Source: Malacoplasma iowae
GTDB taxonomy: Bacteria; Bacillota_I; Bacilli_A; Mycoplasmatales; Mycoplasmoidaceae
Direction of reading: 5' to 3'
DNA: 64,000 nucleotides
NCBI RefSeq assembly: GCF_900660615.1
Contig: NZ_LR215023.1
Coordinates: 310,001 to 374,000 of the forward strand
Numbering within the stretch: position 1 is the stretch's first letter; the number at the start of each line of letters is the position of its first letter. Below, one piece after another: positions 1 through 64,000 of this stretch. The notes below the pieces were generated by a model. That model had not been told where the DNA came from. It searched no databases and saw nothing but the letters and a program-made list of their open reading frames with translations. The position numbers and the translations under genes were made by a program.

Positions 1-1116
1 TCTTTGCAAATGGGTAATTATGCAATGATTTGTTTACTAAGACGTTTTAAAGAAAATGGATTTAAAACTTATGCTGTTTTGGGTGGTGCTACTGGGATGA
101 TAGGTGACCCCTCTGGAAAAACTAGTGAAAGAAATTTGTTAGATAAAAATACACTAGAACAAAATTGTGCAAATATTAAAAAGCAATTAGAAAAATTTTC
201 TGGAGCTGAAATATTTAATAATTTTGACATTTATAAAGATATGAATGTTTTGGATTTTTTAAGAGACATAGGTAAATCTATAAATGTTAATCATATTCTA
301 GAAAAAGAAATAGTTAAAAAGCGTTTAGAATATGGGTTATCTTTTACAGAGTTTTCTTACTCAATAATTCAAGGATATGATTTTTATTATTTGTATAAAA
401 ATAAAAATGTTAGTTTGCAACTTGGTGGTTCTGATCAATGAGCTAATATAACTGCTGGAACAGATTATATTAGAAAACAAGTTGGTGATAAAAATACAGC
501 TTGTGGAATGACAATTAATTTATTAGTTAAATCTGATGGAACTAAATTTGGTAAATCAGAAAAAGGTGCAATTTACTTGGATAAAAGATTAACTTCTCCA
601 TATGCAATGTATCAAATGTTAATCAATAGTGCAGATGCTGATTTAAAAAACTTGTATAACTACTTTTCTTTTAAATCTTTAGATGAGATAAATAAAATCT
701 TAGAAGATCATCAAAAAGAACCTTTTAAAAAACTTGGCCAAAAAATTTTAGCTGAAGAAATAATCACAACAATTCATGGAAAAAATGATTATTTAGATGC
801 TTTGAAAATTTCTGAATGTATATTTAAAAATGAAATTGAAAAATTAACAATTGAAGAACTTCAACAAGCGTTTGTTTCAGTTCCAAGTTATGAATGTGAT
901 AAAAAAGAAATTTCTATAGTTGATTTACTAGTTGAATCAAAAATTGTTGATTCAAAAAGAATTGCTAGAGAATTAATTGATGGAAAATCAATTTATGTTA
1001 ATAATAAATTAATTGATAATAAAGAAGAATTAATTAAGAAAAATGATGGATACAATAAGTCTTTTTCTTTGGTAAGAAAAGGTAAAAAGAATTATTTTTT
1101 AATTAACTGAAAATAA
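1..1116 (+). CDS. tyrS: Tyrosyl-tRNA synthetase, upstream copy (5' end outside window)
   Basis: This is the C-terminal 371 codons of a class I tyrosyl-tRNA synthetase, which charges tRNA-Tyr in the cytoplasm. The first visible codons (SLQMGNY) correspond to the HIGH-like region, and KFGKSE is the KMSKS loop near the ATP site. A C-terminal S4-like RNA-binding segment contains SIYVNNKLI. Reading passes through TGA (Trp) at 439-441 and 1108-1110 and stops at TAA 1114-1116. The encoded protein matches the full copy at 1859-3100 residue for residue over the shared part. Its start would lie about 125 bp upstream of the window, so I cannot say whether the gene is intact. Confidence 0.93.
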
Positions 1117-1188
1117 TGATTGAAAATATTATTTAGGAGTTTTATATGTTTAAATCAATGATTGCTTCTATTGTTTCTACAAACATGA
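1..1188 (+). repeat. Direct repeat copy 1 (tyrS plus start of ffh)
   Basis: Bases 1-1179 match 1985-3163 at a constant offset of 1984 bp. After one mismatch at 1180 the match runs to about 1188. The repeat covers tyrS, the tyrS-ffh spacer with its ribosome-binding site, and the first ffh codons. The left limit is unknown because the window begins inside the repeat. Confidence 0.95.
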
Positions 1189-1259
1189 GCAAACAAGTAA
1201 AATTTTTCCAAGACAATGAAAGGACATTATTAAATAATGAAAATAATTTTCTTTTTTAA
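1146..1259 (+). pseudogene. ffh 5' fragment fused to unrelated sequence
   Basis: The first 11 codons after ATG 1146 are those of ffh at 3130 (MFKSMIASIVS), with the same upstream ribosome-binding region. The frame then enters different DNA (TNMSKQVKFFQ...) and stops at TAA 1257-1259 after 37 codons. It is a by-product of the tyrS-ffh duplication. The foreign tail may be the end of a gene that once preceded the ParA-like gene, which starts inside it at 1237. Confidence 0.75.
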
Positions 1260-1833
1260 TACAAGTATTTCTTTCAAAACAATTAGTCTTTATATGTTTG
1301 CAAAAATTCTTAATAAAAAAAATAAAAAAGTTTTAATAATAAATTTTGATGTTCAATCTTACATGTCAAAAAAAGATATCAATGTGGATTTTATAAATTT
1401 TGATATTACTTCAAAAAACTGTTATCAAGAATTTTTAAAAACCATTGATAATAAAAAAGATTTGTATGATTTTATTCTGATAGATAGTTCATCAACTTTA
1501 AGTGAAATAAATTTAAATCTTTTAAAAATTTCTAACAATGTAATAATTCCAATTGATGTATCAAATGATAATTCAAAAGAATTGTTAGAAATTCTTTTGA
1601 ATTTAAAAATGAAAGAAAGATTTAATTCTACTTTCAATTTTTTTGCATGTGGATTTAACAAAAATGATATTTACTCTGTTAACTCACTTTTGAAAATAAA
1701 AAAGAATTTAAATAGTTTGTTATCAAATGTTGTAATCAATAAACATGAATTTAATAAAATAGAAGATTTATATAATAATAAAATACTTACAGATGAATAT
1801 AAAAATTTAATTAAAAGTCTAAAAATTATATAA
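1237..1833 (+). CDS. ParA/Soj-like ATPase with degraded P-loop
   Basis: A 198-residue protein laid out like a small ParA/MinD-type ATPase. A first beta strand leads into a would-be deviant Walker A loop, then comes KKVLIINFD (strand 2). A Walker-B-like strand YDFILIDSSSTL corresponds to the usual IDxPPSL. The P-loop region reads FFNTSISFKTIS: K14-T15 survive, but the glycines and the signature lysine of KGGxGKT are missing, so ATP hydrolysis is doubtful. ParA proteins partition chromosomes or plasmids or position other cargo. No parB or obvious parS is next to it. It lies between the two tyrS copies. ATG 1237 is preceded by AAAGGA about 13 bp upstream. Confidence 0.6.
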   Translation: MKIIFFFNTSISFKTISLYMFAKILNKKNKKVLIINFDVQSYMSKKDINVDFINFDITSKNCYQEFLKTIDNKKDLYDFILIDSSSTLSEINLNLLKISNNVIIPIDVSNDNSKELLEILLNLKMKERFNSTFNFFACGFNKNDIYSVNSLLKIKKNLNSLLSNVVINKHEFNKIEDLYNNKILTDEYKNLIKSLKII

Positions 1834-1858
1834 TTTAATATTGATTAAGGAGATATGC

Positions 1859-3100
1859 ATGAATTTTTTAGATGAATTAAAATCTAGGGGAATTATAAAT
1901 AATATTACTAACGAAGATAAAGTAAAAGATTTTTTTGAAAAAAAAGATAAAGCTCTTTATATAGGTTTTGATCCTACAGCTATTTCTTTGCAAATGGGTA
2001 ATTATGCAATGATTTGTTTACTAAGACGTTTTAAAGAAAATGGATTTAAAACTTATGCTGTTTTGGGTGGTGCTACTGGGATGATAGGTGACCCCTCTGG
2101 AAAAACTAGTGAAAGAAATTTGTTAGATAAAAATACACTAGAACAAAATTGTGCAAATATTAAAAAGCAATTAGAAAAATTTTCTGGAGCTGAAATATTT
2201 AATAATTTTGACATTTATAAAGATATGAATGTTTTGGATTTTTTAAGAGACATAGGTAAATCTATAAATGTTAATCATATTCTAGAAAAAGAAATAGTTA
2301 AAAAGCGTTTAGAATATGGGTTATCTTTTACAGAGTTTTCTTACTCAATAATTCAAGGATATGATTTTTATTATTTGTATAAAAATAAAAATGTTAGTTT
2401 GCAACTTGGTGGTTCTGATCAATGAGCTAATATAACTGCTGGAACAGATTATATTAGAAAACAAGTTGGTGATAAAAATACAGCTTGTGGAATGACAATT
2501 AATTTATTAGTTAAATCTGATGGAACTAAATTTGGTAAATCAGAAAAAGGTGCAATTTACTTGGATAAAAGATTAACTTCTCCATATGCAATGTATCAAA
2601 TGTTAATCAATAGTGCAGATGCTGATTTAAAAAACTTGTATAACTACTTTTCTTTTAAATCTTTAGATGAGATAAATAAAATCTTAGAAGATCATCAAAA
2701 AGAACCTTTTAAAAAACTTGGCCAAAAAATTTTAGCTGAAGAAATAATCACAACAATTCATGGAAAAAATGATTATTTAGATGCTTTGAAAATTTCTGAA
2801 TGTATATTTAAAAATGAAATTGAAAAATTAACAATTGAAGAACTTCAACAAGCGTTTGTTTCAGTTCCAAGTTATGAATGTGATAAAAAAGAAATTTCTA
2901 TAGTTGATTTACTAGTTGAATCAAAAATTGTTGATTCAAAAAGAATTGCTAGAGAATTAATTGATGGAAAATCAATTTATGTTAATAATAAATTAATTGA
3001 TAATAAAGAAGAATTAATTAAGAAAAATGATGGATACAATAAGTCTTTTTCTTTGGTAAGAAAAGGTAAAAAGAATTATTTTTTAATTAACTGAAAATAA
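1859..3100 (+). CDS. tyrS: Tyrosyl-tRNA synthetase, complete copy
   Basis: Complete 413-residue class I aminoacyl-tRNA synthetase that activates tyrosine with ATP and transfers it to tRNA-Tyr. Seen: LYIGFDPTA, followed by the HIGH-like SLQMGNY near residue 45; GGSDQW; the KMSKS-type loop KFGKSE; and a C-terminal S4-like domain. Length fits the TyrS family. ATG 1859 is chosen because AAGGAG lies just upstream at 1847-1852, whereas the earlier in-frame TTG at 1841 has no such site. The gene begins 25 bp after the ParA-like gene and is followed 29 bp later by ffh, so the three may be co-transcribed. Confidence 0.95.
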
Positions 3101-3172
3101 TGATTGAAAATATTATTTAGGAGTTTTATATGTTTAAATCAATGATTGCTTCTATTGTTTCTAAAAACATGA
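1985..3172 (+). repeat. Direct repeat copy 2 (tyrS plus start of ffh)
   Basis: Second copy of the repeat at 1-1188, offset 1984 bp. The match breaks at 3164 and fades by about 3172, inside codons 12-15 of the intact ffh. Confidence 0.95.
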
Positions 3173-4467
3173 AAAAGAAGCTTGAAAATTCAACAATTAA
3201 AGAAGAAGATTTAACAGATGTTTTAAAACAAATTAGAATTGCTCTACTTGATGCTGACGTTAATTTAATGGTTACTAAAACTTTATTAAAGAACATTAAA
3301 GAAGCAGCAATTGGAACAATGATAGATCCAGGAAGAAAACCAGATGAAGTTTTATTATTAATAATTAAAGAAGAATTAGTAAAAATTCTTGGTAAAAAAA
3401 CTAACCCAATAGATTATAAAAAGAAACCTTTAAAAATTATGATGGTTGGTTTACAAGGTTCTGGTAAAACAACATCTGCTGGTAAAATTGCTTATTATTT
3501 AAAAAATAAACAAGAAAAAAAACCATTGCTTGTAGCTTGTGATATTTATAGACCAGCAGCTATTGATCAATTAAGAACTTTAGCTAATGAAGTTGGAACT
3601 GATTTTTATGAAAAAAGTAAACAAGATCCAGTTAAAACATCAAAAGAAGCTATTGCTTTAGCTGAGAAAAATAAAAATGATGCAATTATTATAGATACTG
3701 CAGGTAGATTACAAACTAATGAAGAATTAATGACAGAACTTGTAAAAATTAAAAAGAATGTAAATCCTGATGAAATTCTTTTAGTTGTAGATGCTATGGC
3801 TGGTCAAGATATTATTAATGTTGCTCAAGAATTTAATAATAAGTTACGTTTAACAGGAATTGTAATTACAAAACTTGATTCTGATGCAAGAGCTGGTGCA
3901 GCCTTATCTTTAACAAGTATTTTGGATGTTCCAGTTAAATTGACTGGGGTTGGTGAAAAATTAGCATCATTAGATGTTTTCCATCCTGATAGAATAGCAG
4001 ATAAAATTTTAGGATTTGGTGATATGTTAACTTTAGCTGAACAAGCAGCTGAAAATCTTGATGAACAAGTTGTTAAAAAATCTTTTCAAAAAATGTTATC
4101 TGGAAAAATGGATCTTGAAGATTTAATGAATCAAATGGAACAAGTTACTAAAATGGGTTCAATTGGAAACATAATGCAAATGTTACCTGGAGCTCCTAAA
4201 CTTGGTGATGAAAAACTATTTGAAATAGAAGAAAAAATAAAAATTTGAAAAGTTCTTTTATCATCAATGACAATTAAAGAAAGAAGAAACCCACAACTAT
4301 TAAAGAAAAACGCAAATCGTAAAAACAGAATTATAAAAGGTTCTGGTAGAAAACCTGATGAATTAAATAAATTGTTAAGTGAATGAGAAAAATCAAAAGA
4401 AAGAATGGAAGAAGTGGGGAAACAAATTAAAAAAGGTCATAACCCATTTGCTGATTGAATGAAATAA
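3130..4467 (+). CDS. ffh: Signal recognition particle GTPase Ffh
   Basis: A 445-residue SRP54 homologue. Bound to SRP RNA, it captures signal sequences on ribosomes and docks with FtsY at the membrane. The N domain covers about residues 1-90. The G domain has GLQGSGKTT (G1), DIYRPAA, DTAGR (G3) and ITKLDSDARAGA (G4/G5). The methionine-rich M domain begins around residue 300 and continues through two TGA-encoded Trp after residue 372. ATG 3130 has GGAG upstream. Its stop overlaps a terminator hairpin. Essential in bacteria and of the normal family length. Confidence 0.97.
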
Positions 4468-4490
4468 ATGTCCTTTTGGCATTTATTTTT
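4462..4490 (+). terminator. Rho-independent terminator after ffh
   Basis: AAATAAATG (4462-4470) pairs with CATTTATTT (4480-4488) around a 9-nt loop and is followed by a T-run. The left arm includes the ffh stop codon. Confidence 0.75.
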
Positions 4491-4538
4491 TTATTTTATC
4501 TTTATGTTTAATAACCCTATAATTATAAATTTGAGTGG

Positions 4539-4544
4539 TATAAT
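4539..4544 (+). promoter_or_regulatory. Probable -10 box of rpoD
   Basis: TATAAT lies 31 bp before the rpoD start codon, directly after the ffh terminator. No convincing -35 box is visible at 16-18 bp upstream, which is common in mycoplasma promoters. Confidence 0.45.
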
Positions 4545-4575
4545 AATATTTGATATTTTTAAAATGAGGTAAATC

Positions 4576-5856
4576 ATGTTTAATAGAAAAAAGTCTAGTT
4601 CAACTTCTAAAAAAGAAGTTTCTGGTACTCTTAATAAAGATTTTATAAGTAGTGGTATCTTAGAAGGAAACATAAGAAAAATTGGTGAACCCAATAATGA
4701 TTATGAATCTGCAAGAGAAAAGTTTATCAAAGAACAAATAGCAAAGAAGAAAAGAAAATCTAAATTAACAGCAGAAGAAATCTTAATACATTTTGATAGA
4801 TATGCTTTATCTAATGATGAATATAAAGTTTTGTTTCAAATGCTAAATGATAATGATATTCAAATTGATAAAAACCCTTTTAAAGATAACAATAAACAAG
4901 AAATTGACATTTTAAAAAACCAAGTAGCTGAAAAAATTGATTATATGGTTGGTGATTCTATTTCATCAGGGACTACTAGAGATAAAGTTGATGATGGTAT
5001 TAAATCATTTTTAAATGTTTTAGGTTCATCTAAAATGCTTACGAGTGAGGAAGAACAAGAAATTGGGGCAATGCTTAAAAGTGAAGATCCAACTATTAGA
5101 GATTATGCTATTAATCAATTAATGACTTCTAACCTAAGACTTGTTACATCAATTGCTAAAAAATATTTAAATAGAGGTTTGGATCTTGAAGACTTATTAC
5201 AAGAAGGTTCTTTAGGATTAATGAAAGCTATAACTAAATTTGATTACACTTTAGGTAACAAATTTTCAACTTATGCAACATGATGAATTAGACAAGCGAT
5301 TACAAGAGCAATTGCAGACCAAGCTAGAACTATTAGAATTCCTGTTCACATGGTTGAAACAATTAATAAACTTTCAAAAACAGAACGTCAACTTATGCAA
5401 GAACTTGGAAGAGACCCAACTCCTGATGAATTAAGTGAAGCAATGGGTGGTCAAGCTGAAGGATTTAATGCTAAAAAAATTATTGCTATTAAAAAATTAA
5501 ACATTGATCCAGTATCTCTTGATAAACCAGTTGGTAAGGATGAAGAATCTAAATTTGTTGACTTTGTTAAAGATAATGATGCATTAACACCAGAACAATT
5601 TACTGAAAAAGAATTAATGGGTGAGCACATTGATGATATATTAAAAAAATTCTTGCAAGAAAAAGAAGAAATTATTATAAGAATGAGATATGGTTTACCT
5701 CCATATCAACACCCAATGACTCTTGAAGAAGTTGGACAAAAATTTAAAATAACAAGAGAAAGAGTTAGACAAATTGAAGCTAAAGCATTAAGAAAAATTA
5801 AACACCCTTCTAAATCTTGGGTTCTTAAAGGATTTGCAGAATCGAATGAGAATTAA
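4576..5856 (+). CDS. rpoD: RNA polymerase principal sigma factor (sigma-70/SigA)
   Basis: A 426-residue primary sigma factor that directs RNA polymerase to promoters. Residues 1-145 form a basic/acidic region and a reduced region 1.1-1.2 ([20 protein letters not shown]). Region 2 contains [26 protein letters not shown] and the promoter-melting motif STYATWW, where both Trp are TGA at 5281-5286. Region 3 follows with [13 protein letters not shown]. Region 4 ends with the helix-turn-helix [23 protein letters not shown] precedes ATG 4576. The 3' end overlaps trmK by 11 bp, the usual Gram-positive order rpoD-trmK-nif3. Confidence 0.96.
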
Positions 5857-6487
5857 TGAAATTGCTAATTTAATAAAAGATGCAAATATTTGTGTTGATG
5901 TAGGTAGCGATCATGCTAATTTATCAATAATTTTAGCAAAAGAAAATAAAGCTAAAATTATTTATAATATAGAAAAAAATTCAGCTCCTTTACAAAATTC
6001 CATAAACAACACAAAATCATATAGCAACATAAAAAACGTTAAAAGTGATGGATTCAAAAGTTTTGATTCATCACTTTTAATTGATTATTGTACTATTTCT
6101 GGAATGGGTGCTAATACAATTGTAGAAATTCTTGATGGTTGTAAAAATAAAATAAATAATATAATAGTTTGTCCAAATAATAATTATCAATTAATTAGAG
6201 AATGAGCAAAAAATAATAAATGAAAAATAAAATATGAAAAAACTATTATTGCTAATAAGATTTATTATGAAATAATTTGGTTAACAAAAACTCAAGGAAA
6301 AAAAGTTTTATTTAAAAACCAATGTTTATTTGGTATTAGATCTATCAAAAAAAATGATAGTTTGTTTATAGAAAAATTAAAAAATGAATATGAAAGTGAA
6401 GATATAAATTTTTTTAAAAATAAAAACTATAAAAAATACAAATATTTAAAAAAAGTAAAAAGGTATTTAGAAAAATATGAAAGTTAA
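5846..6487 (+). CDS. trmK: tRNA (adenine-22-N1)-methyltransferase TrmK
   Basis: A 213-residue class I SAM-dependent methyltransferase that methylates A22 in the tRNA D-arm. The SAM-binding motif is CVDVGSDHANLSI near residue 20; ISGMGANTIVEIL is the motif IV region of the TrmK family. Trp residues after position 119 are TGA-coded. The start is ATG 5846, inside the last codons of rpoD; an earlier TTG at 5834 is in frame but less likely. The stop TAA at 6485-6487 overlaps the start of the next gene. Position after rpoD and before a Nif3 gene is conserved in Firmicutes and supports the call. Confidence 0.88.
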
Positions 6488-7244
6488 TGAATTATATTCT
6501 ATATTGGATAAATGATACCCATTTGTGTCTCAAGATATTTGAGATAATTCTGGTAGTTTTTCATTTTTTGAAAATGAAATTATTTCAGGTGTATTAATTG
6601 GTTTAGATGTAACATTGGATATAGTTACTGAAGCAATACAAAAAAATTGTAATGTGATTATTACACATCATCCAATATTTATAGATCAAAATGATATAAA
6701 AAAGAAACACATAAAAAACATCATTAACTTATTAAATATCAATAAAATATCTTTATTTTCTTTACACACCAATTTTGATAAAAATAGATATGGTATGAAT
6801 TATAACTTGTTAAAAAAATTAAATTTAACAAATATAAAAAGATCAAAAAAGTCTGATTATTTATTTTTTGGTGAATTAAAAACAAAAATGAATATTAATG
6901 ACTTTATTGTGCAAATAAATAGAAAAATTAAACCAGATTATTTAATTTATGATAAAGAAAATTTATTTTTTAAAGAAAATAAAAAAATTAAAAAGGTTGC
7001 AATAGTTGGTGGTAGTGGCTCTGGTGAATATGAAAACATTTTAAAGAAAGATAAAATTGATCTTTTTATCACTGGAGAAGTAAAGTGACATATTTGAAAT
7101 TTGAGTTCTAAATCTATTCCTATAATTGATGTTGGTCATTCAATAGAAAAAATATTTATAGAAATTATAAGTACTAAGATAAAAAAATTAAACCTTAATG
7201 TATATGAACATCAATTGGAAATAAAATTATCAAATGATAGTTAA
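6477..7244 (+). CDS. Nif3-like dinuclear metal centre protein (YqfO/YbgI family)
   Basis: A 255-residue member of the Nif3 family, proteins that bind two metal ions in a toroidal hexamer and are often called GTP cyclohydrolase I type 2-like; the substrate is unsettled. Metal-ligand motifs are GVLIGLDVT and VIITHHPIFI (HH pair near residue 63), and DVGHSIEK near the C-terminus supplies the later His and Glu. AIVGGSGSGEYENI is the conserved glycine-rich segment. It starts at ATG 6477 within the trmK stop region, giving a translationally coupled rpoD-trmK-nif3 operon. The C-terminal part runs through two TGA Trp codons around 7086-7096. Confidence 0.85.
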
Positions 7245-7394
7245 AAAGTATTTTTTATTCGCAAAATAAATAGTAATTGATATTTATTGATAGTAGTATT
7301 AAGTTGTAGTAATGAAGTTACCCAAAAACTCTTATAGATGGGAATTATGATTAATGTGAATCTTTATTCATTTAAATTATATATGCTACAAAAT

Positions 7395-7437
7395 AATGAA
7401 TCCTAACCAATGTAAAAGTTGTTGGGGTTCATTTTTT
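7395..7437 (+). terminator. Terminator hairpin upstream of the RpiR-like gene
   Basis: AATGAATCCTAAC (7395-7407) pairs, with G-U pairs, with GTTGGGGTTCATT (7421-7433) and is followed by a T-run. It lies 151 bp after the Nif3 stop. The intervening DNA (7245-7394) contains no gene I recognise and could be a trailer or a small RNA. Confidence 0.65.
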
Positions 7438-7530
7438 ATTTACAAGAAAAAATAATTATTATGATTCATTTTTTATTTTTATAATAGAAAAAAAATAAAA
7501 GTATTATAATCTTTTAACTAAGGAGTTAAT

Positions 7531-8365
7531 ATGAATCACAATTTTAAATGTATAACAGATTATGATCCAAAATTATTTACTGATGTTGAAATCGAAATAA
7601 TTAATGACATTAACTTAAATGTTATTGAGTTTATAGATGCTAAAAGTTTAGTGGATTTCTGTTTTAATAAAACATATAGTCCACCAAGTATTGATAAGTT
7701 AGCTAAAAAACTTGGACACAAAACAGCTAAAGATTTAAAGAATTTTATTACAAAGACCTATTATGAAAAACTTAATGTTTCAAATAAGTTTAATTTTAAT
7801 CACCAAAAGAGTGAAGGAATTTCAAATAGTAGAATTAAATTCTTAAAAGAATACTTAAATAGATCAGCACTTTGCTTATTTAATTTAAATTGAACATTAA
7901 TAGAGAAATTTAGAAAAGAAATAATAAATAAAAAAACTATTTATGTATTCCATTCAGATGATATATTCTCTCTTACTAACCTTGAACTTATTTGTACATT
8001 CTTCAAAAAAAACATTAATTGTTATTAAAAGTGAATACAGACTAGAATACATTAATAAATTCTCTATAGATAAAGATTCTTTACTAATAATTAGTAAAAT
8101 GTACAAACCGCTAAATTCTGTAGAAACTATGACAATTTCAATGTTTTTAAAACATAATATTCCAATTTATTTGATTTCATCAAGTGAAGAAATTATGAAG
8201 CATGAAAAAATCAAAACAGAAACAATTAATAAAATAATTATTGGTAATTTTAGTAATTTTGAAAATCATTTATATGATGTAGCAAATTACAAAATGATGT
8301 ATGATCAAATATTCAATATAATTTGCTATGAAATATTCTTGGAACTATTAAATAAACATGAGTAA
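7531..8365 (+). pseudogene. RpiR/MurR-like regulator, frameshifted
   Basis: Two reading frames together resemble an RpiR-family repressor, in which an N-terminal HTH is followed by a sugar-phosphate-binding SIS domain. The first frame (7531-8028, via a TGA Trp at 7891) has an HTH-like PPSIDKLAKKLGHKTAKDLKNFI around residues 51-72, then TIYVFHSDDIF. It then drifts to a short nonsense tail ending in NINCY. The second frame (open from about 7943 to 8365) continues naturally with SLLLTLNLFVHS, KTLIVIKS and DSLLIISKMYKPLNSVETM, as SIS domains do. A +1 shift near 7965-7975, at a short CTCTCT run, would join them. AAGGAG precedes ATG 7531. It could be a true pseudogene, a phase-variable gene or a sequence error. 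Confidence 0.65.
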
Positions 8366-8472
8366 TTTATAGTTATAATTAATCAATATTTCATAACACA
8401 TAAGTTTAAATAAATTATTAAGAGAAACAAATTTTGATTTTGGGTGAAAACTAAACACCCAAAATTTTTTAT
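8229..8472 (+). repeat. 244-bp direct repeat flanking IS copy 1 (left)
   Basis: Bases 8229-8472 recur at 9635-9878 (offset 1406) immediately on the other side of the IS. The segment includes the last codons of the RpiR-like frame and its terminator. Its two ends form an imperfect inverted repeat (ATAAAATAATTATTGG against ATAAAAAATTTTGGG read from the other end). Confidence 0.92.
8436..8471 (+). terminator. Terminator after the RpiR-like gene
   Basis: ATTTTGGGTG pairs with CACCCAAAAT around a short A-rich loop and is followed by a T-run. An identical hairpin is present in the duplicated segment at 9842-9877. Confidence 0.8.
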
Positions 8473-8577
8473 GCTCGATTGACATGTGAAGTGCAACACT
8501 CAAAAAAGAGTGTGCACTTCATTTGTTTTGTTTGTAAGTGTTCACTAATAAAAAGATAATGAATATTAGGAGTGCTT

Positions 8578-9552
8578 ATGAAAACTTATAAACATTTAAC
8601 AAAAGAAGAAAGATGCTTAATTTATTTTCTTTGAAATAAAGAAAAATATTCTATGAATAAGATTGCAAAAATCTTAAATAAAAACAAATCAACAATATCA
8701 AGAGAATTAAAAAGAAACACATCTTCAACAGGGATTTATTATTCATCAACTGCTCACAAAAAATACATTAGAAGAAAATCAAATTGTCATATGTTTTTTA
8801 TGTTGAAGTACAAAAACTTCACAGATCTTTTTATTCAAAAATTTAATCCTAAATCTCATGGTGTAGAAGCTACAATTTTTTGAATAAAAGAAAACTATCC
8901 GTTAGTTAAAGTTCCAAGTGCTAGGCAAGTATTTAGATGAATCAATAGCAAGATTTGAAAGATACAAAGAAGAGATTGTTTAAGAAGAAAATATGTTAAA
9001 GGAAAAAGAAGAAAAATAGGTATATTTTCTAAAATTGATGGAAAATACTGCATTCCTTATAGTCTAAGACCAGAAAAGATAAACAATAGAAAAGAATTTG
9101 GACATTGAGAAGCTGATCTAATAGTTAGTAAAAGGCAAAGTGGTTATTACCACTTATTGACATTAGTGGAAAGAAAAACAAGGTTGGCAATTATTAGAAA
9201 AATAAAAGGGAAGAACGCTAGATCAATGATGGCTAAAATGTATACCATTATTCGAGATGAAAAACTCCCAATAAAAAGCATCACTGTTGATAATGGGTTA
9301 GAGTTTCAAATGATGGGAATAACTGCAAAACAATTCAACTTTAAAGTTTATTATTGCCAACCTTATTCTTCATTCCAAAGAGGGTCCAACGAGAACATAA
9401 ATGGGATAGTTAGAAGATGATATAAAAAAGGAACTGACTTCAGTTTAGTAAGTGAAGATAAAATAAAAACTCTTGAATGAAAAGTAAACAACATCCCAAG
9501 AAAAATGTTTGGTTATAAAACAGCTTACCAAATGTATCAAGAAAATATTTAA
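8578..9552 (+). CDS. IS30-family transposase (copy 1)
   Basis: A 324-residue DDE transposase. The N-terminal helix-turn-helix region (LTKEERCLIYFL, then MNKIAKILNKNKSTISREL at about residues 26-44) binds the element ends. The catalytic core has GHWEADLIV (first Asp near residue 177), TVDNGLEF (second Asp) and RGSNENINGIVRRW (Glu), the DD(33)E pattern of IS30. Several Trp are TGA-coded, so the gene looks broken under the standard code but is intact. AGGAG lies 5-9 bp before ATG 8578. Sequence matches copies B and 4 in every stretch compared. Confidence 0.95.
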
Positions 9553-9560
9553 AACAAAAA

Positions 9561-9592
9561 AACTCTCAACTTATATTTCAAAGTCGAGAGTT
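9561..9592 (+). terminator. IS-internal terminator hairpin
   Basis: A 32-bp inverted repeat with arms AACTCTC and GAGAGTT extended inward by pairing of AACTT with AAGTC. It follows the transposase stop by 8 bp. This hairpin is the site into which another copy of the element inserted at 18311. Confidence 0.85.
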
Positions 9593-9634
9593 TAATGTAA
9601 CATTGAAGTGTTGCACTTCACATGTCAGTTAGGG

Positions 9635-9878
9635 ATAAAATAATTATTGGTAATTTTAGTAATTTTGAAAATCATTTATATGATGTAGCAAATTACAAAA
9701 TGATGTATGATCAAATATTCAATATAATTTGCTATGAAATATTCTTGGAACTATTAAATAAACATGAGTAATTTATAGTTATAATTAATCAATATTTCAT
9801 AACACATAAGTTTAAATAAATTATTAAGAGAAACAAATTTTGATTTTGGGTGAAAACTAAACACCCAAAATTTTTTAT
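9635..9878 (+). repeat. 244-bp direct repeat flanking IS copy 1 (right)
   Basis: Right-hand copy of 8229-8472. It carries a stranded 3' fragment of the RpiR-like frame (to 9771) and a second copy of that gene's terminator (9842-9877). No functional gene is expected here. Confidence 0.92.
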
Positions 9879-9922
9879 TATATCTTTTAAGTTATAATTC
9901 AAACTCTTATTGAAAATAATAA

Positions 9923-9955
9923 AAACCCACAATCTAATACTATGATTGTGGGTTT
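9923..9955 (-). terminator. Terminator after rpsU
   Basis: AAACCCACAATC (9923-9934) pairs perfectly with GATTGTGGGTTT (9944-9955). It lies just past the rpsU stop and could work in both directions. Confidence 0.75.
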
Positions 9956-9972
9956 AATAAATTAGCTGATGC

Positions 9973-10161
9973 TTATTTGTTGTTACGTTTATTGTATTTA
10001 TTTCTTTTTTTAGCAGCAGCTTTTTGTTTTTCTTTAAGTCTTAGACCAGGTCTTAAATAGAATTCGTGTCTTTTTCTGCTCTTTTCAGTTTCAGAAGTAA
10101 TTCTTTTAAAACTTTTTAAAGCCAACTCTAAATCGCCATTTTTTACTTCAACTTTTGGCAC
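9973..10161 (-). CDS. rpsU: Ribosomal protein bS21
   Basis: A 62-residue, highly basic small-subunit ribosomal protein that binds near the 3' end of 16S rRNA. The N-terminal PKVEVKNGDLELALKSFKR and the lysine/arginine-rich tail ending KKRNKYNKRNNK are typical. The start appears to be GTG at 10161, with AAGGGTG upstream; no in-frame ATG fits the family N-terminus. It is followed by a strong terminator. The SprT-like gene upstream on the same strand is 82 bp away. Confidence 0.95.
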   Translation of the reverse strand: MPKVEVKNGDLELALKSFKRITSETEKSRKRHEFYLRPGLRLKEKQKAAAKKRNKYNKRNNK

Positions 10162-10243
10162 GCTTAATCACCCTTTTCTGAATCAATTAAATAAATTCTA
10201 TCACAAATACAAAGATTTTAGTATTTTTATATTTTAGTATTTT

Positions 10244-11086
10244 TTAAAATTCTTGAAGCTCACTTTCAATAAAATCTAATAATTCTTTTGCTTGTTCTAA
10301 ACTATCAAGTTTGCTTTCTAAATATCTTCTATCATTAAAAAGAAATTCTTCATTACATTTACCGCATATAGTTCTAACTTTTAATTCAGATTGAATATTT
10401 GTATTACAATTTGGGCAAGTGAATTTAAAATACTTTTTTAATGATTTTTTTGCATTATCTTTTGTATTAATGTTTTTGTGAAAGGGTGTAATAAAAGTAA
10501 AATTATTTTCATTTATAAACTCATCAATAAGTTTTTTTGTTTCATCACTTAATTTAGAAAAAGTAAAACCATATTTATTGTCTGGTGTGTCATTGAAAAT
10601 TAAACCTCTTATTGTTCCAACATTTTTAAATATGTGTGTATGATAATTGGTGTTTTTAATATCTTTTAATGATTTAAGATTACATTCAAAGTGAACCATT
10701 TCATGAATCATAGTAACAATTAAATCATAATAATTTCTTGTTTCAGATAATAATCATTCATTTGTTATCATTATTGATGGAATAATTTTATCTTCATACT
10801 TTCATCCCTTGGAATTAAATCTTCCTAAAGTAACTGTGTTGTCTCTTTTTGTTGCACCATAATCTACAAATGTTAATGCAACATCACCTAAGCAATTTTC
10901 AAAGATTCTTTCATTTATAAAATTAAATAATTTATTTATAAAATTGTAAAAATCATAAAAAACATTTATATTATCTTTATCTTTTTTATTAATAATAATC
11001 TTATTTTTAATTTCTTCATCTAGGTCGCTATTTATATCATCACTATCTAAATTACTATCTTCAATTTTATTTTTAATCTCTGGCAT
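10244..11086 (-). CDS. SprT-like zinc metalloprotease
   Basis: A 280-residue protein with a zincin motif HEMVH at about residues 128-132, as in SprT/Spartan-like proteases, followed by a C-terminal zinc ribbon (CPNCNT ... CGKCNEE). The first ~70 residues are acidic and Asn-rich (IEDSNLDSDDINSDLDEEIKNK) and probably disordered. ATG 11086 is preferred over GTG 11140 because GGGGGT sits about 6 bp before it and the upstream codons look like untranslated leader. Two Trp in the middle (10715-10801) are TGA. SprT-like proteins cleave protein substrates, in some organisms DNA-crosslinked ones; the substrate here is unknown. It is divergent from the RNase J-like gene. Confidence 0.8.
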
Positions 11087-11286
11087 AAATTTACCCCCAA
11101 ATAAAAAAATTAGAAAGAATATTCTTTTATAATATTTCACTTAATATATTACAATATAAACAATAATACTTAACCCTACTAAATGACTTTTATTTATATT
11201 TTTAAAGTTTAATGTGACAATCATTTTGATATTGCGTTGCTTTTTAGGGTGCATTTTGATATTTTATTTTTTATGGAGAATTTAAT

Positions 11287-12963
11287 ATGAGTAAAATTAA
11301 CTTTTTTTCTTTAGGTGGTTTAGATGAACAAGAAAAAGCCTGTTATGTTTTAGAGGTGAATGATAACTACTATATTTTTAATTTAGGTATTACTATTCCC
11401 GTTTATACTAAACTTGGAATTAAGAAAGTAATTCCATATGTTGATTGAATAGAAAAAAATTCTAGATTAATAAAAGGTATTTTTATAGGTAATGCTAGTC
11501 ATAGAAATATGGGAGCTATTCAATATGTTTATGACAAGATTAAAAATATACCAATATACACATCAAAAATTGGTGAACTAATTATTAATTCATATTTAAA
11601 TAAAAAAAGTATGCATAAATTTGCAAACTTTACAGATTTAAATATAAAGGTTTTAGATCCTTTAAAAACTGTTGATATGGGTAATGTAAAAATTACTCCT
11701 TTTAGGGTAGTTAGTTGTTTGCCAGATACTTATGGTTTTATTATTGGAACTCAAGATGGAAATATCATTTACATTGATGAATTTATAATAAATGCTGATA
11801 GAAATAATGCCTTTATAAGTGACATCACAAAAATAAATATGATAACAAGAGGTAAAAATCTATTATTAATTAATAATGTTGGTAATGTTGCTAAAAATAG
11901 TGGATTTACATCTCCAAATCATAAAACTAAAAATTTTTATACAAACTTATTAAACAATTCAACAGAAAATAGAGTGATAGTTTCATGTTATGATACTGAT
12001 ATTCACACTTTTTTAACTTTAGCTCAAATAGCTAAAGAAAAACAAATTCCTTTTGTTATTTACAATCCAATTTTTATGAATGTTTTTAATGGTATTTCAA
12101 GGGAAGGTTATTTTGATAATCGTAATTTGCCAATAATGCCAATTCATAAAATTAATGAAATGAAAAGAGGAATTGTATTATTATCATCAACACCAGATAG
12201 ATTGTTTAATAAACTAATCTCTATATCTAATAATGAAGATGATATATTAAAACTTAAAAAATCAGATCTTGTAGTACTAGGATTTAAAACTTCAGCAGGT
12301 TTTGAAAAGATCGAAGCTGATATTATGGATAGATATTCAAAACTTGATTTGGATATTGTATCTTTACCTAAAACAATTTTAAAAATGGAAGCATCAGCTG
12401 AAGATCATAAATTCTTAATTAGTGAACTACAACCTAAATATGTTATTCCAACCCTTGGACTTTATTCTGAAGTAATTAAATATACTAATTGCATTAAAGA
12501 GGCAGGGTTTAATCCTAATAATGTTGAAATGTTATACAATGGTGAAATCTTTAGTTTGGTTAATGGAATTAAAAAAGATAAAGAAAATAGAAGAATTGAC
12601 GCTAAAGAAATCTATGTTGGAGCTCAAGGTATATTGGATGAAGGAGATAACATTCTTCAAGAAAGAGATGTTATGTCTGAAAATGGTATAGTATTTATTG
12701 TTTTACAACATGATTCAACAAACAAGTGTTTTGACCCAAACAATCATGATATTAAACACTTTGGTGTAGTTCCAGATGATCAAAAAAATCTTGATTGATT
12801 TAAAGCTTTAAATTTAGAAATATTAGACTTTGCAAATAAAACATATAAAGAAATAAAAAAATATGACTCAAAAGAATTTAAGTCATTAATAAAAAAATAC
12901 GCAAGCAAGCAAATAGAAAAATATTTTGGTAAAACACCAATTGTTATTCCAACAATTATTTAA
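11287..12963 (+). CDS. RNase J paralogue lacking the catalytic metal site (RNase J2-like)
   Basis: A 558-residue protein collinear with RNase J: metallo-beta-lactamase core, beta-CASP insert (RVIVSCYDTDIHTFLTLAQIAKEKQIPFVIY), then a C-terminal domain. RNase J cleaves RNA endonucleolytically and degrades it 5' to 3'. Here the metal motif HxHxDH is replaced: the region reads FIGNASHRNMGAI. The later motifs expected around SGHA and HGEYR read SAEDHKF and LGLYSE. It therefore looks inactive and may act as a scaffold for an active RNase J1 encoded elsewhere, as RNase J2 partly does in Bacillus. ATG 11287 follows TATGGAGAA; a terminator hairpin follows the gene. Confidence 0.82.
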
Positions 12964-13038
12964 TGTGTGAAATGAAAAAAGATTTTTGCTTAATATTGAT
13001 TAATTTTTAACTAATATGTAAAGTATATTGCTTAGATA

Positions 13039-13078
13039 AAAAATCTTAACTTTGAAATATAAGTTAGGATTTTTTATT
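13039..13078 (+). terminator. Terminator after the RNase J-like gene
   Basis: AAAAATCTTAACTT (13039-13052) pairs with AAGTTAGGATTTTT (13061-13074), followed by T-rich DNA. The core AACTTTGAAATATAAGTT is almost the same as the core of the IS terminator (GACTTTGAAATATAAGTT). Confidence 0.8.
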
Positions 13079-13680
13079 TTATTATTATTTATATATTTAA
13101 TAAGAGCCTATATATTTAAAAATTTATTGTTTTTTATTTTTTATCCATGAATTTAATCTATCTAATAAATAAAATAAAATTATCATTCATTATGTTAATA
13201 GATATAAACCTTATTTATATAAATTTTTATATATTTAAAAAATAATATTTTAAGTAAACATCAAATTCATTTTATATTTGAAATAACTTGATGATTATTT
13301 AATTGTTTGCAGACAAAATCTCTTGAAATTAAAACTATAAATATTAAATTAATTACTATCTCATTTTTGATAAATTGTTTTATTGATTAATTGTTATCAT
13401 GTGATTTAAAGAATAAACTAGAAATGAGTTTTTCTAAAAAACTTATAATACTATAAAATCTTTTTAAAAATAATTTTGCAAATATGAAATAAAAGAATTA
13501 AAAAAATTGTTTTGAAAATGATTTATCATTGCTTTTTAATGATTTATTAATTAAAAAAATATTACAAAAATTAAAAAAAATTCAACTTTTTTGAAAGTTT
13601 CTCCTTTTAAAAGATATTTAGTTAATGGAAGGTTTATAATAATTGCAATATATTGATAAATATTGGAAAATAATAATGAG
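13079..13680 (+). other. Gene-poor AT-rich spacer
   Basis: About 600 bp of extremely AT-rich DNA after the terminator. Stops are frequent in all frames and I see no ribosome-binding site with a plausible gene. The right end probably holds the promoter for the DUF16-like gene. No other function is visible. Confidence 0.6.
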
Positions 13681-13682
13681 AC

Positions 13683-13703
13683 CCTCCAACATTCTAAGGA
13701 GGT
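13683..13703 (+). promoter_or_regulatory. Hairpin covering the Shine-Dalgarno of the DUF16-like gene
   Basis: CCTCC (13683-13687) is complementary to GGAGG (13698-13702), the centre of the strong ribosome-binding site AAGGAGGT. A 5-bp GC-rich stem with a 10-nt loop would hide the site. The upstream CCTCC also mimics the anti-Shine-Dalgarno of 16S rRNA. Confidence 0.5.
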
Positions 13704-13710
13704 ACTAAAA

Positions 13711-14403
13711 ATAAAACGTCAAAGAATTAAAATGAAAAGAAATGAATTCATGAATGATTTCAATTCTAAAAATAAACAACTAGTTGAAATTTTAAAAACA
13801 GAATGGTTGGATGAACACAATATATGACGTTACAACTATTCCATAGATATGCACGGAAAGGATGGTATAAAAACTGTGGAGAAATATGTACTAAAAACAG
13901 AATTTGATCCTTTCAAAAAAGAAATGCTGGAATTTAAAGAAAATACAAATAATAGACTAGATAAAATAGAACAACTTTTATATCAAAACACAAAACAGAT
14001 AAATCAATTGTCATCAAAAGTTGATAAACTCTCAGAAGAAATATCTAATGTTAATCTCAGAATAGACAAAGAAATGAAAATGATAAATGACAGAATAGAT
14101 AAAGAGATGAAAAATATAAATAATAGATTAGATAAAGAAATGAGAAACATTAATTTAAAATTAGACAAGCGATTTAAAGAAATTGATAAACGTTTTGAAG
14201 AAATTGATAAGCGTTTTGAAGTAATGGATAAACGTTTTGAAGAAATTGATAAACGTTTTGAAGCAATTGATAAGCGTTTTGAAGAAATTGATAAACGTTT
14301 TGAAGCAATGGATAAACGTTTTGAAGCAATGGATAAACGTTTTGAAATAATTGATAAAAGGATTTCAAACATTGAAATTAAACTTGATAAACTATGCCAA
14401 TAA
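13711..14403 (+). CDS. DUF16-like coiled-coil protein
   Basis: A roughly 223-230 residue protein that is almost wholly coiled coil after residue 40. The middle (NNRLDKIEQLLYQNTKQI, then RIDKEMKMINDRIDKEM) and the KYVLKTEFDPFKKEM segment resemble the DUF16 family of M. pneumoniae and relatives; its function is unknown. The C-terminus has nine 7-residue repeats of the form RFEEIDK. The only good ribosome-binding site (AAGGAGGT 13696-13703) is 8 bp before an in-frame ATA at 13711 and 29 bp before the first ATG (13732). I give the ATA start, but ATG 13732 (223 residues) is possible. No signal peptide or membrane segment is seen. Confidence 0.65.
14170..14358 (+). repeat. Nine tandem 21-bp repeats inside the DUF16-like gene
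   Basis: Each unit encodes R-F-[KE]-x-[IM]-D-K, from CGA 14170 to AAA 14358. Units differ by a few bases. A whole-unit change keeps the reading frame, so copy number could vary by slippage or recombination without disrupting the protein. Confidence 0.9.
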
Positions 14404-15838
14404 AATTTTTAACTATGTTAAATAATTAGAATTTAAAGTTTTATCTTTAACTTAATTTTTAAATATTTGGTTTTTTACTTTTTAAAAATTTTCTGTTTTT
14501 TGTCTTTATAATTCAATTTATAAAGTAATAAAACTTTTGAACTTGCAATAATAAATAAAGCTTGATTAAAATGCATCTATATATATTTTAGAACTTGAAT
14601 AATATATAAGTTTATCTTGAAAAAAACTATAATTTTTTAATGAAAAATATTAAGTTTAAAAATATTAAAAATTATGTATTTTTTATTAAATACAAGTTTT
14701 ATAATCTTGATATTTACTGTAAGCGTAAAAGTACAAAGCAAATAAAAAGTTTAATCATTTATAATAATTAAAATTATGGCTTATTAGATCAAAATTTATG
14801 TTTAGATAATATTTATAGATTACTATGTTTTAATTAAAGAAAAGATTAGTATCTATAATATTTATAATGTTATGAATAGTTTAAATATTAAATTAACTTA
14901 TTATGCTAATGGTAATAATGTTAATGATATTGTTATTAAGTAACCCAGAATATGCTAAGACAATTGTTATCAATAAATTTGAAATTGATAATTTAAGTAA
15001 CATCATTAAAGAATTATTTCAAAAAACAGTAGAAAATATCATTATATTTTGAATTATTAGATCAGAAACAAAAGTAATAGATTAGTAAATTAAATGATTA
15101 AAAATGTTTATATTAATTACTATATTATGTTGCACAAGTATCATATAATTTAAGATATTTTTTGGGCTATTTTTAATTTTATATATCTGTGATAGAGCTA
15201 ATATATTTAACTTTTTTAGCATTTATATAATTGTGGTTTATTATTTTGTTTTTCATTTGAATATTGATAGTTTAGTGAATGTTAGAGTTTTCAGTGATTG
15301 TTATGAAATTAAAATAAGTTGAAGCAATAAAAACAAATGGTTTTAATTAAATAGATTTTCTATGAAAAATGACAATGAATTTATAGATTCTTACTTTAAA
15401 TATATTTTTAAATATTTACCATCTTTTAAAAAAAATATATTTATCAGAAAAGTTATAGAATTTTAAATGATCTTTATAAAATAAAAAGATTTTTAGAACA
15501 ACTTTGTAATAAATTAACAGTGATTTTTGCTATATCAATGTATGAATTTTAAAAAATGAAAAATAACTAGATAACAAACAATTATGTTAATAAATTAAAA
15601 TGTTTAAATAATCTTGTTAATATAAAAAAATTTTTTTATAAATGCATTAATTATTTCAAATAAGAAAATTATGACAAATTATTTGTAAACAAAGAAAGAA
15701 AATTAAAACCTATATCAAAAAAGAGCATAAATAAAAAATGCTAATGAAAGTGTTTTGAAAAAAAGAAATAACAAATTTAAATTAACTAAAAATAAAAAAA
15801 CTAAATACTAAAAATAAAGATTTTATAAATAAAAAATA
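14404..15838 (+). other. Long gene-poor region with possible gene remnants
   Basis: About 1.4 kb without an intact gene. Short open stretches have protein-like composition: 14918-15085 (55 codons, with NPEYAKTIVINKFEIDNLSNIIKEL split across two) and 15362-15466 (34 codons, MKNDNEFIDSYFKYIFKYLP). They are separated by stops and shifts. This looks like decayed coding DNA, perhaps of another lineage-specific protein. I could not identify the ancestor, and no RNA gene is apparent. Confidence 0.4.
14918..15085 (+). pseudogene. Possible gene remnant
   Basis: A 55-codon open stretch beginning MLMILLLS and ending SETKVID. Just upstream, another frame (MNSLNIKLTYYANGNNVNDIVIK) ends where this one becomes protein-like, which suggests a frameshifted gene. 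There is no ribosome-binding site at its ATG and no recognised family. Confidence 0.25.
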
Positions 15839-15864
15839 GAGTGTATCTTTTTAATGATTCACTC
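15839..15864 (+). terminator. Hairpin downstream of the decayed region
   Basis: GAGTGTATC pairs with GATTCACTC across an 8-nt T-rich loop with one mismatch. It could end transcription coming from the left. Confidence 0.45.
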
Positions 15865-15880
15865 CATTTATTGATTAAAA

Positions 15881-15907
15881 AAGCACCTAACTTGAAATTA
15901 GGTGCTT
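15881..15907 (-). terminator. Terminator of tRNA-Trp
   Basis: AAGCACCTAA pairs perfectly with TTAGGTGCTT (7-nt loop) and, read on the minus strand, is followed by a T-run. It sits 17 bp beyond the 3' CCA of the tRNA. Confidence 0.8.
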
Positions 15908-15923
15908 ATATTTGTCATTATAA

Positions 15924-15998
15924 TGGCAGGGGTAGCAGGACTCGAACCCACAACACGCGGATTTGAAGTCCGCCGTTCTACCATTGAACTATACCCCT
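15924..15998 (-). tRNA. tRNA-Trp (anticodon UCA)
   Basis: Minus-strand cloverleaf with a 7-bp acceptor stem AGGGGTA/TACCCCT, discriminator G, and CCA encoded. The anticodon stem GCGGA/TCCGC closes the loop CTTCAAA, giving anticodon TCA; the T-arm carries GGTTCGAGTCC. A UCA anticodon reads UGA as tryptophan, which explains the many in-frame TGA codons in the surrounding genes. A separate CCA-anticodon tRNA for UGG, if any, is not in this window. Confidence 0.96.
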
Positions 15999-16204
15999 AA
16001 AGTATTTACATACATGTATTATTCTACATTAAATATTTAGATAGTTACAATATTTATTAATCCAAAACTATTAATAAATATCTCATTTAATAATATCAAC
16101 TATTTTCTCATTTTAAAAAAAATTATATTTTTACTTTATCCTAAAAATAAAAGAATATAATTTAAAAGGATAATAAATTTATCAATAGATTTTAAGGAGA
16201 ATAT

Positions 16205-17566
16205 ATGAGAACTATAGTAGTTGGTATCAACCACGCTGGAACATCAGCAATTAGAACTTTATTATCACAAAACCCAAAGGCAGATGTGGTTGCCTTTGAT
16301 AGAAATAGCAATATTTCATTTTTAGGATGTGGAATTGCTTTAACAGTTGGAGGTGTAGTTAAAAACACTAATGACTTATTTTATTCAAGCCCTGAACAAT
16401 TAAAAAGTATGGGTGCAAAAATTTACATGGAACACGATGTAGTTAAAATTGACAGAAAAGAAAAAGCTGTATTTGTAAAAGAATTAAGCACTGGAAAAAT
16501 AACTGCTTGAAAATATGACAATTTAATTTATGCTGCAGGTTCTTGACCTATTGATATGAAAATTAAAGGACAAGAATTGGAAAATGTTGAAATTTGTAAA
16601 ATTTATCAACACGCTCTTAAATTAATTGAAAGAGCTAATGATCCAAATATAAAATCTGTAACAGTAGTAGGTGCTGGTTATATTGGAATAGAATTAGTTG
16701 AAGCTTATCATCAAAAAGGTAAAAAAGTTAACCTTATTGATTTCCAAGGAAGAGTATTAGCTAATTACTTTGATAAAGAATTCACTGACATTTTAGAAGC
16801 AGAAATGAAAAAAGAAGGTGTTAATGTTTACTTAAATGAAGCAGTTACAGAATATATTGGAAGTAATGGAAAAGTTACAGGATTAAAAACTAAAAATGGA
16901 TTAGAATTACAATCTGATTTAGTTATTCAATGTGTTGGGTTTGCTCCAAATCATGCATTATTACCAGATTTAGAAAAAACAAAAAATGGTGCTTTAATTA
17001 TTAACTCTAAAGCTCAAACAAGCGATCCAAACATTTATGCTATTGGTGATTGTGTAGCTATTTATGATGCTGCAACTAAAACTCATAGAAACATAGCATT
17101 AGCTACAAATGCTGTTAAAACAGGTATTGTTGCTGCATCTCAAATTAATGGTGCTGAAATTGTTCAATTAGATTCAATTGTTGGTACAAATGCTCTATGT
17201 GTATTTAATCATAAATTTGCAAGTACTGGGGTTAGCGAAGAAGCTGCTTTAAAATTCGGTTTAAAAGTTAAATCTTGTTACTATGAAGATAACGATAGAC
17301 CTGAATGAATGAACACAGTTCAAAAAGTTGCAGTTAAAATTGTTTATGAAGAAGATACTATGAGAATTGTTGGTGCACAAATTTTATCATTTGGTGATTC
17401 TAACCACTCAGAATGAATTTTCTCTTTATCTTTAGCTATTCAAAAAGGTCTAAGTTTATTAGATGTTGCATTCACTGATGTTTATTTCTTGCCTCATTTA
17501 AACAAACCATTCAACTTTGTTTTATCAGCAATATTAAAAGCATTAGGAATGAAATATATTAAATAA
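16205..17566 (+). CDS. nox: NADH oxidase / CoA-disulfide-reductase family flavoprotein (copy 1)
   Basis: A 453-residue pyridine nucleotide-disulfide oxidoreductase. FAD-binding starts with VVGINHAGTSAI at residues 5-16; the redox cysteine lies in FLGCGIAL (Cys about 43), as in water-forming NADH oxidase. The NAD-binding GAGYIGIEL is near residue 160, the second FAD motif is YAIGDC, and a dimerisation domain follows. Four-electron reduction of O2 to water with NADH recycles NAD+ for glycolysis and removes oxygen. AAGGAG is 6 bp before ATG 16205. A GntR regulator begins 4 bp after the stop, so the two are probably one operon. A second paralogue is at 44940. Confidence 0.88.
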
Positions 17567-17570
17567 TTTA

Positions 17571-18206
17571 ATGAAACAAGAAAATAGTAAAGTAAAAATC
17601 AATAGTGTAAATTCAGTTAAAAGATACATTACAAATTACTTAATTTTAAAAATTTTAACTGGTGATTATCCACTTAACAAGAAAATTCCTAGTGAGAATA
17701 ATTTAGCTGAAAAATTTAAGTGCTCCAGATTAACATCAAGAAGTGCATTACTTGTATTAAACAATGCATCAGTTCTTGATGCTATAAGAGGCTCTGGATA
17801 TATAGTTTCAGAAGAAGCTTTAAAAATATTAATGCCTCCAAAGTTTGTTCAAGAGAAATCAGATTCACAAAAAACTAAAGCAATTTCTACAACCAATGAT
17901 TTTATTACTTTGGAAACAACATACTTTAAAGATAATAAAATAATTGGTGTTGTTACTTGAGATATTGCTAAATATGTTTATATTGAAATGTCTAAAAAAT
18001 ATTCAATAGAAGAAAATGTTTGTGATAATTTAATTCAAGCAAATTTAGATTTTACATTATTTGAAGAACATGTAGAGTTAGATAAAGAAGGAAGAATTCT
18101 TTTGGTTAAAACAAACTTTGATCAAGAAAGCAAAATAATTTTTAGATCAGCTACTTGATATGAGGATATAAAAAAATTAACCACTAAAACTGTTGATTTA
18201 ATTTAA
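17571..18206 (+). CDS. GntR-family transcriptional regulator
   Basis: A 211-residue regulator. The N-terminal winged helix has VKRYITNYLILKILTGDYPLNKKIPSENNLAEKFKCSRLTSRSALLVLNN at about residues 15-64, with the family-typical PSE...LA..F..SR pattern and GSGYIV wing. The C-terminal part (after residue 100) resembles a UTRA-like effector domain but is short and divergent; several Trp are TGA. It begins 4 bp after nox and may control nox or respond to a related metabolite. Its terminator (18214-18236) was the target of an IS insertion that lies just downstream. Confidence 0.8.
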
Positions 18207-18213
18207 GTTTAAA

Positions 18214-18236
18214 AACGCCAAGTATAGCTTGGTGTT
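18214..18236 (+). repeat. Target duplication of nested IS (left): GntR terminator hairpin
   Basis: The 23-bp hairpin AACGCCAAG-TATAG-CTTGGTGTT recurs at 20593-20615 on the far side of the IS pair. At the right copy it is followed by the T-run, so the original terminator is split and duplicated. Confidence 0.95.
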
Positions 18237-18278
18237 CCCTAACTGACATGTGAAGTGCAACACTTCAATGTTACATTA

Positions 18279-18310
18279 AACTCTCGACTTTGAAATATAA
18301 GTTGAGAGTT
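18279..18310 (-). repeat. Target duplication inside copy A (left)
   Basis: The 32-bp terminator hairpin of copy A (arms AACTCTC/GAGAGTT). The second copy is 19473-19504, across copy B. Confidence 0.95.
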
Positions 18311-19472
18311 CCCTAACTGACATGTGAAGTGCAACACTTCAATGTTACATTAAACTCTCGACTTTGAAATATAAGTTGAGAGTTTTTTTGTTTTAAATAT
18401 TTTCTTGATACATTTGGTAAGCTGTTTTATAACCAAACATTTTTCTTGGGATGTTGTTTACTTTTCATTCAAGAGTTTTTATTTTATCTTCACTTACTAA
18501 ACTGAAGTCAGTTCCTTTTTTATATCATCTTCTAACTATCCCATTTATGTTCTCGTTGGACCCTCTTTGGAATGAAGAATAAGGTTGGCAATAATAAACT
18601 TTAAAGTTGAATTGTTTTGCAGTTATTCCCATCATTTGAAACTCTAACCCATTATCAACAGTGATGCTTTTTATTGGGAGTTTTTCATCTCGAATAATGG
18701 TATACATTTTAGCCATCATTGATCTAGCGTTCTTCCCTTTTATTTTTCTAATAATTGCCAACCTTGTTTTTCTTTCCACTAATGTCAATAAGTGGTAATA
18801 ACCACTTTGCCTTTTACTAACTATTAGATCAGCTTCTCAATGTCCAAATTCTTTTCTATTGTTTATCTTTTCTGGTCTTAGACTATAAGGAATGCAGTAT
18901 TTTCCATCAATTTTAGAAAATATACCTATTTTTCTTCTTTTTCCTTTAACATATTTTCTTCTTAAACAATCTCTTCTTTGTATCTTTCAAATCTTGCTAT
19001 TGATTCATCTAAATACTTGCCTAGCACTTGGAACTTTAACTAACGGATAGTTTTCTTTTATTCAAAAAATTGTAGCTTCTACACCATGAGATTTAGGATT
19101 AAATTTTTGAATAAAAAGATCTGTGAAGTTTTTGTACTTCAACATAAAAAACATATGACAATTTGATTTTCTTCTAATGTATTTTTTGTGAGCAGTTGAT
19201 GAATAATAAATCCCTGTTGAAGATGTGTTTCTTTTTAATTCTCTTGATATTGTTGATTTGTTTTTATTTAAGATTTTTGCAATCTTATTCATAGAATATT
19301 TTTCTTTATTTCAAAGAAAATAAATTAAGCATCTTTCTTCTTTTGTTAAATGTTTATAAGTTTTCATAAGCACTCCTAATATTCATTATCTTTTTATTAG
19401 TGAACACTTACAAACAAAACAAATGAAGTGCACACTCTTTTTTGAGTGTTGCACTTCACATGTCAATCGAGC
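18311..19472 (-). mobile_element. IS30-family element copy B, nested in copy A
   Basis: A complete 1162-bp element in the same orientation as A, flanked by the 32-bp hairpin duplication. Its transposase lacks the single-base change seen in A, matching copies 1 and 4 at that position, so B did not arise by copying A. Confidence 0.95.
18393..19367 (-). CDS. IS30-family transposase (copy B)
   Basis: A 324-residue DDE transposase with the same HTH, DDE residues and AGGAG ribosome-binding site as copy 1; it reads through TGA Trp codons. Start ATG 19367, stop at 18393. Intact and presumably functional. Confidence 0.94.
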
Positions 19473-19504
19473 AACTCTCGACTTTGAAATATAAGTTGAG
19501 AGTT
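19473..19504 (-). repeat. Target duplication inside copy A (right)
   Basis: Second copy of the 32-bp IS terminator hairpin, followed by the original T-run of copy A's terminator and then copy A's transposase. Confidence 0.95.
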
Positions 19505-19512
19505 TTTTTGTT

Positions 19513-20487
19513 TTAAATATTTTCTTGATACATTTGGTAAGCTGTTTTATAACCAAACATTTTTCTTGGGATGTTGTTTACTTTTCATTCAAGAGTTTTT
19601 ATTTTATCTTCACTTACTAAACTGAAGTCAGTTCCTTTTTTATATCATCTTCTAACTATCCCATTTATGTTCTCGTTGGACCCTCTTTGGAATGAAGAAT
19701 AAGGTTGGCAATAATAAACTTTAAAGTTGAATTGTTTTGCAGTTATTCCCATCATTTGAAACTCTAACCCATTATCAACAGTGATGCTTTTTATTGGGAG
19801 TTTTTCATCTCGAATAATGGTATACATTTTAGCCATCATTGATCTAGCGTTCTTCCCTTTTATTTTTCTAATAATTGCCAACCTTGTTTTTCTTTCCACT
19901 AATGTCAATAAGTGGTAATAACCACTTTGCCTTTTACTAACTATTAGATCAGCTTCTCAATGTCCAAATTCTTTTCTATTGTTTATCTTTTCTGGTCTTA
20001 GACTATAAGGAATGCAGTATTTTCCATCAATTTTAGAAAATATACCTATTTTTCTTCTTTTTCCTTTAACATATTTTCTTCTTAAACAATCTCTTCTTTG
20101 TATCTTTCAAATCTTGCTATTGATTCATCTAAATACTTGCCTAGCATTTGGAACTTTAACTAACGGATAGTTTTCTTTTATTCAAAAAATTGTAGCTTCT
20201 ACACCATGAGATTTAGGATTAAATTTTTGAATAAAAAGATCTGTGAAGTTTTTGTACTTCAACATAAAAAACATATGACAATTTGATTTTCTTCTAATGT
20301 ATTTTTTGTGAGCAGTTGATGAATAATAAATCCCTGTTGAAGATGTGTTTCTTTTTAATTCTCTTGATATTGTTGATTTGTTTTTATTTAAGATTTTTGC
20401 AATCTTATTCATAGAATATTTTTCTTTATTTCAAAGAAAATAAATTAAGCATCTTTCTTCTTTTGTTAAATGTTTATAAGTTTTCAT
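19513..20487 (-). CDS. IS30-family transposase (copy A)
   Basis: A 324-residue transposase like copy 1. The one difference I found is at base 20147, giving Asn instead of Ser at residue 114, outside the DDE motifs. Start ATG 20487. It still has a terminator hairpin right after its stop because the target hairpin was duplicated. Confidence 0.94.
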
Positions 20488-20592
20488 AAGCACTCCTAAT
20501 ATTCATTATCTTTTTATTAGTGAACACTTACAAACAAAACAAATGAAGTGCACACTCTTTTTTGAGTGTTGCACTTCACATGTCAATCGAGC

Positions 20593-20615
20593 AACGCCAA
20601 GTATAGCTTGGTGTT
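20593..20615 (+). repeat. Target duplication of nested IS (right): GntR terminator hairpin
   Basis: Right-hand copy of 18214-18236, followed by TTTT. Together with the left copy it brackets the IS pair exactly. Confidence 0.95.
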
Positions 20616-20771
20616 TTTATATCAATATGATTTTAAAATCAATTTAATATAATGCTTTATATTGCTCAAATTTTAATATGTGATATTTTTCAAAATGTAA
20701 TATAATTATATTTGTAATGTTTCAAAATATTTATGGCATTAACTTTAGATTTGTAGAGGAGGAATTAAAAT

Positions 20772-21002
20772 ATGGCTAAAAGAGACCAATTAACTGAAAA
20801 AGGGCCTTTAACTGGAAATAAAAGATCTCATGCCTTAAATCAAACTAAAAGAAAATGAAACCTAAACCTTCAAAGAGTTAAAATTTGAGGTAACAATGGT
20901 GAGATTATTGAAGTTAAAGTTTCTGCTAGAACATTAAAAATGTTAAAGAAACACAACAAAGTGGTAAGAATTAACTACCATGCATTAAATGCTTCTAAAT
21001 AG
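20772..21002 (+). CDS. rpmB: Ribosomal protein bL28
   Basis: A 76-residue basic large-subunit protein. [34 protein letters not shown] matches the L28 N-terminal pattern (G...G..rSHA.n.tkRrw.pNlq), and VSARTLKMLKK is the conserved C-terminal region. Trp at 30 and another are TGA-coded. GAGGAGG lies 8-14 bp before ATG 20772. It stands alone with its own promoter region between the IS pair and the membrane genes. Confidence 0.95.
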
Positions 21003-21263
21003 TTTATCAATTAAAAACATCTTGATTTATTTCTTGATGTTTTTTTTATTTAAAACTTTAATAACAATTCAAGATAATAAAAATCATTTTTTATACAAAA
21101 ATTTATACTTTTTTAATTTGGTAATTTTTCATTTTTATATTAATGCATTTTATAAAAAATTCTAAATGATTTAAATTAGAAAAGTTTTTTATGCATTGTT
21201 TGAATTTTTAATTGGCATATATGATATTTTTAATCATATACAAAAATTATGAAAGGAATAAAA

Positions 21264-22061
21264 ATGGAAAATAGTTATTCGAATACTTTTGAACAAAGCG
21301 AAGAAACTATAAAACAAAATTTTATTGATAAAGTTGTTTATAAATTTAAAAACTTAAAAGTTCATGAATGATTTTGTTTTGTCGGTATATTGATGTTTCT
21401 AACAACAATAGCATTTACATCACATAGTTTTATTGAATATGTTCAAAGCAAAAGTGCTTGAAAAGTATTTTTTGGAATATTTGATAGATTCACTTATCAA
21501 AGTAATTGACTTCTTTTAATATTTTGTCTTGCTTATTTTATGTTTCCAAAGCATCAGATATTTAAAGGTAATAAGTTTATCATCTCAACAATGGTCTATA
21601 TCTTTTTTACATTTATTGGATATAATGTTGTTTTAGTTGGTATTTCTGGTGATAGGGGGTATGTTGGTAATGCATTAGCAGTAACTAAAAATGCTTGACT
21701 ACATATAATATGTCCATTGTATTTTATTTTGTTTGGATTTATTTATATGATTGATAATAAAAATCAACAACCTACTTCATTTTGAAAATTATTGTTAACT
21801 GGAATGATCTACCCAACTATATATGCAATTTATTTAGTTAGTATTCCATTTCTTTTTACTAATGCACCAGTTACAAATTCCATGGGTACAAATGTTTATA
21901 CAATTTATGGAAGTGCAACATTAACAAATGGTAATCCTAAATCATGAGCATATATTGGGGTAATGTATTTCTTATTTTTTCCTGGAAGTTTTGCATTATT
22001 TTATTATTCATGAAAACTTATCAATAAAACAAGTTTTCAATTTAAAACTTATAAGGGTTAA
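21264..22061 (+). CDS. Six-TM membrane protein, tandem paralogue 1
   Basis: A 265-residue integral membrane protein with about six hydrophobic segments and a polar N-terminal ~35 residues. The motif FGIFDRFTYQSNWLLLIF is shared with its neighbour; FTxQSN recurs in bacterial Pr6Pr/FAR-17a-like membrane proteins and in mycoplasma DUF1600-type proteins, which is the best family guess. Other shared blocks are ISTMVYIFFTFIGYNVVLVGI and LLLTGMIYPTIYAIYL. No function is known. It ends 5 bp before the next gene, so the pair form an operon. AAAGGAATA precedes ATG 21264. TGA Trp are frequent. Confidence 0.7.
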
Positions 22062-22066
22062 TCACT

Positions 22067-22837
22067 ATGGAACAATTACAATCTAATAAAAATTTTGAAG
22101 AACAAAAAGATGTTATCACTAATCCGTTTATTAAAATCTTTTTAAGAATTAAAAATTTTAAATTGTATGAATGAATAAATTTCATTGGTATGTTTATTTT
22201 TTTGGTAAGTTTTGCTTGATCTATAAGAGATTTTGTAAACTATATTCATATGGGAAAACCTGAAAGTATTTTCTTTGGTGTTTTTGATAGATTTACAAAT
22301 CAAAGTAATTGACTTTTATTCATCTTTTCTTTTATGTATTTTTTGTGACCTAATCATACTTTTTTTAAAGATAATAAATTCTTAATTTCTACAATGGTTT
22401 ATATTTTCTTTACTTTTGTAGGATATAACGTAGTTTTGGTTGGGATAGCTGGTGGATATGGATATGATATTCAAAAACCTATTGATTTTGTTAGCAACTT
22501 TTGACTTCATGTTTTATGTCCAATATACTTTATTATTTTTGGTTATGTATTTATGATCCAAAATAAAAATAAACAACCTAAAAAATTCCATAAATTGTTA
22601 TTAACTGGTATGATTTATCCTACTATATATGCTATTTATTTAGCTACTATTCCTTTTGTTTATAAACTTGATAATGGTAATAGTTATTCAGTTTATGGTG
22701 GCGCAACAAACACAGCACAGAATTCTATGTCTTGAGCATATATTTGTGTTATGTATTTTATTTTCTTTCCAGGAAGTTATGTAACTTTTTATTATTCTTG
22801 AGTGGGGATAAACAAAACAAGTTTAAAATCAAATTAA
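22067..22837 (+). CDS. Six-TM membrane protein, tandem paralogue 2
   Basis: A 256-residue paralogue of the preceding protein with the same order of motifs: FGVFDRFTNQSNWLLFIF, LISTMVYIFFTFVGYNVVLVGI, LLLTGMIYPTIYAIYLATIPF, then a final Tyr/Phe-rich segment WAYICVMYFIFFPGSYVTFYYSW. The N-terminus and the loop between TM5 and TM6 differ most. The pair probably arose by local gene duplication and diverged. A terminator follows at 22847. Confidence 0.7.
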
Positions 22838-22846
22838 TAAATCCTA

Positions 22847-22877
22847 AATAACACTAGTTAATAGTGTTATTTTTTTA
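22847..22877 (+). terminator. Terminator after the membrane paralogues
   Basis: AATAACACTA pairs with ATAGTGTTATT around a short loop and is followed by T-rich sequence. Confidence 0.8.
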
Positions 22878-23014
22878 ATATAAATTTATGAAATAAATAA
22901 AAATAATCTTTTATTATCATTAATTTCTGTTAAATATCAAAAATTGGACTGTATTATATATTATTATTTTGATTTTTTGTTTTTAGTTGCTAAAATTGTG
23001 AGTGGAGATAAATA

Positions 23015-24751
23015 ATGCGAGTCAGAAACAATTTTTCAAAACTTAATATTAAGTGTCAATCTTTTTTTGTAAATAATAAAATGAGTTTTGTTCTTTTAAA
23101 AAAGATATTTTTAAATTCATGAATTTTTATTATTTTTTCTTTTTTGAATGTTAGTTTACCTATAGTGATTTGTTTATTAGCTACAAAATTAAATTATGGT
23201 GCTTATGCTACTATGGGAATTGGTTTTGTTACAACATTTTTATTAGCTTTTTCTCAAATGGGTTTTAGCTTTTCTATTTTTAGTAGTTTTTATTATTTTC
23301 AGCATATTAATTCCAAAAGACTTAATTTTAATTTAGAAGAAGTTAAAAAAGATTTGATATATGACATAATTGTTTTAGGTTTTATTTATGGTTTTATATT
23401 AGCGATATTATATTTTACAAGTTCATTCACCTATACAAAATATGCAAATATTCATGTTAATACTATTGATTCATTACCATATGCATTCCATTTCACTTAT
23501 GCATCAGTACCATATGTATTTTTTGTCGTTGTTCAATATAGTTTATTAATGGTTATTAATAATAAAAAGAATCAAGTTCATGCCTTGCTTCAATTGTTTA
23601 TTGCTTTTTTTAGTACTATATTTTTAATTTCAATGTTAGTTTTTTTCACAGATCTTGAAGGTTATGGAATTGGTATTGGTTTAAGTGTTGGTTCTTTAAT
23701 TAGTATTATTTCTTGTTTTATTCATTTATTTTTCTTTACAGATACTTTCAAAACTAATTATTTTCAAGTTAATGGAAAGTATTTAGTTTTAATTATTAAA
23801 AATACTTGAAGACAAATTGCTATAACTGTTAGTATTCAAATTTTTAAAGGATGTGCCCTTTTATTGTTAAGCTATCAAATTCCTAATGCTTTGGTTAATT
23901 CGGTTCCACTTGATTATCAAATGTCTAGAATTATCTGGTATAACATGATGTATTTAATTCCATTTATTTTAAATGGTTTAGCAGATTCTTTATATTATTT
24001 CTTTTTAAAAGAAAAATCTTTTTTCGATGAGAACAAAGAAAAGATTAACATAAATTTTGTAATGATTTTTATTCTTGTTTTAACCATTGTATTAACTGTT
24101 TTATTGATAGTTGCTTGTAACTATCTTTCTATGGGTTTAAGTTTAGCTTACACAAAAAATCAAAACCATTCTTATTCAAACGATGCAATAGCAACAGATC
24201 TTTATGGAATTGGTAAGAGCAAAATTATTGAAATAATAAATAGTTCAGAACTTATTACAAGTGAACAAAAAAATTGGTTAATTGATTTAGTTAATAAAGC
24301 ATCAGAAGAACAAATAAAGAAAATTATTGACCAAACTCTTTTACCTAAATTTGTTTCTTTTAGCAATGTTGCTATAAATAATATTTTAATTTTTCCAAAA
24401 TCATTTACATATTTTTATTTATGTTTCTATTGTGTTCTGTATGGAAGTGGACAATTATTAAATGCTTTTGGATTATCAATAACAGATAGAAAACCAAAAG
24501 TTACACTATTAGTAATTGCACAATTGCTAGCAATTTTATTTGTTGTAGAATTTGGTATTAATTTCCAAGAAACACAAAAATTTTATTTAATGGAAGCTTG
24601 ATCATTCCCGTTGCTTATTGTTGGAATAGTTGCATTTGTTTATATGTCTTTTACATATTTCTTATTAACTTATGATTACCAACACAAATTGTTAACTAGC
24701 AAAATAAATATATTAAATAAAGATATAGAAAATTCTAATAATAAAAAATAG
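23015..24751 (+). CDS. MATE-like polytopic membrane transporter
   Basis: A 578-residue protein with about 12 hydrophobic segments. The two-lobed pattern (first bundle to residue ~260, second from ~270) and VPYVFFVVVQYSLLMVINNKKNQVHALLQ followed by a GxGIGxGLSVGSLISII helix resemble MATE/MOP-superfamily exporters, which move drugs or other cations out using ion gradients. Unusual is a ~110-residue loop around residues 375-480, mostly polar and probably extracellular. ATG 23015 follows GTGGAGAT. It is not obviously part of an operon. The substrate is unknown, and another MOP family is possible. Confidence 0.5.
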
Positions 24752-24797
24752 TAAAATGGAATAAAATATATAGTATTCAAATTACAAAGGAGAATTT

Positions 24798-25124
24798 ATG
24801 AGTTCAAAATTACACAAAGGAAATGACAAAAATATTGATAACTTAATTGAACAAGGAACACTTACTATAGTTAAATATGGTGCTACTTGATGTGGACCAT
24901 GTAAAATGATTGCACCAATATTAGAAGAGCTTTCAGATGCATATGGAAGTGTAACATTTGTAGATGTTGATATTGATGATGAAGAAGCAAGTGATTCAAC
25001 AGCTAAAAATGAAGTTACTATGGTGCCAACTGTTATTTTTTACAAAAATGGTAAAGAAGTAGATAGATTTGTTGGTTTTAGACCAAAAGAAGATATTGAG
25101 GCTATGATTAAAAAATATTATTAA
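24798..25124 (+). CDS. trxA: Thioredoxin
   Basis: A 108-residue thioredoxin, the cytoplasmic dithiol reductant for proteins. The active site GATWCGPCKMIAP has its Trp coded by TGA at about residue 32. The cis-proline loop VTMVPTVIFYKNGKEVDRFVGF is present. Typical length. AAAGGAG precedes ATG 24798 and a strong terminator follows. Confidence 0.96.
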
Positions 25125-25130
25125 TTTTTT

Positions 25131-25164
25131 ATAGATGTTGTTTTATACAACATCTATTTTTTTT
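25131..25164 (+). terminator. Terminator after trxA
   Basis: ATAGATGTTG pairs perfectly with CAACATCTAT (7-nt loop), then eight T. A weaker hairpin lies at about 25215-25243 before the end of the minus-strand YtpR gene. Confidence 0.85.
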
Positions 25165-25280
25165 ATGTTATTAAAAAGTAATAAAATCATAACATGTTTA
25201 GTATAAAAAAATAAAAACCACTTTTTGTATAAAAAGTGATTTATTAAAATAATTTATTTTTAAATTTTTCATTTAACATT

Positions 25281-25874
25281 TTAAATATTTGAAAAATGAT
25301 TAGTGTATTCAGAACCTCATGGATTTTTACTTTCATCAATAATTAAAATTCCCTTTGATTCTATATTTGGATTATTTTGAAGTTCTTTTTCGCTACATAA
25401 CATTCCACAAGATTCGTGACCTTGTAGTTTGTTTTTGATAATTGTCATACCACTTGGCATACATGTATTTTCTTTAGCAACTACTACAAATAGATCTTGT
25501 TTAACATTTTTGGCGCCACAAACAATTTGTAGAATCTCTTTTTTTGTGTCTACTTTACACAGATGTAAATGAGTGTTTTGAATTGGTGTACATTCTATAA
25601 CTTTTCCAACAACAAATTGAGGTTCATAATATTTTGATAAATCTAATTTTGTTGTTTTTAAAATTAGATTTTTAATTTCATCATCAAATTTTAAATAACC
25701 TTCATTAATTTTATTTTTTTTTGATATATTAAAAAGATTGATACCAACTATTTCATTGTTATTTCTTAAAATTGAATAATCGTCATTTGTTTCAATTTCT
25801 GTTGGTTTTAAATTTTTAATTGAAATTACCATTGTATCTTTTAAATTTTTTTTATTATAAAAAATATTAATCAT
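25281..25874 (-). CDS. YtpR-like tRNA-binding-domain protein
   Basis: A 197-residue protein with a C-terminal EMAP-II/PheT-type tRNA-binding OB fold: FVVGKVIECTPIQNTHLHLCKVDT, IVCGAKNV, MPSGMTI and GMLCSEKEL. This matches free-standing YtpR proteins of Firmicutes, which resemble the N-terminal domain of PheRS beta; their function is uncertain. The last 11 codons follow a TGA Trp at 25317-25319. It starts 2 bp downstream of the ispG stop, so the two are co-transcribed. Confidence 0.82.
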
Positions 25875-25876
25875 AT

Positions 25877-26959
25877 TTATCCCTTTTTGTTTTCCATAAA
25901 TTCTTTGTGTTTTTTATCTATTATTTTTTTTAGTTCAGGTACCAATAATTCTTCTTTAACACTTTTAATTATCTTACCATTTTCAAAAATAATTCCAGTA
26001 CCCTTTCCGCCAGCAATTCCAATATCTGCTTCTTTAGCTTCTCCTGGACCATTTACTGCACAACCAAGGATGGCAACTTTTAAAGGAAAATCCATTTTCT
26101 TTGTGTATTCTTCTATTTCTTTAACAACTGATTCTAAATCAAACTGTAACCTACCACAAGTGGGACAAGAAATTACATCAACCATATTTTGGAAAAGTCC
26201 AAATGAATTAAGCAACTTCTTACATACTTTTACCTCTTCAACAGGATCTCCTGTTAAAGAAATTCTAATTGTATTACCAATTCCTTCATATAATAAAACT
26301 CCAAGTCCCGCACAAGATTTTATTGTTCCATTAAAAATAGAACCAGATTCTGTTATTCCTAAATGTAATGGATATTTAAATTCTTTTGCTGCAAGTTTAT
26401 ATGCTTGAATTGTTAATAATGCATTAGTTGCCTTTAAAGAGACAACTATATTGTTAAAACCATTTGACTCAAATAAATTAACATATCTTTTTGCTGCAAG
26501 TATCATAGCTTCAGCTGTAACACCATATTTTTTCATTAGATCATCTGGTAATGAACCACTATTAACTCCAACTCTTATGGGTACATTTTTTTCATTTGCT
26601 AATTTTATTATTTCTTTCAATTGATTTTCATCTTTTATATTTCCTGGGTTTAATCTAATTTTTGCAACATTCGCATGTAAAGCTTTTATTGCAAGATATG
26701 GATTAAAATGTATGTCTGCAATAATTGGACATGGAGATTTTTCTACTATTTCTTTTAATGCTTGTGCATCTGTGTCATCTAAGACTGCAACTCTTACTAA
26801 TTGACAACCAGCTTTTACCATTCTGTTGATTTGTTCTAATGTTTTTTCAACATCATGGGTTTTGGTATTTGTCATTGACTGTATGATAACATTGTTGTTA
26901 CCACCAATTTGAATATTTTTGACAAATACCTTTTTAGTGTTTTGTCTTATAGTATTCAT
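25877..26959 (-). CDS. ispG: 4-hydroxy-3-methylbut-2-enyl-diphosphate synthase IspG (GcpE)
   Basis: A 360-residue 4Fe-4S enzyme of the MEP (non-mevalonate) isoprenoid pathway. It converts ME-cPP to HMBPP, the penultimate step to IPP/DMAPP. N-terminal TIM barrel: VRVAVLDDTDAQAL, PIIADIHFNPYLAIKA, KIRLNPGNI, PIRVGVNSGSL. Cluster ligands: ISCPTCGR (two Cys) and GCAVNGPGEAKEADIGIAGG (Cys and Glu). Length and motifs are complete. Many mollicutes lack this pathway, so its presence is of interest. No other MEP gene is in this window. It is co-transcribed with the YtpR-like gene. Confidence 0.95.
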   Translation of the reverse strand: MNTIRQNTKKVFVKNIQIGGNNNVIIQSMTNTKTHDVEKTLEQINRMVKAGCQLVRVAVLDDTDAQALKEIVEKSPCPIIADIHFNPYLAIKALHANVAKIRLNPGNIKDENQLKEIIKLANEKNVPIRVGVNSGSLPDDLMKKYGVTAEAMILAAKRYVNLFESNGFNNIVVSLKATNALLTIQAYKLAAKEFKYPLHLGITESGSIFNGTIKSCAGLGVLLYEGIGNTIRISLTGDPVEEVKVCKKLLNSFGLFQNMVDVISCPTCGRLQFDLESVVKEIEEYTKKMDFPLKVAILGCAVNGPGEAKEADIGIAGGKGTGIIFENGKIIKSVKEELLVPELKKIIDKKHKEFMENKKG

Positions 26960-27099
26960 ATTTAAAACTTTCTTTTTATTACAATATTAAATATACTAAC
27001 TAATTTAAACATATTTAAAAAAAATTAGTTTTAAATTCTTGTTTTTAGATTCGTTTTTTTTGATATATAATAAGGTACATTTTAAGTGGGAGTAGTCTA

Positions 27100-27312
27100 A
27101 TGACTAGTATTAGTTTTTATATTAAAGAAATGAGCTGTTCAAACTGTTCTGAAAATTTAATTAAGGCATTAAATAAAAATGGTTTTGATGATGTTGAAAT
27201 CGATTTTGCAGATAGAGTTGTAACAATAAATTTTGATGAAACTAAATTTGATATTCAAAATATAAAAGAAGTAATTTCAAAAAATGGTTTTACACCTAAA
27301 GTGGTAGATTAA
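27100..27312 (+). CDS. copZ: Copper chaperone, heavy-metal-associated domain (CopZ-like)
   Basis: A 70-residue HMA-domain protein. The metal-binding loop EMSCSNCSENL has the MxCxxC pattern near residues 12-17, and KNGFTPKVVD ends the ferredoxin-like fold. CopZ carries Cu(I) to a CPx-type ATPase. GGGAG precedes ATG 27100. The gene ends 2 bp before copA, so they form a two-gene operon. The intergenic region (26960-27099) has a TATAAT-like box but no operator that I can name. Confidence 0.88.
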   Translation: MTSISFYIKEMSCSNCSENLIKALNKNGFDDVEIDFADRVVTINFDETKFDIQNIKEVISKNGFTPKVVD

Positions 27313-27314
27313 CA

Positions 27315-29471
27315 ATGACATATTTTAATAAATTAAAAAAATTTAGAACTTTAGAATCAGATGTTAAAAAAGAATTTATTTCTGATACGTTTTTATATTT
27401 ATCTCTTTTAATGGTTTTACCATTAATGGTTGTTCACTTGTATTTTATTTTTGGGCATGAGCCAATGCCGTTTTGATTTGAGTGATTTTCATTTTTGTTA
27501 TGTACTTTTGCCTTCTTTACTTGTGGTTATGCTTTTTTTAAATATTTTTATTATGAGGTATTTAAATGACATTCCATAGGAATGAACACTTTAATTACAA
27601 TAGCATCTGTTGTAGCTTATGTTTACAGTTGTTATCAAATAATTGCAAATACTATTAGTTTTGCAAATAATACTGCAACAAATCATACATATGATTTTTC
27701 TCATACTGCTGCAATGATAGTAGTTATTGTTAAAGTTGGTGAAAATATTTCTAATCATTTAAGAAAGAAAACTACAAATGATTTAAAAAGAATTAGTGAA
27801 CTTCAAGTTCAAGATTGTTATCTTTATGATATGAAAACAAAAGAAGAAAAACTTGCAAGTGTTAAAGATGTAAAAATTGGCGATTATATTTTAGTTAAAA
27901 AAGGATCAAATATTCCAATAGATGGAATAATTGTTGAAGGTGACACTGATATTGATGAATCAATGATAACTGGAGAGTCAAAACCAATAAAAAAATCTGT
28001 TAATGAATATGTAATTGGTTCAACAAATAATTTAACTTCTTCAATTATCATTAAAGCAACAGCTGTTGGTAAAAACATGATTGTTAACCAAATAGTAAAA
28101 AATGTTAATTCAATAGCTTCAAAAAAACCTAAATATCAAAAGATAGCTGATAGAGTATCAAAATGATTTACAATTGTTATTATTTTGTTAGCAATTCTTG
28201 CATTCTTATTACATTTACTTGTAGATAACATTAATGAAATAAATGGTGTTTTTAACAATTGATTTAATATTACTGATAATGCAACATACACTAAAGTTTA
28301 TTTAGCTTTCTTTTATTCGGTTGGTACTTTAGCAATTGCTTGTCCTTGTGCTTTAGGGATAGCTGTTCCAGTGGCATCACTTGTTGGTGCTTCAAAAGCT
28401 GCTAAAAATGGAATCATTATCAATACAGGTGAAACATATGAAAAAATTAAAAAAATTGATGCAATTGCATTTGACAAAACTGGAACATTAACAAGTGGTA
28501 AATTTTTAGTTGAAAATATCTATGGTGATAAAAACAACATTAGCATGATATATTATATGGAAAAAACATCAATTCATCCATTAGCAATTTCATTTGTTGA
28601 ATATGTAAAAAATAATGAAATAAACATAAAAGATAGTGATATTAAATTAAGCAATCTTAATGAAATTGCTGGTGTTGGTATTAAAGCAAATTTTCAAAAT
28701 AAAACTTATTTATTAAGTTCATATGATTATGCTATTAAAAATAATTTCAAATTATCAAGTGATTTAAAATCATTTAGTGAAAAAGAACTTAATGACATTA
28801 ATGATAATATTTTGAAAACAATTGTTTGTTTAAGTGTGGATAACAAAATTGTTAACATTATTGTCTTTTCGGATCAAATTAGTGAAAACGCTTATGATGC
28901 TATAAATCTATTACATTCTAAAGGAATTGAAACATATATTATAAGTGGTGATAACTATAAAGCTGTAGAAACTGTTTCAAAAGAATTGAATATTAAAAAT
29001 TTTTATGCAAATACAAAACCTAGTGATAAAGCATCAATAATTAAAGAAATTCAAAGCAAAAACAAAGTTGTTGCATATATTGGTGATGGTATTAATGATC
29101 TTGAAGCTTTGAAACAATCTGATTTATCTATTGCAATCTCAAAAGAAAATAAAATTGCACAATCTATATCTGATATCACAATAATTAATCATGATATTTT
29201 AAATATTATAAAAGCAATAGAAATAACAAAAGAAACAAGAAGAATGATTATTTTCAATTTGATATGAGCATTCTCATACAATATTGTTACTTTACCATTA
29301 TCTATTATTGGGTTTATACCACCTTTTATTGGGGTGTTTATTATGGCAACAAGTGATGTTACTGTTGTTTTAAATAGTTTATATTTCAAACTTAAAAAAA
29401 TAAGATATATTTCAAAAAAAGAACAAAAAACTTTAAAAAACAAAAACATTGATTGCTATGTAAAAAATTAA
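27315..29471 (+). CDS. copA: Copper-type P1B ATPase
   Basis: A 718-residue heavy-metal P-type ATPase that pumps metal ions across the membrane at the cost of ATP. Seen: an N-terminal membrane pair, the actuator motif SMITGESKPIKK, the metal-site CPC in ACPCALGIAVPVA, the phosphorylation motif FDKTGTLTSG, the class-specific SIHPLA in the nucleotide domain and the hinge GDGINDLEALKQ. There is no N-terminal HMA domain; CopZ is encoded separately just upstream. CPC plus the CopZ partner favours Cu+ export. Several Trp are TGA. A bidirectional terminator overlaps the stop. Confidence 0.93.
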
Positions 29472-29499
29472 AAATAAGGTTTCCTTATTTTTAATTTTT
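29470..29499 (+). terminator. Bidirectional terminator between copA and proC
   Basis: AAAAATAAGG pairs with CCTTATTTTT around a TTT loop. The arms include the copA stop and touch the proC stop from the other strand; T-runs occur on both sides. Confidence 0.75.
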
Positions 29500-30285
29500 T
29501 TGTGTTTTTTCATATGTTTTTATAATTGAATTCATAATAGCAAATGAGAAATTATTTTTTTCAAGTTCTAATATTCCATGAATTGTAGAACCATTAGGAC
29601 TTGTAACTTGGTTTTTTAATTCAGTGGTGCTTGCAATTTTATCTAATACCAATTGTGCTGATGAAATCATAGTTTTAGCAATGATTTGATAAGATTTTTC
29701 TCTATTTAACCCACAATAAACAGAACCATCGCTTGCTGATTCTATAAACTTAAATATGAATGCTGGAAGACTGCCTGAAATAACTGATACAATATCAATT
29801 TCTTTTTCAGACAATTCATATAAATTTCCACAATACTTAAACAAATAATTAAAAAGTTTGATTTGCTTTGGTGTCAAGTTTTTATATGTTCATCCAATAA
29901 CAGATTTTTTAGTTACCATTGTTGTAGAAGGCATTACTCTTACAACTTTACTATTTTCATTTCCCAATATTTCAATCATTCTTTTTAATGGATAACCAAT
30001 TGTAATGTTAACAACAATTATATTAGGATTAAAATTTTTAATTTTAATTAGCAAATCATCATATTCATTCGGTTTCACACATAAAAAAATAATATGACTT
30101 TTTTGTATTAATTCTAATTCGCTATTACAAACTATAACATTATATCCTGAACAGTTTTGTTCCAATTTGTGTTGATTTCTATCAAAGATACAAAATTTAA
30201 TTAAATTATTATCCAATAATTTCATTTGTTTAAGTAACAAACTTCCCATGTTTCCCATTCCAATAAATCCAATTTTTATTTTCAT
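29491..30285 (-). CDS. proC: Pyrroline-5-carboxylate reductase
   Basis: A 264-residue enzyme that reduces pyrroline-5-carboxylate to proline with NAD(P)H. The Rossmann motif IGFIGMGNMGSLLL is at the N-terminus, with FLCVKPNEY, VNITIGYPLK and VVRVMPSTTMVTKKSVIG in order. The C-terminal dimerisation domain has VSVISGSLPAFIFKFIESASDGSVYCGL and TSPNGSTIHGI. A TGA Trp joins the two halves at about 29880. Complete and of usual length. No proA or proB is nearby, so substrate may come from arginine/ornithine or salvage. Confidence 0.93.
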
Positions 30286-30361
30286 ATTTTCACCATAATT
30301 TAAATATTTATATTATTTATATTTTATTGAAATTAACAAGATAATTTATAATATTTATAAT

Positions 30362-30619
30362 ATGTCATACTACAAGAAAATCACAGATTATAAATTAACT
30401 CATCATTCAAATAAAAGAATAAGGGAAAGGATGAAAATTGAACATTTAGAAGATCATAAAATATATGAGTTAATTGAAGATCTAATTAAACATGCGACAT
30501 TGGAATTTGTTTTTCCCAATGGCGATAGAAAAATGACCAATCATCAACATCATATTCAGTTTGTAATAACTAAAGATAATGTGATAAAAACGGTCATTAA
30601 TTTAAAGGGTAAAAATTAA
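30362..30619 (+). CDS. Hypothetical small basic protein
   Basis: An 85-residue protein beginning MSYYKKITDYKLTHHSNKRIRERM and ending with a beta-rich segment HHIQFVITKDNVIKTVINLKGKN. The pattern T-x-H-S..R-x-x-E-R-M followed by strands resembles small DUF4258/RelE-like folds, but there is no antitoxin neighbour and I do not assign a function. No clear Shine-Dalgarno. Its stop codon shares the palindrome TTAA with the stop of the convergent gene. Confidence 0.5.
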   Translation: MSYYKKITDYKLTHHSNKRIRERMKIEHLEDHKIYELIEDLIKHATLEFVFPNGDRKMTNHQHHIQFVITKDNVIKTVINLKGKN

Positions 30620-31698
30620 TTTGTATCTTCTTTTAGTTTAAATATTTCCATTGTTGATTGACTTTTGTTTCTATCTAATTTTTTTATAGAGTGATAAGTT
30701 TGTTTTCACATAAAATAATCATTTTTACTTGATATACTTGCTAATAAATTTTGTTCAATTAAAGTATCAAGGATTAATTTTGATTCTTTTAAATTTTTAA
30801 TTTTTAAAACTTTATCGATTACATTTACACTTAAAGAAGCAACTTTAAATAAATTCATGTAAGGTAAGTTTTTTAGCATCTTTGCAACTTTATTTCTTTT
30901 GTTTAAGAAATTTTTAAAATTACTAAAATCATAAATAACATTTGATATTAAAGCTCGATTTATTACAGCTGATTGTTTTATTAAATCAAATATAATTTCA
31001 GAAAAAGCTGAAATTTGTGAATCATCAACCAAAAGCTTTTTTAAAGCATTTTCATAATTTTTTAAATTATATAATAATGGATATGAAATACACAGTGTTG
31101 GTGAAAAAGATAATTTATTTTTCATTAAATATAAATTTAAATGAATGCTTCTTTCAATTGGAAGTAAACTATCTTTTTCTAATAGTGTCTCTATGTTGTA
31201 TAAAAATATCCCAATAAAAAATAAAGGATTGTTGGTACTTGTTCCATTTATTAAAGCTTCATATTTTTTTAAATCTAAAAGTAAATATTCATTTTTGTTG
31301 TATTTTTGCTTTTTTATTTTATATGCTTCTGATTTGTATAATCATTCTCTTATTTCATCAATTGTTTTATATGATATTTTCTCATTATTTTTTCTTATGT
31401 CTGAAGCCACAATTGTTGTAATTAAATTAGCATCTATATATTTTTCTGTATCATTTATTGATTCTTGTCCATTAGTGTATTGTTTAATAACATCAAATAT
31501 ATTTAAATCAACATTAACAAGTTTATTAGAATATACTATTTCAATTATGTGGCTTAAATGCCAAGCTAAGTGATGGTAATCTATTGATGAATAATTTATT
31601 CTTAACTCTGTAAGATATGTAAATAATTCACCACATATAGAATACAATTGTTTGTTGTTAATTAAATAAACCGATTTTGAATGATAACTATCTGACAT
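30616..31698 (-). CDS. Degenerate Fic-like protein
   Basis: A 360-residue protein. Residues 158-205 (LFFIGIFLYNIETLLEKDSLLPIERSIHLNLYL...) align by eye with the core of Fic AMP-transferases, where HPFxDGNGR is followed by ..R....LYL...G.....LYIS. However, the catalytic His and the GNGR loop are absent. The C-terminus resembles the winged helix found in many Fic proteins (SLSVNVIDKVLKIKNLKESKLILDTLIEQNLL). If correct, it is a non-catalytic Fic-fold protein; otherwise it is a hypothetical cytoplasmic protein. ATG 31698 is preceded by GGAGGG. Two Trp are TGA. Confidence 0.5.
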
Positions 31699-31736
31699 AT
31701 CCCTCCAAAGTTAAGAAATAATAGATTAAATTAATT

Positions 31737-33059
31737 TTACTTTAATTTCTTATATCCTCATTGAAAGTTGTCTATTTTTTTATTTAAATTTTCTCTATTT
31801 TTTCTTTCTATCTTTTTTTTAATTTTTTCATTTTGTGATTTTGACATTTTTTTATCATATGAAAATTTTCTATTTGTTAAACCAATTAATAGTTTTTCTA
31901 CATTATCTTCACTACTTGGTTTTGCACTATTTATTTTTTTTAGATCATATGGTTCATTATATTTATGATCTTGGACTATTTTTATTTTGGTTTCATTGAT
32001 AATTCTTTTAACTAAATAATATTCATTTTGATCACAAAAAGTAATGCTTGTTCCAGAACAATTCATTCTTCCAGTTCTACCAACTCTATGGATGAAAGTA
32101 TCAAATTGTTTTGGAACATTATAGTTTATTATGAAATCTATATTATCTATATGAATTCCTCTTGATATTACATCAGTTGCAATTAAAACATTTGAGTGAT
32201 AGTTTTTAAATTTTTCTATTGATGTTTCTCTTTGCTTCTGACTTTTTTCGCTACTAATTATTTCAAAAGCAATTCTATTTTTGAACAGTTCTCTTGCAAC
32301 ATAATTTATATCTCTAATCATATTCATAAAAATTACATATGTTGCCCCTGGTTTTTGTTTTATGACATCTATTAACAAGTTTGTTTTGTTTTTGTTATTA
32401 ACAAAATATAACAAATTTGTTATATCGTTATTTGTTTTTGTTCCTTTTTTTAAATCAATTACTGTGTATGGTTGATTGTTGAATATAAATGATAATTTGT
32501 TATGAATTTTATTGTTAGTTGCAGAAAACAATAAAGTTTGTTTTTTGTTTGTTAATTTATCATTAATTCAATATAAATCATTTATAAATCCAAAATCTAA
32601 CATCATATCAGATTCATCAATTATAAAAGTTGAAATATCGTTAAGGTCTAATTGATTTTGTTTAATAAGATCTATTATTCTTCCGGGAGTACAAATTAAA
32701 TTGTTTCATTGAAGTTTTAAATTTTTAATTTGATCTTGTTGATCAACACCACCAATAACACATATTGAAGAAGAGTTAATTTCTTTATCAAATAATAAAC
32801 AGTTTTGATAAATTTGGTTTGCAAGTTCTCTATTTGGAACAAGTATTAATGTTTTTGTTTTTTTATTCAAAATTATTTTTTCATATAAAGGAATTAAAAA
32901 TGATAATGTTTTACCAGTCCCTGTGTGGGCGTTTACTAAAAGATTTTCTTGATTCATTATGGGATTAAATGTTTCTAACTGAACATCTGTTAGAGTAGTA
33001 ATGTTATTTTGTTTTAATACATTAACAATTAACTTATTTAGTTTAAAATTATCCAACAT
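31737..33059 (-). CDS. DEAD-box RNA helicase
   Basis: A 440-residue ATP-dependent RNA helicase of the DEAD family, likely in ribosome assembly or mRNA decay. Domain 1: Q motif TDVQLETFNPIMN, Walker A AHTGTGKT, CTPGRIIDLI, motif II as DESD rather than DEAD (IIDESDMMLDFGF), and SAT. Domain 2: VLIATDVISRGIHI and HRVGRTGR. A basic tail (KKKIERKNRENLNKK) could bind RNA. Motif II variation D-E-S-D is a conservative change. Start ATG 33059. TGA Trp at about 32706 and 31758. Confidence 0.9.
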
Positions 33060-33154
33060 AATAATCCTTAATAATAATTTCTTTTATGCTTTAAGATTTT
33101 AACTAAATTTATTGTTAATATATTAAAATTAGATAAAATGTTTAGGATTTGTTG

Positions 33155-34882
33155 ATGGCGCAAAAAAACATTATTTTTTTAATTTTAGTTATCGTTTTTA
33201 TTTTAATATCGATGTTATTTTTGGTTAGCATCATATTTATTTTATTTAAAAACAAAGAATTAACTTTAAAAGAAAATGAAATTAAAAATGAGTATAACAA
33301 TTTATCATTATATGATTTTTTTAAGAAAAATATTCCAATAGAACATATTGCATTTAATAATCCAAAATATGAATCTTTATCTAATTTTTTTAATGAATAT
33401 CGGAACCGATATGAAATAGAACTTGAAAATTTAAAAGAGAAAATTTATAAACTTCCTGATGCATTAAAGATATATGATTGAAAAAATTTCAATGCAATGC
33501 ATAAATCAATTATTAGTGATATTAAAGATTTAAAAGAATCTTTAAATATTATGGAAGGTGTTTATAACAATGTGATGGTATATAGAGACCATATGAGCTT
33601 TATAGCTGTTTCATATAGAGATAACACAAAAGCAATTATTGATTTTTATGAAAAACATCTTAGTAATTTAACTAATGATGAAACTATCACATCTTTATGC
33701 AAAATTTTAAAACAACAAGTTAAGATGCTTAATAGCTATATTGAAGTTTCAGATATAGATGATATTACTGAAACTTTGAACAAATATAACTTTAACTTTT
33801 TTGTTTTATGGAATCTTATAAATAACCTATATTTACGTGACCAAGAAGTTAAATATATTAATTTTTCAGTAAGGGAAATTGAAGATATATTAAAAGATAA
33901 ATTTAATAGTATTTCACAAGAAAACACAAACTTTGCAAACAAAACACTAACCAAGATTAACAAAAACATAAAAACACTAAACAAAAGAATTCAAAGTAAA
34001 GATTTTAATCAAATCGAAAATGTAAGTAAGTATATCATTGGAGAGTTATTTAAAATAAAAGATACTCTTAATATTAATTTGAAATACAACAAATTCTTAA
34101 GTGATAACAAAAAAATTATTATTGAATCTTTGAAATTATTTTTAAAAGAACACAAGTCACTCCAAGAAAAATTATTAAAGGTTTACAATAATTTCTTTAT
34201 ATTTAAAGATCTTTTAAAACACATTAATGTTCTTGCTAGTAAACTACATAAAATTGTTAAAAACATCAATTATTTATTAGAACAAGAAAATGAAAAGAAA
34301 AATAAAGATCATAATGTCTTTTTGGCAAAAGCAAAAGAAATTATTAAAGATATAGTTGAATGATCTGATATATATGAATGATTAATTAAAAATGTTAGTG
34401 ACAAGTATCATTTCTTTAAATTGGTTGTAAAAGAAATTACTTCAAACAAAATGCTTTTAAGCCAGATGCTAGGATTTATTAGTAAGAACAAAATAGATGA
34501 TTACATCATGTTACAAAAAATTCATAAACTTATTAATGAATATGATCAAATGGAAATATCATTCAAGAAAAATAATGCCATTCTTGTGCAAACAGATGAT
34601 GAAGAAAATCATGAATATAAATACTTGTCTTTATCTGAAAGAAAACTTGAAGTTTCAGAAATTTATTCTTCATTAGCAAATGTTTATTATCAAAAAATGT
34701 ATTTAGAAAAACTAATGTTTTATGCAAATGTTCAAATTGCAAAACACAATTACAATTATAATTTTGATAATATAGTAAAACTTTATGAAATGGGTAAATA
34801 TAATGATGGACTTAACTTGTTGATTAAACAAATAAGATCTAGTAGAACTAAATTACCTTTTGTTAATAAATTTTTTAGATAG
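33155..34882 (+). CDS. Membrane-anchored coiled-coil protein, EzrA-like architecture
   Basis: A 575-residue protein with one N-terminal transmembrane helix (IIFLILVIVFILISMLFLVS, residues 5-24) and then helical, Lys/Asn/Glu-rich sequence. The layout and length match EzrA of Firmicutes (about 560 residues), a membrane-linked spectrin-like regulator of FtsZ rings, but sequence identity cannot be judged by eye. Starts: ATG 33155 with AGGA 7 bp upstream, or TTG 33149. It probably organises membrane-associated or division structures. The ~500-residue domain faces the cytoplasm if the positive-inside rule holds. Confidence 0.55.
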
Positions 34883-34977
34883 AATTTTTATTTCTACAAG
34901 ACCCGCTTAAAAAAATTTTTTTAATAAAATTGATATTTTAATGTTTTATAATATTAGAAATAGGTAGAGTGATTGTT

Positions 34978-35757
34978 ATGGTAAATATGGTTAGGAAACT
35001 TACAAAAACTGTGGTACTAGGTGTTGGTACAATAGTTTTAGGTGCTGTCTGTACTGTTGGGGCAGTTGGATTGTACTTTAAAGAAGATGCTGTTAAATTT
35101 TATACGCAAATAAGAAATGAAGTTCAAAGTATTTCATCTACATTGGATGATGGAATAGATCAATTTAATACAACTATTGATAAGGTTGAAAAATTACCAG
35201 GAGAACTTAAAACAGAGTTTGGAAAATATAAAGAGAATTTTGATGATATTGCTAAAAAATTAGAAGAACAAGCTGAACAAATAGAATCTCAAAAACCTAA
35301 GTCTTCTATTGCTAATGGGTCTGATTCTAATCCTTCTTCTCAACTTAAGGAGTTAGCAAAACAAATAAGAGAAGCAGGTGATAAAATTTCTCAAGGTGTT
35401 GACTCTATTTCTGATAGTGTTGGTTCTGTTACGAATAGTGAGATAGTTACGCAAATAAAAACATTTTTAAACACTGTTAAAACTGACTACTTACCAAAGG
35501 TTAATCAAATAATTGCACAAGTAACTCCAGAAAAATTTAGTGAGTATTATGGTTTTGGAGCTACTGTAATGGTTGCAACTTCTGGTTCTATTCTAGGTTT
35601 AGGATTATTGTCAGGTTTACTTACATTTGGTTTATATAAAAATGTAGATGGAAAATTAGTAAGAAAATCTAGTCAAAAAAGTGAGTTAACAAGTCATATA
35701 AAATATATTCTTAAAAAATATCCAGAAATAAAAGAAAAAATAATTGATGAATTCTAA
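34978..35757 (+). CDS. Two-TM protein with helical extracellular-type domain
   Basis: A 259-residue protein of unknown function. Hydrophobic segments at residues 9-31 (TVVLGVGTIVLGAVCTVGAV) and about 196-222 (VMVATSGSILGLGLLSGLLTF) flank a ~165-residue helical region rich in Lys, Glu, Ser and Gln (LPGELKTEFGKYKENFDDIAKKLEEQ). A basic tail follows. ATG 34978 is chosen over GTG 34969; ribosome-binding is weak. The last codons overlap the start of truB by 11 bp, so they are co-transcribed. No lipobox. Confidence 0.5.
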   Translation: MVNMVRKLTKTVVLGVGTIVLGAVCTVGAVGLYFKEDAVKFYTQIRNEVQSISSTLDDGIDQFNTTIDKVEKLPGELKTEFGKYKENFDDIAKKLEEQAEQIESQKPKSSIANGSDSNPSSQLKELAKQIREAGDKISQGVDSISDSVGSVTNSEIVTQIKTFLNTVKTDYLPKVNQIIAQVTPEKFSEYYGFGATVMVATSGSILGLGLLSGLLTFGLYKNVDGKLVRKSSQKSELTSHIKYILKKYPEIKEKIIDEF

Positions 35758-36403
35758 TAATAAAAACATTATTGTTGTTAATAAACCAAAAGGGGTTACA
35801 TCCTTTTGGGTTGTTAATTTTATAAAAAGAAAATTTAAGTATAAAAAAGTTGGACATGCTGGAACCCTTGATCCTAATGCTACTGGTGTATTAGTGTTAG
35901 GAATAAATGAAGGGACAAAGGAATTGTCCAATCTTTTATTGGATAACAAAGAATATATTGCAACAATTCAATTTGGGTATAGAACAGATTCATATGATAC
36001 AGAAGGAAAAATCATAGATAAAACAACTAATAAAGTAAGTTTTAAAGAAATAGAAAATTACCTTTCAAGTTTTCAAAATGTGGAAATTTACCAAACTCCA
36101 CCAATTTATTCTGCTATTAAAATTAATGGTAAAAAACTTTATGAATATGCTAGAGAAAATAAACCAGTTGATATAGAACAAAGAAAAGTAAAAATAATAG
36201 AAAATGAAATTTTAAGTTTTGACGTTGAGAATCAGATATTGAAAATAAGATTGCTTGTATCTAAAGGTTTTTATATAAGAAGTTTTGCTAATGATATTGG
36301 TTTAGCCTTAAATAATTTTGCAACATTAATAGACTTACAAAGAACTAAAAGTGGAGAATTTAGTTTGGATGATGCAATTAATGTAGATTGAAATATGAGT
36401 TAA
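35747..36403 (+). CDS. truB: tRNA pseudouridine-55 synthase
   Basis: A 218-residue pseudouridine synthase that modifies U55 in the T-loop of tRNAs. The catalytic Asp lies in GHAGTLDPNATGVL (about residue 40); VNKPKGVTSFWVV, TPPIYSAIKINGKKLYEYAR and YIRSFANDIG are other TruB motifs. It is shorter than typical TruB (about 290) because the C-terminal PUA-like domain is absent, as in other mycoplasmas. ATG 35747 overlaps the preceding gene. The last four codons follow a TGA Trp. Confidence 0.92.
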
Positions 36404-36442
36404 ATATTTTAAATAATAGAATTTCAATAAATAACTTTGCAT

Positions 36443-36467
36443 AAAGTATAGGAAACTATACTTTTTT
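36443..36467 (+). terminator. Terminator after truB
   Basis: AAAGTATAG and CTATACTTT pair perfectly around GAAA and are followed by TTT-rich DNA. Confidence 0.85.
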
Positions 36468-36534
36468 ATTTTTAATTTTTAAAAATGATAAAATTAATAA
36501 ACATTGATTATTTTTATTTTATTTAGGAGAGTTT

Positions 36535-38091
36535 ATGTCTATTATTGATGTAAGGAATCTTACTCATTCTTTTGGCGAAAAAGATGTTTTCAAAAGTGCT
36601 GAATTCAAACTTATGGCTAAAGAACATATTGGACTAGTTGGGGAAAATGGAAAGGGTAAATCAACCTTTATGAAAATAATAGCTAATAAGTTGATGCCTG
36701 ATGAGGGTGATATTTATCTACATCCTAAAATAAAAATTGGATATATGGATCAACATACAGAACTTAAATCTGGAGAAACTATTTTTGAAACATTAAGACA
36801 TGCTTTTGATTGAATGTCTAAAAAAGAAGAAGAAATGATAAAGATTTATGAAAATCTTGAAAATATAGATGAGCAAAATTATGATAAAGAATTAACAAGA
36901 GCTGGTGACATCCAAAATATGCTTATATATAATGGCTATTATGAAATAGAAGAAAAGATAAAACAGGTAGCAAGCGGACTTGGTGTTGATAGTTTTGGAT
37001 ATGATACATTAGTGGATGACTTATCAGGAGGCCAAAGAACAAAAATTCTTTTAACCAAACTATTATTAGAAAGTCCTGATGTTATGTTGCTTGATGAACC
37101 TACTAACTTTTTAGATGAAAAACATATTGAGTGATTAAAAAATTATTTATTAAATTATGAAAATGCTTTTGTGTTAATTTCTCATGATCTTGAATTTTTA
37201 AATGCAGTAATTAATGTTGTATATCATTTTGAAAATCATAAATTAGTTAGATATAAAGGCAATTATGAGAATTTCAAAAAAGTTTATGAACTTGAAAAAG
37301 AAAAGCTTATAAAAGCTTATGATAGACAACAAGATCAAATTAAAAAAATGGAAACTTTTATTGCTAAAAATAAAGCCAGAGCATCTACAACTGGAAGAGC
37401 AAGCTCTAGACAAAAAATGTTAGACAAAATAGTTAGAATTGAGCTTCCTAATGAAAACAAGAAATCAGAGTTTAGTTTTAAAGAGTGTAAAGCACCAACA
37501 AAAAATGTTTTAGCTACCACAAACCTTGTTACAGGATATGACAAACCACTTTCAAAAGAAATTAATATAAATCTTTTAAGAGGTGAAAAAATAGTTATAG
37601 TTGGGGCTAATGGTATTGGTAAATCTACTTTATTAAAAAGTTTGATAAAAGATATAAAACCAATATCTGGAAAAATTGAAATTGGTGATTATGTTTTATT
37701 TGGTTATTTTAGACAAGAAGAAAAATATGATAACATATCTTGTTATGAATATGCTTGAGAACATTTTCCTTATGATAAAAAAACTCAACAGTACATAAGA
37801 AAAGAATTAGCAAAAGTTGGTTTAAATAAAACACATATTGATTCTAAAATTAATAGTTTAAGTGGTGGTGAGCAAGCAAAATTAAGACTTGCTGTTTTAA
37901 TTAATAATGATTCAAACGTTTTGGTTCTTGATGAACCAACAAATCACTTAGATAAAGATTCAAAAGACAATTTGAAAAAAGCACTTCAAGATTACAAAGG
38001 TACACTAATATTTGTTTGCCATGAACCTGAATTTTATAATGATGTAGCAACACATGTTTATGATGCAACTAATTGATCTTTAAAAAAATAA
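36535..38091 (+). CDS. ABC-F family ATPase
   Basis: A 518-residue protein with two ABC nucleotide-binding domains and no membrane segments, as in ABC-F translation factors that act in the ribosomal E site. Domain 1: GENGKGKST, LSGGQRTKI, MLLDEPTNFLDEKHIEW. The linker is charged and helical (KLIKAYDRQQDQIKKMETFI, the P-site tRNA interaction motif region). Domain 2: GANGIGKST, LSGGEQAKL, LVLDEPTNHLD. AGGAGAG precedes ATG 36535. It may serve ribosome rescue or antibiotic protection; EttA/YbiT-like subtypes cannot be separated here. Confidence 0.92.
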
Positions 38092-38128
38092 AATTTTTTT
38101 AATTTATGCTAGTTTAATACATATTAAA

Positions 38129-38184
38129 AAACTATTTGGATATTTAAATAAATACTTATTTTTTATTTCCAAATAGTTTTTTTT
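38129..38184. terminator. Bidirectional hairpin between ABC-F gene and minus-strand gene
   Basis: AAACTATTTGGA and TCCAAATAGTTT are perfect complements 27 bp apart, with T/A runs outside both arms. The hairpin spans the stop of the minus-strand gene (38156). Confidence 0.7.
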
Positions 38185-38605
38185 GATTTCTATAGAATTT
38201 TAAAAGATAGCTTTTATAACCCATATATCTTAATTTGTGATAATGATATTTGCAATGAAATGGAATATTTAAAAATACATATTTTTTCTTTTTATCTGCG
38301 TTTAAATTAAATCAAGAATCAAATTCATTTCTTGATAATATTAATATATCTTCAAGGCCATAGTAATTAATAAAATGGTAAATGTCTCTTGTAGAATTTT
38401 TTATATTAAGATTTTTTAAGTTTTGATCATCACTAGTTTTTAAATCAAAGATTGATTTAATTAAATCCATATTACGAATTGTATCTTCAAATATCGGGAA
38501 AAATATAAATACATAATTTTTGTCTTTAATTAATTTATTTAATTTCGTTTGGCTTATTTTAAAATCAAAAAAACGATACTTGCTAAAAATTCAAAGTTTA
38601 TTCAT
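38156..38605 (-). CDS. Hypothetical protein coupled to a hydrolase gene
   Basis: A 149-residue protein (MNKLWIFSKYRFFDFKISQT ... ending FYRNQKKLFGNKK) with two TGA Trp. It is basic, with no signal peptide or TM segment, and I do not recognise the family. Its ATG at 38605 lies inside the last codons of the alpha/beta hydrolase gene (8-bp overlap), so the two are translationally coupled. Confidence 0.65.
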
Positions 38606-39410
38606 CTTCATTTATAGCCTCAGCAACTTTGTCATTAAAATCTTTAAAATTCTCAGCAAAAAAAGCATGACCACAATTTTTAAATACATCATATTTAAAA
38701 TTTTTTACAAATTTTGAAAAATGCCTTAGTGTAAACTTATTTTCAACAAATGTGTCATATTCACCAAGTCATAAATACATTGGGATATTAACTGTTTTTA
38801 ATGAATTATCTATAAGTTTAAAAAAAGTAGGTCTTATCATTTCAACAGCTATTGTTATTAAATTTTGTTTATTTTTCTTAACAAATTTTGTAACTTCTGA
38901 AAAATATATGTCTGAATTTATGTTTTCTTTAACTTTTTGATAGTTGTGAAAAGTTATATCTTGTAATCTTTCAAAACTTGCTTTGCTTTTAAAGTGCATA
39001 TAAAACGGTTTATCTACTATTTTTGGTAAAGAAGTGATGTTATATGGAGCAAGTAAAATCAATTTTTTTATAGTTTTTTCTGGTAATAAACTATTAATAA
39101 TTATTGCTAATGCACCACCAAGTGAATGACCTATCAATATTAAATCTGTTAAATTTTTTTCTTTTATATATTCTGCAATTGCATTAGCTATACACTTCAT
39201 TTTTAAATTTCTTTTTTTTATTTTAGTGTCTTCGTTACTATGCATTCCAGGAATATTTACAGCATGTATTTCATACTGGGGGTTTTGCTTGATAAAATAA
39301 TAAAAACAACGATGATCTATTCCAAATCCATGTATTAAAAAAACTTTTTGCTTGTTTTTGTTTTCTTCTTGGTTATAAACAAATCCTTCTACATTAAGTT
39401 TTATATCCAT
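38598..39410 (-). CDS. Alpha/beta-hydrolase (lipase/esterase-like)
   Basis: A 270-residue serine hydrolase. The oxyanion segment is VFLIHGFGIDHRCF, the nucleophile elbow LIGHSLGGAL (Ser about residue 96), the probable acid LGEYDTF and the His in NCGHAFF. This is the complete Ser-Asp-His triad of the fold. Mycoplasmas carry several such enzymes, annotated as lysophospholipases or esterases; the substrate is not evident. Start ATG 39410; no membrane segment. The C-terminal third follows a TGA Trp at 38769. Confidence 0.85.
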
Positions 39411-39461
39411 AAATTAACCACCTGTGAATAATATTGAAATTCAAATTTAATTATAAAATAA

Positions 39462-39485
39462 AAAAATACCATTATTGGTATTTTT
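39462..39485 (-). terminator. Terminator after sodA
   Basis: AAAAATACCA pairs with TGGTATTTTT around TTAT, with A/T runs on each side. It lies 19 bp beyond the sodA stop. Confidence 0.8.
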
Positions 39486-39503
39486 AATTTATTTGTTAAT
39501 TTA

Positions 39504-40130
39504 TTATTTGTCACACTCTATAACTAGTGCGTCTTCTACAAATTTTAAAACATTTTCTCAATTAATAACATTTCAGAATTCTTTAATATAGTCAATTCTT
39601 CTGTTTTGATATTTTAAGTAGTAAGCATGTTCTCAAACATCTAAACCTAAAACAGGTTTTTGTCCGAACATTAATGGTGAGTCTTGATTACTTGTGCTTG
39701 TAACTTCTAGTTTATTATCTTTGTTAATTACAAGTCATGCTCATCCACTACCAAATTTTGATTTAGCATGTGTTTCGAATTGTTCTTTGAAATTTTCAAA
39801 TGAACCTAAATCTCTATTTATCATTTCTAATAATTTACCAGTTGGTTTTGCACCACCGTTTTTCTTTAAAATAAGTCAAAATAATGAATGATTGTGATGA
39901 CCTCCACCATGGTTTTGAATAGCACCTTTAATGTCTGCAGGTATTTTGTCAAAATTTAAAAGAAGTTCTTTTAACGGTTTATTATCCAATTCTGGATGTT
40001 TTTCTATTGCAGCATTTAAATTATCAACATAAGCTTGGTGATGCTTTGTGTAATGTATTTCCATTGTTTGTGCATCAATATGTGGTTCTAAATCGTCATA
40101 ATTCATTCCTAATAATGGTAGTTTGTACAT
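39504..40130 (-). CDS. sodA: Superoxide dismutase (Fe/Mn type)
   Basis: A 208-residue Fe/Mn superoxide dismutase that converts superoxide to O2 and H2O2. Metal ligands are visible: His in [12 protein letters not shown], His in [11 protein letters not shown], and Asp and His in [29 protein letters not shown] is the family N-terminus. No signal peptide is present, so it is cytoplasmic. GGAGG lies 6-10 bp before ATG 40130. SOD is uncommon in mycoplasmas, so this is notable beside two NADH oxidases. Fe versus Mn cannot be decided from sequence alone here. Confidence 0.94.
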
Positions 40131-40198
40131 AATTTCCTCCTAAATTTTTAAATGTGTACTTCTAATAATAAACTTATTTTGTGGATTTAAATAAAAAT

Positions 40199-40230
40199 TT
40201 ATGTTTATTATTTTTATTTAATAAACATAA
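40199..40230 (-). terminator. Terminator after the iron ABC operon
   Basis: TTATGTTTATTA pairs with TAATAAACATAA around an 8-nt loop. It is 33 bp past the stop of the ATPase gene, the last gene of the operon. Confidence 0.75.
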
Positions 40231-40262
40231 ACTAAAAAATATTTTATAACTTTGTTTAATAA

Positions 40263-41174
40263 TTATTTAATTATTTTCTTTTTATTTGATTTTATTTTAT
40301 CTACTAAATTGGGTTTTTCATTTTGTTTTGTTTTATTTTGATCACTTGAAGTTTCTTCTTTATTTTCTTTGTGATAAGAAGCAAGTTTTTGAAGAGAATC
40401 TATTCAATAATCTGAAATAATTTTTTTATCTTGCGATTTAATAATTGATGCATTAACCCCAAAAACTTTTAAAATAATTTCTTCATCTACTATGTCATTT
40501 GTTGGCCCAGTTCCAATTATTTGGCCTTTGTTCATAATGATTATTTTGTCTGAAAATTTCATAGCATGATTTATATCGTGAATAACTAAAATAATAGTTT
40601 TCTTTAAAGTATGATTTAACTCATGTAATAAGTGAATCATTTCTAACTGGTTTTTTATATCTAAGTGATTTGTTGGTTCATCTAGTAAAACAGTTTCAGT
40701 ATCTTGAGCCAATGCTAAAGCAAGTAAAGCACGTTGTTTTTGACCACCCGATAATTCATCTACATATTTATCTTTTAAATCAGTTAAATCTGTATATTTC
40801 AAAGCTTCTTCAACTTTTTGTTTATCTTCTTTTTCATTAGTTGTTATGAAATTTGAATATGGGAATCTCCCCATTTTTACAAATTCATAAACAGTCACAT
40901 CAGTTGGATATGTAGTTAATTGAGGAACAAAACTAACCAATTTTGAGTATTCTTTTGGTTTATATTCATAAATATCTTTCTTGTCATAAAAGATATGACC
41001 TTTTTTAGGTTTTAATAATCTAGCTATGGATTTAAGTAATGTTGATTTCCCACAACCATTTGGACCTATTATTGAAATAAATTCACCTTTATCAATATCA
41101 ATGCTTAAATTTTCAATAATTTTATTTTTTTTATCATACTCTAAATTAATATTTTCTATTTTTATAAACGACAT
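40263..41174 (-). CDS. Iron-complex ABC transporter ATPase (FecE/FhuC type)
   Basis: A 303-residue ATPase powering the two permeases upstream. Walker A is IIGPNGCGKST (about residue 37), the signature LSGGQKQRALLALAL, Walker B VLLDEPTNHLD and the H-loop VIHDINHAM. VPQLTTYPTDVTVYEFVKMGRFPY is the FecE-type Q-loop region. After residue 256 a lysine/glutamate-rich tail (about 45 residues) extends past the usual family length. It is the last gene of a four-gene operon (binding protein, permease, permease, ATPase). Confidence 0.92.
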
Positions 41175-41182
41175 ATATGCTC

Positions 41183-42247
41183 CTAATTTTTTTTCAGTAT
41201 TAAGTATAAAAAATATGGTGTTGCTATTAACGGAATAACAGTTGATGTATTTATTTGAGAATTAACAATTAAATTCTTATTGAAAAAATATGTTAATCCT
41301 AATATGATGAATCCAATAAGACCAGAAGATACAACTCCATATTTATAATCTTTTTTAAAAAGATATAAAGCTATGTTTGCTCCAACTAAACCTAAAAAGA
41401 CAACATTTCCAACAAGAAAAAAAGCTGTTGCTGTCATAATTGCACTTATGATAATTCCTTGTCAATAAATTGACCTAATGTTAATACCTAATTGATTTGC
41501 AATTATGTTATTTGTTGTAACAATTCTATATTTTCTTAAAATTGAATAAAATCAAATTAATGAAAATAGTGTTAATGCAATAGCCATATAGATATAGAAA
41601 TCAAATTTAAATTCTATTAAGCCCGATGAGTAATTTGATAATATGTTAGATTTTGATGAAGATAAAACAGTTGAAACTGAAGTTGAAACAGCAGAAAAAG
41701 CAAAATTTAATAAAATTCCTGCAAGGATAAATTTTTTGCTAATTTCAAATTTATTTTTTGAACTTAAACCAAATATTAAAAGCGAAGCAATTATTGATCC
41801 AGCTATATATAAAAAAGGTAATATGGTGTTAAATGTATTAATTGAATTTTTATTTGATATATCCAGAAATAAAATTGCTATTGTTAGTAAAACTAAATTA
41901 ATACTTCCTATTCCTAAAACTGATGTGTCAGCTAATTTATTATGTGTTAATGTTTGAACTATAAAAGTTGATATAACTAAGTTAATTGATGATAACAATA
42001 TAACTCATATTAACTTTCTATTTATGTAAGCATTAATTTCATCAAAGCCTATATCTGTAATAAATAAAACCAATATACCTACAATAACTGCTAGTATAAT
42101 AATTGTTACAAATTTAAATAGATGATTAATAGTTTTATTTTTAATCAAATTAAATTTAAAAGCATTTGTTTTATAAGTTGACAAATTATTATTTGCTATG
42201 TTTATGATGCTTGTTGATTTTGTTTTTTTTGCTTTCTTGCTTATCAT
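41183..42247 (-). CDS. FecCD-type permease 2
   Basis: A 354-residue polytopic membrane protein, the second permease of the iron-complex importer. Conserved segments include LGIGSINLVLLTIAIL, IIASLLIFGLSSK, LGINIRSIYWQGIIISAIMTATAFFLVGNVVFLGLVGANIALYL and YFLYLILKKN. A basic ~35-residue N-terminus precedes the first TM. Its ATG (42247) overlaps the stop of permease 1 by one base. Sequence has drifted from the family more than permease 1 has. Confidence 0.85.
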
Positions 42248-43266
42248 TATTTTTTCCTCACAAACATCATATAAACAAATATTGGTAAAGCTACTATAAC
42301 AGCATATAGATTTAATCCAAAATTGTATATAGCATTTATATACATAGCAATCATAATTGTAGTACCAGTTAAAAATCCAGATACTGGTGTGACAATATAA
42401 TAGTTTCTAGTTCCTAATATTAATCTTGCCAAATGTGGCATAACTATACCAATAATAACTAATGAACCAATTAAATTAACAGCAGATATTGTTAGCAAAA
42501 TTGAAGCTAAACCCATAATTCAGTAAACTTTTCTAACATTAATACCTAAAGACATAGCTAATGTTAAATTACTTTCTATAATATTTAATTTTTTCGAATG
42601 TGTGATAACTAATACAAATCCAATAAGTGTTATTATTGAACTATATATTAATCTTTCATATTTAAAACTTCCTAAAAAATAGTTAATTTGTGTTTGTCCT
42701 ATTCAAATGTTGACATTTCCAAAAGATAAAGAGAAATATGATTGTAATATAGCAGTTAAACTTGAAATAAAAGCTCCAAAAATTAAACCAACAAGAACTA
42801 GTTTATAACTGTCTTTATCATATTTAATTGATATGAAATTTACAAACAATGCAATTAAAGAAAACAAAAAAGCAAATAAATAAAATAAGTAAGTGTATTT
42901 AGTTAAATTTGCTACTTCAACAACAAATATACCAAGTGTTGCGATTGGAATAAAACCTAATGTTGTAGGACCAGCTAAGGAATTCCTTGACACTCCTTGC
43001 ATAGCACAACCAGCAACTGATAAGCTAAAACCTGATAAAAAACCTACTAATAAAGGTAAAAGGTTTTTATCAATAACTTTATATGGATCATTAAAAATAT
43101 TGGTGTTACTACTATATGGATATGAACATAGCAAACCAATAAAAATAGAGACAAATATTAAAAAGATAATAGCTATTGCTATTACTTTATATTTATTTGT
43201 CTTTCTAATTTTTTTATTTCATTTAATAAATTTTGACTGTTCTATTTTGTAGATTAATCTATTCAT
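42247..43266 (-). CDS. FecCD-type permease 1
   Basis: A 339-residue permease with about nine to ten TM segments. Family motifs: GFLSGFSLSVAGCAMQGVSRNSLAGPTTLGF and the ATPase-contact segment SLGINVRKVYW..., SLVIIGIVMPHLARLILG. Together with permease 2 it forms the channel for an iron-siderophore, haem or similar complex. ATG 43266 overlaps the 3' end of the binding-protein gene by 8 bp. Confidence 0.9.
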
Positions 43267-44692
43267 TTTCTTTTTTGCTATTTTTATTATAATTTCATTC
43301 TTTAAAAATTGTTTTGTCCATATTTGGAGTTAAGTAAACAAAATCTTTTGGTTCAATCAAATTTCATCTATTCTTTTTATCTTCTTCAATTAAAGAATTT
43401 GAATCTACTGTTTTAACACTAGATTTTTTTTGTGAATAATATTGTGAACTAGCGAATTGAGGAATCATTTTATCAACAAGATCATTCAATATATATTCAT
43501 AACCTATCATACCCCAAATTGCATCATAAAATTTCATATTTGTTGTTGAATAAATTCTTTTTTTAAAATCTCCAATTTTTGGTTCTTTTAACAATTCATC
43601 AAATTTGTCTAAATTTGGAGTATTATTTTTGACTGTATTAGTATCTGATTGAACATAAATTAAATAATCAAATTTGTTTTTGAATTGTTGAAAAAGTTCA
43701 TCTGTTGAACTTGTACTTTTAATATATGTTTCATTGTAATGAGAGAATCTAAAATTGTGAGTATTATCTATTGGATCAGGAAAATTAAAACCTAAACCTT
43801 TTCCTTGTTGTGAAGAATAAAATAATGGTAAAGCATTTGGTGTTAAAAATTGTCATGTTGATGAATTATCTGAAGCTCCACCTAATACAACACCAACATT
43901 GATATTGTTTTTATGTGTATCAGAATTTTGATTATCACTAACTGTCTGGCTAGTTGTTGAAACAAAGGTTTTGAAATATTCATTATTTGTTATTGCAGTA
44001 ACTCTATTTTTGAATTGCTTTACAGAATCATTTGCACGCTTAGTTAATGTTCCGTTCAAATTATAAATTTTATCTAAATCTTTTGCTGCCATTAATAATG
44101 CTTTTTGTGGTGAAACACCTGAATCAACAGTTGCATATAATTTAACTCTTTCAGATTGATAAGTGTTTGTATTATTTCCATCACTATATTTATAATATTT
44201 CAACATACTTTCATCTTTTGTGTATCAGAAAGTGTCTTCTTTGTCATCTTCTCATCATCTACTTTGATTTTCTGTATCACCCATTGAAGTATATGCAATG
44301 TGTGGGATGATGTCATGAAATTTATTTTCATCAACTCTTTCTCACTCGTTGAATAAAATTGAATATGGTTCAAGTCTTGCAATATCTTTTAAATTAACTT
44401 CTTGACCATCCATAATTTTATATTTATTAACTTTTGTTTTGTCATGATTGAAATAATCTTTTAAATATGTATTTTCAATGAATTTTTCCACTTCAAAAGA
44501 TGATTTGTTTGAAATAAAATGATGAGGTGCAACTCCAAGTAATGAAGTAGCATCTAATGAATTTACATAATTAGCTAAAAAATTAATATGATTAATAGGA
44601 CTACCAGAAGAAAAACAACTAGTCAAAGCAGGTACAGCTATTGCTGGTACTGCTAAAAATGAAAAAAACTTTATTCATTTTAATTTATTCAT
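43259..44692 (-). CDS. Substrate-binding lipoprotein of the iron-type ABC importer
   Basis: A 477-residue lipoprotein. It has a signal peptide with a basic start (MNKLKWIKF) and a lipobox LTSC at residues 23-26; the Cys is lipid-modified and the protein is held on the outer face of the membrane. The mature part is soluble, Asn/Asp/Lys-rich and larger than ordinary FhuD/FecB proteins (about 300), with little recognisable identity. The assignment rests on position as first gene of the operon. TGA Trp are numerous. The 247-bp upstream region is shared divergently with the nox-like gene at 44940. Confidence 0.8.
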
Positions 44693-44899
44693 ATTTCCCC
44701 TTATTTATAATTTTTCTAAATAGAATTATATTATACAATTTATAAAATTTATAAATAAGTTGTTTATTTTTTTGATTTTTTCGAATTAAAAATTTCGATT
44801 TTTAATTAAAAATTTACAAATTCTTATTTATTTATAAAAATTATTAATTTTTCTAAAATAACAAATCAGGTTCATTCTTTTTATGATAAATTTAACTTA

Positions 44900-44914
44900 C
44901 ATACCGTGCGTATG
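44900..44914 (+). promoter_or_regulatory. Candidate operator palindrome upstream of second nox-like gene
   Basis: CATAC-CGTGC-GTATG is a 5-bp inverted repeat with a 5-bp centre, GC-rich against an AT-rich background. It is 26 bp before ATG 44940 and before its ribosome-binding site, between divergent iron-uptake and nox genes. The binding regulator, if any, is unknown. Confidence 0.4.
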
Positions 44915-44939
44915 AACAAAAAATAAGAGGAGGAAAATA

Positions 44940-46286
44940 ATGAAAGTTATTGTATTAGGATCATCTCATGGTGGTTATGAAGCTTGTAATGAATTATTAG
45001 AACTTCATCCAAATGCTACAGTTCACTGATATGAAAAAGGTGATTTTATATCATTTTTATCTTGTGGTATGCAACTTTATCTTGAAGGTGTAGTAAAAGA
45101 TGTTGATACTATTAGATATTCAAGTGAAACTGAAATGAATTCTAAAGGTATTAAAGTATTTAAATCTCATGAAATAAAAGCAATAGTTCCAGAACAACAC
45201 ACAATTGAAGTGTTAGATTTAGAAACAAATACTATTAAAAAAGATACTTATGATAAATTAATCATAAGTCCTGGTGCTGTTCCAAGAACATTAAATGTTC
45301 CAGGTGAAGATCTAGAAAATGTTTACTACATGAGAGGAAGAAATTGAGCTAAAAAAATTAGAGCTAAAATTGAAGATTCTAGTGTAAGAGATGTTGTTGT
45401 AATTGGTAGTGGATATATTGGTATTGAAGCTGCACAATCATTTGCAAAAGCTAATAAAAATGTTACAGTTATTGATATTACTCCAACAATTCTTCCAACA
45501 TATTTAGATAAAGAATTCACTGATGTTTTACAAAGTGAAATGGAAAAACACAATGTTAAATTTTTATTAAATGAAAGTGTTGTTAAGTTTGAAGGTACTA
45601 CTAAACTTGAAGCAGTTGTTACAAATAAGAGTTCAGTTAAAGCAGATCTTGTTGTTATAGCAGCTGGTGTTAAACCAAACACTGACTGATTGAAAGGTAC
45701 TTTAGAATTACATCCTAATGGGCTAATTAAAACTGATGAATACATGAGAACAAGTGCTCAAGATGTATTTGCAGTTGGGGATTCTACATTAATTAAATTT
45801 AATCCAGCAAATATTGAAATGAATATTGCTTTAGCTACAAATGCTAGAAAACAAGGTAGATATGCTGTTAAGAATTTAGTTGAAGCAAAACACAAATTCC
45901 CTGGTGTTCAAGGTTCATCAGCTTTATCAGTATTTGATTATAAATTTGCATCTACTGGTGTTAATGAAGTTTTTGCTAAAAAACTTAATATGCAAATTGA
46001 TAGTGTATTAGTTCATGACTGATACAAGATGAGTTTTGTTCCAGAAGAATTAAAAGATAAAGTTATGTTTAAAATAATTTTTGATAAAAATACTAAAGTT
46101 GTTTTAGGTGCTCAAATAATGTCTAAACATGATTTAACAGCTAACATAAATGCTATGTCTTTAGCTATCTTTAATAGAATGACAGTAGATCAATTAGCGT
46201 ATGCTGACTTCTTTTTCCAACCAGAATTTGACAATCCATGAAATGTAATTAATACTGCAGCAATGGTTGCGTCAAGAAAAAAATAA
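44940..46286 (+). CDS. NADH oxidase / CoA-disulfide-reductase family flavoprotein (copy 2)
   Basis: A 448-residue FAD/NAD(P) oxidoreductase, paralogous to that at 16205. Motifs: [13 protein letters not shown] (FAD), [14 protein letters not shown] with the redox Cys near residue 42, [15 protein letters not shown] (NAD), DVFAVGDST (FAD) and a C-terminal dimer domain. The Cys context (SCGMQLYL) fits the water-forming NADH oxidases of mycoplasmas somewhat better than copy 1. GAGGAGG lies 6-12 bp before ATG 44940. It has its own promoter and a strong terminator. Confidence 0.9.
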
Positions 46287-46297
46287 TATATGTTTTG

Positions 46298-46328
46298 ATG
46301 CAAGGTGTTTTAATACCTTGCATTTTTT
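46298..46328 (+). terminator. Terminator after second nox-like gene
   Basis: ATGCAAGGT pairs perfectly with ACCTTGCAT (8-nt loop), then six T. The following 235 bp to 46564 is AT-rich with no gene seen and must hold the promoter of the MoxR-like gene. Confidence 0.85.
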
Positions 46329-46564
46329 ATGCTTAAAATCAATAACTTTTATTATTGTTTTAGTTCATTAAAATATTAAATTGTTAAATTGTTTTATTTT
46401 TTGTTTTTAAAAAAATGAATAAATGCGCACAAATTTTATTTAAAAAAAACCTTTTTAAAAAGTTTTAATACTATTTTTTATAAGTTTTTAAATAATATAA
46501 AACTTCATTAGAAAATTATTATTAATGATATTATTATATTTAGATTATTTTAAGGGTTTAATAA

Positions 46565-47647
46565 ATGTTTACAAATAGAAAAAAAATAAAAGATTATGTT
46601 GGTGAACTTATTGATGAAAGAATATTAACTGTCTCTCGTGATATTATTGAACACGTTGAAACAGGAATTTCTTCAAAAGAACTTAAAGCTACTCTAGAAT
46701 CAATGAACATTAGAGAAATTGAACTAGCTGGAGCTAAAAAACAACACTTTCTTTTTGAAAAAGTGCTAAAGTTGGTGGCAGCTGATTTCCATGTATATTT
46801 ATACTCTATGCCAGGTGCTGGTAAAACCTACATGGCTCAAGAAATTGCTAAATCATTAAATTTAGATTTCTATTTTAGTGGTGCAATTCTTGAACCATAT
46901 AAATTATTAGGTTTTAAAAGTGCTAAAGGTGATTATATTGAAACCGATTTTTATAAGTGTTTCAAAAATGGTGGTCTATTTTTATTTGATGAAATGGATG
47001 CATCAAATCCAGAAGCATTAATTATTATTAACTCTGCGTTAGCAAATAAATTCTTAGATTTTCCTAATGGTAGAGTTACAGCTCATGAAAAATTTAGATT
47101 AATAGCAGCAGGTAACACTAATGGTTTAGATATTGGTGCTGGTTTTACAGCTCGTCAACAATTAGATATTGCCACTTTAGATAGATTTGTATTTTTAGAA
47201 ATGCCATATGACGAAAAGCTTGAAGAAAGATTTGCTAGAGGATATGTTAATGGTAAACACTATTTTGATAGATTTATAATGGCTAGAAGAATAGCACAAC
47301 CTGAAAAATTACCAATTATTTGTTCAACTAGAGCTTTAATTTTAGGATTAAGGTTAACACAACCTTTAACAACTAAAAGTGGTATTAAATCTTTGAATTT
47401 TAGTTGAAAAGAAGCTTTTGAAATGACAATTTTAAAAAATGCACTTCCAAAAGTTAAAGATAGAATATTATCATTAATTGAAGAAGCAGAACAAAAAGCG
47501 CGTTCTCAAAGAAATGCTTCTGAACAAGAGGCAACTCAACAATCAACTATTCAAAAAAGTTCAACAGTTGCAAGTAAAACCACTAGAAGTTCAGGAACTA
47601 GTTCAACAAGTGCAAAAACAACAACATCGGTTGCTAAGAAAAAATAA
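46565..47647 (+). CDS. MoxR-type AAA+ ATPase
   Basis: A 360-residue AAA+ protein. The N-terminal ~75 residues are helical. Then come Walker A SMPGAGKTY at about 81-89, Walker B GLFLFDEMDASNPE at about 137-150, sensor 1 RLIAAGNTNG, an arginine-finger region DRFVFLEMPYD and a lid domain. The closest general match is the MoxR/CobS group, chaperone ATPases that usually pair with von Willebrand factor A proteins. The last ~55 residues are a Ser/Thr/Lys low-complexity tail. A 17-bp gap separates it from the next gene, a likely partner. Confidence 0.8.
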
Positions 47648-47664
47648 TTTATTTGGGTCTTAAA

Positions 47665-48507
47665 ATGAGAAAAAATTCTAATAAAGAGGAACTAAAATCT
47701 AGAGTTGTTAGGATTAATGTAAATCCAAAATTTGTAGTTTATATAGATGAATGATATCTTGAAGAACTTGTTGATATTCTAAAAGAATATCCTGAAAAAG
47801 AGTACTTCAATTTGATCAAAAAACTTGCAGATAAAAATAAATCTAGATTAGAAAACTTCCCACAACAGCATGTTATGTCTCACCGTATTTCAAGTAAAAA
47901 AGATAAATTTAATGAATATGAAACTATGGAAGAGTATATAAATGAAACTTGATTTAGTAATACTAAAATTAGTTTATTAAAGGTTAATAACCTTAAAAAA
48001 ATGCATGTCAAATTAAAAGAAGCTGGAAGTGTTCCAAGTGTTCCAAGTTATTTAAATAACATTACTCCATACTCTATGCTTTCTTTTCACAAAGAAAAAT
48101 CAGATAAGTTCAAAACAGCCACAATTTTATTAAATATTAGTGGTCATATGAATTGACAATCGTATAGAACTATTATTAGAAGTTTTTTTAAACAATATGA
48201 TTTCAATGCTTTATCTATTGGTAATATTGCTCACACAAATGAAAGAGGTGTTGATTATTATCGTTTATCAATAGTTAAAGTTAGAAATGGTGTTAATGTT
48301 AATGGTCAAGGACTAATGCTTGAAAGTGCTGATTTTTTAAGAAGAATAATGTTTATGATTTATGAAATTGATCCAACTACTCAAGTTTGAAAATCTTATG
48401 GAAAAACATTATTAAATAAAGACATTGAAGATCTTAAGAAAAAAGAACCATATTTTGCAAGCATATTAACTGAATATTTAAATCCATCTATTATCCTTGT
48501 TGAATAG
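47665..48507 (+). CDS. Uncharacterised partner of the MoxR-like ATPase, possible degenerate vWA domain
   Basis: A 280-residue soluble protein easily missed because of several TGA Trp. The segment ATILLNISGHMNWQSYRTI at about residues 152-170 has the hydrophobic strand plus xxSGxM shape of a vWA MIDAS motif (DxSxS), but Asn replaces the first Asp and the second Ser is His. Since MoxR ATPases typically sit next to vWA proteins, a relic vWA domain is plausible but unproven. The N-terminal 130 residues are charged and of no recognised family. No TM segments. Same transcript as the ATPase. Confidence 0.55.
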
Positions 48508-48550
48508 AATTCATTTTTTATAAACAAGATATTTGAGTTTTTTTGTTGTT

Positions 48551-48585
48551 AAAAAATCTCATAGTTATTAGCTATGAGATTTTTT
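48551..48585. terminator. Bidirectional terminator between the MoxR operon and pfkA
   Basis: AAAAAATCTCATAG pairs perfectly with CTATGAGATTTTTT. A/T runs at both ends suit convergent genes. Confidence 0.88.
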
Positions 48586-48604
48586 AAACATATTTGATTT
48601 TATA

Positions 48605-49585
48605 TTAATTATCAGTTGTATATTTTTTAATTAATTCTATTCTTGGTGGGTTTTTCATTTTTAAAGCTTCTGGAATATCATAAGCTTCAATTTCATTTGT
48701 TGTAGGTCCAATACCAATAACTTTACCATATTCTGATTTGCTGATTAGTTCACATGCTTTTTCAACCATTTTAGTACATCTAATCAATTCTACAGCAGTT
48801 GGTTCCCCGCCTCTTTGAAGATAACCTAAAACATTTATTTTTACTTGTTCATTAGAATTTTTTTCAACATAATCTCTATATTCTTCGATTGTTGGTTTTC
48901 CATCTGTTCCTAAAAGTTTTTCATTAACTAAACAAAGAATTGAACCATTAACTGTTTTTCTCACTTTTTTGATTTTTTCTAAAAATTCTTCTAGAGTAAT
49001 ATAGTTTTCATTTGTAATTAAAATATTAGCTTCTGTAGCCATTCCAGCATATACAGTTAAATCAACACAATGTCTTCCCATAATTTCAACAAGTGCAATA
49101 TGTCTATGAGATTCCATACAAGATCTTATTTCTTTTATTCTATTAACTATTGTATTCAAAGCTGTGTCAAAACCTAATGTATATTTTGTTGATGCAACAT
49201 CATTGTCAATAGTACCTGGTAAACAAATTACATTAACACCTTGTTCATATAATTTTTGAGCTCCCATATATGTTCCATCACCACCAATTGCTATTAAACA
49301 ATCAATACCTTTTCTTTTTAGATTTTCTGCAGCTACTGCTGAAACAGCAGGGTCTGAAAATTTTGGAAATCTTGAAGTATATATTTTAGTTCCTGGTAAA
49401 AAAGTTCAAGTTCTAACTTCATTGTAGTTGGATTTAAAAATTGCATCTTGATATAAACCTTTATATCCACCATAAACAAAATAAATTTCTAAATCATATT
49501 TTGATGCAAAATAAACAAAAGAAGATAAACATTTGTTCATTGCAGATGCATCACCACCAGATGTTAGTATTGCTATTTTTTTCAT
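48605..49585 (-). CDS. pfkA: 6-phosphofructokinase
   Basis: A 326-residue ATP-dependent phosphofructokinase: fructose-6-phosphate to fructose-1,6-bisphosphate, the committed step of glycolysis. Seen: ILTSGGDASAMN at the N-terminus, IGGDGTYMGA for ATP, PGTIDND with the catalytic Asp, RHIALVEIMGRHCVDLT and LGYLQRGGEPTA. DNDVAST follows. Changes such as HRHIA for GRxxG occur in the effector/substrate loops, so regulation may be atypical. Start ATG 49585; AGGAG lies about 10 bp upstream on the minus strand. Confidence 0.94.
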
Positions 49586-49808
49586 TTTAATAATTTCTCC
49601 TAAAATATTTTTTTTAAAATATATTTCTTTTAAAATTATACTTACATATTTGACTAAATTTATATATAATATTTCTCTAAGAGAAAACTTTGTTAAAAAT
49701 TATCATTTTTATTAAATTTTGAATATTTATTAACTTGCTTAATTTGTTAATATTCTAATTTGTTCTTAATTTATAATTATTTATATTATTATAGGAAGGA
49801 TGCAATAT

Positions 49809-50774
49809 ATGAAAATTACAGTTTTATATTACTTGTATAAAGATTCAAAATTCTTGAAAGAATCTCTAGATAGTTTATTTAATCAAACAGACAATAATTT
49901 TGAAATTGTATTTATTGAAGATTGCACTTCTGAAGAAATACATGACTGTTTACGTCAATACGATTTAAGCGATAAGAGAATCAAAGTAGTTAAATTCATG
50001 GAAAATTATGGAAGATCTTTTGCTTATAATTTTGCACTAAATAAAATAAAAGGAAGTTATGTTTACTTTGCAGAATCTAGATGTATTTTTGATGCTAACT
50101 TTGTTAAGTGATTTAAAGAAAATATTGATGAGAAAAAAAATTATGACTGAATTTCATTTGCAAATAGTGAACTTGATTTAAATGAAAAAACAGAAGATAT
50201 TAGAACAGTTATTAATGGTAATTATCCAGAGAATTTTTTAAGTTTAGTAAACACTAAATTAACTATTAAAGATAAATTATTTAGAACTAAATTTTTATTA
50301 TCTGAAAAAATTGAATTTATTCAATTTAAAAGTTACTTTTCATTATTTATTTTTGATGTTTTGGAAAACTATAAAGAAGCAGCTATTGTTAACAAAATTT
50401 TAGTGCTATGAAAAAGAGAAAATAATGAATTCTATGACTATAATTTATATAACATTTTAGAATCAGCTGAAATATTAAAAGAGAAAATTAATAATTGTAA
50501 TAGTTCAGATGATAAAAAGGATGCTTACTATACATGATTACCAATTTTAATTCTGTTTGAATTTTTATCTAAAATGTTTGCTTCATACGAAAATGAAAAA
50601 ATTGTATCAATTTCAATCAAAAATGCTTATGATTTGATTGAAAAATTAGATTCTAATTTCAAATCTAATAAATACATTAGTTTGTTAAATAACAAAGCAA
50701 TTTATGAATACATAAAAGAATTCAAACCAAATTATAATTTTGTAAAAAAAGTTTTTACTAGTATGGGGAAATAA
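49809..50774 (+). CDS. Glycosyltransferase family 2-like protein
   Basis: A 321-residue GT-A fold protein. MKITVLYYLYKDSKFLKESLDSLFNQTDNNFEIVFIEDCT and RIKVVKFMENYGRSFAYNFAL are the usual start of family 2 glycosyltransferases. Where a metal-binding DxD is expected (after GSYVYF) the sequence is AESRC, so catalysis is uncertain. The rest is charged and helical and has no TM. ATG 49809 is preferred because AGGAAGG ends 9 bp before it; ATG 49800 touches that site directly. It overlaps the RDD gene by one base and begins a four-gene run to 54567. Confidence 0.68.
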
Positions 50775-51532
50775 TGAAAATAGAAAATAAAAAAGCTACA
50801 TCCAGATATAACCTTGCAAGCGCAACAAGTCGTTTATTCAGCAAATTTTTTGATTATGTTCTTGTAGTTGGTTTAGTTGTTGGTTTAGCTTTTTTATTTT
50901 TTAAAAATGAAATTATTGGATGAAAATTTTTAGTTTATAGTATATTAGTTTTCTTAACTTTGTTTTTATATTTTTGTATTGTTCCATTTATTTTTAGTGG
51001 TTATACATTCTTTAGTTGATTGTTTAAAATTAGATGTTATAGTGTCTTGTTAAAAAATCTTTATGTTAAAAAATGATTAAAAAATATTAATTGAGTTTTT
51101 TTGTTACAACTTTTTAAAAGAGAATTATTCTTGTGGGTTTTACCAAGCTTTATTTTAATAATAGTTGGAATTATCACTGTAAGTTACTACCCAAATACTG
51201 ATGCAACACCATTCTTTCTTTCTTTATATAATACAAATTCATATGCAAACTTAGATAATACTTCTATCAAAATCATTTCAAGTATAATGACAACATTGTG
51301 ATCAATAAGTTCTATTATTTCATTAGTAATTGTTATTAATATCATTTTTACATCTAAAAAAAGATCATTAAATGATTATTTTAGTAACACTGTAATTATT
51401 AAAATGATAGATGTTAATTCAGATGATCCATCTAAAAAAATGAATTATAAAAACAATAGTGGTGTTAATATTAAATACGGTTTGCCTGGAGAAATTGTTC
51501 CAGATGCTATTGAAACTATTGGAGATTCATAA
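50774..51532 (+). CDS. RDD-family membrane protein
   Basis: A 252-residue protein with about four to five TM segments and a polar, acidic C-terminal tail. SATSRLFSKFFDYVLVVGL and KKRSLNDYFSNTVII match the RDD signature (R....D motifs at N-terminus and a late N-D-x-x-S/T). RDD proteins are small membrane proteins, some linked to ion or osmolyte transport; their role here is unknown. Translationally coupled on both sides: ATG 50774 within the previous stop, and its stop within the ATG of pcrA. Confidence 0.72.
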
Positions 51533-53727
51533 TGGATAAAGAGTTATTAAATCGGTTAAATGATGACCAAAAAAAAGCAGCCACATCAAACCTTGGTTCA
51601 ACAATGGTAGTGGCAGGTGCTGGTAGTGGTAAGACAGCTGTTTTAGTTTATAGGATTGCATATCTAATATCTGAATTAGGGTTAAACCCAAAAAAGATAT
51701 TAGCTTTTACTTTTACAAATAAAGCAGCAAATGAAATGAAAAAAAGAATTAACTTATTAATTAATAATGTTAATTTAAATTATATTGGTACATTTCATAG
51801 TATTTGTTTAAGAATTTTAAGAGAAGAAATTAGTTGTTTAGGAAGAAATAATGATTTTTCTATCATAGATGAAGATGATCAATTATCTATTGTTAGAGAA
51901 ATATATGCAAAAAGACAAATTGATAAATCAATTATTTCATTTCAAAATTGTTTAAATCATATTAATAACCTTAAATCTCTAAATGTCACAGTTGATGAGG
52001 CTATGGAAGAATTAGTGAACATTATTGAAGATGATTTTGAAAATAAAAAGAAATATGTAATCACAGTTGTTTATAAAGATTATCAACAATATCTTGTTAA
52101 TAACAATTTATTAGATTTTGATGATTTGATTAAATTTGCAAAATTAATTTTAGAAACTAAAACTGAAATTAGAAACAAATGACAAAATCGTTTTGACTAT
52201 ATATTAGTTGATGAATTTCAAGACACAAATCCAGATCAATATGAATTAATTAAATTGCTAAATAAAACAAGATCAAATATATTTGTGGTTGGAGACCCAG
52301 ACCAAATGATTTACTCTTGAAGAGGAGCTTATAAAGAAATATTTGATGATTTTAGAAAAGAATTTAATGATGTAGAACTTATTATTTTGGATAAAAATTA
52401 TCGTTCAACAAAAAAGATTTTATCTGTTTCAAACCAACTTATAGAAAAAAATAAAAATAGAATAAAGAAAAATCTTTATACAGAAAATGAAGATGGTAAC
52501 AATATTATTTACTATGAAGCAGAAAGTCCTGAACAAGAATCAAAATGAGTTATAAGTAAAATTAAAGATTTACTTAAACAAGGATATAGATATAAAGATA
52601 TTGCAATTTTATATAGAAGTAACTTTTTATCTAGAAATATTGAGCAAGAACTTGTTCATAGTGGACTTCCATATTTTATTTTTGGTGGGTTCAAATTTTA
52701 TCAAAGAAAAGAAATAAAAGATGCTATATCTTATTTAAAACTTATTAGCAATAATGATGAATTATCTTTATCAAGAATTTACAACACACCAAGAAGAAAA
52801 ATATCTGAACAGTCTTTAACTAAAATAAAATCTTTTGCTTATTTAAATAAAATAAATTTATTTGATGCTTTTAAAAGGGTTGAAGAAATTGATTTGTCAA
52901 AACAAGCTATTAATGCATGTCTTGATTTTGTAAAGTTAATCGAGGAGTTTAGAAATAAAAAATTTAATTCACTAACTGATATGTTAGATTATGTTTTAGA
53001 CAACACTGGATATAGAAAAGAACTAATTGAAAATCAAGAAGAAAATAGATTAGAAAACTTAGAAGAACTAAAAAATGCTTTAGCACAATTTGAATTTAAA
53101 AATCCTAATTCAACAATTACAGAATACTTACAAGAAATAAGTTTATATACAACAGCTGATGAAGAATCAAAACAAAACCAAGATTGTATTATCTTAATGA
53201 CTGTTCACTTATCAAAAGGATTAGAATTTAAAAATGTTTTTATTATTGAATTTAATGATGGATTTTTTCCATCATATAAATCAATTGATGGTGATGCAAT
53301 AGATGAAGAAAGAAGAATTGCATATGTTGCAATGACTAGAGCACAGCAAAATTTATTTATTGCAAACTCTAGAGGTGTTGCTTTCATGAATGATTCTCAA
53401 CAAAGAAAAATGCCAAGTAGATTTGTTAAAGATTTTATAAAAAATGATTATATAGAAAAATATGTTAGAGATTTCTTGCCAACAGACCATGGTTCACATG
53501 ACAGTTATTACTTTAATCAATTAAAAGACAAACAAATTAACTTAGAAGATAACCTACATGATAATGATGTAGAATTCACAATTGGGGATTTAGTTAATCA
53601 TCAAAAATTTGGTTTTGGAGTTGTAGTTGGTGTGATGAATGATTATGTTGATATTACATTTAAATACCCATATGGTACAAAAACAATATTAAAAAAACAT
53701 AAAAGTCTATCTAAAAAAAGCAACTAA
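51532..53727 (+). CDS. pcrA: ATP-dependent DNA helicase PcrA/UvrD
   Basis: A 731-residue SF1A helicase that unwinds DNA in repair and clears proteins from replication forks. Motifs in order: LNDDQKKAA (Q), [20 protein letters not shown] (I), [12 protein letters not shown] (Ia), [18 protein letters not shown] (II), [15 protein letters not shown] (III), NYRSTKKIL (IV), [17 protein letters not shown] (V) and [14 protein letters not shown] (VI). The C-terminal tail ends in a Tudor-like segment [20 protein letters not shown] known to bind RNA polymerase in PcrA. Complete. Confidence 0.95.
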
Positions 53728-53775
53728 TATGTTTTATAATAAATTTGCATTTATGCTTAGAAAGTTGGAATAAAA

Positions 53776-54567
53776 ATGAATATCTTATTTATTGGAGATA
53801 TTTTTGGAGAAGCTGGAAAAAAAGCTGTAAAAGCAGAACTTGAAAAAATTAAGATAAAATACAAAATTGATTTCACAATTGCAAATGCTGAAAATACAAC
53901 ATTAGCAAGAGGTTTAAATTGAAATGACTATAATGAATTAAAAAGTTATGGGATTGATTTTTTTACAATGGGAAATCATACATGACATAAAGAAGAAATA
54001 CTTGAAATTTTAAGTTCTCAAAAAAACATAATTCGTCCAGCTAATATAATTGATTCAGAAGAAATTAGCAAATATGGAGTTGGTACTAAATTAGTTAATG
54101 TTAAAAATAAAAAAATTAGAATTACCAATTTACTTGGATCAACAGTTCACTTTAAAGAAAGGCAAACAAATCCTTTCATTAACATGAATGAAATTTTAAA
54201 TAAAAAAGATTGAGATATACATATAGTAGATTTTCATTCAGAAACAACAAGTGAAAAAAATGCATTTTTTTTAAATTTTAAAAATAGAGTTTCAGCTATT
54301 TTTGGCACCCATACACATGTTCAAACAAATGATCATAAAATTTATGATAATACAGCATATATTACAGATGTTGGTATGACTGGTCCAATGTATGGTGTTA
54401 TTGGGGCTAAACCAGATACTATTATAACAATGTTTAAAGGTGAATCTGATAGATTTAGGCTTGAAGAACAAAAAGGTTTATATCAGTTTTGTGCAGTTGT
54501 TTTAACAATAGATGACAAAACAAATAAACCCATAAAATTAAAAAACTTAATAATTTATGAAAAATAA
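53776..54567 (+). CDS. YmdB-family metallophosphoesterase (2',3'-cAMP phosphodiesterase type)
   Basis: A 263-residue calcineurin-like phosphoesterase of the YmdB/TIGR00282 family, homohexamers that hydrolyse cyclic nucleotides. Ligand motifs: MNILFIGDIFGEAGKKAV (Asp), TIANAENTTLARGL (Glu/Asn), MGNHTWHKEE (Asn-His), VDFHSETTSEKNAF (His), FGTHTHVQTND (His-x-His). In Bacillus YmdB affects biofilm and multicellular behaviour. ATG 53776 is 48 bp after pcrA. It ends the operon; a terminator follows. Confidence 0.9.
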
Positions 54568-54572
54568 AAATT

Positions 54573-54601
54573 AACTTCTCTATTAAAAAAGAGAAGTTTT
54601 T
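54573..54601 (+). terminator. Terminator after the YmdB gene
   Basis: AACTTCTC pairs with GAGAAGTT (10-nt loop), then a T-run. Confidence 0.82.
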
Positions 54602-54655
54602 GTTTGTACTTTATTATCATTCTATAAAATAGTAAAATTAATATTGGTAACATTT

Positions 54656-56017
54656 ATGGAAAAAGTATTAAATGGTTTAGACTGATTAATATATAGTGAA
54701 GACTATATAGAAAATAAAATTTACTTAAATAAAAATGAACTATTATATAGATTTAGTCAAATTAATTTTGATAATATATACATTGATTCATTAAATTTAT
54801 TAAAAGTTGATGGCAATTTACTAAATAGCAAAGAATTCAATATTAACTATAATGAAAGTGTTTATTCATTATTTTTTGATTATGCTAGCAAAATAAATAT
54901 TCCTTTTATATATAATGGGTATCATTTAAAAAATATATTATTAAATATTGCTTATAATTTTTCAAAATGTAGTGTCCCTTTTGAGATGGTATTTAAAATA
55001 GAAAAATGATGTCAAATTAATAGAGAAGAAAATGTAGAAGCTTTTAATAATTATCAAAACCAAAAAAGCATAAGCTTTAACTCAATGGAATTTAACAGTT
55101 TTTTTAATTCTTTTAAAGATTTGTTTGAACAATTTAAAGATGATTTTAATTACTACATTTTATTTAGAATGTTTGTTCATTATTGCCAAATTTATTTGAA
55201 TCCAAAAGATATTTCATTTTTGTTAAATAATAAAGAAAATTATAATTTGATTAAACATCAGGTTTTTAGTAAATATTTAAATTTAAATTATTATTCAATT
55301 AAATTGTTTGTTTATCAAGCGTTATATATTATTAATAATTTATTGGAAAATAGTGACAATTCAACAAAAGGTAAAATAGAAGATTTTATTTCTTGTTTTA
55401 ATTCTTTGAATATTTATGAAATTGATGAAAAAACAAAAGAATATAAGCTAATTGAAAGAAATGACTTCATTGAGTTTAAAAATAAAGAATATGTTCTTTC
55501 GTGAGAACAAGAAATTGAAAATAATCAAGAAATCGAAGATCAATCTGTTGATAAAAATAATGATGAAAATAGTTATGAAAATCAAAATAATGAAGAACTA
55601 GAAAAACAAAATGTAGATTATAACGATAATGAAAACACTGATTTACCACTTCTTGAGAATAGCCAAGAAGAAAATAATTTTGAAGAAGATAACATTTTTG
55701 AAGAAGATAACATTACTGATATAAAAGATGATAGATTGTATTTAATCAATACAGAAAGTAATGAAATGATTAATGCAAATAGTAAAGTTGATGACAGTTA
55801 TGATCAAATTTATAACGAATATGATTATCAACAAAATGATGAAATAACTCAAAATTTTAACAATCAAGATTATATTCAAGAAAATATAGCAGATGATGAT
55901 TTTGACCAGAAAATCAACAATCAAAAAAATGAAAAAGATGAATATGAAATAATACACGAAAGAATAAATGATGATAATTTTTCAATTTTTGATAGTCTAG
56001 AAGTTGAAGAAGAATAG
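54656..56017 (+). CDS. Hypothetical protein with acidic Asn/Asp/Glu-rich tail
   Basis: A 453-residue protein of unknown family. Residues 1-285 are mixed, mainly helical and Asn/Tyr/Phe/Leu-rich (MEKVLNGLDWLIYSEDYIEN at the start). From about 285 to 453 it becomes a low-complexity acidic segment of Asn, Asp, Glu and Gln with almost no hydrophobic residues (ENNQEIEDQSVDKNNDENSYEN), probably disordered. It contains a 7-residue duplication NIFEEDN/NFEEDN. Such acidic tails occur in attachment-organelle proteins of mycoplasmas, which makes a cytoskeletal or adhesion role conceivable. No signal peptide or TM. No clear Shine-Dalgarno. Confidence 0.7.
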
Positions 56018-56109
56018 CAGTCATTATATCATTAAAAGTTGAAATTGATAATTTTTTTTCTTAAAATTATAGGTATTAAAATATGCATATTTAATATATA
56101 GAGGTGAAT

Positions 56110-57261
56110 ATGAAGAAAATTGGTAAAAGTTTAAAGAAAACATTAGTGTGCTGTACAGCACTTAGTTCATTTATGGTAATTTCTCCTCTTATTGTAGAAA
56201 CAAATTTTTCTAATAACAGTACAACTTTAAACTATAGTGATACTAATAAAAATTCATTAAACATAAATCAATATCAAAATAGCGAAGTAAAAACTTTAAA
56301 AGCAATTGAAGATCAAGCAACTCAACCATATGCAGATAGATTTAAAATAAAAACAATAGCAGATGCTACAACTGAAAATGAAAAAACACAAATAGATGCC
56401 ATTTATAGTGGTAGACAATCTGATGTAAATGTTGGATATGGTTCTGACCAACAACTAAGTAGTGTTTCAAGTTTACCAACTAATGGACTTCTTAATTTGT
56501 TTACTTTCACAGATAAAGTAATTGGTATTACTGGTGATATTTCAAAAAGGCCAAAAATTGAAGTTTTATCAAAAGCAGATAAAACAAAAAATGAAAATGT
56601 TACAACAAATTTAAGTTCATTTAATAAAATTGGTGAGACAGACATTTCTGAAAACTTATTAAATTCACTTGGTATTTTATTTGTTAAAATAACAACTTAT
56701 GATAAATCAGCTCAAAGTACTGTTTATACAGATTATGTTATGCTTTCAGGATTTGGATCAAGTCTTTCTTCAAGTTCATCAAGCGGAGTTTTGACACCTA
56801 ATGGTGAAGAATTTAAAAAGAAAGTTCCAGATTTATCAAATAATGATTTAGCAAATTACCCAACATTTGTTTCTGATTTTGAAAATAAAGATACTGTTAA
56901 TACTGTAAAGGCCAACACAGATCCACAAATGAAAATAGTATCAAATAGACAAGATGATGCTAGAAATGGTAGTGTTAAATATGATGTTAACTTTAACTGA
57001 GAAATAAATGAACAAATTTATAATTCAGCAAAAGTTACTAACACAGGTACTGGTACAAACAATAGCGGCCAAAAATCATATTTAAATAGAGAAATGGAAA
57101 AATCATTTTCAATTTCTGGTTTCCAACCAAGTTCTAACATAACAACTAGAGAAACAGTTATAATTGTTGCATCTATTATTGCAGCTGGTGTTGTTGTTTC
57201 AATATGTGTTTATATTGTGTCTTTATTTACTAGAAAAATTAGAAACTCTAGAAAAATGTAA
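56110..57261 (+). CDS. Surface protein with N-terminal signal and C-terminal TM
   Basis: A 383-residue protein. It begins with a basic N-terminus and hydrophobic segment (MKKIGKSLKKTLVCCTALSSFMVISP), which looks like a signal peptide; CC is present but no classical lipobox follows. A ~320-residue Ser/Thr/Asn-rich ectodomain with an SLSSSSSSG run is followed by a strong TM (VIIVASIIAAGVVVSICVYIVSLF) and a short basic tail. This is a type I membrane protein topology. Ligand unknown. AGAGGTG lies 4-10 bp before ATG 56110. Its terminator hairpin (57268-57291) was hit by the IS. Confidence 0.7.
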
Positions 57262-57270
57262 AGCCAAAAC

Positions 57271-57291
57271 AAAAACCTATTGGTTTTTGTT
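57271..57291 (+). repeat. Target duplication of IS copy 4 (left)
   Basis: The 21-bp AAAAACC-TATT-GGTTTTTGTT, part of the hairpin after the surface-protein gene (AACAAAAACC/GGTTTTTGTT). It recurs at 58454-58474. Confidence 0.94.
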
Positions 57292-58453
57292 GCTCGATTG
57301 ACATGTGAAGTGCAACACTCAAAAAAGAGTGTGCACTTCATTTGTTTTGTTTGTAAGTGTTCACTAATAAAAAGATAATGAATATTAGGAGTGCTTATGA
57401 AAACTTATAAACATTTAACAAAAGAAGAAAGATGCTTAATTTATTTTCTTTGAAATAAAGAAAAATATTCTATGAATAAGATTGCAAAAATCTTAAATAA
57501 AAACAAATCAACAATATCAAGAGAATTAAAAAGAAACACATCTTCAACAGGGATTTATTATTCATCAACTGCTCACAAAAAATACATTAGAAGAAAATCA
57601 AATTGTCATATGTTTTTTATGTTGAAGTACAAAAACTTCACAGATCTTTTTATTCAAAAATTTAATCCTAAATCTCATGGTGTAGAAGCTACAATTTTTT
57701 GAATAAAAGAAAACTATCCGTTAGTTAAAGTTCCAAGTGCTAGGCAAGTATTTAGATGAATCAATAGCAAGATTTGAAAGATACAAAGAAGAGATTGTTT
57801 AAGAAGAAAATATGTTAAAGGAAAAAGAAGAAAAATAGGTATATTTTCTAAAATTGATGGAAAATACTGCATTCCTTATAGTCTAAGACCAGAAAAGATA
57901 AACAATAGAAAAGAATTTGGACATTGAGAAGCTGATCTAATAGTTAGTAAAAGGCAAAGTGGTTATTACCACTTATTGACATTAGTGGAAAGAAAAACAA
58001 GGTTGGCAATTATTAGAAAAATAAAAGGGAAGAACGCTAGATCAATGATGGCTAAAATGTATACCATTATTCGAGATGAAAAACTCCCAATAAAAAGCAT
58101 CACTGTTGATAATGGGTTAGAGTTTCAAATGATGGGAATAACTGCAAAACAATTCAACTTTAAAGTTTATTATTGCCAACCTTATTCTTCATTCCAAAGA
58201 GGGTCCAACGAGAACATAAATGGGATAGTTAGAAGATGATATAAAAAAGGAACTGACTTCAGTTTAGTAAGTGAAGATAAAATAAAAACTCTTGAATGAA
58301 AAGTAAACAACATCCCAAGAAAAATGTTTGGTTATAAAACAGCTTACCAAATGTATCAAGAAAATATTTAAAACAAAAAAACTCTCAACTTATATTTCAA
58401 AGTCGAGAGTTTAATGTAACATTGAAGTGTTGCACTTCACATGTCAGTTAGGG
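57292..58453 (+). mobile_element. IS30-family insertion sequence, copy 4 (1162 bp)
   Basis: Complete element with the same ends (GCTCGAT, GTTAGGG) and terminal inverted repeats as the other copies. It sits between the surface-protein gene and the Asn-rich pseudo-ABC gene, and its outward structures could affect transcription between them. Flanked by the 21-bp hairpin duplication. Confidence 0.95.
57397..58371 (+). CDS. IS30-family transposase (copy 4)
   Basis: A 324-residue DDE transposase, matching copy 1 in every stretch compared. ATG 57397 with AGGAG upstream; intact under the TGA=Trp code. Confidence 0.95.
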
Positions 58454-58474
58454 AAAAACCTATTGGTTTTTGTT
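58454..58474 (+). repeat. Target duplication of IS copy 4 (right)
   Basis: Right copy of 57271-57291, continuing into the T-run of the original terminator. Confidence 0.94.
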
Positions 58475-58564
58475 TTTTATTTTAATTTCTATAATGCTTT
58501 AATAAAATTAAAGTATTTTTTTAATGATAGAATAATACATGTAAATATTTATTAAGGAATATAT

Positions 58565-60514
58565 ATGAATAACAATTTCAATAATAATAATCCTAATAAG
58601 CCAAACAATTATCAAGGTCATAATTTCACTAATAGAAATTCTAATCAAGGACCTAATTTTCATAATCATGACAACAATTATGCAAATAATGTAAATAGTA
58701 TGAATTCTGAATATATTGAAAATGATTATCAATTAAACAATCAACAAGCTCCTATTGACTATGACCAAATTAATAGATTTAGTTATCAAGGACACTATGA
58801 TAATAATCAAAATTATTACAATAATAATGATTCATATAATCAATACAACGAAAATGATTTTAGTAGATTTAGCTACAACAATAATAATCAACAAGAAAAT
58901 TTCTACAACACAAATGGTAATCAATCATTTGTAAGCTATGATAATAATGTAAATAGAACACCAATCATTAACAAAGATCCTTTAGATTATGTTAAAAAAA
59001 ATGGAATGTCTGGAATAGATTATTATGGTAGTATTCCAGATGAAAAAAGATATGATATGTATCTATATACTTTAGCTGAATTAAATGAAATGGAAATCAG
59101 TGTAGAAAATACAACTAAAAAATTTTATATGGGCAAAATGTATTACAAACTAACTGATGAGTATTTAAATTATTTAAGCAAAATTCAAAATGGTGATTAT
59201 ACAAATCAAGAAAATACATTAACTTCACATGGAAAAGAATTAGATAATAATCTAACTAAAAAAGAACAAGAAATAGATTATGAATTAAATTTTGATAACC
59301 CTGTTGAATCAAATGAAAATTTAAGTAATCAAGAATTAGAAAAAAGTAATCTTGTTTCAAAAAAAGAAAAAGTAAATAAAAATACCAATAATTATGAAAA
59401 TAATATTGATGAAGATGAAGACGAAGATGAAGAACTTAATAATTTAGTAATTGAAGATGATGTTGAATTTGATCAAAAATTATTAACTGGACCTGATATT
59501 CAAATAGATGAAAACATATATCTTAATGAAGATGAAATAAATGGAACAACTAATGTTGATGGTGATATTCCAGAAAATGATAGTTCTAATTTGGAAAACT
59601 TAATTAATGATCACACACAAATACTATTAAATCAAAATAAAAATCTTGACACTGATTTGGAATATAAAATATATAGTTTATCTTTCAATAAAAACGAAAA
59701 AAGAAAAGACTTAGGTAAACTTGATAACATCACTTTTGATATTTATCCAAAAGATAGAATTATGGTATTAAGTTCTGATAAAAGTAAAACATCAACTACT
59801 TTGATTGATGTTTTAAGCAGACGTCACGAAAAACAAAGTGGGTATGTATATTTCAATATAAAAAGAAAACAAAAATGAGTTGATATGTACTCTAAAGAAT
59901 TTAAACAATATGATTTGGATATGGTTAACAAAAAAAGTGATGTTTTATATCAACTAGAAAGTCCAGATTATTTTTCATATGGAAGTGAGAAAAAAGATAC
60001 TCCATTATCATTATTTAAAAAAGTTTTCTATGCAATAGATGTTTTAGTTTCAGAATCACTATTTTATAAACTTATTGAAATATTTGATTTTAAACCACTG
60101 ATCAAAAAACACATTAGTCAACTTAGTGATACAGAGAAAAGAATATTTGTTTTAATATGTGATATTCTTATTGGAAAACATGTACTTATTATTCCATTAA
60201 CTGAATTCAAATTGGAAATTAATAAAAAAATTGAGTTTTTCTCTTTATTAAATAATATGAATAAAAATAAGTCTACAATTATTATTTTTAGTTCGTGAGA
60301 TATTCTTGATGCAAAGATTTTTGCTAATAGGGTTTTATGTTTAGATGAAGGAAAAATGATATTAGATAAAAAAATTAATGATATTTTAAAAATTCACAAT
60401 TCACTTGATAAATTCTTATTAGATTATTTACAAACCAACAATAGAAATAAAAGAAGACAAGAATTGTTAAAAAAAGATGATGATGACGATGATGAAGTAA
60501 TATATGAAGATTAA
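58565..60514 (+). CDS. Asn-rich prion-like domain fused to inactive ABC-ATPase-like domain
   Basis: A 649-residue protein in three parts. Residues 1-135 are mostly Asn with Gln, Tyr, Asp and Ser, a prion-like composition. Residues 136-365 are acidic, with an EDEDEDEE run. From about 368 it follows the order of an ABC ATPase, KLDNITFDIYPKDRIMVL, but every catalytic motif is changed. Walker A reads SSDKSKTSTT (403-412). The signature reads SQLSDTEKR (518-526) for LSGGQ-R. Walker B reads VLIIPLTE for LLLDEPT. The H-loop is FSSWD, without His. The D/H order and ANRVLCLDEGKMIL fit the ABC C-terminus well. It ends in an acidic DDDDDDE run. AAGGA precedes ATG 58565. Role unknown. Confidence 0.75.
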
Positions 60515-60521
60515 TTTTTTT

Positions 60522-60552
60522 AAATATGTAGTTATAAACTACATATTTTTTT
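60522..60552 (+). terminator. Terminator after the pseudo-ABC gene
   Basis: AAATATGTAGTT pairs with AACTACATATTT around a short loop, followed by T-rich DNA. Confidence 0.8.
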
Positions 60553-60616
60553 AATTATTTTAATATAGTTGATATATTTATATATACTTATAAGTAATTA
60601 AATTTATGGTGATTTT

Positions 60617-62428
60617 ATGATTTTAGACAAAAAATATGATTGAGATTTAGAAAGTTTATTAGCGGGTGAGGATTTAGAAACGCTATATTCAAAATGACAA
60701 AACCAAAAGAAGCATTTATTGAAACTATATCCAAATTTTTATACTAGTTTAGAGAATTTTATAAATTGAAAAAATGAAAATTTAAAATTTGAAAAAATAT
60801 CTAATAGGTTAGTAAATTATATTAGTAATAATTTAAATGAAGATGTAGTTAATGAAAAATGAAATTTTTGAAGTCAAAAACTTAGCAATGAATGAAATGA
60901 ATTTTCTATAGCAACATCAGATAGTTCAAACATTTTACTAAAAAATAAAAAAACAATTTTGCAATATTTAAAAAATGATGAATTAAAAGAATATAGAAGA
61001 GATTATGATATCTTTTTCAAAAAACAAAAACATGTTTTAAGTTTAAAAGAAGAAAAAATACTTTCATCATATTCACTAATTGAAGATGGTTATGAAGATG
61101 TATTCACAACTTTTGTTGATGGAACTATTAAATTTGATAGTGTAAAAAACAAAAATAATAAAGAAATAAAAATTAATAGCATAAGCGATGTAACATTTTA
61201 TTTGAAATCAAATGATAGAGTTTTAAGAAAAAATACATGATACTCATTTAATGAAGCATATTATAAAAATAGAAATTTATTATCAACGCTTTTATACTAC
61301 AATTATTTAACTTTAAACAATAGTTGTAAAATAAGAAACTATGTTGATTATGTTGATGCTACATGTCAAGATGACGAAATTACTGTAGATCTTATTTTAT
61401 CAATTTATAAAAATGTTGAAAATTATAAAGACCTTTATAAAAAGTTTTATACAGCAAGAGACAATGCTTTAAAGAAAATATTTAAATTAGATAAAGTTGA
61501 ACCATGAGATAAATCATTAGACCTTTCAACTAAACAATCAGTATATTCTATTGATGATGCTAAAAAAATTGCTATTGATGCTTTGAGTGTTTATGGTCAA
61601 GAATATGTTGACACAGTTAATAAAGCTTTTGAAGAAAAATGAATTTCATGATTGCCAAAAGAAAACAAACATAGTGGTGCTTATTCTATTGGTGGCACTT
61701 TAGGTTTAGATAAATATTTTATTTCAATGAATTTTGATAAAACATTATCATCTATCTATACTTTAGTTCATGAACTTGGACACTCTATGCATTCTTATTA
61801 TTTTGGAAAAAAACAAACTGTTCATTGTGGATGCGAAATTTTTTATGCTGAAATTGCCTCTATTACTAATGAAGTTCTATTAAGTTTATATTTACTTCAA
61901 AAAGAAAAAGATGATAAAGCAAAAATAAAAATACTTGATGAATTAATAACAGGTTTTTTTGCAACTACTACAAGACAAATCATATTTAGTAATTTTGAAT
62001 ATGAAATGGTTCAAAGAATTAAAAATAAATTACCTATTACATATAAAGAAATAGAAAATGTTTATGTTGATATGAATGTTAAATATACTGGTGCTGATCC
62101 AAAGAAATTAACTTCAAAAAAATATGTTCAATCACTAAGTACAATATTAAGAATTAGTCATTTTTATGTTGGAAATTTTTATGTTTATAAATATGCTGTT
62201 GGACAAATACCAGCACTAATTTCTGGATATAAAATATTTAATAATGATAAAAACTTTATTAATAAATACTTTTCTTTTTTAGAATCAGGAAATAGTATAT
62301 CACCAATTGATACAATAAAATTATTAGGAATTGATTTGTATAGTGATGACCCTTTTAAAGAATGTCAAAAAATTCTTGAAGAATTAATTAAACAATATAT
62401 TTCGCTTGTGAAAAAAGTTTATAAATAA
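60617..62428 (+). CDS. pepF: Oligoendopeptidase F (M3B family)
   Basis: A 603-residue zinc metallopeptidase that degrades short peptides in the cytoplasm. The zinc motif HELGHSMHSYYFG is at about residues 385-397, with the third ligand in EIFYAEIASITNEVLL. The N-terminal DWDLESLLAGEDLETLYSKW is the usual PepF start. Many Trp are TGA (for example 60641, 60689). ATG 60617 is chosen as the first Met before the conserved YDWDL. A terminator hairpin follows. Complete and of normal length. Confidence 0.94.
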
Positions 62429-62445
62429 AATAATTTTAATTAAAT

Positions 62446-62492
62446 AAAAATGTGTATTTACAAAAGTAAAAAAAGGTAACACATTTTTATTT
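62446..62492 (+). terminator. Terminator after pepF
   Basis: AAAAATGTGT pairs with ACACATTTTT across a 23-nt loop, then a T-rich run. The spacer to pgi (62493-62686) shows no gene. Confidence 0.65.
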
Positions 62493-62686
62493 TTTATTTG
62501 TTTAAAAAATAATTTTATATATTTTTTAAAATAATTAAAAACTTTATTTTTATAAAAAATTACTATTATTGCTATAAAATTCTTTATTAAAATTGATGCA
62601 TAATTAGTTGCTTTTTAATTTCAGATAATTAAATTATTAACTAAATGTTTATTATATAATCTAAGTGACTGTTTAAGGAGTTATCA

Positions 62687-64000
62687 ATGATAAAAATAAA
62701 TTTAGAAAGTTGCCTTGAATCAAAAGAGAAGGCTGAAAAAGTATTGAATAGTTATCAATCAAAAATTGAAACTATTCATAAAAGTATTACTAATAGAAAA
62801 TGTGCTGGACATGAGATGTTAGGTTGACTTGATTATCCATTTAATTTTGATAAAAACGAAATGAGTGAATTAATCAAATTATCAAAGACATGATATTCAA
62901 ACAAAGAAATTAAAAACATTGTTGTTTTAGGAATTGGGGGATCTTATATAGGGGTTAAAGCAGCAATTGATATGTGTCTGCCACCTTTTAATAGAGATAA
63001 AAACATTATCTTTGTTTACAACTTATCATCAACATATATCACATCTTTAATAAAAAAACTTGAAAAAGAAGATTTCTATTTAATTGTTATATCAAAATCT
63101 GGTACTACACTTGAAACAGCTGTTGCATTTAGAATTTTTTATGAAATTCTTTATAACAAACATGCTTCAGCTTCAGCAAAAGATAGAGTAGTTTGTATAA
63201 CAGATAAAGAAAATGGTAAATTAAGACATTTAGTAAACAAATATGGTTTTAAATCATTCTGTATACCAGCTAATGTTGGAGGAAGATTTTCAGCTATTAC
63301 ACCAGTTGGATTATTTGCTATGGGAGTAATGGGTCTTGATGTTAACAAAATTCTTGAAGGATGTAGAAAGGCTTTACAAGATACAGACACTACAAATTTA
63401 AAAAATAATACTGCTTATCAATATGCAATATTAAGACACTATTTTTATTCTAAAAAAGAGAAAACTGTTGAAGTTTTTTGTACTTATGAACCACAAATGT
63501 TTTATTTCAGTGAACACTGAAAACAATTAATGGGTGAATCAGAAGGTAAGGAAGGAAAGGCTCTTTACCCATCAAATTGTTTATTTACAACTGACCTACA
63601 TTCTGTTGGGCAATTTTTACAACAAGGAACAAAATGTTTTTTTGAAACTGTTCTTCATGTTAAAAATCCAATGCTTGATACAACTATTGAATCGTTTATG
63701 AATGATGAAGATGGTTTAGATTTTATTAATGGTAAAACTGTGAACTATATTAATAGAGTCGCTGCTTCAAGTACTGTTGATGCTCACCATATTGATGGTG
63801 GAGTTGATGTTATCCAATTAGAAATCCAAAAAACTGATGAATATAATTTTGGATATTTATATTCTTGATTCTCAAAAGCTGTTGCTGTTAGTGGTCTTTT
63901 ATTAAAAATTAATCCATTTGATCAACCTGGTGTTGAAGCATATAAACAAAGAATGTTTGCTACTTTAAGAAGCAGTAAAAAAAGTGGTAAAAATAAATAA
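62687..64000 (+). CDS. pgi: Glucose-6-phosphate isomerase
   Basis: A 437-residue SIS-fold enzyme that interconverts glucose-6-phosphate and fructose-6-phosphate at the start of glycolysis. Motifs: [15 protein letters not shown] (about residue 84), [15 protein letters not shown] (phosphate binding), [27 protein letters not shown] and the catalytic Glu/His region [18 protein letters not shown] lies 8-13 bp before ATG 62687. The TAA stop is the last three bases of the window, so the gene is complete. Confidence 0.96.

Follow-up and report, generated by a model that had tools for sequence, protein, structure and literature searches.

The ABC domain is one of the most common protein domains, and its motifs hardly vary. 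A gene of Malacoplasma iowae raises the question of what such a domain is kept for once those motifs are gone. The window, by which we mean the whole stretch of DNA analysed (64,000 nucleotides, 24% GC), lies on the single contig of 1,278,574 bp that makes up the M. iowae genome (G000). The gene is an open reading frame at 58565-60514 (+) with an ATG start, which under genetic code 4 encodes 649 amino acids, two in-frame TGA codons being read as Trp. Elsewhere in the window, a tRNA with anticodon TCA at 15924-15998 (-) was called tRNA-SeC by ARAGORN and is most likely a tRNA-Trp reading TGA in code 4. An earlier note on this DNA had proposed a prion-like Asn-rich segment fused to a catalytically dead ABC-ATPase fold. 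The gene and its parts are laid out as follows.

58554..58558 (+): candidate ribosome-binding site AAGGA, from sequence pattern only.
58565..60514 (+): whole gene, 649 aa, genus-conserved pseudo-ABC protein, from the open reading frame and orthologue searches.
58565..58972 (+): residues 1-136, Asn/Gln/Tyr-rich and predicted disordered, seen only in the window species and in G007, its closest relative; from composition, model and orthologues.
58970..59194 (+): residues 136-210, small domain specific to the genus, sharing 87% identity with its G007 counterpart and recognisable in the seven orthologues that have the region.
59195..59599 (+): residues 211-345, linker rich in acidic residues and in Asn, with predicted disorder broken only by short helices; from composition and model.
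59648..60439 (+): residues 362-625, predicted ABC-type nucleotide-binding-domain (NBD) fold without catalytic motifs; from family profile, predicted structure and motif comparison.
59771..59797 (+): residues 403-411, relic P-loop SSDKSKTST, from alignment.
59840..59884 (+): residues 426-440, GYVY(X)N...W.D, where the pseudo-ABC family is most conserved, from column conservation.
59960..59971 (+): residues 466-469, SPDY at the Q-loop position; from alignment, family profile and column conservation.
60122..60136 (+): residues 520-524, LSDTE, relic signature (LSGGQ), from motif comparison.
60182..60205 (+): residues 540-547, VLIIPLTE, relic Walker B, from motif comparison and column conservation.
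60290..60298 (+): residues 576-578, SSW, relic H-loop, from motif comparison and column conservation.
60440..60511 (+): residues 626-649, acidic tail at the C-terminus with low conservation (26% identity to its G007 counterpart).

Sequence models place the protein near the ABC ATPases at low scores: the Pfam ABC_tran (PF00005) match reaches 16.6 bits, under the 25-bit cut-off, and an NCBIfam ECF ATPase match (E=1.2e-6) falls far under that model's cut-off. A profile of the family searched against PDB sequences aligned nearly the entire ABC domain with EcfA2 (E=3e-8). AlphaFold2, given only eight sequences as input, modelled the ABC part alone with a pLDDT of 79.5 and a pTM of 0.80. Foldseek searches with this model placed EcfA/CbiO ATPases at the top (best E 8.5e-13) and returned 1174 chains at E<=0.001, and VIA-align 2 gave Z values of 15-18 over 220-240 residues at an rmsd of 4-5. 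In the full-length model, residues 1-150 and the greater part of 210-340 have a pLDDT around 25, the small domain reaches 55-69 and much of the ABC part 70-90. The ABC fold is hence established as far as prediction can establish it, and the earlier note, which had assigned this fold to the C-terminal half and had proposed structure prediction and fold comparison as a check, was right on this point. A search for transmembrane segments found none in the protein, while a control exporter scored positive, and a search of a plasmid collection gave no match.

The family profile found orthologues in nine of the ten Malacoplasma genomes (E 1e-120 to 2e-101). The genome without one (G008) is 79% complete, and the contig carrying its exporter genes, to which we return below, breaks off some 108 bp before the exporter on its upstream side. 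Within the same taxonomic family the next matches start at 1e-20 and are ordinary ATPases, with P-loop and LSGGQ/E intact wherever a frame with both motifs is readable; this search across the taxonomic family found no dead orthologue in the sister genera.

The window protein carries SSDKSKTSTT at the P-loop, without GxxxxGK(S/T), LSDTE at the signature, VLIIPLTE at Walker B and SSWD at the H-loop, and the Q-loop Gln is absent. These losses are shared. Walker A, GxxGxGK(S/T), is missing from 9/9 orthologues, the LSGGQ signature is replaced by LSDTE, LTDVE, LSELQ or L(D/N)D.., the Walker B Asp and the catalytic Glu are gone (VLIIPLT or ILIKSIC), and across all nine the H-loop His is replaced by other residues and the Q-loop Gln is absent. 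In the other congeners the relic P-loop has one residue fewer than in G000 and G007. As a measure of how unusual this is, 27 of the 30 Pfam ABC_tran matches listed from G000 keep the P-loop Lys, and several of the remainder are fragments. The loss of key residues from Walker A, signature, Walker B and H-loop, first noted for the window protein, is thus borne out there and in all nine orthologues. The best reading of these sequences is a non-hydrolysing pseudo-NBD that probably does not bind ATP either. A separate ABC domain in the same genome, L078 at G000:C1:1241438-1241908 (-), also has a degenerate P-loop (GVEGNGQS); it adjoins an intact one and is apparently the second half of the ATPase of a nucleoside-type importer.

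Motif loss, taken alone, would speak for a decaying pseudogene or a damaged reading frame, and homologues with intact Walker motifs would have pointed the same way. The homologues are dead as well, which rules out a damaged frame. In the comparison of G000 with G007, the ABC domain is 80% identical with a dN/dS of 0.10 (0.06 for pepF, taken for comparison), as against 46% and 0.35 for the Asn-rich part and 40% and 0.41 for the acidic linker; dS between the two genomes is about 1.2, near saturation, so that all these ratios are approximate. By these ratios, purifying selection acts on the ABC domain. With the frame open in nine species, the losses identical and dN/dS low, the pseudogene explanation has a negligible probability, and we discard it.

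Conservation within the family has moved away from the catalytic sites. Against a family mean of 1.9, the Walker B, H-loop and signature columns score 1.8-2.0, i.e. average. The conserved columns are those of GYVY..N..W.D (3.6), the P-loop helix (3.0) and SPDY (2.75), and a D533...K538 pair after the signature helix also stands out. SP(D/N)Y is kept in eight of nine orthologues despite the lost Gln. Such a shift suggests a replacement constraint, as one would expect if a pseudo-enzyme had acquired a new surface for binding. The pseudo-ABC proteins are a real, conserved and mildly surprising family.

The N-terminal part behaves differently. Residues 1-140 contain 47 Asn, 12 Gln and 14 Tyr; the best 80-aa stretch is 44% Asn+Gln and ranks first among the 52 ORFs of the window (runner-up 30%). 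The Asn bias of residues 2-136 has P=2e-17 against a window Asn background of 8.6%, and no other of the 52 ORFs falls below 1e-10. AT-bias as the whole cause was ruled out by this value, obtained on the local background, and by the GC content, which is 23.1% in the Asn-rich part vs 22.7% in the ABC part. Residues 1-136 combine a significant N/Q bias with predicted disorder, the two features taken here as marks of a prion-like domain. Asn/Gln-rich disordered proteins reach their largest fractions among bacteria in Mycoplasma (PMC6400439). As the earlier note observed, acidic runs follow: residues 211-345 hold 23 Glu and 17 Asp, and the C-terminus ends in DDDDDDE.

Seven orthologues have a readable N-terminus, and only those of the window species and G007, mutually nearest relatives, are Asn-rich. 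The other five have a mostly basic N-terminus before the same genus-specific middle domain, with net charges over the first 40 residues of +14 (G001), +9 (G009), +5 (G006), +4 (G002) and +3 (G005); KKSFFGFFKKSKK and SIFKKIFGKKGSIKK are examples of such basic or basic-aromatic N-termini. The Asn-rich tail is real and beyond chance, but a lineage-specific ornament that does not define the family. Of the prion-like N-terminus proposed earlier, the strong Asn/Gln/Tyr richness stands and its standing as a family feature does not, given 46% identity, a dN/dS of 0.35 and two species. A neighbouring 457-aa protein (54644-56017 (+)) with a long Asn/acidic tail is the second most Asn-biased ORF of the window and was found only in G000, G007 and, weakly, G006.

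The small domain of about 75 residues precedes the ABC part. Searches of Pfam, NCBIfam and PDB sequences gave no clear match, the hits being single weak ones such as Rgp1 (E 0.001 in 1/7 members). No relative was found in its own genome, and there were marginal matches only in the taxonomic order. A winged helix, suggested by a helix-hairpin-helix pattern, was dropped when the same three sequence searches gave nothing usable for it.

Where the dead domain came from was addressed with an NBD tree, in which the eight of nine orthologues of sufficient length form one clade (100/100). This clade groups with three ABC-2-type ATPases of G000 (99/97), but its branch is long, at 2.0 changes per site. 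In AU tests neither a link with the MsbA-like exporters (p 0.078) nor one with the EcfA-like pair L057/L071 (p 0.12) is rejected; the tests do not decide on a named origin, and we give none. The grouping bears on the idea that the protein is a degenerate NBD subunit pairing with the active NBD of an ABC-2-type transporter, by analogy with the degenerate site of heterodimeric exporters. The tree position speaks for such pairing, although it sits on that long branch with both alternatives left standing. Each of the three related ATPases is encoded beside its own permease, and since all three ABC-2-type permeases found have an ATPase of their own, an orphan permease as partner was discarded. In known exporters a degenerate site continues to bind ATP (PMC7756269), whereas the pseudo-ABC protein has lost the P-loop Lys, Walker B and the signature alike, so that no canonical ATP sandwich is expected. 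We consider this pairing highly improbable.

The gene neighbourhood points to a different transporter. In G001, G002, G003 and G005 an MsbA-like half-exporter pair lies directly downstream on the same strand, after 230-320 bp; this adjacency is absent in G000, G004, G007 and G009. In the window species and G007 the gene precedes pepF and pgi, and the contexts in G004 and G009 differ again. The orthologous exporter pair of G000 (55-58% identical, vs 32-46% for two other exporter pairs) is about 460 kb from the pseudo-ABC gene and stands directly behind a P116-family lipid-acquisition gene, while the order in G001 is P116, pseudo-ABC gene, exporter pair. The two P116-family genes that adjoin the pair are the following.

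G000:C1:832650-835070 (-): P116-family lipid-acquisition gene adjoining the exporter pair.
G001:C1:533344-535944 (+): P116-family lipid-acquisition gene adjoining the exporter pair.

These two arrangements would fit an accessory factor in lipid uptake that works with the P116-family lipoprotein and the exporter pair. However, G000 and G001 have six P116-family matches each, the P116 genes found in G002, G003, G005, G008 and G009 are away from the exporter, and the pseudo-ABC gene itself is elsewhere in G000 and G007. A role in lipid uptake is therefore distinctly unlikely, and the P116 link, seen in two genomes only, was rejected as a general feature. The positional link to the exporter itself is suggestive only.

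Immediately upstream in the window lies an IS30-like transposase (57391-58371 (+), HTH_38 + rve) that is absent there in G007; further copies occur at L111, L112, L117 and L118, several of them 99-100% identical or of the same length. Before it stands a 385-aa protein (56104-57261 (+)) that carries a signal-like segment at its N-terminus and a hydrophobic one at its C-terminus, and whose C-terminal half has relatives in nine of the ten genus genomes and no clear family match. A function deduced from this gene and the 457-aa gene, both upstream in G000 and G007, was dropped, as neither was seen beside the pseudo-ABC gene in other species.

Our preferred reading, to which we give a probability of roughly 40%, is a cytoplasmic peripheral pseudo-ATPase that acts as adaptor, regulator or scaffold by docking on a membrane partner, with the exporter pair as first candidate. 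Homology, motif loss in nine species, purifying selection and the lack of a transmembrane segment are observed and the fold is predicted. In the ancestor of the genus the ABC domain would have ceased to hydrolyse ATP, and probably to bind it, and would have been retained as a protein-protein interaction module. The Q-loop face is where the NBD of working transporters meets the permease, and the RecA-like core may dock on its partner through the new conserved patch (GYVY..W.D with SPDY at the former Q-loop). Judged by composition only, the N-terminus, which most congeners have in a basic or basic-aromatic form, could help to hold the protein at the membrane; this does not extend to the window species, whose Asn-rich N-terminus would be a lineage-specific disordered extension replacing the basic one. 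Once docked, the protein might regulate or scaffold its partner, the likeliest being an ABC transporter of the genus, in the first place the MsbA-like heterodimeric exporter pair.

The main rival to an exporter partner is a structural protein of the cytoskeleton or attachment organelle, with the dead ABC fold as building block and disordered Asn-rich or basic segments driving assembly at the cell pole. This develops the suggestion of the earlier note that the dead fold may be a docking module for a structural or adhesion complex, although the one positional link to emerge is that to the exporter pair. To our knowledge, few organelle proteins of Malacoplasma have been described. Searches met the dead form in no other genus, M. 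penetrans is reported to show attachment-organelle motility (PMC13104615), and the disordered, acidic, Asn-rich composition would suit such a protein; yet no attachment-organelle family is among its Pfam or NCBIfam matches, the full-length model has no long coiled coil and most orthologues are without the Asn-rich segment, and we regard an organelle scaffold as unlikely. A broader version, tentative and somewhat less doubtful, is that a soluble, motif-less ABC domain serves as a non-nucleotide scaffold, its new conserved surface and genus-specific partner domain assembling a complex of the membrane or of the attachment organelle, and its low-complexity tails differing between species.

If true, a free-standing ABC domain that lacks the nucleotide-contacting motifs and is under selection throughout a genus of bacteria with small genomes would be a case of the fold put to new use solely for interaction. 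As searches met it in Malacoplasma alone, the protein is a candidate for traits special to the genus, such as membrane transport or the unusual attachment organelle.

Among known systems, bacterial prion-like (N/Q-rich disordered) proteins resemble residues 1-136 in composition, and the likeness ends there, the segment being confined to two species and weakly constrained. The ABC-2-type exporter ATPases (G000:C1 769464, 1081737 and 1195298; L063, L072 and L069) are the nearest kin in the NBD tree but keep P-loop GK(S/T), LSGGQ, Walker B DE and H-loop. ECF/CbiO-type ATPases (EcfA, PDB 4mki, 5x40) share the predicted fold across nearly all of the domain, give the best sequence-profile and Foldseek matches and have a P-(D/E)-Y motif adjoining the Q-loop that aligns with the family profile. 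Unlike them, the pseudo-ABC protein has lost all catalytic motifs, has gained an N-terminal extension and a small domain and is not encoded with an ECF permease. The degenerate NBDs of heterodimeric exporters and NBD1 of the CFTR/SUR type likewise retain an ABC domain that does not hydrolyse, but in those the domain holds ATP and is joined to transmembrane domains, whereas the pseudo-ABC protein is soluble, has no fused transmembrane domain and has lost Walker A too.
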